From the IMG/VR virus record IMGVR_UViG_3300035199_001179, positions 1 to 28,174 of that record: a stretch of DNA of 28,174 nucleotides; one strand, written 5' to 3'. How positions within the stretch are numbered: the stretch's first letter is position 1; every line of letters starts with the position of its first letter. Below are positions 1 through 28,174 of the stretch, piece after piece. The stretch comes from a virus. A program made the position numbers and the translations under genes. Below the pieces are notes generated by a model. The model searched no databases, was not told the DNA's origin, and was given only the letters and a program-made list of their open reading frames with translations.

Positions 1-10
1 ATGTTTCGAG

Positions 11-36
11 ACGGCGGTCCTTTGGGCCGCCGTTTT
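11..36 (+). terminator. Intrinsic terminator of a gene left of the window
   Basis: A 9-bp GC-rich stem CGGCGGTCC/GGGCCGCCG (one T-G pair) closes a TTT loop and is followed by TTTTC. This is a classic rho-independent terminator on the + strand. It probably ends the transcription unit whose last gene lies just outside the window. Confidence 0.85.
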
Positions 37-166
37 CGTTTGTGGGTCGTGCCGGCGGGCAGAACGATCAAGGTGTTTCCAAATAGACCCGTGCGGCTTT
101 ATGGTGGCGCCGCTTCTGCCGCGCATGAGTCGCGGTGCGTGTTTTTCGGCACGCATATCTCCATGG

Positions 167-208
167 GGCCCCATGGCGAAATTGGTAAACGCAGCAGACT
201 TAAAATCT
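167..208 (+). other. tRNA-Leu(TAA)-like 5' half, candidate attP core
   Basis: The bases from 174 read like the D-arm and anticodon arm of a bacterial tRNA-Leu: TGGCG, an AAATTGGTAAA loop, CGC closing the D stem, then GCAGA-CTTAAAA-TCT with anticodon TAA at 201-203. Bases 167-173 would be the 5' acceptor strand. The resemblance stops at about 208: the anticodon stem has one mismatch (A209), and no T-arm or 3' acceptor strand follows. It is therefore a tRNA fragment, not a working tRNA gene. In cyanophage P-SSP7, also T7-like, a 42-bp piece identical to host tRNA-Leu lies near the integrase gene, ahead of the RNA polymerase gene, and is thought to be the attachment site. The same position here suggests an attP, but no integrase is visible in the window, so this remains inference. 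Confidence 0.5.
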
Positions 209-244
209 ACCATATTTACATGCACATGTGGATACAGTTAGAAG

Positions 245-273
245 AACCCTCGGTTTTCACCGGGGGTTTCTTG
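245..273 (+). terminator. Intrinsic terminator
   Basis: The stem AACCCTCGG/CCGGGGGTT (9 bp, one T-G pair) has a TTTTCA loop and is followed by TCTT. This is a typical phage intrinsic terminator. It lies between the tRNA-Leu-like fragment and the promoter module of the polymerase gene. Confidence 0.8.
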
Positions 274-410
274 CATTTGGACTGCCGTGGAATTAATCCA
301 CAGTTGGATTAGCTTTGCTGCATTCCATGCCTACTGCTGCAGTGGCGGCAGCAGGGCTCCAGCAGCGCAGTCTAATGCGTTCACTTCACACCAATTGATT
401 AGCTGAATGT

Positions 411-432
411 CCTGCCTTCGGGCGGGCGTTTT
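411..432 (+). terminator. Intrinsic terminator upstream of the first phage promoter
   Basis: The 6-bp stem CCTGCC/GGCGGG closes a stable TTCG tetraloop and is followed by CGTTTT. It sits only 8 nt before the hairpin-promoter module at 440, so it would insulate that promoter from upstream transcription. Confidence 0.8.
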
Positions 433-439
433 ACCTTGT

Positions 440-486
440 CTGAAAGCATCCACATGGGGATGCAGTCAATTAGGTTCCACTAAAAC
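440..486 (+). repeat. 47-bp hairpin-plus-promoter module, left copy
   Basis: This copy matches 3014-3060. The first 23 bp (CTGAAAGCATCC..., 440-462) differ by one base between copies and contain an inverted repeat CATCC-ACATGG-GGATG. Then come 8 variable bases and the 16-bp phage promoter, with the same spacing in both copies. The pair brackets the RNA polymerase gene. Confidence 0.85.
471..486 (+). promoter_or_regulatory. Phage RNA polymerase promoter P1
   Basis: TAGGTTCCACTAAAAC matches the consensus of the six sites in this window exactly. The wider context AATTAGG...CACTAAAACGGAGA resembles the T3 late promoter, with CACTAAA just before the start and GGAGA just after. By analogy transcription would begin near 485. 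The leader then forms a short hairpin CCTACT-GAA-AGTAGG (about 495-509) before the RNA polymerase gene at 561. Confidence 0.8.
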
Positions 487-560
487 GGAGAGCCCCTACT
501 GAAAGTAGGAACGGAAAGCTCCCCCATCCCTCCCAGACCAATAGAGGAAAGAGAAACATT

Positions 561-3017
561 ATGTATGACTCTAAGTTAGACAGACAGATTGAACTCGAAG
601 AGGAAATGTTTGGGATGGGTATCGAGAGATACCGCAAGCAGGTGGCAGAGTTGGAACAGTCAGGTGGAGGGTCATCCATGCGACCAGCAGTTCGTCTGAT
701 GAAACAGGCCATTGATCCAGTGTCTACAGGCATTGCTGATTTTGTGTCATCGGTCTACGAGACCAAGCGGGGGAGGAGAGCCACAGCCGCTGTCTACCTC
801 AAGGACATGGACCCTGATGTCGTGGCATTCATCGCCCTGAAGGTGATCTTCGATTGTCTCACCAAGAACATGATGCTGCAGAGCTGCGCGACCACCATTG
901 GTATGCGCTTGAATGAGGAGCAGACATACACTGCGTTCTCAGAGCAGCACCCTGGCTATTTCAACCACATGTCACGGGAGCAGTCCTCACACACACGGCA
1001 CCGCCGTACAGCTATGAACCACGCCGCCAAGCGGCTGGATGTCCACTCATCCCACTGGCCGGTGACTGACCAGCTGCATGTGGGCAACAAGCTGATCGAA
1101 ATCATTATGGATAAGACCGGCTTGGTTCACATTGACAAGCGCACGGTGGGCAAGAATGACACGCGCATGTATGTGGTTCCCACGGCAGAGACAATGAAGT
1201 GGATCGAAGAGTGTCACTCGTTCTGTGAGGTGCTCAACCCGGTCTATATGCCGTGCATCGTGCCGCCTAAGCCTTGGGTCAACCCACTCGACGGTGGCTA
1301 CCACACGGACGCTTTCGGCCCTACAGCCTTCGTTAAACGGGGTGAAGGTATGCACCACAAGAACTACCTTGAGGAGCTGGGCAATCATTGGGAGCAAATG
1401 GAGCCTGTTTGGAGGTCAGTCAACGCCATGCAATCCACGGCTTGGGGGATCAACCCTGACGTGCTGCGCGTTGCGCGGGAAATCTGGGATGATGGGGCAG
1501 GGGTTGCTGGTCTACCAATGCTCAACGACATAGAGATACCCTCCGCGCCTATCCCGGCTGGGACACGCAAGGAAGATTTCACGCCGGAACAGAAGGAAAG
1601 CTTCATCGCGTGGAAGCGCTCTGCCACTGCGCTCTACACAGCGAACACCAAGATGCGGTCAAAGCGCCTGCAACAGGCGAAGATCATCGCCACAGCCTCA
1701 CGTTTTGAGGACGAGGAGTCGATCTACTTCCCGTACCAGCTTGATTTCCGGGGCCGGGTGTACGCCATACCGACCTACCTCAACCCACAAGGGAACGACT
1801 TGGCTAAGGGTTTGCTCCGCTTTGGTGAAGGGAAGCCTATTGCAACAGGTGAGGCGGCTGGTTGGCTTGCTGTTCACGGGGCGAATTGCTTCGGGTTCGA
1901 CAAGGCTGCTTTGGCAGATCGTATCCAATGGGTTCTCGACAACGAGGAGTCTATTCTTCGTGTCGCAAAGCATCCACATGAGGAACAGTTCTGGATGAGG
2001 GCAGATAGCCCCTTTTGCTTCCTCGCGTTCTGCTTTGAGTGGGCTGGCTGGCATGCTGAGGGTTATGACTTCGTGTCTCACCTCCCAATTGCGATGGACG
2101 CCAGTTGCTCAGGTCTACAGCACTTCTCAGCCATGCTGCGCGACCCTGTCGGTGGTAAGGCGGTGAACCTTGCGCCTGCTGAGGAGAAGCAGGACATCTA
2201 CCAGACCGTTGCGGACGCGGTGATCACAAAGCTGGCGGCAACCAACACCGTGATTGGTGCGAAGTGGTTAGGCTTCGGGATCAACCGGAAGACAACCAAG
2301 CGTTCGGTCATGGTGCTGCCTTATGGCGGGACGTATCGCTCGTGCGCAGCGTATGTCGAAGAGTGGTTCATGGAGATGGTCAACGAGGGTGGTGCTCTCG
2401 ACCCCTTCGACGATCTCGATGAGTTCAAAGAAGCGAAGAAGATGCTGGCGGGCTTCGTGTGGTCAAGCATGAGTGAGACTGTCATCGCGGCGCGTGAGGC
2501 GATGGGTTGGCTGAAGAAGGCAGCAAGCTGCCTTGCGAAAGAGCAGACACCTATTCACTGGACGACACCTGCAGGCTTCCTCGTTATGCAGGCGTACCCA
2601 GAGGTGGAGCAACAGCGCGTTAAGACCAAGTTCGGAGACTCGATCATGAAGCTCTCTCTCCGTAACGAGACAGACATTCTGTCAAAGCGGCGGCAGTCTC
2701 AGGCTATTGCCCCCAACTTCGTTCACTCAATGGATGCCAGCCACATGTTCCTCACTGTGGACTTGGGGTTGGACAATGGTGTTTCAGACTACGCCATGAT
2801 CCACGACAGCTTCGGTACACACGCCTGTGACACACAGATGCTGGCAGCGTGTATCCGCGAAGCCTTTGTCGCCATGTATGAAGACAACAACGTGCTGCAG
2901 CAGTTCGCTGATCAGGTCACACCCATCCTCACAGAAGGTAATGACCTCCCATCACTCCCGGTGCAAGGCGACTTGGACCTATCAGGTGTGCGGGACTCCA
3001 CGTTTTTCTTTGCCTGA
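561..3017 (+). CDS. Single-subunit phage DNA-directed RNA polymerase (T7 gp1-like)
   Basis: This 818-aa protein (T7 gp1 is 883) transcribes the middle and late genes from the CACTAAA-type promoters in this window. The family motifs are clear. YFPYQLDFRGRVY is followed by NPQGND. The catalytic Asp is D513 in MDASCSGLQHF. K580 and Y588 in KRSVMVLPYGG match T7 K631 and Y639. The second catalytic Asp is D749 in IHDSFG. The chain ends FFFA, like the FAFA foot of T7. The promoter-recognition loop should lie in the stretch between TTPAGF and IAPNFVHS. The ATG at 561 follows AGAGGAAAGAG. Two promoter modules bracket the gene, so it probably amplifies its own expression. Confidence 0.97.
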   Translation: MYDSKLDRQIELEEEMFGMGIERYRKQVAELEQSGGGSSMRPAVRLMKQAIDPVSTGIADFVSSVYETKRGRRATAAVYLKDMDPDVVAFIALKVIFDCLTKNMMLQSCATTIGMRLNEEQTYTAFSEQHPGYFNHMSREQSSHTRHRRTAMNHAAKRLDVHSSHWPVTDQLHVGNKLIEIIMDKTGLVHIDKRTVGKNDTRMYVVPTAETMKWIEECHSFCEVLNPVYMPCIVPPKPWVNPLDGGYHTDAFGPTAFVKRGEGMHHKNYLEELGNHWEQMEPVWRSVNAMQSTAWGINPDVLRVAREIWDDGAGVAGLPMLNDIEIPSAPIPAGTRKEDFTPEQKESFIAWKRSATALYTANTKMRSKRLQQAKIIATASRFEDEESIYFPYQLDFRGRVYAIPTYLNPQGNDLAKGLLRFGEGKPIATGEAAGWLAVHGANCFGFDKAALADRIQWVLDNEESILRVAKHPHEEQFWMRADSPFCFLAFCFEWAGWHAEGYDFVSHLPIAMDASCSGLQHFSAMLRDPVGGKAVNLAPAEEKQDIYQTVADAVITKLAATNTVIGAKWLGFGINRKTTKRSVMVLPYGGTYRSCAAYVEEWFMEMVNEGGALDPFDDLDEFKEAKKMLAGFVWSSMSETVIAAREAMGWLKKAASCLAKEQTPIHWTTPAGFLVMQAYPEVEQQRVKTKFGDSIMKLSLRNETDILSKRRQSQAIAPNFVHSMDASHMFLTVDLGLDNGVSDYAMIHDSFGTHACDTQMLAACIREAFVAMYEDNNVLQQFADQVTPILTEGNDLPSLPVQGDLDLSGVRDSTFFFA

Positions 3018-3060
3018 AAGCATCCACATGAGGATGGGAATGTTTAGGTGCCACTAAAAC
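3014..3060 (+). repeat. 47-bp hairpin-plus-promoter module, right copy
   Basis: This is the second copy of the module at 440-486. The RNA polymerase stop codon TGA (3015-3017) lies inside its first bases. The hairpin half (3014-3036) has CATCC-ACATGA-GGATG; the promoter half begins 8 nt later. Confidence 0.85.
3045..3060 (+). promoter_or_regulatory. Phage RNA polymerase promoter P2
   Basis: TAGGTGCCACTAAAAC differs from the consensus by one base (T to G at position 6). It lies immediately after the RNA polymerase gene and drives the small-gene cluster that starts at 3093. Confidence 0.78.
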
Positions 3061-3092
3061 TGAATGAAACACACATCGGAAAGGGAAGTCAC

Positions 3093-3374
3093 ATGAAGGA
3101 TTTCTGCCGAATATTCAACCACCCCACTCGGGGACAGATGGTTGCACTTCTCGGAACAAACGAGGATGGCAATCCGTGTCTGAGTCTCTCTGTTCGACCA
3201 CCAGAGTTGGGCGTCTGCTCTATTCAATTGGCTCGCGACAATGACGAGCCTGAAGACTACGAGCTAATGCAAGAGGCTCTCGACAGCCTCACGTTGGACA
3301 TGGTGACAGGCTTCACGCTTGGGCTGTTCAACTTCCTCTCCCCACCCACAGTAGACAATGAGGAGCAACGCTGA
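3093..3374 (+). CDS. Small protein of unknown function
   Basis: This is a 93-aa protein starting MKDFCRIFNHPTRGQMVALL, with an acidic C-terminal half (DNDEPEDYELMQEALDSLTLD) and no membrane segment. I chose ATG 3093 because GGAAAGGGAAG precedes it; the in-frame GTG at 3048 lies within promoter P2. It is the first gene after that promoter, where T7 carries small host-takeover genes. I do not recognise the family, and its start overlaps nothing upstream. Confidence 0.75.
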   Translation: MKDFCRIFNHPTRGQMVALLGTNEDGNPCLSLSVRPPELGVCSIQLARDNDEPEDYELMQEALDSLTLDMVTGFTLGLFNFLSPPTVDNEEQR

Positions 3375-3526
3375 TGCGTTCAAACATCACGATCCGCATT
3401 GGTGCAGCACATGATGATGTCACCGTCGATGGTGTCACATTTGACCGTTCACGGATGAGTAAACCGGAGAAGCGGAAGCTTAGCCGGATGATCACCGCCG
3501 CGAAGAAAGCGGAGTACGACTTGTGA
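3374..3526 (+). CDS. Small basic protein of unknown function
   Basis: This is a 50-aa protein (MRSNITIRIGAAHDD...) with a beta-like N-terminal half and a Lys/Arg-rich C-terminal half (SKPEKRKLSRMITAAKKAEYDL), which would suit nucleic-acid or protein binding. Its ATG overlaps the stop of the preceding gene (TGATG), indicating translational coupling. The family is not recognised. Confidence 0.65.
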   Translation: MRSNITIRIGAAHDDVTVDGVTFDRSRMSKPEKRKLSRMITAAKKAEYDL

Positions 3527-3714
3527 ACATCCTCCGTTCTATGAAGGTTCGAGACAATCACGGTGACTCCACAGAAGTGGATGTTACTGACGATGCGGTT
3601 GTGGTTCGTACTGAAGGCATTGATGAAATGGTCTTCGACCTTCCCAACCTCAAGCGTTATCGCAAAGCTATTGTGAAAGCGGAGGCGTTGCTCGCTGCGT
3701 TGGTGGCTACATGA
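3523..3714 (+). CDS. Small protein of unknown function
   Basis: This 63-aa protein probably starts at GTG 3523, which overlaps the upstream stop as GTGA; ATG 3541 is the alternative. The sequence has an acidic beta-like middle (DVTDDAVVVRTEGIDEMVFDLP) and a helical C-terminus rich in Lys and Ala. It is part of the coupled small-gene cluster. The family is not recognised. Confidence 0.65.
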   Translation: MNILRSMKVRDNHGDSTEVDVTDDAVVVRTEGIDEMVFDLPNLKRYRKAIVKAEALLAALVAT

Positions 3715-3971
3715 ACAAAGACCTCATGAACCTCATTCCGTCACGCCTCGCTGCCGAACGCACCTTCTCGGTGATCGATCACATCCAGCAGTGGAAGGCA
3801 CATGAACAGGTTGTCGCACTTGCGGCCACCTTCCTTCTGCTCTGCGAAACACAGCGCATCAACCCCCGTGAAGCTCTGGCAACAGCCGAGCGCATCATCA
3901 CACACGCCGAAGGCAAGCTCCCAGAGTTCACTGCAATCCGGCAATACCTGAAAGAAGAGATCAATGTTTGA
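3711..3971 (+). CDS. Small helical protein of unknown function
   Basis: This 86-aa protein (MNKDLMNLIPSRLAAERT...) is predicted from sequence to be mostly helical, with the segment EQVVALAATFLLLCETQ followed by NPREALATAERII. It has no clear transmembrane segment because the hydrophobic run is short. Its ATG overlaps the previous stop as ATGA. The family is not recognised. Confidence 0.7.
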   Translation: MNKDLMNLIPSRLAAERTFSVIDHIQQWKAHEQVVALAATFLLLCETQRINPREALATAERIITHAEGKLPEFTAIRQYLKEEINV

Positions 3972-4215
3972 AAACCTCAAAGCTGCGGTGCTGAAAGCCC
4001 TGCCGTGGAAAAAGGAGAGTGTGGCTTCCGTCCTCGTGACGTTCTACACGGCTGCGGACAAGCTGGACGCGATTGCTGAGCGAGAAGAAACCGCCCGCGA
4101 CACCGCCGACAAGGCTGCAGATGCTATCTGGATGCAGGCCCGCGACCACGGACGTGAACGCAATCGCGCCATCAAGTCCGCCCGCTTTCTACGCTCCATC
4201 GGCGATGATGTCTGA
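3964..4215 (+). CDS. Small charged helical protein of unknown function
   Basis: This 83-aa protein (MFENLKAAVLKALPWKKES...) has a long charged helix from about residue 30 (DAIAEREETARDTADKAADA) that looks like a coiled coil, and a basic C-terminus. It overlaps the upstream gene by 8 nt. The family is not recognised; coiled-coil proteins of this size are frequent in podophage early regions. Confidence 0.65.
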   Translation: MFENLKAAVLKALPWKKESVASVLVTFYTAADKLDAIAEREETARDTADKAADAIWMQARDHGRERNRAIKSARFLRSIGDDV

Positions 4216-4399
4216 GTTCCCTGGACATCCTGCTGCGCTCATCCAAATCGCTGAGCGTTTTCTCCAAGACGACAAACCCATGCCGGTCGATTTGACCGCC
4301 CGACTTCTGGAAGCTGGGATAGACGTATCCGAACTCACACCCCCTGAACTAGACACCGAGCATGTCCCTGACTGGCTCGCTGTTCTCTCAATTGCATAG
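4208..4399 (+). CDS. Small acidic protein of unknown function
   Basis: This 63-aa protein (MSEFPGHPAALIQIAERFLQ...) ends LAVLSIA and is acidic in its second half (ISELTPPELDTEHVPDW-like composition). It starts at ATG 4208 or at the adjacent in-frame ATG 4205, and overlaps the upstream gene by 8-11 nt. A much longer frame upstream from TTG 4073 would overlap the previous gene almost completely and is unlikely. The family is not recognised. Confidence 0.6.
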   Translation: MSEFPGHPAALIQIAERFLQDDKPMPVDLTARLLEAGIDVSELTPPELDTEHVPDWLAVLSIA

Positions 4400-4408
4400 G
4401 AGCCACCA

Positions 4409-5068
4409 TTGGCTGAATACAAAAAGAAACAGAAGTTCAACTCCCCGGTTGGAACAGCCGGTTACGCATGGTTGAATAAGCCAGATACCAAGTTTGATGA
4501 CGATGGTGTCTACACAGTTAAGCTGATCTTAGAGGGCGATGACGCCACTGCATTCCAAAAACTGATCGACGGGCTTGTTGATGCTGCTTGGGACGAACTT
4601 ACGGCTGACTGGACGAACGGCAAGAAGAAGAACCATTCCAAATATCACCCATACAAGCCAGAGGAAGACGATGAGGGCGACCCAACGGGACGCACGGTCT
4701 TCAATCTCAAGCAGAACGCTGTCATCAACACGAAGAAGGGTGAACGGATTGAGGTGAAGATACCTCTATATGATCGGTTTGGTCGGAAGACCACCAAGGC
4801 GATTTTCCCCGGATCGAAGATTGAGACTGAGTTCTCGACACGCAGTTGGGTTCAGTCCAAGGACAAAGAAGTAGGCATCACGCTAGACCTCTCCGCTGTT
4901 CTGGTTCGTGAGTTCGCGGAGTCCACTGGCGGCGGAAATCAATCCGCTGAAGGTCGCGGCTTTAACGTCGATCAGGGTGAACCTGACGAACCAGCTGAAG
5001 ACTCTGCTGAAGGCTCAGGCTTCAACTCCGAAGGTGGAGCACCGGCTGACGAGAACCCAGATTTCTAA
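4409..5068 (+). CDS. Single-stranded DNA-binding protein (T7 gp2.5-like)
   Basis: This 219-aa protein (T7 gp2.5 is 232) coats single-stranded DNA at the replication fork and helps polymerase and helicase work together. The N-terminal part (KFNSPVGTAGYAWLNKPDTKFDDDGVYTVKL) is typical of phage OB-fold SSBs. The C-terminal 40 residues are acidic and end NPDF; T7 gp2.5 also ends in a functionally essential Phe. The tail carries two similar blocks, SAEGRGFN and SAEGSGFN. The start is TTG 4409, chosen because AGGAG lies 8 nt upstream and no ATG fits. The next gene (endonuclease) begins inside its tail. Confidence 0.9.
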   Translation: MAEYKKKQKFNSPVGTAGYAWLNKPDTKFDDDGVYTVKLILEGDDATAFQKLIDGLVDAAWDELTADWTNGKKKNHSKYHPYKPEEDDEGDPTGRTVFNLKQNAVINTKKGERIEVKIPLYDRFGRKTTKAIFPGSKIETEFSTRSWVQSKDKEVGITLDLSAVLVREFAESTGGGNQSAEGRGFNVDQGEPDEPAEDSAEGSGFNSEGGAPADENPDF

Positions 5069-5531
5069 CTGGTCCTACAACAAGAGCGCCCTGGCTGCGG
5101 GCTATCGTTCCGGCCTCGAATTTGAGGTTCAACGACAGCTGGACAAGCTGGGCGTTCAAGCTGAATACGAGAGCGTCAAGCTCGCCTTTGTAAAACCTGC
5201 GCGGGACGCGAAGTACACACCAGACTTCGTGCTCCCAAACGGGATTATCATCGAGACCAAAGGTCAATTCGTTGTGGCCGATAGGCAGAAGCACATTCTG
5301 CTGAAAGAACAGCACCCGCTGCTGGACATTCGGTTTGTCTTTTCCAACCCACGGTCCCGTATAGGGAAGGGCAGCAAGACGACATATGAGATGTGGTGCG
5401 AGAAGCATGACTTCTACTATGCCAAGAAGCTAATCCCTGAAGAGTGGATTGAAGAACCCTTTGAGCAGGATCGCTATGACGCCATTGCAGCGGCGGCTCC
5501 TGTCCCCAAAACACGGGGGAAGAAGAAATGA
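5034..5531 (+). CDS. Endonuclease I, Holliday-junction resolvase (T7 gp3-like)
   Basis: This enzyme cuts branched DNA and, in T7, helps degrade host DNA and resolve replication intermediates. The family core is clear: RSGLEFEVQRQL (catalytic Glu), YTPDFVLPNG (catalytic Asp), IIETKGQF (catalytic Glu and Lys), and the KEQHP.LDIRFVFSNPRS...KGSKTTY stretch. The start is uncertain because no ATG is available. GTG 5034, CTG 5046 (preceded by AAGGTGGAG) or ATT 5061 would all begin inside the SSB gene. The length is 155-165 aa depending on the start, against 149 in T7. The C-terminus is basic (KTRGKKK), as in T7. Confidence 0.9.
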   Translation: MEHRLTRTQISNWSYNKSALAAGYRSGLEFEVQRQLDKLGVQAEYESVKLAFVKPARDAKYTPDFVLPNGIIIETKGQFVVADRQKHILLKEQHPLLDIRFVFSNPRSRIGKGSKTTYEMWCEKHDFYYAKKLIPEEWIEEPFEQDRYDAIAAAAPVPKTRGKKK

Positions 5532-5983
5532 AACCAGAGGATGTGAAATACCTCGTTGTTCACTGCGCTGATACACCTCCAGACATGGACATTGGCGCGA
5601 AAGAGATTGATAGGTGGCACCGCAAGCGCGGTTTCAACGGCATAGGGTATCACTATGTCATTCGTCGCGATGGTACACTAGAGAGTGGCCGTCCATTAAA
5701 TATACCGGGTGCTCATGCTAAGCCTCACAACCGCTGGAGCATTGGTATCTGCCTTGTAGGTGGACGCGCGTCGGAAGGTACGGAGCCCGAGAACAACTTC
5801 ACAGATAAGCAGAGGCTCACACTGAGTGTACTTCTTGAAGAGTTCGTGCGGGATCACCCTAAGCTTGAGGTTGTCGGTCATCGAGACCTCAACCCCCGGA
5901 AGGCATGCCCCTCATTTGACGTGAAGTCTTGGTGGCAGATGCTCACTGATCTGGACCTCGTGTCTACAGGCCGCTGCGAATAA
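5528..5983 (+). CDS. N-acetylmuramoyl-L-alanine amidase (T7 lysozyme gp3.5-like)
   Basis: This 151-aa zinc amidase has the same length as T7 lysozyme, which cuts the amide bond between muramic acid and the peptide and also binds and inhibits the phage RNA polymerase. The likely zinc ligands are H12 (VVHCADT), H118 (VGHRD) and C127 (KACPSFD); Y41 (GYHY) and K125 match the T7 catalytic Tyr and Lys. There is no signal peptide, so lysis would need a holin. It overlaps the endonuclease gene as ATGA. Its TAA stop is the first three bases of promoter P3. Whether it inhibits this polymerase cannot be judged from sequence. Confidence 0.95.
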   Translation: MKPEDVKYLVVHCADTPPDMDIGAKEIDRWHRKRGFNGIGYHYVIRRDGTLESGRPLNIPGAHAKPHNRWSIGICLVGGRASEGTEPENNFTDKQRLTLSVLLEEFVRDHPKLEVVGHRDLNPRKACPSFDVKSWWQMLTDLDLVSTGRCE

Positions 5984-5996
5984 GTTCCACTTAAAC
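5981..5996 (+). promoter_or_regulatory. Phage RNA polymerase promoter P3
   Basis: TAAGTTCCACTTAAAC matches the consensus except at two bases. It includes the amidase stop codon. The early transcribed sequence contains ACACATTCA (6001-6009), also found after promoter P4, and then runs into the terminator hairpin at 6012. Confidence 0.75.
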
Positions 5997-6011
5997 ACAG
6001 ACACATTCAGC

Positions 6012-6046
6012 AACCCTCTGCTCGTTCATTCGAGTGGGGGGTTTTT
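6012..6046 (+). terminator. Terminator or attenuator between promoter P3 and primase-helicase
   Basis: A continuous 13-bp stem (AACCCTCTGCTCG with CGAGTGGGGGGTT, several G-T pairs) with loop TTCATT is followed by TTT and GCG. It lies 16 nt after promoter P3 and 15 nt before the primase-helicase ATG, so it would terminate or attenuate both read-through and new transcripts. Confidence 0.75.
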
Positions 6047-6060
6047 GCGTTGGAGAACCC

Positions 6061-7755
6061 ATGCCTGAAATCGAAGACGAAGAGAGCCACATGCTCCGGC
6101 ATGAGCCCTGCCCAAACTGTGGATCGAGAGACAACCTCGCGCGTTACAGCGACGGACACGGCTTCTGCTTCGGGTGCCGCTACCACGAACACGGCGACGG
6201 GACCGCTACGTCCACCGCCTCATCAAAATCATCCGACAGGAAGTCAATCCCCATGCTCAAGACTGGCGAGTACAACTCACTGCGAAAGCGGCGGATCAGC
6301 CAAGAGACTTGCGAGAAGTTCCGATATCAAGTCGGTACATATGAAGGCGAGGGTGTTCCCTCCAAAGAAAAGTTTGACGGACGGCCTGTCCACATCGCGA
6401 ACTACTGCGACGAGACCGGACGACCAGTTGCCCAGAAGATCAGAACAGCTGACAAGGACTTCACATTTATCGGAAGTCCTTCAGAGGCTGGGCTCTTTGG
6501 TCAACAGCTCTGGCGTGAAGGCGGTAAGCGGATCGTGATCACAGAAGGTGAGATCGACTGCATGACTGTCTCCCAGCTGCAGGGCAACAAATGGCCTGTC
6601 GTGTCCCTTCGTAATGGCGCGTCCGGTGCAGATAAAGACATCACCAATGCTCTCAAATGGCTCCTCACGTTTGAGGAAGTTGTCCTCATGTTCGACGAGG
6701 ATGAAGCCGGTCGTGAAGCAATCGACATCGCCGTCAAGAAGTTCCCCGTTGGTCGGGTGAAGATTGCCACGCTCCCACTTAAGGATGCCAACGCAATGCT
6801 ATGCGAAGGCCGAGGCGATGAAGTACGCAACTCGATCTGGGAAGCCAAGGTGTGGCGGCCTGCCGGTATCGTGACGTTCGCTGACCTGCGTGAAGGTATC
6901 CTACGTGTCCCTGAGATGGGCCTCCCGTGGTGGCTCGAACCACTCACGGCTGTAACCTATGGCCGTCGCTTCGGTGAGGCTTACGGCTTTGGCGCAGGGA
7001 CCGGCATTGGGAAGACAGACTTCTTCACTCAGCAAATGGAGTACGACATCCAGACACTGGGTCATAAGATCGGCATCTTCTCCCTTGAACAACAGCCGAG
7101 TGAGACAGGCAAGCGCCTCTGCAACAAGTTCGCTGGCCGTACATTCCACATCCCCGACAGTGGGTGGACCCAAGAAGAATTGATTGAGACCTACGATAGG
7201 GTCAACGATCTAGGGAAGCTATTCCTCTACGACCACTTCGGTTGTCAGGATTGGGACGCGATCAAAAATACGATCCGCTACCTCTGCCATCACGAGGGCG
7301 TCCGCATCTTCTACCTCGACCATCTAACAGCTTTGGCTACTGGTGGTGAGGAGAAGGAAAACAAAGTCCTAGAACGGATCATGGCGGACATCGGTGGCTT
7401 GGTGAAAGAGCTGGACATCGTCTTCCACTACATCTCTCACCTCACGACACCGGACGGCACACCTCATGAAGAAGGTGGGCGTGTAACGATCCGTCAATTC
7501 AAAGGCTCACGGGCTATCGGATACTGGAGCCACTTCATGTTTGGCATGGAGCGCAACCAGCAGGCTGAAGACCCAGCCGAACGGAGCATCACGACTCTTC
7601 GTTGTCTCAAGGACAGATACACAGGACGTGCAACAGGGGAGATGTTCCTCCTCGACTACGACCATGAACGCGGGCGGCTTATCCCAGCAGAGGAGCAGGC
7701 CCCTTCATCCTTCAGTGTCGAAAAAGACCCAACTCAACCGAAAGAAGACTACTGA
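6061..7755 (+). CDS. DNA primase-helicase (T7 gp4A-like)
   Basis: This 564-aa protein (T7 gp4A is 566) makes RNA primers and unwinds the fork as a ring helicase. An N-terminal zinc-binding domain has C17, C20, C36 and C39 (CPNC...CFGC). The Toprim primase core has E162 in ITEGEID and D212/D214 in MFDEDEAG. The helicase domain has the Walker A box GAGTGIGKTD with K318, the same number as the T7 lysine, then FYLDHLTAL (Walker B-like) and a QFKGSRAIGYW stretch as in the family. The start is ATG 6061, after TTGGAG; the frame is open further upstream to GTG 6034, inside the terminator. An internal start could give a helicase-only form. Confidence 0.96.
   Translation: MPEIEDEESHMLRHEPCPNCGSRDNLARYSDGHGFCFGCRYHEHGDGTATSTASSKSSDRKSIPMLKTGEYNSLRKRRISQETCEKFRYQVGTYEGEGVPSKEKFDGRPVHIANYCDETGRPVAQKIRTADKDFTFIGSPSEAGLFGQQLWREGGKRIVITEGEIDCMTVSQLQGNKWPVVSLRNGASGADKDITNALKWLLTFEEVVLMFDEDEAGREAIDIAVKKFPVGRVKIATLPLKDANAMLCEGRGDEVRNSIWEAKVWRPAGIVTFADLREGILRVPEMGLPWWLEPLTAVTYGRRFGEAYGFGAGTGIGKTDFFTQQMEYDIQTLGHKIGIFSLEQQPSETGKRLCNKFAGRTFHIPDSGWTQEELIETYDRVNDLGKLFLYDHFGCQDWDAIKNTIRYLCHHEGVRIFYLDHLTALATGGEEKENKVLERIMADIGGLVKELDIVFHYISHLTTPDGTPHEEGGRVTIRQFKGSRAIGYWSHFMFGMERNQQAEDPAERSITTLRCLKDRYTGRATGEMFLLDYDHERGRLIPAEEQAPSSFSVEKDPTQPKEDY
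6238..6255 (+). promoter_or_regulatory. Internal ribosome binding site for a helicase-only form (gp4B-like)
   Basis: AGGAAG at 6238-6243 lies 9 nt before an in-frame ATG at 6253, codon 65 of the primase-helicase. In T7 a shorter protein, gp4B, starts at Met64 from an internal site and lacks the zinc domain. The matching position and the good Shine-Dalgarno suggest the same dual product here, 500 aa ending at 7755. Confidence 0.65.
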
Positions 7756-7943
7756 TGTTTGAACTCCTCCTCTTCCTAACTGTCTACCTCTTGGTAGGTG
7801 CAGCCCTTACCGTACAAGCCTTCATCTACATCCCCGGTGTGAGCCCGAGCGTCCTTCGCCGTGTGTTGTTCACGGTGTGTGTATCTCTCGGTTGGCCGGT
7901 GGTCATGTTCGCAGCGACACAAGAATGGTGGGAGAGCTTCTAG
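7755..7943 (+). CDS. Small membrane protein of unknown function
   Basis: This 62-aa protein has two likely transmembrane helices, roughly residues 3-27 (LLLFLTVYLLVGAALTVQAF) and 37-54 (VLFTVCVSLGWPVVMFA). Its ATG overlaps the primase-helicase stop as TGATG. It could be a holin-like or host-modifying membrane protein, but nothing in the sequence decides this. Confidence 0.65.
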   Translation: MFELLLFLTVYLLVGAALTVQAFIYIPGVSPSVLRRVLFTVCVSLGWPVVMFAATQEWWESF

Positions 7944-7991
7944 CGCCCCCACGCCTACTCCAACCACAATTGCATCTGAAGGATCAAGATA

Positions 7992-8216
7992 ATGAAAGTT
8001 GAAGTGCATAAAGATGAAACCCTCGCGTTACCGGAGAGGGCATTCCCCTGGGTTGGTATCAGCCAAGTTGGTCATGTTGTCTTCTTCTTGGAACCCGGTC
8101 GTGGGGTTCTCATTGCAGGGAATACTTATGTCGGGCTGGAAAGTTCAGCATTCAAAGATGAAGCCTTTGAGCCGTTCAACGGGACACTGATCATCTCTGA
8201 GAACCTGCCGCGATGA
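7992..8216 (+). CDS. Small soluble protein of unknown function
   Basis: This 74-aa protein (MKVEVHKDETLALPERAFPW...) is rich in beta-like stretches (GHVVFFLEPGRGVLIAGNTYVGL). The ATG at 7992 follows AAGGA with good spacing. The 48 bp upstream hold no gene. The family is not recognised. Confidence 0.65.
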   Translation: MKVEVHKDETLALPERAFPWVGISQVGHVVFFLEPGRGVLIAGNTYVGLESSAFKDEAFEPFNGTLIISENLPR

Positions 8217-8326
8217 ATAGCCCAAACGGGATGTTCCCACCACCGCTTGACAAGTGGGACTTAATGTTCCGCTTGTTGTTTGGCCTCTGCATTATCGGGC
8301 TGTTCCTCGCTCATGTTCATTCATAA
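8213..8326 (+). CDS. 37-aa single-pass membrane protein
   Basis: The frame reads MNSPNGMFPPPLDKWDLMFR then a hydrophobic segment LLFGLCIIGLFLAHVHS, a single C-terminal transmembrane helix. The ATG overlaps the preceding stop as ATGA, and the next gene starts within it. Tiny membrane proteins at this place are common in podophages, with unknown roles. Confidence 0.5.
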   Translation: MNSPNGMFPPPLDKWDLMFRLLFGLCIIGLFLAHVHS

Positions 8327-8546
8327 GCCACCGAGGCCAGCTGTTACATCGGACATTAATGTCGGCATTGGCATCCTACGTCCTGAGATGTTGGTGAAGT
8401 TGTCGGACCTTCGTTCAATCGAGCTTCGGCGTTACCACGTTGGGCTATCTGCCTACTACGGCACAGACATCTATTCACACTTAGCGTACCGGCCACCCGG
8501 CTCTGTACCAATAGTTGCACCGAGCTGCCTCAATCGCGGCAACTAG
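8313..8546 (+). CDS. Small protein of unknown function
   Basis: This 77-aa protein (MFIHKPPRPAVTSDINVGIG...) is neither membrane-like nor strongly charged. I use ATG 8313; the frame is open back to TTG 8280, but that would overlap the previous gene more. There is no strong Shine-Dalgarno. Its TAG stop is the first three bases of promoter P4. The family is not recognised. Confidence 0.5.
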   Translation: MFIHKPPRPAVTSDINVGIGILRPEMLVKLSDLRSIELRRYHVGLSAYYGTDIYSHLAYRPPGSVPIVAPSCLNRGN

Positions 8547-8559
8547 GTTCCACTAAAAC
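8544..8559 (+). promoter_or_regulatory. Phage RNA polymerase promoter P4
   Basis: TAGGTTCCACTAAAAC is identical to P1 and P5 and shares its TAG with the upstream stop codon. The transcript starts into ACACATTCA (8565-8573), as after P3, and meets a strong terminator at 8587. Confidence 0.8.
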
Positions 8560-8586
8560 AGCACACACATTCATCGCGTCAACATC

Positions 8587-8617
8587 AAGGTCATTCCTCC
8601 GGGGGTGGCCTTTTTTT
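8587..8617 (+). terminator. Terminator or attenuator between promoter P4 and the DNA polymerase operon
   Basis: The stem AAGGTCATTCC pairs with GGGGTGGCCTT (11 bp with G-T pairs) around a 4-nt loop, followed by seven T. It is 27 nt downstream of P4 and 36 nt upstream of the next start codon, so it precedes all genes of that unit. Confidence 0.85.
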
Positions 8618-8653
8618 GTTGTCCGCCAGTTACTCCACGGAGAGAGAACGAAA

Positions 8654-8824
8654 ATGCCAGAGTGCATCAATCAAGTCATGACCGCCGAGCGGAAGTTCCG
8701 GTCAATCTGTACGGCCTTCGGAAAAAACGCCTCCTACGAAACAGCAGCCCTGAAGCAGAAGGCCCGTCGCGAGTTCATCGCAGCGTGTGATGCCGTCCGC
8801 GCGTCCTTTGAGGTGGTTTACTGA
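8654..8824 (+). CDS. Small basic helical protein upstream of DNA polymerase
   Basis: This 56-aa protein (MPECINQVMTAERKFRSIC...) is mostly helical and rich in Lys and Arg, with three cysteines (C4, C19, C45). GGAGAGAGAACG lies before the ATG. Its stop overlaps the DNA polymerase start as ATGA, so the two are probably translated together. The family is not recognised. Confidence 0.65.
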   Translation: MPECINQVMTAERKFRSICTAFGKNASYETAALKQKARREFIAACDAVRASFEVVY

Positions 8825-10671
8825 TGTCCCGCTTCATCCTCGACTGCGAGACCAACGGTCTGTTGGACACTATGGACGTGATCCATAGCCTCTGCATGAA
8901 AGACTTGGACACGGGGGTGACAATTTCCGCATGTGACCGTCACTACACCAGCGACAGCGCTGACGTGGTTACGACGTTCGGGATCGAAGAAGCACTTCGT
9001 GTCGCGATGGAAGCTGGCGAACTCATAGGGCACAACCTCCTGAAGTTCGACATCCCGGCACTCCAGATTGTCTACCCATGGTTCAAACCCAAGGGCAAGA
9101 TTACTGACACCCTCATCCTCTCCCGCCTGATCTGGTCGGATATGAAGGAAGCAGACTTCGCGTTCCGCAAGAAGGTACGTGGCAAGAACTTCCCCGGTCA
9201 CATGATCGGCAGGCACTCGCTAGAGTCTTGGGGTCTACGCCTTCAGTTCCCGAAGGATGACTATAAAGCGCTCGCTAAAGAGGCCGGTGTCCACCCTTGG
9301 GCTGAGTGGTGGCCGACGATGCAGACCTACTGTGAACGGGATGTCGAGGTCACTGGCAAACTCTACGAACTCATCCAGAGCAAGAACTACTCGGAAGAAG
9401 CGATAGAGCTTGAGCACGACTTTGCTGACATCATCTTTCAACAAGAGCAGGTCGGCTTTCCGTTTGACGTGAAGAAGGCAGAGGCTCTCTACCAGAAGCT
9501 TGCTACCCGCCGTGACCAGATCGGCGAAGAACTGCAGGAGGTATTCCCTCCGCTTGAAGTGAGAACACCGTTCACACCGAAGGCCAATAACAGCAAGTTC
9601 AACTACCAGAAGGGTGTGCCAACTTTCAAGACCAAGACCGTTGTCTTCAACCCTGGCTCCCGTGACCACATCGCGGCTCGCTTGAAGTTGAACTATGGCT
9701 GGGAACCTAAAGCCTTCACGGCTGAGGGCAAAGCGCAGGTCGATGAGCAGATACTCTCAAAGCTGCCGTACCCTGAAGCGCCTATCCTCACTGAGTCTCT
9801 GCTTCTGACCAAACGTATCGGCCAGTTGGCTGAAGGTCGGCAGGCATGGCTCAAGCTGGAGAAGGCTGGCCGCATCTACGGACAGGTAGTGACGAACGGT
9901 ACGCCAACCGCTCGGTGTACCCACTCCCGACCTAACATCACGCAGGTTCCTGCGTCAGGCTCGCTATATGGCGAGGATTGCCGGTCACTGTTCCACGCCC
10001 CCACTGGCTATAAGCTCGTAGGCGCTGACGCATCCGGTCTGGAACTGCGCTGTTTGGCTCACTACATGGCCCGCTACGATGGTGGTGCTTATGCCAAGGA
10101 AATCCTTGAGGGTGATGTTCACTCTGTAAACCAGCACGCTGCTGGCCTGCCTACTAGAGATAACGCCAAGACGTTTATCTATGCGTTCCTCTATGGGGCC
10201 GGTGACGCCAAGATTGGCGAGATCATCAAGGCTGGAGCGAAAGAGGGTAAGCGGATCAAGGAAGAGTTCCTCCGCAAGACACCCGCGCTCAAAGCTCTCA
10301 AGCGTGACGTGCAGGCTGCATACAAAACTAAGAAGGGCCTGCTCGTTGGTATCGACGGTCGAGTTCTTCACTGCCGTTCATCTCACTCTGCGTTGAACAC
10401 ACTGCTGCAAGCCAGCGGTGCTCTGTTGGTAAAGAAGGCGACTGTTCTTCTTTATCAAGACCTATCCACACAAGGATATAAATTCGGGACTGACTGGTCG
10501 TTGGTCGCTCACATTCATGACGAAGTGCAAATGCTCGTCAAAGAAGGATTGGAAGATCATGTTGGACAATGTGCAGTACGGGCATTTCAACGAGCAGGTG
10601 AACACTTCAACTGGCGTTGCCCCACAGACGGCGAGTTCAAGGTCGGCAACAATTGGGCAGAGACACACTAA
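8824..10671 (+). CDS. Family A DNA polymerase with 3'-5' exonuclease (T7 gp5-like)
   Basis: This 615-aa replicative polymerase is clearly shorter than T7 gp5 (704). The exonuclease domain has D7/E9 in LDCETNG, HNLLKFDIPAL and DTLILSRL. The polymerase domain has motif A GADASGLELRCLAHYMARYD (D402), motif B RDNAKTFIYAFLYG (K449, Y453; the Tyr favours dideoxynucleotide acceptance in T7) and motif C HDE (D566). In the thumb, only about 35 residues (241-275) separate the thumb helix from FNPGSRDHI, where T7 carries the longer thioredoxin-binding insert. Dependence on host thioredoxin is therefore doubtful. Confidence 0.96.
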   Translation: MSRFILDCETNGLLDTMDVIHSLCMKDLDTGVTISACDRHYTSDSADVVTTFGIEEALRVAMEAGELIGHNLLKFDIPALQIVYPWFKPKGKITDTLILSRLIWSDMKEADFAFRKKVRGKNFPGHMIGRHSLESWGLRLQFPKDDYKALAKEAGVHPWAEWWPTMQTYCERDVEVTGKLYELIQSKNYSEEAIELEHDFADIIFQQEQVGFPFDVKKAEALYQKLATRRDQIGEELQEVFPPLEVRTPFTPKANNSKFNYQKGVPTFKTKTVVFNPGSRDHIAARLKLNYGWEPKAFTAEGKAQVDEQILSKLPYPEAPILTESLLLTKRIGQLAEGRQAWLKLEKAGRIYGQVVTNGTPTARCTHSRPNITQVPASGSLYGEDCRSLFHAPTGYKLVGADASGLELRCLAHYMARYDGGAYAKEILEGDVHSVNQHAAGLPTRDNAKTFIYAFLYGAGDAKIGEIIKAGAKEGKRIKEEFLRKTPALKALKRDVQAAYKTKKGLLVGIDGRVLHCRSSHSALNTLLQASGALLVKKATVLLYQDLSTQGYKFGTDWSLVAHIHDEVQMLVKEGLEDHVGQCAVRAFQRAGEHFNWRCPTDGEFKVGNNWAETH

Positions 10672-11218
10672 CACCTGTCGCCAGTGCAATGTGACGCTCG
10701 TACTGGGTGAGAACTGGACTGAAGGCAATATGCACCAGCGCCAGTACCGATGCCGCTCGTGCGTCAAGAAGGTCAATGCCCTTCGTATCTTTAAGAACGG
10801 CAAGTATCTCGGAATGTCGCGGGAAGCTCTGCTTCACATGATTGAGAAGGCGGATCATATCAAGGTCCGTCAGGTTCATCGTGTGCAGAAGCTCTACAAG
10901 AATGCCGACTCCAAGTATGTGTCAATCCCAGAGGGGTACATCTACGCGGTGATCAATGATGCTTGGCCTGGGTGGTACAAGATCGGGACCGCGTTGCTTC
11001 CAGAGAAGCGGCTCGCCTCCTACCAAACGTCTACTCCATTCCGTGACTTCAAGCTGGTCTATGAAGCGTTCACTACTGACCGCCTTGTGACTGAGCGTAA
11101 GGCCCACAACTTCTTCGATGGCATCGCAGCTGATCGGCGGGGTGAGTGGTTCTACGTCGAAGACTCGGAAATCGTCGCAAAATACTTCAACCACGTTCAC
11201 CCAAGGGAGGAATGCTGA
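10559..11218 (+). CDS. Zinc-ribbon plus T5orf172 / GIY-YIG-like nuclease
   Basis: This protein is up to 219 aa. A zinc-ribbon-like part (CRQC...CRSC, about residues 40-67) is followed by a basic linker and a domain beginning GYIYAVINDAWPGWYKIGTALLPEKR, then ERKAHNFFDG...GEWFYVE. This matches the T5orf172/MUG113 branch of the GIY-YIG nuclease superfamily (GYIY, YKIG, Arg and Glu spacing). Such free-standing genes are often homing endonucleases, and this one abuts DNA polymerase, a classic target. The start is uncertain: ATG 10559 or GTG 10598 lie inside the polymerase gene in another frame; ATT 10652 would overlap least. Confidence 0.75.
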   Translation: MLDNVQYGHFNEQVNTSTGVAPQTASSRSATIGQRHTNTCRQCNVTLVLGENWTEGNMHQRQYRCRSCVKKVNALRIFKNGKYLGMSREALLHMIEKADHIKVRQVHRVQKLYKNADSKYVSIPEGYIYAVINDAWPGWYKIGTALLPEKRLASYQTSTPFRDFKLVYEAFTTDRLVTERKAHNFFDGIAADRRGEWFYVEDSEIVAKYFNHVHPREEC

Positions 11219-11328
11219 TGTTCTTTCATTACCTAATCGCAGCTATCACCGTTATCTCCATCCTAGCTGCTGGCTGGGCTGTCGGTTGGTACGGCATGGC
11301 CTTCCTGTTCTGGCTGTCCGACCAATGA
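11218..11328 (+). CDS. 36-aa membrane protein
   Basis: MFFHYLIAAITVISILAAGW then AVGWYGMAFLFWLSDQ; almost the whole protein is hydrophobic, forming one long or two short membrane helices. ATG 11218 has GGGAGG 7 nt upstream; ATG 11212 is too close to it. It overlaps the nuclease stop as TGATG. Function unknown. Confidence 0.55.
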   Translation: MFFHYLIAAITVISILAAGWAVGWYGMAFLFWLSDQ

Positions 11329-11432
11329 TTATCACAGCGGCACTGACCGCCTTCACACTGCTTTGTCTCACATATGCGGGCTTTCTCGTGCTCTGCGGGT
11401 GGACGCTGCACAAACTGTTTGGGAGGCCATGA
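11325..11432 (+). CDS. 35-aa single-pass membrane protein
   Basis: MIITAALTAFTLLCLTYAGF then LVLCGWTLHKLFGRP: a hydrophobic helix followed by a short basic C-terminus. It overlaps the preceding micro-gene as ATGA. The two tiny membrane proteins in tandem could form a pair, but no function can be assigned. Confidence 0.5.
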   Translation: MIITAALTAFTLLCLTYAGFLVLCGWTLHKLFGRP

Positions 11433-11436
11433 ACCA

Positions 11437-12252
11437 ATGAGAACGATCCTACTCGACGGTGACATCCTCGTGTTTACCTCAGCTTCCAGCAGTGAGAACT
11501 CTCGCCGCTGGAGTGACGGCATCTGGACACTAGATGCTGATGAGGACGCAGGCTTCCGCAAGATCGACGCAGGTCTTGCCCACATGAAAGAGAAGCTAGA
11601 CGCCGACCGTATCCTCATTGCTTTGACCGATGATCACAACTATCGGAAAGACATCCTGCCAAGCTACAAGGAAAACCGGGGGGAGAAGCGTAAGCCTATG
11701 CTGATCCCGATCCTTCGCGATTACATCACCGAAGAATACGGTGCCGTGGTGAAGCCGGGACTGGAGGGTGATGACCTTCTGGGTATCTGGGCAACACACC
11801 CTACGTTGGTGCAGGGGGAAAAGATCATCTGGTCGATTGATAAGGACATGCGGACGATCCCGTGCTCCCTCTATCAGGGTGACGAGGTTATGGCAGTGAG
11901 CAAGGAAGAGGCCGACCGCTGGCACCTCATCCAGTCCCTCGCTGGTGATGCCACAGACAACTATGGCGGGTGCCCCGGCATTGGGATGACCAAGGCTGCT
12001 GAGATTGTGGATGACCCTCATCTCGTGGTGAGGACGACCCGCATCCTAAAGTCTGGACCTAATGCTGGTAAGGAAAGCTCACAATGGACCAAAGGTGACT
12101 CCTGCTCTCCATGGGAAGCAATTGTCTCTCACTACGTCAAGGCCGGTCTCTGTGAGGCTGAGGCCCTGACCCAAGCCCGCTGTGCTCGGATACTTCGTGC
12201 AGAGGACTATGACTTCAAGAAGAAGGAACCAATTCTTTGGAGACCAAAATGA
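11437..12252 (+). CDS. 5'-3' exonuclease (T7 gp6-like, FEN family)
   Basis: This 271-aa enzyme (T7 gp6 is 300) removes RNA primers and degrades host DNA. FEN-family metal-binding acids are visible: D7/D9 in LLDGDIL, E110/D112/D113 in GLEGDDLLG, D135/D137 in SIDKD, and D171/D174 in AGDATDN; the helix-hairpin-helix DNA-binding motif follows as GCPGIGMTKAAEI. The DNA-gripping LPSYKENR also fits. The start is ATG 11437 with GGGAGG upstream; the frame is open further upstream, but that part overlaps the preceding micro-gene. It overlaps the next gene as ATGA. Confidence 0.93.
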   Translation: MRTILLDGDILVFTSASSSENSRRWSDGIWTLDADEDAGFRKIDAGLAHMKEKLDADRILIALTDDHNYRKDILPSYKENRGEKRKPMLIPILRDYITEEYGAVVKPGLEGDDLLGIWATHPTLVQGEKIIWSIDKDMRTIPCSLYQGDEVMAVSKEEADRWHLIQSLAGDATDNYGGCPGIGMTKAAEIVDDPHLVVRTTRILKSGPNAGKESSQWTKGDSCSPWEAIVSHYVKAGLCEAEALTQARCARILRAEDYDFKKKEPILWRPK

Positions 12253-12857
12253 TTGAAAGATGGGCCAGCTCAGGTGAGCCCAAGCTAGTGGCGCTGTACT
12301 CCCCTGTCATGCAGTCAGGTAAGAGCACGATCTCATATTTTCTTGGCAGGTACAGTGGTTTCAAACCCCTTTCCTTTGCTGGGCCAATGAAGGCGATGAT
12401 ACATACTCTTTTGACCGAACTGGGCATCACGTCAAGAGAAGCCGATAGACTACTGAGCAGTGGTAAAGAGGATCAGTTATCTATCCTACGAACACTAGGT
12501 GGCTCAGAGCCTCTCAAACTAACGGTACGGCACCTTATGCAAACTCTAGGAACTGAGTGGGCACAGCATCAGATACACAGAGACTTCTGGGTTGCAGCTT
12601 TTGATGAACAATTGGACGCTGCTTTCTGTGAAGGGCGTAGTGTTGTTGTTGATGACCTACGGTTTCCGCATGAGTACGAGTATCTACTATCTCGGGGTGC
12701 GTTGATCGCCCGTGTGGATCGCCCCTCAGCAGTCGCCAGTAATGGTCATAAGTCTGAGGGGCTGCTTAACGACAAGCCATGCTCCGTGATCCTCAAAAAT
12801 ACGGGCTCTTTACAGGAACTGGGTGCTGCCGCCCTTTCTCTGGTTCGGCCCATTTAG
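12249..12857 (+). CDS. Deoxynucleoside monophosphate kinase-like protein
   Basis: This 202-aa P-loop protein is likely to phosphorylate dNMPs made by host DNA breakdown, feeding phage replication. The P-loop is SPVMQSGKST (residues 18-27), with Pro in place of the first Gly of GxxxxGK[ST]. VVVDDLRFPHE (residues 133-142) matches the DDVRFPNE signature of phage dNMP kinases. The context, next to exonuclease and DNA polymerase, agrees. ATG 12249 follows TTGGAG. The TAG stop begins promoter P5. The exact nucleotide preference cannot be read. Confidence 0.78.
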   Translation: MIERWASSGEPKLVALYSPVMQSGKSTISYFLGRYSGFKPLSFAGPMKAMIHTLLTELGITSREADRLLSSGKEDQLSILRTLGGSEPLKLTVRHLMQTLGTEWAQHQIHRDFWVAAFDEQLDAAFCEGRSVVVDDLRFPHEYEYLLSRGALIARVDRPSAVASNGHKSEGLLNDKPCSVILKNTGSLQELGAAALSLVRPI

Positions 12858-12870
12858 GTTCCACTAAAAC
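12855..12870 (+). promoter_or_regulatory. Phage RNA polymerase promoter P5
   Basis: TAGGTTCCACTAAAAC is identical to P1 and P4. Its TAG is the stop of the kinase gene. It opens the structural gene block (portal, scaffold, capsid). Unlike P3 and P4, no terminator hairpin follows before the next gene at 12882. Confidence 0.8.
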
Positions 12871-12881
12871 AGGACAAAACG

Positions 12882-13061
12882 ATGGCTGACAGCCTCCCAC
12901 ATATTCCTCCCACTTTAGCGAAGGCCCTCCTCAAGCGTTATCCTGAAGTCAGGGACACCAAGAATAAGCCGCATGCAAACCTCATCTTTGAACTTGCCCA
13001 GCGCGACTTTGTGATTTGGCTTAATGACCAGTGCGAGGAGCAACAACGGACTCGAAACTGA
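12882..13061 (+). CDS. Small protein of unknown function at the head of the structural block
   Basis: This 59-aa protein (MADSLPHIPPTLAKALLKRY...) is helical and mixed in charge, ending CEEQQRTRN. It is the first gene after promoter P5, only 11 nt beyond it, and its stop directly abuts the next ATG. In T7 the matching interval holds gp6.5/6.7; I cannot claim homology. Confidence 0.65.
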   Translation: MADSLPHIPPTLAKALLKRYPEVRDTKNKPHANLIFELAQRDFVIWLNDQCEEQQRTRN

Positions 13062-13262
13062 ATGTGTATGCCAAGCTCACCTCCTCCTGCTGAGGAGCCC
13101 GCGCCGCCGCCTCCACCTCCTACCTCTGAAGTAGTCTCTCCTGAGATTGCGAACAACGAGAAGAAGGCTAAGGCGAAAGCAAAAAGACAGGGTGTTTCTG
13201 CTCTCCGTATTCCATTGAATGCGCCGGGTGGTGCCTCTGCACTGAATATCCCAGCCGGTTAA
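13062..13262 (+). CDS. Small virion or tail-assembly protein, possibly gp7.3-like
   Basis: This 66-aa protein starts MCMPSSPPPAEEPAPPPPPP, a proline-rich stretch, then a lysine-rich segment (KKAKAKAKRQ) and a C-terminus GVSALRIPLNAPGGASALNI. T7 gp7.3, a small virion protein just before the portal gene, also ends in a Lys-rich stretch followed by SLSVARSSGGGINI, so the position and C-terminal pattern agree. Similarity is short and this is a tentative assignment. Confidence 0.55.
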   Translation: MCMPSSPPPAEEPAPPPPPPTSEVVSPEIANNEKKAKAKAKRQGVSALRIPLNAPGGASALNIPAG

Positions 13263-13265
13263 TCC

Positions 13266-14801
13266 ATGTCTCAAGGCAAAGCGCAGAAGCGTTATGCCCA
13301 GCTGGAACACCTGAGAGCACCTTTCCTTCGCCGAGCAAGGGATGCGTCCAAGTTGACGCTCCCTGCGCTTGTACCTCCCGAGGGAAAGAATGGTTCACGA
13401 AACTACTCAACGCCGTACCAAGGCATTGGGGCTCGTGGTGTTAACAACTTGGCGAACAAACTACTCATCGCACTTCTCCCCCCGAACACTCCATTCTTCC
13501 GCATGTCAGTGAAACCCGCTGACCTCAAACAACTGGAAGACGACCCAGAAGCAAAAGACCGTATCGAGAGCGACCTTTCTGATTATGAAAGAGCCGCCAT
13601 GCGAGATGTCGAAGCGTCGGGTGATCGGGTAGGGGTCTTTGAGGCACTTAAGCATCTCATCGTCGCTGGTAACATTCTGCTCTACAAAGGGCGTGATGGT
13701 CTGCGCGTCTGGCACCTGGACAGTTATGTCTGTGTCAGAGACCCGATGGGAAACCTTATTGAACTGGTGACACGGGAAACTGTCTCACCTTCTGTTTTTT
13801 CCAAGTACGAACGGTTTAAGGCCGCTCTTGATCTGGAACTCCTTAAGACCAAGACGATGACGGGTGATGAGCCCACAGTCGATATTTATACCCATGTGTC
13901 TGTCAACGATGACAACATGTGGGAGGTCTACCAAGAGACAAACGGGCTAGTGATCCCGAAGTCACGCGGGACATTCCCCCTAACTGAGAACCCCTACATC
14001 CCTCTCCGCTTTACGCGGATCGACGGTGAGTCTTATGGGCGTGGTCATGTTGAGGAATATTACGGCGACCTAAAGTCACTCGAAAGCCTGACACGATCAA
14101 TCGTGCAGGGCGCTGCTGCAGCTGCGAAAGTGAACTTCTTCGTCAACCCAAACGGGACCACAAAGAAGGCAGCACTATCTAAAGCCGAAAACGGTGACAT
14201 TCTTACTGGTAAAGCAGATGACGTTAGTGTCCTCCGCCTTGATAAGGGCGCGGACTTCCGTGTTGCTATGACCACGATGGAGAACATCACCACTCGACTT
14301 TCGTTCGCTTTCCTCTTGAACAGCACAGTTCAGCGTGATGCTGATCGTGTGACTGCTGAAGAAATCCGCTACGTCGCGGGCGAACTAGAAGATGCACTCG
14401 GTGGGTTATACTCCCTGTTAGCGCAGGAGTTCCAACTTCCCTACATCCGGCGTGTACTCAAAGTGAGCAAACTACCCAAGCTCCCGAAGGATATTGTTGA
14501 GCCTGTCATTATCACCGGCATTGAGGCGTTAGGCCGAGGCCATGATCTACGCAAGCTCGAAACCTTTGTGGGTAACGTGACGCAGGTTCTGGGTCCACAG
14601 GTAATCTCACAATTCATCAACCCGTTAGTCTACCTCCAACGTGCTGCAGCTGCAGTGGGTGTTGACTCCAGCGGTCTTATTAAGACCAAGGACGAGATGG
14701 CCCAAGAGCAGGCGCAGGCACAGCAGACACAGCTTACGGAAAAACTTGCCCCTGACCTGATCAAGGCGGGCGGTGCAATCGCCCAGCAGGGCATGGAGTA
14801 G
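13266..14801 (+). CDS. Portal, head-tail connector protein (T7 gp8-like)
   Basis: This 511-aa protein (T7 gp8 is 536) forms the dodecameric ring through which DNA enters and leaves the capsid. The N-terminus (QKRYAQLEHLRAPFLRRARDASKLTLPALVPPEG) and the stretch YSTPYQGIGARGVNNLANKLLIALLPPNTPFFRM are hallmarks of T7-type connectors. The GRGHVEEYYGDLKSLESLTRSI segment and RVTAEEIR also match. The C-terminal tail is Gln-rich (EQAQAQQTQ). It stands in T7 order ahead of the scaffold gene. Confidence 0.95.
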   Translation: MSQGKAQKRYAQLEHLRAPFLRRARDASKLTLPALVPPEGKNGSRNYSTPYQGIGARGVNNLANKLLIALLPPNTPFFRMSVKPADLKQLEDDPEAKDRIESDLSDYERAAMRDVEASGDRVGVFEALKHLIVAGNILLYKGRDGLRVWHLDSYVCVRDPMGNLIELVTRETVSPSVFSKYERFKAALDLELLKTKTMTGDEPTVDIYTHVSVNDDNMWEVYQETNGLVIPKSRGTFPLTENPYIPLRFTRIDGESYGRGHVEEYYGDLKSLESLTRSIVQGAAAAAKVNFFVNPNGTTKKAALSKAENGDILTGKADDVSVLRLDKGADFRVAMTTMENITTRLSFAFLLNSTVQRDADRVTAEEIRYVAGELEDALGGLYSLLAQEFQLPYIRRVLKVSKLPKLPKDIVEPVIITGIEALGRGHDLRKLETFVGNVTQVLGPQVISQFINPLVYLQRAAAAVGVDSSGLIKTKDEMAQEQAQAQQTQLTEKLAPDLIKAGGAIAQQGME

Positions 14802-14803
14802 AT

Positions 14804-14983
14804 ATGCAAGTCAAAACAGAAAGTGGCACTCTCGTATCGAGTGTTGCAGAAGAAGTGGCTGAGACCAATGCTGGTAAGCCAAAAAACCGGAAGCCAAAAT
14901 CCGGCAAACAGTACGAAGCTGGCGGTGTCTTCCCCGGTGAGGTTTACAAGGCCGTAAGTGGCAACATCCACGAGGATAACTGA
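14804..14983 (+). CDS. Small basic protein between portal and scaffold
   Basis: This 59-aa protein (MQVKTESGTLVSSVAEEVAE...) has a Lys-rich middle (AGKPKNRKPKSGKQY) and a GGVFPGEVYKAVSGNI segment. A GGAG lies 5 nt before the ATG, and the stop overlaps the scaffold start as TGATG. T7 has no gene here. It could be a capsid-assembly accessory protein, but the family is not recognised. Confidence 0.65.
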   Translation: MQVKTESGTLVSSVAEEVAETNAGKPKNRKPKSGKQYEAGGVFPGEVYKAVSGNIHEDN

Positions 14984-15747
14984 TGCCAAGTCTTGATATG
15001 ACATCCGAGCCAACGGGGAGTGAAGCACCTGCAGTAGAAACCCCTGCTGCGGAACAGGGCGAGCGCCCCGCGTGGCTACCTGAGAAGTTCGAGTCAGCAG
15101 AGGCAATGGCTGCTGCATACAGTGAGCTTGAGACAAAACAGTCAGCTGGTACTGAAGCAGCGGAAGGTGAAGAAACACCGGCTGCTGCTGAAACACCTGA
15201 AGGTGAAGAAACAGGTGATCCTGTCTACACACTTCCAGGTGTCGAGGCTGACCAGCTGCAGGGCTTCTTCGATGAGTTTGCCGAAGGTGGTGCTCTTGGT
15301 GACGAGAGCTACGCCAAGCTCAACGAAGCTGGTTACGACCGGGCGATGGTTGACAGCTACATCAAGGGTGCTACCGAAGCAAACGGCTACACACCTGAGC
15401 AAGAGAGCAGCATCATGAAAGCTGCCGGTGGCGAAGCAGAGTACGGTGAACTGATGGGTTGGGCTGCGAAGAACATGTCCCCCGAGGATCAGGCAACCTA
15501 CAACGCTCTCATGGCAACCAACGACCCAGCGATCGCCAACCATGCAGTCAACTGGCTGAAGGCTTCCCATGACAAGGTTGAAGGTTCTGACCCAGAGCTG
15601 GTACATGGTGAGCGCAACACCGGCCCTGCCGTGGCTCCGTTCCAGTCTCAAGCCCAGGTAACAGCGGCGATGAAAGACCCTCGGTACAAGAAAGACCCTG
15701 CGTACCGCGCAGAGGTGGCTTCCCGACTTTCAAGCATGCCCTCCTGA
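14983..15747 (+). CDS. Capsid assembly scaffolding protein (T7 gp9-like)
   Basis: This 254-aa, very acidic protein (T7 gp9 is 307) guides procapsid assembly and leaves before maturation. The N-terminal half is rich in Glu, Ala, Pro and Thr with repeats of the form EGEETP. PAWLPEKFESAEAMAAAYSELE is a common motif of podophage scaffolds. The C-terminus is basic relative to the rest (DPRYKKDPAYRAEVASRL), as needed for capsid binding. It lies between portal and capsid. Confidence 0.9.
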   Translation: MPSLDMTSEPTGSEAPAVETPAAEQGERPAWLPEKFESAEAMAAAYSELETKQSAGTEAAEGEETPAAAETPEGEETGDPVYTLPGVEADQLQGFFDEFAEGGALGDESYAKLNEAGYDRAMVDSYIKGATEANGYTPEQESSIMKAAGGEAEYGELMGWAAKNMSPEDQATYNALMATNDPAIANHAVNWLKASHDKVEGSDPELVHGERNTGPAVAPFQSQAQVTAAMKDPRYKKDPAYRAEVASRLSSMPS

Positions 15748-16124
15748 TGTGGGCCATTGTTGAGCTGTTAGGTTCTCTTGGAAAGGAATGGCTGGTTGGT
15801 AAGGTCGAAGTGAAGAAAGCTGAGACCAACGCCCGCATTGAGCATGCCTCCAAACGTATTGATGCTGAAGTCAATTGGGACACTGCGATGGCCCAAGGTG
15901 CAGCAACGTCATGGAAGGACGAGTGGTGGACTATCCTAGTCTCTATCCCGCTAGTCCTTGTGTTCTTCGAATATACGCGACCTGCTGTTCATGCAGGCTT
16001 CGTGGCACTTGAAGCGATGCCGCCTTGGTATATCTACCTTACGTCAGTAGCCTTCGCGGCTGCATTTGGTGTTCGGAAAGTGATCGAGAGCGTCGAACGT
16101 TTGATCAAGATGAAGAGACCCTAA
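15747..16124 (+). CDS. Holin-like membrane protein
   Basis: This 125-aa protein has a charged amphipathic N-terminal half (about residues 1-57), then transmembrane helices around residues 60-78 (WWTILVSIPLVLVFFEY) and 95-110 (YIYLTSVAFAAAFGV), and a basic C-terminus (ERLIKMKRP). The WKDEWWTILVSIPL segment resembles the 3TM holin family used in gene-transfer-agent release. Its start overlaps the scaffold stop as TGATG. If it is a holin it would release the amidase encoded at 5528. In T7 the holin lies elsewhere, after the fibre gene. Confidence 0.5.
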   Translation: MWAIVELLGSLGKEWLVGKVEVKKAETNARIEHASKRIDAEVNWDTAMAQGAATSWKDEWWTILVSIPLVLVFFEYTRPAVHAGFVALEAMPPWYIYLTSVAFAAAFGVRKVIESVERLIKMKRP

Positions 16125-16273
16125 GCCCTATCCATTCCTCTAGATAGGCTCCAAGACTGAGGACAGAAGTCAGACTACTCCAAGCGATAAGTAGCTAACC
16201 GCGCCTGTGCAGGCCGGAGTGAAGATAAGTCTTGTCGAGTGGGCGGTAGGTGGAAGCCCTACCAATAATTTGT

Positions 16274-16364
16274 ACGCCTGTAGCTCAACGGTTAGAGCAA
16301 CCCGCACCTTGTTGATCTTGGTAGTTAGAGGGAGATGTCGGTTCGACTCCGACTAGGTGTTCCA
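16274..16364 (+). tRNA. tRNA-like gene with undetermined anticodon (91 nt)
   Basis: The acceptor stem pairs 16274-16280 with 16354-16360 (7 bp, including G-T pairs). TA and the D-arm GCTC/GAGC follow (16283-16298). The T-arm GTCGG-TTCGACT-CCGAC is perfect (16337-16353), and TCCA ends the gene. Between 16299 and 16336, however, the 38 nt do not give a standard 5-bp anticodon stem with a 7-nt loop. It may be a class II tRNA with a long variable arm, an intron-bearing tRNA or a decayed gene. A single base separates it from the tRNA-Asn. Confidence 0.65.
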
Positions 16365-16365
16365 A

Positions 16366-16441
16366 TGGGAAGTAGCTCAGCTGGCAGAGCACCGCACTGT
16401 TAATGCGGCGGTCGCAGGTTCGATCCCTGCCTTCCCAACCA
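16366..16441 (+). tRNA. tRNA-Asn (GTT)
   Basis: This is a complete 76-nt cloverleaf with CCA encoded. The acceptor TGGGAAG pairs with CTTCCCA, the D-stem is GCTC/GAGC, the anticodon arm is CCGCA-CTGTTAA-TGCGG with GTT at 16399-16401, and the T-arm is GCAGG-TTCGATC-CCTGC. Discriminator A and CCA follow. Confidence 0.93.
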
Positions 16442-16448
16442 ACTATGT

Positions 16449-16503
16449 GCGTGGCCTGAAGTCAGCGGGCTGCAGACCCGAAGGGGCAGTACCTTCGCCA
16501 TGT
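16449..16503 (+). ncRNA. 55-nt miniature cloverleaf, possible degenerate tRNA-Cys-like element
   Basis: A 7-bp stem pairs 16449-16455 with 16497-16503 (two G-T pairs). Inside are three consecutive arms without gaps: CTG-AAGT-CAG, CGGG-CTGCAGA-CCCG and AAGG-GGCAGTA-CCTT. The middle loop is 7 nt with T then GCA, as in a tRNA-Cys anticodon loop. There is no T-loop consensus and the length is far below a normal tRNA. It lies in the tRNA row, 7 nt after one element and 7 nt before the next. Confidence 0.35.
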
Positions 16504-16510
16504 TCAACGA

Positions 16511-16583
16511 CGCCTAGTAGTTCAACGATAGAACACCCCGCATGGGCGGGAAGACGGTGGTTTAACTCCACCCGAGGCGACCA
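16511..16583 (+). tRNA. tRNA-like gene with a six-base anticodon loop
   Basis: The acceptor CGCCTAG pairs with CGAGGCG (one A-G mismatch), the D-arm is GTTC/GAAC, the T-arm is GGTGG-TTTAACT-CCACC, and ACCA ends the gene. The anticodon arm pairs CCCG with CGGG but leaves only six bases (CATGGG) in the loop, one short. A Pro reading (TGG or GGG) is possible but not secure. Length 73 nt. It may be a decayed or unusual tRNA. Confidence 0.6.
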
Positions 16584-16614
16584 ATACCAAACCTCCAATG
16601 TGAATGGATTATCC

Positions 16615-16635
16615 GAGACACCTCTTTAGGTGCTC
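16615..16635 (+). other. Hairpin downstream of the tRNA cluster
   Basis: GAG plus CACCT pairs with AGGTG plus CTC around a CTTT loop, with one bulged A. No T-run follows, so it is more likely an RNA processing or stability element than an intrinsic terminator. Confidence 0.5.
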
Positions 16636-16761
16636 ACTCCAGCCCTTACAGACGAACTACGCGCTTTAACTCTTGGCCGCTTGCGAGCGACAACCTTGCG
16701 TGACCCGTGTGCTTCTGAGTGCGGCTGACATCCACTCAAATTCACACACTGGAGATGGCTC

Positions 16762-17733
16762 ATGCCAAACCTTACGTTCTCACGCCCCGGCGTGACTGAC
16801 GGCGTATCTGACGGCTCTCATGCTGAGGACAACGCACTATTTCTGAAAACCTTCGGTGGCGAAGTAATGACCGCCTTTGAAGAAACCAATGTCATGGCTG
16901 ACCGCCACATGCAGCGGACGATTACGTCAGGCAAATCCGCCTCGTTCCCCGCTACGTGGAAAGCTGACGCTTCCTACCACGTTCCTGCAACCAGCATCTT
17001 CGGCAATAACGACAGCGTGATTAAGAGCAATGAGCGCATTATCAACATTGACGATGCCCTTGTCTCTGCAACCTTCGTTGCTGAAATTGATGAGCTGAAG
17101 AACCACTACGAAGTTCGCTCTGAATACTCTGAGCAGCTTGGTGTCGCTCTTGCAAAAGCATTCGACGTTAACACGCTGGCTGTTGGTATCCTTGCGGCCC
17201 GCGCTTCTGCGACTGTAGCCGGTGCAAACGGCGGCTCAGCTATCACTGACGCTGACTCTGCTACGAACGGCGAGTCCCTTGCAGCTTCCATCTTTGAAGC
17301 TGGTCAGAAGTTTGACGAGAAAGACGTGCCTGAGATGGAACGCTTTGCTGTTGTGAAGCCTGCTCAGTACAACCTGCTCGCACAGACGACCAAACTGATC
17401 AACAAGGATTGGGGCGGCTCTGGCGTCTACGCTGACGGTACGATCAACCGCATTGACGGCATTGAGCTGGTCAAGTCGAACAACCTGCCAAACGGCACAG
17501 TATCGGCGCTGTCTGGCGCACAGAACGTCTACAACGGCACGTTCAACACGTCTTGCTTGGTCTTCCAGAAGAAGGCTGTGGGCACTGTTAAGTTGCTCGA
17601 CCTCTCTGTGTCTCACACTGAGAAGGACGGTGACTTCTTCACACAGTACCTCGGGTACTTGCTGACGGCTCGGTACGTCATGGGTCACGGCATCCTGCGC
17701 CCTGAGTGCGCCGTCGAGATCAAGACTGCCTAA
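16762..17733 (+). CDS. Major capsid protein (T7 gp10A-like)
   Basis: This 323-aa protein (T7 gp10A is 345) forms the icosahedral shell. The N-terminal DNALFLKTFGGEVMTAFEET and the stretch HMQRTITSGKSASFPATWKA are typical of T7-type capsid proteins, as is DDALVSATFVAEIDELKNHYEVR. It ends LRPECAVEIKTA. The start ATG follows CTGGAGATG. A strong terminator lies just after. I see no clear slippery site or extended frame that would make a gp10B-type minor form. It sits in T7 order, between scaffold and tail tube genes. Confidence 0.95.
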   Translation: MPNLTFSRPGVTDGVSDGSHAEDNALFLKTFGGEVMTAFEETNVMADRHMQRTITSGKSASFPATWKADASYHVPATSIFGNNDSVIKSNERIINIDDALVSATFVAEIDELKNHYEVRSEYSEQLGVALAKAFDVNTLAVGILAARASATVAGANGGSAITDADSATNGESLAASIFEAGQKFDEKDVPEMERFAVVKPAQYNLLAQTTKLINKDWGGSGVYADGTINRIDGIELVKSNNLPNGTVSALSGAQNVYNGTFNTSCLVFQKKAVGTVKLLDLSVSHTEKDGDFFTQYLGYLLTARYVMGHGILRPECAVEIKTA

Positions 17734-17742
17734 TCACTATTG

Positions 17743-17779
17743 AAGGGAGGGTTCCTGCACGGGGCCTTCCCTTTTTTTT
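17743..17779 (+). terminator. Strong intrinsic terminator after the capsid gene
   Basis: AAGGGAGG pairs with CCTTCCCTT (one bulged T) and is followed by eight T. This is the counterpart of the T7 terminator T-phi, which sits after gene 10. Confidence 0.88.
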
Positions 17780-17783
17780 CATT

Positions 17784-17799
17784 TAAGTTCCACTCATAG
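17784..17799 (+). promoter_or_regulatory. Phage RNA polymerase promoter P6
   Basis: TAAGTTCCACTCATAG is the weakest of the six but keeps TAAGTTCCACT. It lies just after the capsid terminator and just before the tail genes, so it restarts transcription of the tail block. Confidence 0.65.
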
Positions 17800-17809
17800 A
17801 GCGAGCCAA

Positions 17810-18409
17810 TTGACCGCATTAGAAACACCTGTACCAACAACAGAGCTTGCCGCCGTTAACGCAATGCTCCTCGCCATTACTGAAGCACCTGTGAACACGC
17901 TCACCGGGCTTGTCACCACGGACGTTGCGACAGCCAAGCGCCTTCTCTCTGAGGAGACAGTAGCTGTTCAGTCAAAGGGTTGGACATTCAACACTGAGTT
18001 TGACTACCCGCTTTCACCTGACATCTCAGGCGAAGTGACGATCCCCAAGAACACCGCGCGTGTTGATGTTGACAGCCGCCACGATATTGATGTCGTGCAG
18101 CGAGGCTCACGTCTATACGACCGCAAGAACCATACATACACCTTCTCAGACAAGTTGAGTTGCACCATCGTCTTGCTGCTGCCCTTTGAGGAGCTACCTC
18201 AATCGGCTCGCTATTACGTAACAATCCGCGCGGTCCGAAAGTTCCAGAGCAAGGTAATCGGCTCTGAGACATCGGACGGCTACAACGCTGAAGACGAAAG
18301 GGATGCCAAGCTCACGCTGGAAGAGACCGAGGCCGACAACGGTGATCACAACATCTTCAACAACTACCACTCAGCAAGCATCCTCGACCGCACAAGTGGT
18401 GGCTACTAA
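17810..18409 (+). CDS. Tail tubular protein A (T7 gp11-like)
   Basis: This 199-aa protein (T7 gp11 is 196) forms the gatekeeper ring between portal and tail nozzle. The N-terminal TTELAAVNAMLLAITEAPVNTL is the family signature (ELxAVNxML..IGExPVNTL). It begins at TTG 17810, since the next in-frame ATG (17864) would cut into that signature. Only a weak Shine-Dalgarno (GAGCGAG) precedes it. Its stop overlaps the next gene (TAATG). Confidence 0.93.
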   Translation: MTALETPVPTTELAAVNAMLLAITEAPVNTLTGLVTTDVATAKRLLSEETVAVQSKGWTFNTEFDYPLSPDISGEVTIPKNTARVDVDSRHDIDVVQRGSRLYDRKNHTYTFSDKLSCTIVLLLPFEELPQSARYYVTIRAVRKFQSKVIGSETSDGYNAEDERDAKLTLEETEADNGDHNIFNNYHSASILDRTSGGY

Positions 18410-20832
18410 TGACCCGCGTAGCTGACACGATCCCAAACATGATCAACGGCGTAAGCCAGCAGCCTGCAAATTTGCGACTGCCCACACAGGGTGTTCACTG
18501 TGAGAACGCCTATTGCTCCGTGGTAGAGGGTCTGAGCAAACGCCCACCTCTCATCTACGGGGGTAGTCTTGCAGGGGTGAACCAAGTCGGTAAATCCCAC
18601 TTCCACGACATTGATCGCGGTGATGATGAACAGTATCTCGTTGAAATCATCAATGGTGACTTGAAGGTGTTCGACCTTGAAGGCAACGCTCAAACAGTGA
18701 ACTTCCCAAACGGAAAGGCATACCTGTCAAACGGTAATCCCGAAAGCCGGTTCCACACCATGACAGTGGCCGACTACACTTTCATCGTCAACAAAGACAT
18801 CGTAACTGCGATGGATGCAGGAAGCACTTCACCTGTTCTGGAAGACAGGGCGGTGTTCTGGATTAAGCAGGGTGCATACCGTACCAAGTATAAGATCAAT
18901 ACAGATGTTTGGACAGGTGGTTACTCCACCCCCTCTGGTACAACTCCTGATTTCGCTCTCTTTGTGGGAACTTCCTACATTGCAAACGTCATCTACTCAC
19001 ACACAGGTGGTCCCGGTGTAAACGATGAACTCGTAGGCACGGCCATGAACTCCTTGGCAGCTCCCTACACTCATGGGATTGATGGAAGCGTATTCTATCT
19101 GCACAGAACAAACGGTTCTCTCGGGCAGGTCTCGGTTAGCGACGATATTGGAAACTCAGCTCTCAAGCTGATTTATAAATCAATCAAGACACTTGCTGAT
19201 CTGCCTGAAACCTGCGTCAACGGTCACCGTATTGAGGTCATAGGCAGTGATGGCGCAATAAGCGACAACTACTGGCTCAAGTTCACGACGAATGGTGGTG
19301 GTACGTTGGGGAGCGGAAAGTGGGAAGAGTGTGCTGCACCCGGTGTTGGTCAGTCGCTGAACGCAGCGACCATGCCCCACCAACTCGTTCGTGAGGCAAA
19401 CGGCACGTTCACTTTCTCTCAGGCGAGCTGGGATGACCGAGCAGCTGGTAATGATGACACCAACCCCATCCCATCGTTCGTTGGTCAGAAGATCACAAGT
19501 GTCTTCTTCTACCTGAATAGATTGGGTTTCTTGTCCGAGCAGAACGTCATCATGTCTACTGCAGGTGAGTTCTTCAATTTCTTTCGGCCAACAGTTACGA
19601 CAACATTGGATACCGATCCTGTGGACATCGCAGTGACCCATACAAAGGTTGCAACCCTGAAGGCCGCACTTCCAGCAAACAAAAAGCTTCTTCTGTTTAG
19701 CGACCACACACAGTTCGTTCTGGATACCCAAGGTCAGCCACTCACGGTTGACAACATCTCAGTCCCTCCGATTACTGAGTTCGAGAACACTCCTGACAAA
19801 GTGACCCCCGTGTCCAACGGGAAATTCGTGTACTTCGCGACAGAGAGTGGAAGCAATGCTGGCATCTTGGAATACTTTATTGCGGATGAGAATGCTGCAG
19901 CTCCCTCGGATGCCGCAGAGATCACGGCACATGTTCCCTCCTATATCCCGGCTGGTGTGAGGCAGATTGCCTCGTCCTCAAACGACGACATGATCACGGT
20001 TCTGACTGACGGTGATTTGACTTCGCTCTTTGTGTACCAATTCTACTGGTCTGGACGGGACAAACTTCAATCCGCATGGCACAGGTGGAGCTTTAATGGC
20101 GCGGTGATCCGTTCTGCATTCTTCATCCGGTCTAAGCTGTATGTTGTGCTTCAAAGGGCAGACGGAACGACTATTGAGAGTGTTGACGTATCTGAAGGGC
20201 AGAGTGATCCATCGCTTTCCTTCCTGATCCACCTGGATAGGCGGGTGACGGATGCTCAATGTACTGCGGTCTACAGCGCAGGTACGAACAAGACGACGAT
20301 CACACTCCCGTACGCAGACACGCTTCCGTTTGAATTGGTGCTACGGGCGGGGACGCCGAAAGGTGTTGTCAACCAAGTCGTCGCACACACCAAAGTGTCG
20401 AACAACACACTGTTGGTAAATGGGGATTATTCCTCTGCTCTCTTCTACGTGGGTGTCTCTTATCGCTTCCGTTATCGTATCTCAACGATCGTTGTGCGTG
20501 AGGACGCAAACGGCGGAGGGCGCAATGTGATCGCAGACGGTCGGCTCCAGCTCAAGACAATGACGCTACTATACGACCGAAGTGCTGGGTTCACTGTTGA
20601 AGTTACTCCGCTGTATCGAGATACCAACGTCCACAAATACACGGGCCGAACTATCGGTGATGGTGAAAACCTCATCGGCCAGATCACTCCCGATAGCGGT
20701 GAGTTCTTCTTCGTGATTATGTCCAAGAACGATCAAGTCGTTATCGACATCATGAACGACACCTTCCTTCCATCCCGCTTCCTCTCAGCCGAGTGGACCG
20801 GCGACCTAACTCTAAAGAACAAGAGAATTTGA
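18409..20832 (+). CDS. Tail tubular protein B (T7 gp12-like)
   Basis: This 807-aa protein (T7 gp12 is 794) forms the tail nozzle. Its N-terminus TIPNMINGVSQQPANLRLPTQ is diagnostic (NGVSQQP). IYGGSLAGV, FWIKQGAYRTKY and the LPANKKLLLFSDHTQFVLDTQGQPL segment match the family. The next gene overlaps its stop. Confidence 0.95.
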   Translation: MTRVADTIPNMINGVSQQPANLRLPTQGVHCENAYCSVVEGLSKRPPLIYGGSLAGVNQVGKSHFHDIDRGDDEQYLVEIINGDLKVFDLEGNAQTVNFPNGKAYLSNGNPESRFHTMTVADYTFIVNKDIVTAMDAGSTSPVLEDRAVFWIKQGAYRTKYKINTDVWTGGYSTPSGTTPDFALFVGTSYIANVIYSHTGGPGVNDELVGTAMNSLAAPYTHGIDGSVFYLHRTNGSLGQVSVSDDIGNSALKLIYKSIKTLADLPETCVNGHRIEVIGSDGAISDNYWLKFTTNGGGTLGSGKWEECAAPGVGQSLNAATMPHQLVREANGTFTFSQASWDDRAAGNDDTNPIPSFVGQKITSVFFYLNRLGFLSEQNVIMSTAGEFFNFFRPTVTTTLDTDPVDIAVTHTKVATLKAALPANKKLLLFSDHTQFVLDTQGQPLTVDNISVPPITEFENTPDKVTPVSNGKFVYFATESGSNAGILEYFIADENAAAPSDAAEITAHVPSYIPAGVRQIASSSNDDMITVLTDGDLTSLFVYQFYWSGRDKLQSAWHRWSFNGAVIRSAFFIRSKLYVVLQRADGTTIESVDVSEGQSDPSLSFLIHLDRRVTDAQCTAVYSAGTNKTTITLPYADTLPFELVLRAGTPKGVVNQVVAHTKVSNNTLLVNGDYSSALFYVGVSYRFRYRISTIVVREDANGGGRNVIADGRLQLKTMTLLYDRSAGFTVEVTPLYRDTNVHKYTGRTIGDGENLIGQITPDSGEFFFVIMSKNDQVVIDIMNDTFLPSRFLSAEWTGDLTLKNKRI

Positions 20833-21293
20833 CCAACTACTACGTTCGTCCAGCTTCGGCTGATGACGTTGAGTGGCTGGCTCCCCGACTGCGTGAGGCC
20901 GACTTGCAAGAGATTGCAGCTGGCACAGGGGAGCCTGCGCTCTCCGTACTGACCAGAGGTCTCACGACCAGTCGCCCTTGTTTGGTCGGCTGTGTCAATG
21001 ACGATCCAATAGTGATCTTTGGTGTTGCACCCAACAGTGACAACTCCGGGTCTATCTGGATGCTCGCTACTGATGCAATCGTGACGCACCGCAGGGCGTA
21101 TCTCTCTATGTGCAGTTCTTGGTTGAACACGTTGAATGGGCTCTATCCCACTCTCCTTTGTTTGGCCGACGCACGGAACACCGTCCACCACCGGCTCATT
21201 AAGTGGGCTGGCTTCCGGTACCACGGGAAGATTGAAAGCCACGGTGTTGCACAGCTTCCATTTCTACTTTTCACGAGACAATTGAATGTGTGA
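20829..21293 (+). CDS. Internal virion protein, gp13-like with GNAT-type fold
   Basis: This 154-aa protein (T7 gp13 is 138) has a TTG start at 20829 overlapping the tail tubular B stop (TTGA); upstream codons of the frame lie inside that gene. It opens YYVRPASADDVEWLAPRLREADLQEI, typical of acetyltransferase-like folds and of phage gp13 proteins. GSIWMLATDAI and NTVHHRLIKWAGFRYHGKIESHG continue the pattern. In T7 gp13 assists virion assembly. Whether acetylation occurs is unknown. Confidence 0.8.
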   Translation: MTNYYVRPASADDVEWLAPRLREADLQEIAAGTGEPALSVLTRGLTTSRPCLVGCVNDDPIVIFGVAPNSDNSGSIWMLATDAIVTHRRAYLSMCSSWLNTLNGLYPTLLCLADARNTVHHRLIKWAGFRYHGKIESHGVAQLPFLLFTRQLNV

Positions 21294-21840
21294 ACCAGTA
21301 ACAATCACCACGACGACGATGCTCTACATCTCCCTTGCGACGGCAGCAGCCAGCGCGGCGGCGAGCTTTATGATGCAGAAGGCGGCGACAGATAAGCAGA
21401 ATGCTCAGCGGGCGCAAACCCGCAAGAATGCAGTCTCTGCCTATGAGAACCAGATTAAGCAGTCTGTCGTACAGGAAGATCAGGACGACCAGTCAGTCGC
21501 TCTGAAGCTGACCGATGCGAAAATCAAGGGCGCACAGGCAGAAGCGACCGCGCTTGTGGCCGCTGGCGAGTCTGGTATTGGAGGAAACTCCGTTGTGAAC
21601 GCTATCAGTGACTTCAACGCTCAAGAAGGGCGCTATGAGTCCGCTGTATTACAGCAGTCCGACTTTGACTCCATCAACCGACAGTTCCAGCTCGAAGGTA
21701 TGCAGGCACAGGCCGCTGGCCGTGTACAGGCCGCATCCCCCGTGAGTGGACCGTCAGCCGGTCTCGCGCTTCTTGATTTTGGAAGCAGTGCGGTTGGCAG
21801 CTACTCCAGCTTTTCAGATAAAACCTCAAAGGGAGGATAA
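21286..21840 (+). CDS. Internal virion protein B (T7 gp14-like)
   Basis: This 184-aa protein (T7 gp14 is 196) is an ejection protein thought to insert in the outer membrane. It has a hydrophobic N-terminal segment (MLYISLATAAASAAASFMM, about residues 12-30), an Ala/Gln-rich helical body (QKAATDKQNAQRAQTRKNAV) and GESGIGGNSVVNAI, a stretch common to podophage gp14 proteins. It overlaps gp13 by 8 nt. Confidence 0.88.
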   Translation: MCEPVTITTTTMLYISLATAAASAAASFMMQKAATDKQNAQRAQTRKNAVSAYENQIKQSVVQEDQDDQSVALKLTDAKIKGAQAEATALVAAGESGIGGNSVVNAISDFNAQEGRYESAVLQQSDFDSINRQFQLEGMQAQAAGRVQAASPVSGPSAGLALLDFGSSAVGSYSSFSDKTSKGG

Positions 21841-21846
21841 AACCAG

Positions 21847-23445
21847 ATGCCAGACTTAGGTCTAACACCGAATGTCCGACCTAGCGTTGGCTTCACGGAC
21901 ACCTTCCACCAAGCGCCTCAAGCAGATCTCACTGGTCTGTCTGAGTTGTCTGCGAGTCTTGATCGCTTCAAAGGGCGCGCCGACAAGGTGATCGGGGAGC
22001 AGACGGAAGTGCTAAGCGAAGAGGAACTTGCAGAAGGGCAGGCGGCTTACGAAGCCTCCCGAGCAACACTGAACGGTGCTATCCGTGAAGGCACTATCCC
22101 GGCGGGAGCGACCCCTCACTTCCGGCGCGGCTGGAGGTTGAGCCAGCTGTCCAACCTTGCGTCCACTGTTGATGTAAAGCTTCGACAGGAATATGCCCAG
22201 GACCCGATCCGATCTTCGGACAATGTTGATGAGGTGAGGGCTTGGTATGCGGTGCGGGCCAATGAGCTGCTCTTAGAGAGTGGCGGAGACCAATTCTCCC
22301 CGGCGATGCTCGCTGAAGCCTATTACCCTGGCATTCGTCAGGCTGAGGCAAGCCTAGCGAATAATCACGTCAATGCTCGTATTAAGTTCGCTGAAGAACA
22401 GGCTGTAGCTGAGCTGGATATTTCATTTCAGAACACGCTACGGGGTATTCAGGAGAACAATGGCTGGGAGGACAACCCGTCCGGCAGTGCGCAAGCTGCA
22501 GGTCGGACCCTTCAAGCTCGTGCTGACGAGATGGTCGCCAACGGCATGTCCCCCACAATCGTCAACAAGGTCATGCAGGAGGCTATTCTGGCACATGCTG
22601 AGGATGCAAATGACCCGGATGTCTTGGAGGTGGCGAACCATATCAGGACAGGTACAGGTAGCCTTGCAGGCACGTCTGCGTGGCGTGAAGCCTCCGAGAG
22701 AATGGAGGATGCACTTCAGTCAGAACGTGAAAGGGAAGTCCGCTTCGGTGATTACCTCACTCAGCGAAACCGCGACGAAACTGTCCGTCAAACACTGGTA
22801 GGCGGCTTTGAGGCCATTCTTAATGACCCCTCAGCTGACCTGAAGGAACACTTGAAGGTACTTGGGTCCATTGATCCAACGTCAGCACTCGCCTTGGACC
22901 GCGCTCAGGCGCAAATCATGGAGAGAGAGCAGCGTATCGTGGAAGACCATGAAGAAGTAGTGGAGCTTAAAGGGCTTGCTATCTCTGACCCGGACGCCGC
23001 CATGAGTGCCGTTCTTCAAGGTGTTGCCGAAGGTAGGTTCACGCAGTCAACTACGAGTTCGACTCTGGCTCTTGTCAGGAGCGTTCGTAACGATGGTGGT
23101 CTGTTTGCTGATGCAATCGTAGCTTCAGAGATCAGCTCCCTTCGGAGTGTTATTGCCGGTAATGACTTCAGCTCAACCGCTGAGAGTGCCGAAACATGGC
23201 GCAGAGCCCAGCGGGACGTAAAGATTGAACTCACGCAGTGGGTAGCAACGGCGACCCTAGAGAGCAATGGAACTCCACCTCCTCGATCAAAGATTTATGA
23301 CGCGCTTAGTCGCATCACAGACCGCGCTGCCCGCCGTTATGCCGCTGAAGATGTGGCTGAGGTGGACAAAGAACTCAACAGAACTTCCGCTGAGACTCTC
23401 CTTCCAGAACAGGGGGCTCAGACAACTCCCTCATGGGCGGAATAG
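21847..23445 (+). CDS. Internal virion protein C (T7 gp15-like)
   Basis: This 532-aa protein is considerably shorter than T7 gp15 (747) but stands in the same place, between gp14 and gp16. It is helical and acidic, opening with LTPNVRPSVGFTDTFHQAP then a long helix-rich body. In T7 gp15 forms the internal core and the ejection channel across the periplasm. A GGGAGG precedes ATG 21847 at good distance. The assignment rests mainly on position and composition. Confidence 0.8.
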   Translation: MPDLGLTPNVRPSVGFTDTFHQAPQADLTGLSELSASLDRFKGRADKVIGEQTEVLSEEELAEGQAAYEASRATLNGAIREGTIPAGATPHFRRGWRLSQLSNLASTVDVKLRQEYAQDPIRSSDNVDEVRAWYAVRANELLLESGGDQFSPAMLAEAYYPGIRQAEASLANNHVNARIKFAEEQAVAELDISFQNTLRGIQENNGWEDNPSGSAQAAGRTLQARADEMVANGMSPTIVNKVMQEAILAHAEDANDPDVLEVANHIRTGTGSLAGTSAWREASERMEDALQSEREREVRFGDYLTQRNRDETVRQTLVGGFEAILNDPSADLKEHLKVLGSIDPTSALALDRAQAQIMEREQRIVEDHEEVVELKGLAISDPDAAMSAVLQGVAEGRFTQSTTSSTLALVRSVRNDGGLFADAIVASEISSLRSVIAGNDFSSTAESAETWRRAQRDVKIELTQWVATATLESNGTPPPRSKIYDALSRITDRAARRYAAEDVAEVDKELNRTSAETLLPEQGAQTTPSWAE

Positions 23446-23465
23446 TCATAAGAAAGTAATACTGA

Positions 23466-26400
23466 ATGAACGAAGCACAGCGCAGTGACATTGAATATCT
23501 CATTGCACATCCAGACCAAGCTGCCAAATTCGATGCAGCGTTTGGGGAGGGGGCGGCACAGAGTCACCTCCAACCACCAGAAGAAGAGAGTGGGTTCATC
23601 GACACAGCGGCTAGTGTGGGGGCTGGTGTCGTGGACGGCATCACGTCCGCAGTGAACAATGTGCTTGATCTCCCTGACGATCTGGGGGCGAACGACATCC
23701 CAAAGCCTGCCCTCACTTTTGGCGAGGACGCGGACAATGGCGTTGTAGGCGTTCGTATGGTCTCTGACCGGGAAGCATTCGCCGAGTCTGGTATTGACAT
23801 TTCAACGGCGGGCGCTCGCATTCCACGGATCGTCAACAAGGATGAGGCGAAAGATGAGGGGCTCGACTATCACGTCCCCAAAGGTATCGTTCAGTTCGCG
23901 ACAGGGTTGGTGGGTCTAGGCAAGCTTGGTCTTGTACCGAAGGCAGCGACCACCGCAGGTAAAGCTGTGACAGCTCTTGTAGCTGGGGCAGCGGTTGACG
24001 TTGCTGTATTCGATCCTAGAGACCCGCGCTTCGCTGACATGATCCGAGAGTTTGCGCCGGACGTTGAGTCCGACATCCTCGACTATCTGGCTTCCAGTGA
24101 TGATGATACAGACGCTGAAGGCCGGTTGAAGAACGCTATCGAAGGGTCACTCCTCGGTATTGGCTCTGAGCTACTCTTCTCCATCGCTCGTGGCATGAAG
24201 GCGGGCACACAAGCTGTCAGGGAAGCACATCGAACAGCTGGTGGAGCTGACGAAGCGTTGAACTCTACCATCAGCGGGACAGTGAAACCTGATGAAGACG
24301 TGCTGGCTGGGATCGCTAAAGAGGTCTCAGAGGAGATCGAAGCTATCCTCCCTGCACAGCAACGCGCACAGATGGCCGATCAGTTTGAACTCTTTCCAGA
24401 GCTTCCAGCAGTTCCTGTCCGTGCGGACGACCTGCCTCCTGGCACCGCTGCAGTAGCGGCCCGCACACCTTCCGGCATTGACCTGAAGGCCCTCACCGAG
24501 GACTACCAACGGGCGGGACTGACGGTTGATCATGCTCCTAGCTACTCCGACCTCTCGTCCGTGGGGCAACGTGCCTTCAATTGGGACAAGATGGGAAGCG
24601 GGATGGACGTAAAGCTCGTGTTGCAAGATACAGCGGAGGCACTTGGTCCAACACTCAGCCGAACTCTCGGTAATGGCCCCCGGTCAATGGAGTCAATCCG
24701 CAACGCAGCTCTACGCGATGTGGCAGACATCATAGGGGAAGGCTATGCGCCGTTCGCTGAACGTGTTGCCCGGATGGCGGACACGGCAGATGAACAGGCC
24801 CGTACCCTCGTGGCTGGCAAAATGATGATGCAGTCGCTGGGTGAGCAACTCTCCCGTGATACACGTATCCTCACGCACAGCGGTGACGATCCATTTGTCC
24901 GTGCGCGTGTTGAGCAGCTAACGGAAACACTGTTGGACTTGCAAGGTAATCTGAAGGTTATCCAGACAGGAACAGCCCGCGCTGTTCGGTCAGGCGCTCT
25001 GAATACGAGTGCTCTTGTGCGTATCTCTGCAGCGGATGGTGATCCAAGGGAAATTCTGGCTGCCACACGGGGTACAGCAATGCACCGTGGCATCAACATG
25101 GTCAATGAATTCTGGTTGAACTCCATTCTGTCAGGACCGAAGACACACATGGTCAATGTCATGTCGAACGGCATGCAGACGATCTCACATCCGGTGGCTC
25201 AGTTCATTGGTGGTATGCAGACACGCAACCCAGAGGTACGTGAGCAGGCAGTATTCCAGCTTATGTCCCTGAAGCGCGAGATGGCCGACTCGTGGCGCAT
25301 GGCTGTGAAGTCATTCAAGATGGGTGACAATATCCTTGATGTCCGCAACGCTACAGATGACCGACCAGTACATCACGCCATTTCAGCAGCTAATGCTGGC
25401 GTCGGTGACACACCTGTTGGCTCCTTCGTAGACACGGTTGGTACAGTCACACGACTTCCGTCCCGTGCTCTCCTGGCTGAAGATGAGTTCTTTAAGCAGT
25501 TGAACTTCCGGGCAAACATGTCTGGACGGCTTGCAGTTGAAGCCCGCGCAAATGGCCTTAAGGGTGACGAGATGTGGGACTGGATTGCCAGAGAGATGGA
25601 CAGCCGAGTGTTGGACGACATGGGCAACCTTCGACGCAATGCCACAGGCGCACTTGATGAGGATGTTGAAGGCGGTCTACAAGCCGCTCGCTATGCGACG
25701 TTCACTCAAGACCTTCTACCGGGTTCTGCTTCGGCAAAATACTCGGAGTTTGTAAACGCCGTGCCAATCATGCGGCAGATTTCTCCATTCGTGCGTACAC
25801 CTGCGAACATTATCAAGATGGCGGCGACGATGACACCCGGTGCTCGTCACCTAGTGTCTGACTACAAGGCCATGATGGGCTCCGGTGATCCTGAACTAGT
25901 TGCGAAGGCAACAGGTATGGCGCGTATGGGCGAGATGGTCTGGATTTCAGGCTTGATGCTTGCTTCACAAGGCGCTCTGACAGGTGGTGGTCCGAAAGAC
26001 CCGCACTTAAGGAAGCTCTGGTTTGATGCTGGGCACCGTCCATACACGATCAACATCGGTGGAGAAGCAGTCTCTTATCAAAGGATTGACCCATTTGGTC
26101 TCCCTCTTGCGTTGATTGCAGACTTCGCTGAAGTGTCGGGAACGATGGAAGCAGAGAATGCTGAGCTTACAAGCATTGTGTCCACAGCTGCTTTGGCAGT
26201 GGGACGCACACTGACTGACAAGACCTACCTTCAGGGGTGGGGTGAGTTCTTCGAGCTTATGGAGTCACGCAGTGAGGATCATGCAAGTTCAATCCTTCGC
26301 AGAAGGCTGGCCTCCTTCCAACCCTTCTCATCGCTTACACGGCAGGTGGCCGCAGAGATTGACCCAGTGCTTCGTGAACAGCACGATTTGATCGGGACGT

Positions 26401-26930
26401 TCAAAGCGCAGGTTCCTGGCCTGTCTGATACTCTCCCCCCACGGCGCTCTTGGCTGACCGGGGAACCGATCACACGTCCCGGCTTCTACATGAACCCGCT
26501 CACTGTTGAAGGCATCACGCCAAACCCGGTTGCGCAGGAGTTGACCAACCTCGGGCACTCATTCCAAGGACCAGAGAAGTCAATGGAAGGTGTCGAGCTT
26601 ACGCCTGAACAGTATTCGCGTTTTGTAGAACTGAATGGGACAGTGCGTGTACATGGTCGGACACTCATGGAAGACCTAGACAGGCTGTTTAGATCAGCTC
26701 GATATACGGAAGCACCGGAGCATCAGCCCGGAGTCGAAACCCGCCGTCTTCGTTATACACGCCGCGTTATCGAGAACCACCGCAAGGCAGCTCGAAGAAC
26801 TCTAAAGCGTGAAGACGAAACACTAATGGACCAGATCAGGTCCGCTGCTCAAAGCCAACGCGCTGCTCTATCGAGTGACGAAGCAACGGCGCAGAGCGGT
26901 ATCGAAGAACTACTAAACCTCAACCGATAA
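23466..26930 (+). CDS. Large internal virion protein D (T7 gp16-like)
   Basis: This 1154-aa protein (T7 gp16 is 1318) is the largest protein in the window and the last gene before the fibre. It should form the ejection machinery with gp14 and gp15. Glycine- and alanine-rich hydrophobic helices lie near residues 50-65 and 137-175 (GIVQFATGLVGLGKLGL; ALVAGAAVDVAVF). The stretch NEFWLNSILSGPKTHMVNVM is recurrent in large phage virion proteins. I see no obvious N-terminal lytic transglycosylase motif of the T7 gp16 type. The start ATG 23466 has a weak Shine-Dalgarno. Confidence 0.82.
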   Translation: MNEAQRSDIEYLIAHPDQAAKFDAAFGEGAAQSHLQPPEEESGFIDTAASVGAGVVDGITSAVNNVLDLPDDLGANDIPKPALTFGEDADNGVVGVRMVSDREAFAESGIDISTAGARIPRIVNKDEAKDEGLDYHVPKGIVQFATGLVGLGKLGLVPKAATTAGKAVTALVAGAAVDVAVFDPRDPRFADMIREFAPDVESDILDYLASSDDDTDAEGRLKNAIEGSLLGIGSELLFSIARGMKAGTQAVREAHRTAGGADEALNSTISGTVKPDEDVLAGIAKEVSEEIEAILPAQQRAQMADQFELFPELPAVPVRADDLPPGTAAVAARTPSGIDLKALTEDYQRAGLTVDHAPSYSDLSSVGQRAFNWDKMGSGMDVKLVLQDTAEALGPTLSRTLGNGPRSMESIRNAALRDVADIIGEGYAPFAERVARMADTADEQARTLVAGKMMMQSLGEQLSRDTRILTHSGDDPFVRARVEQLTETLLDLQGNLKVIQTGTARAVRSGALNTSALVRISAADGDPREILAATRGTAMHRGINMVNEFWLNSILSGPKTHMVNVMSNGMQTISHPVAQFIGGMQTRNPEVREQAVFQLMSLKREMADSWRMAVKSFKMGDNILDVRNATDDRPVHHAISAANAGVGDTPVGSFVDTVGTVTRLPSRALLAEDEFFKQLNFRANMSGRLAVEARANGLKGDEMWDWIAREMDSRVLDDMGNLRRNATGALDEDVEGGLQAARYATFTQDLLPGSASAKYSEFVNAVPIMRQISPFVRTPANIIKMAATMTPGARHLVSDYKAMMGSGDPELVAKATGMARMGEMVWISGLMLASQGALTGGGPKDPHLRKLWFDAGHRPYTINIGGEAVSYQRIDPFGLPLALIADFAEVSGTMEAENAELTSIVSTAALAVGRTLTDKTYLQGWGEFFELMESRSEDHASSILRRRLASFQPFSSLTRQVAAEIDPVLREQHDLIGTFKAQVPGLSDTLPPRRSWLTGEPITRPGFYMNPLTVEGITPNPVAQELTNLGHSFQGPEKSMEGVELTPEQYSRFVELNGTVRVHGRTLMEDLDRLFRSARYTEAPEHQPGVETRRLRYTRRVIENHRKAARRTLKREDETLMDQIRSAAQSQRAALSSDEATAQSGIEELLNLNR

Positions 26931-26937
26931 ACCAAAC

Positions 26938-26967
26938 GAGGGGCCTGCCCAGCGGTGGGCCTCTCTC
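26938..26967 (+). other. Hairpin between gp16 and the fibre gene
   Basis: Two stacked stems, GAGGGG with CTCTCTC (G-T pairs) and GCCC/GGGC around AGCGGT, lie in the 50-bp gap. There is no T-run; it may be a weak terminator or an RNA processing site. No phage promoter copy is found here, unlike T7, which has one before gene 17. Confidence 0.5.
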
Positions 26968-26980
26968 TTCGGAGTAATGA

Positions 26981-28174
26981 ATGGCAGAAAGCTACGTCCA
27001 AATTCCTGCGGACGGTTCTACTACGGTGTTCAATTTCAATTTCGACTACCTCGACACATCACATGTTACCGTACTTGTTGATGGGGTAGACACTTCCTTC
27101 TCGTGGCTTGGCACCTACTCGGTGTCCGTATCGCCTGCTCCAGCATCCGGCAAGCAGGTGCGTGTCCGCCGCACGACCCCCCGCGACGAACCTGTTGTCA
27201 ACTACACAGATGGTTCTGTCCTCGTGGAGGCTGACCTCGACGCAACCAGTCTTCAGATGCTGTACGTCGCTGTAGAAGCATTTGATGCTGCGTCTGAGAC
27301 ACTTCAGCAGACAGCACTTGGTGTGTTTGATGCTCTTGACCTGCGGATCGCAAATGTCGGCCCTGCGACCGACCAAGATGATGCGGTCACCGTGCGTTAC
27401 ATCGAAGACAATTATTCGACACCATTTGCGTCTGTTCAAGCTGCACTTACCGCCGCCGCTCTTGATACAGCTACGGCCAGTGATGCAAAGTCTGCGACCG
27501 CAGCCCTACACGCAGCTACGCAGATACTACATGATGCTGTTGTAGTGATGCGGAATGAGGTTGCTGCTAACCAGCTACTCACTGCTGCAGATGTAGCGAC
27601 TTCAGCGTCAAACAAGGCCCAGACGGCACTAGATGTCGCTACGACTGCAGGACACGCCTCCTCAACAGCTTCTGACAGAACACAGACGGGCCTTGACGCG
27701 GCTGCGACTGCTGCTGACCGCGCTCAGGTTGCCTTGGACGCAGCTAACGTGTCCATTGCAGTCGGCGGATCATTGCTTGCTCTAAATAACCTGTCAGACC
27801 TTACAGATGTTGTTGCTGCTCGAACTAACATGGGTATTGGCGTAGACGATTCATTGGTTCTTTCTCAGGTTAGAGTGCAAGGCCCTCTCAGCTCTGTAGG
27901 TGTCTATGACCGAACCACGGGCGGTGCAGACGGTCACCTCTTATACACCTCGGGAGGTGTTCTTCGAGTCTATAGCCTAGGCAATAGCGCTGACGTTCTT
28001 CAAATCACGGATGAGGGGAAGCTAACAATCCCAGGTCCGTTGACGGTTGGTGGTAAGAAATTTACGCAACCTTCAGAGCCTAACCTCCTAGTTAATGGCG
28101 ACTTCCAGGTTTGGCAGCGGGGAACAACATTTGCCAACGCTGCAGGCTACACAGCTGACAGGTGGTACACAAAC
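26981..28174 (+). CDS. Tail fibre protein (T7 gp17-like N-terminus), cut by the window end
   Basis: The frame is open for 398 codons to the window end. The N-terminus MAESYVQIPADGSTTVFNFN and the VRRTTPRDEPVVNYTDGSVLVEADLDATSLQMLYVAVEA stretch match the T7 tail-fibre attachment domain, which docks to the tail. A long Ala/Thr-rich, helix-prone region follows (about residues 95-255), likely a trimeric shaft. The last part, NLLVNGDFQVWQRGTTF...YTADRW, is a common start of receptor-binding tips. ATG 26981 has GGAG 6 nt upstream. The C-terminal receptor-binding part is missing from the window. Confidence 0.9.
   Translation, partial: MAESYVQIPADGSTTVFNFNFDYLDTSHVTVLVDGVDTSFSWLGTYSVSVSPAPASGKQVRVRRTTPRDEPVVNYTDGSVLVEADLDATSLQMLYVAVEAFDAASETLQQTALGVFDALDLRIANVGPATDQDDAVTVRYIEDNYSTPFASVQAALTAAALDTATASDAKSATAALHAATQILHDAVVVMRNEVAANQLLTAADVATSASNKAQTALDVATTAGHASSTASDRTQTGLDAAATAADRAQVALDAANVSIAVGGSLLALNNLSDLTDVVAARTNMGIGVDDSLVLSQVRVQGPLSSVGVYDRTTGGADGHLLYTSGGVLRVYSLGNSADVLQITDEGKLTIPGPLTVGGKKFTQPSEPNLLVNGDFQVWQRGTTFANAAGYTADRWYTN

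Follow-up and report, generated by a model that had tools for sequence, protein, structure and literature searches.

The window, by which we mean the whole stretch of DNA analyzed here, is an entire viral record of 28,174 bases; it is linear and probably a fragment, and the sequence to the left of base 1 is absent. It contains a T7-like block that extends from the RNA polymerase through the tail fibre. No match to an integrase was found anywhere in the 28,174 bases of this fragmentary record, and its tRNA genes are limited to tRNA-Arg(CCT) and tRNA-Asn(GTT), which are adjacent and lie between head genes at 16274-16441. A T5orf172/MUG113 domain protein (GIY-YIG-like family) is encoded at 10517-11215, overlapping the end of the DNA polymerase gene, and weakly matches the candidate defence model PDC-S57. 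The features at the left end of the window are as follows.

1-194, + strand: probable host DNA, extending to the recombination core; putative host-side flank of attL
8-36, + strand: terminator-like hairpin with a 13-bp stem (-21.9 kcal/mol, RNAfold), running into TTTTC
167-173, + strand: acceptor-stem 5' strand GGCCCCA, assigned by its position within the tRNA and matched by no homologue
174-208, + strand: D arm and anticodon arm of tRNA-Leu(TAA), cut in the 3' strand of the anticodon stem
195-208, + strand: likely recombination core CAGACTTAAAATCT, by analogy with the 14-bp core at the same tRNA positions in prophage G309
209-560, + strand: phage-side arm from the core to the RNA polymerase, laid out as in relatives
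220-233, + strand: repeat copy ATGCACATGTGGAT, a candidate operator for MarR or arm site of the integrase
244-269, + strand: terminator-like hairpin on the phage side
296-309, + strand: repeat copy ATCCACAGTTGGAT
448-461, + strand: repeat copy ATCCACATGGGGAT
561-3017, + strand: T7-like single-subunit RNA polymerase (PF00940, 7.6e-106; PF14700, 4.6e-23)

From position 167 the sequence reads GGCCCCA, TGGCGAAATTGGTAAACGC (starting at 174), AG, and CAGACTTAAAATCT, which ends at 208 and is followed by ACCATATTTACATG. Positions 174-207 showed 0 mismatches to the tRNA-Leu consensus for the D arm and anticodon arm, and 100 dinucleotide-preserving shuffles of the window yielded 0 consensus matches, even with 3 or fewer mismatches allowed. 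A scan of 84,980 species genomes found the exact 36 nt at 173-208 in one of them, as part of a complete tRNA-Leu(TAA); the scan pattern started one base inside the acceptor stem and may have lost matches. Identity between 173-211 and the tRNA-Leu(TAA) of that genome was 97% (E = 5.7e-12). The preliminary description had placed a fragment of tRNA-Leu(TAA), comprising the D and anticodon arms, at 167-208. Consensus match, shuffles, and genome scan show this to be correct: the tRNA-Leu half is real, and chance is excluded. It is also not a functional tRNA, as had been claimed, because ARAGORN called no tRNA at 167-208 and the Rfam tRNA model scored the half at 17.1 bits, under the 29-bit cut-off.

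For the acceptor-like strand at 167-173, no homologue was detectable. Positions 161-176 constitute a perfect 16-nt palindrome, CCATGGGGCCCCATGG, that overlaps the acceptor strand of the half. The genome with the 36-nt match is a metagenome-assembled genome of the Rubricoccaceae (MAG L003). The acceptor strand is GCCGGGA in the MAG versus GGCCCCA in the window. Because of this difference, the MAG was rejected as an established host.

T7-like phages are usually regarded as strictly lytic, also when phages are picked for therapy. The polymerase encoded in the window is 36 to 45% identical to those of LUZ100, CRP-125, Pasto, RHEph01, Lo5R7ANS, YIMV22061, and pelagiphages. In the polymerase tree it lies inside an integrase-bearing clade, nearest to CRP-125 (L004), which has both MarR and integrase. 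With its single-subunit RNA polymerase and T7-like gene order, the phage groups with the temperate T7-like Autographiviridae (MarR-int-RNAP). An integrase is located upstream of the RNA polymerase in all eight close relatives whose annotation was examined, usually accompanied by a MarR-like regulator, and most of the eight have a complete tRNA-Leu near the integrase. The integrase gene of YIMV22061 is annotated as hypothetical and matches the LUZ100 integrase. Because every close relative examined carries an integrase at this place, the site in the window is the attachment site of a T7-like phage that is or once was temperate, which supports the earlier suggestion that the phage is temperate or descended from one. 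It could also be a relic of past integration in a phage that has since shed the integrase gene and become strictly lytic, and the absence of an integrase from the available 28 kb is in line with this. However, the 34-nt match to the D-arm and anticodon-arm consensus is perfect and shows no decay, all close relatives examined have an integrase, and the record misses part of the genome, making a relic very improbable.

A search for the same phage by the window polymerase alone found nothing, so an alignment-based search was needed; no viral contig with the phage side of the junction or with the exact tRNA half was found. Relatives were gathered by alignment and single-protein searches, giving 80 loci by polymerase, 50 by portal, and 80 by integrase. 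Their records occur in two orders, with the integrase either directly before the polymerase (free-phage order) or at the opposite end (prophage order). From these, 100 non-redundant loci in free-phage order served as the comparison set. In thirteen of the 100, a tRNA-Leu 5' half separates the integrase from the polymerase, and the examined stretch has no complete tRNA-Leu. At each of these 13 attP sites, 53 to 122 nt lie between the integrase stop codon and T8 of the tRNA, and the 173 nt preceding the half are free of terminator-like hairpins.

The spacing in the window is different from that of a P-SSP7-type attP. The 173 nt preceding its half have a GC content of 0.61, contain no recognizable integrase, and include the hairpin at 8-36; no integrase C terminus was recognized in any frame of the left flank. 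On account of this contrast with 13 of 13 attP sites, we read the window as attL, the left junction of a T7-like temperate phage that is probably integrated in a bacterial tRNA-Leu(TAA) gene; bases 1 to about 194 would accordingly be host DNA. The hairpin would then probably end an upstream host gene. In phages and plasmids, the left flank has no sequence match beyond the tRNA half and a terminator-like stretch. The preliminary description had instead proposed an attP, with an integrase gene ending at a terminator at 11-36. The tRNA attachment site itself stands, given the integrases of relatives and the case of P-SSP7, in which the claimed parallel arrangement with a tRNA-Leu 5' half is confirmed (PMC8776855). 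An attP with an integrase ending at this terminator is unlikely, and attL fits better. As a free-phage attP, the tRNA-Leu(TAA) 5' half would be carried by the phage downstream of an integrase lying just left of base 1 and would rebuild the host tRNA at the integrase-side junction. Thirteen relatives, P-SSP7 included, have such an attP, and integration via such a site was shown experimentally in the cyanophages S-TIP37 and P-SSP7 (PMC8776855). In the window, however, such an arrangement would require more than 173 nt between the end of the integrase and the half, compared with 53 to 122 nt in all 13 relatives, and their attP sites have nothing corresponding to the hairpin at 8-36. We therefore regard the free-phage attP as a rather unlikely alternative.

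Several observations count against the attL reading. Bases 1-166 had no match in the host genomes searched, which sampled one phylum; window positions 1-320, compared with 296 genomes of the phylum of the Rubricoccaceae MAG, returned tRNA matches and, apart from these, two short ones within 1-75. One frame of the left flank has a stop codon at 84-86, so an unusual integrase tail is possible there. The GGCCCCA acceptor strand is unusual and sits in the 16-nt palindrome.

The phage side of the junction counts for attL. The three repeats between the core and the polymerase are palindromes resembling ATCCACATGNGGAT, and their starts are exactly 76 and 152 nt apart. No copy of the ATCCACATGNGGAT form occurs left of the core; all are on the phage side. 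Prophage G309 has one such repeat, ATCCACATGTGG, at the same place. The repeats could serve as operators for MarR, such operators having been proposed in this group (PMC10134795), or as arm sites of the integrase. We also considered that the tRNA-like stretch and the hairpin at 244-269 give rise to a small RNA with a regulatory or decoy function. Although 150-280 folds better than shuffles (z -2.66), the energy derives largely from the terminator and the palindrome, no sigma-70-like promoter was found, and the minimum-free-energy fold lacks the tRNA arms. The attachment-site reading moreover explains the truncation point and its conservation. With no promoter and the tRNA arms not folded, this scarcely credible reading was rejected.

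Relatives caught as prophages have the layout expected of an attL. The clearest case is G309 (IMG/VR 3300048853_000016), read as a prophage, in which polymerase and integrase occupy opposite ends of the record. Its left end, GCGGGTA-TGGTGAAATTGGTAGACACGC-CAGATTTAGGTTCT-ACCATCC, is the 5' half of a tRNA-Leu(TAG) followed by phage DNA. At its right end, 111 nt past the integrase stop codon, CAGATTTAGGTTCT-GGTGCC...CCCGCACCA comprises the same 14-bp core and the tRNA 3' half. The host tRNA gene is split and rebuilt at neither end, and a complete tRNA-Leu(TAG) adjoins the integrase in the same record. The 43.8-kb record stops 126 and 125 nt away from the distal core edge at its two ends (L198 and L199), as would be expected of an assembly graph with k = 127 for a sample containing both integrated and empty sites. 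The same signature was sought in the window, where the 208 nt to the end of the core do not fit 125 to 126 nt; the signature is therefore no evidence here, and this, too, counts against attL. In a second prophage, L023 (record G002, from an isolate genome), a tRNA-Leu(TAA) half precedes the polymerase match by 350 bp, an open frame to the left of this half looks bacterial, and the integrase lies at the opposite end. Neither the matching right junction nor a complete tRNA was found in the L023 record. Its integrase match (52575-53603 of the record) contains an in-frame stop, and the prophage is possibly defective. Both G309 and L023 were sequenced as prophages and have the same layout as the window at the RNA polymerase end. 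In three further prophages (G003, L274, and L257), the integrase is followed by a severed host tRNA-Leu(TAA) 3' half, and a complete phage tRNA-Leu(TAA) is present. A short core with the host tRNA left unrebuilt is thus visible at both junctions in G309 and at the integrase-side junction in these three. L274, a relative of LUZ100, shares CTGCAACAGACTTAAAA with the gap between integrase and RNA polymerase of LUZ100 and then switches to the host 3' half, which maps the LUZ100 attachment core.

If the window is an attL, a tyrosine integrase encoded at the missing prophage end would have carried out recombination at a short core within the anticodon arm, at about 195-208. The 5' half of the host tRNA gene (167-208) would now precede phage DNA and the phage RNA polymerase, and its 3' half would lie beyond the other end of the prophage. 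The host tRNA would be either rebuilt at the far junction from a phage-borne 5' half or replaced by a complete tRNA-Leu(TAA) of the phage.

The comparison set illustrates both outcomes. Besides the 13 loci with a half, 33 of the 100 have a complete tRNA-Leu, and none of these 33 has a tRNA half. The remaining 54 have neither and may use other sites. Half and complete tRNA are mutually exclusive (Fisher p = 0.004, relatedness ignored), although for some of the 13 loci with a half (L051 and L086) the missing tRNA is weaker evidence because little sequence is available upstream of their integrases. An anticodon-loop core with the anticodon of the complete tRNA occurs elsewhere in the gap in 33 of 33 loci, on the plus strand in 32 and on the minus strand, like its tRNA, in one (L010). 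With the core motif relaxed once, since a stricter first pattern had missed several, and the relaxed pattern applied throughout, shuffled gaps gave an expected 4.0 of 33 loci with a core, and permutation of anticodon labels reached the observed count in 0 of 20,000 trials. The integrase tree implies about five switches between the two states, three of them forced by well-supported branches, and includes sister pairs of opposite state (L183 with a half and L185 with a complete tRNA; L247 with a half and L264 with a complete tRNA). In many relatives (L249, L253, L254, L235, L248, and L014), the complete tRNA-Leu lies directly after the integrase and ends about 10 to 15 nt before the core.

Judging from these sequence patterns, there are two mutually exclusive solutions, namely, an attP with a tRNA 5' half or a short-core attP in a phage whose own complete tRNA-Leu shares the anticodon. 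We tentatively propose that for T7-like temperate phages as a group these are interchangeable ways to reside in an essential tRNA-Leu gene and that the phage in the window could be of the bare-core type, having broken the host tRNA-Leu(TAA) and sustaining the cell with its own copy from the missing part of its genome. If this is true, tRNA-Leu genes of T7-like temperate phages are rescue genes and not leftovers of imprecise excision. The anticodon agreement in all 33 cases examined provides a testable rule for tRNA-Leu carriage by many of these phages. A tRNA-Leu junction can furthermore flag a phage or fragment as temperate even when the contig contains no integrase. That a phage tRNA-Leu replaces a lost host copy had been proposed before for one group of SAR11 pelagiphages (PMC6811365); no statement of a two-strategy rule or of an anticodon match for T7-like phages was found in the openly accessible literature.

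Among known systems, tRNA-dependent lysogeny was defined in actinobacteriophages (Guerrero-Bustamante and Hatfull 2024, PMC10865867). These phages are unrelated to that of the window, the evidence there is genetic whereas that presented here comes from sequence alone, and the terms T7-like and Autographiviridae are absent from that paper. Uv-Fonsiphage-EPL and the HTVC019P-group pelagiphages resemble the window in being T7-like prophages in a host tRNA-Leu. An 11-bp core was described for them, and their phage tRNA-Leu is said to replace the lost host function (PMC6811365). Unlike the window, they use tRNA-Leu(TAG) and SAR11 hosts; a rescue tRNA of the window phage, if it has one, is absent from the record. 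Pseudomonas phage LUZ100 (PMC10134795) and its prophage relative L274 share the order MarR-int-RNA polymerase and the tRNA-Leu(TAA) target. In contrast to the window, the attP of LUZ100 is a short core only and the phage carries a complete tRNA-Leu(TAA), which its authors ascribed to imprecise excision (PMC10134795), while in L274 the severed host 3' half is visible. P-SSP7 has the same half of the same tRNA in the same orientation and place, between integrase and RNA polymerase. There, however, the half belongs to a free phage, with T8 located 98 nt after the integrase stop codon, whereas the half in the window has no preceding integrase and its junction is probably that of an integrated phage. 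G309 likewise is T7-like, with a portal 53% identical to that of the window, and has a tRNA-Leu half before the RNA polymerase, a record that starts shortly left of this half, and ACCAT after the core. It differs in its anticodon, TAG instead of TAA, and in that both junctions and the complete phage tRNA-Leu(TAG) are visible.
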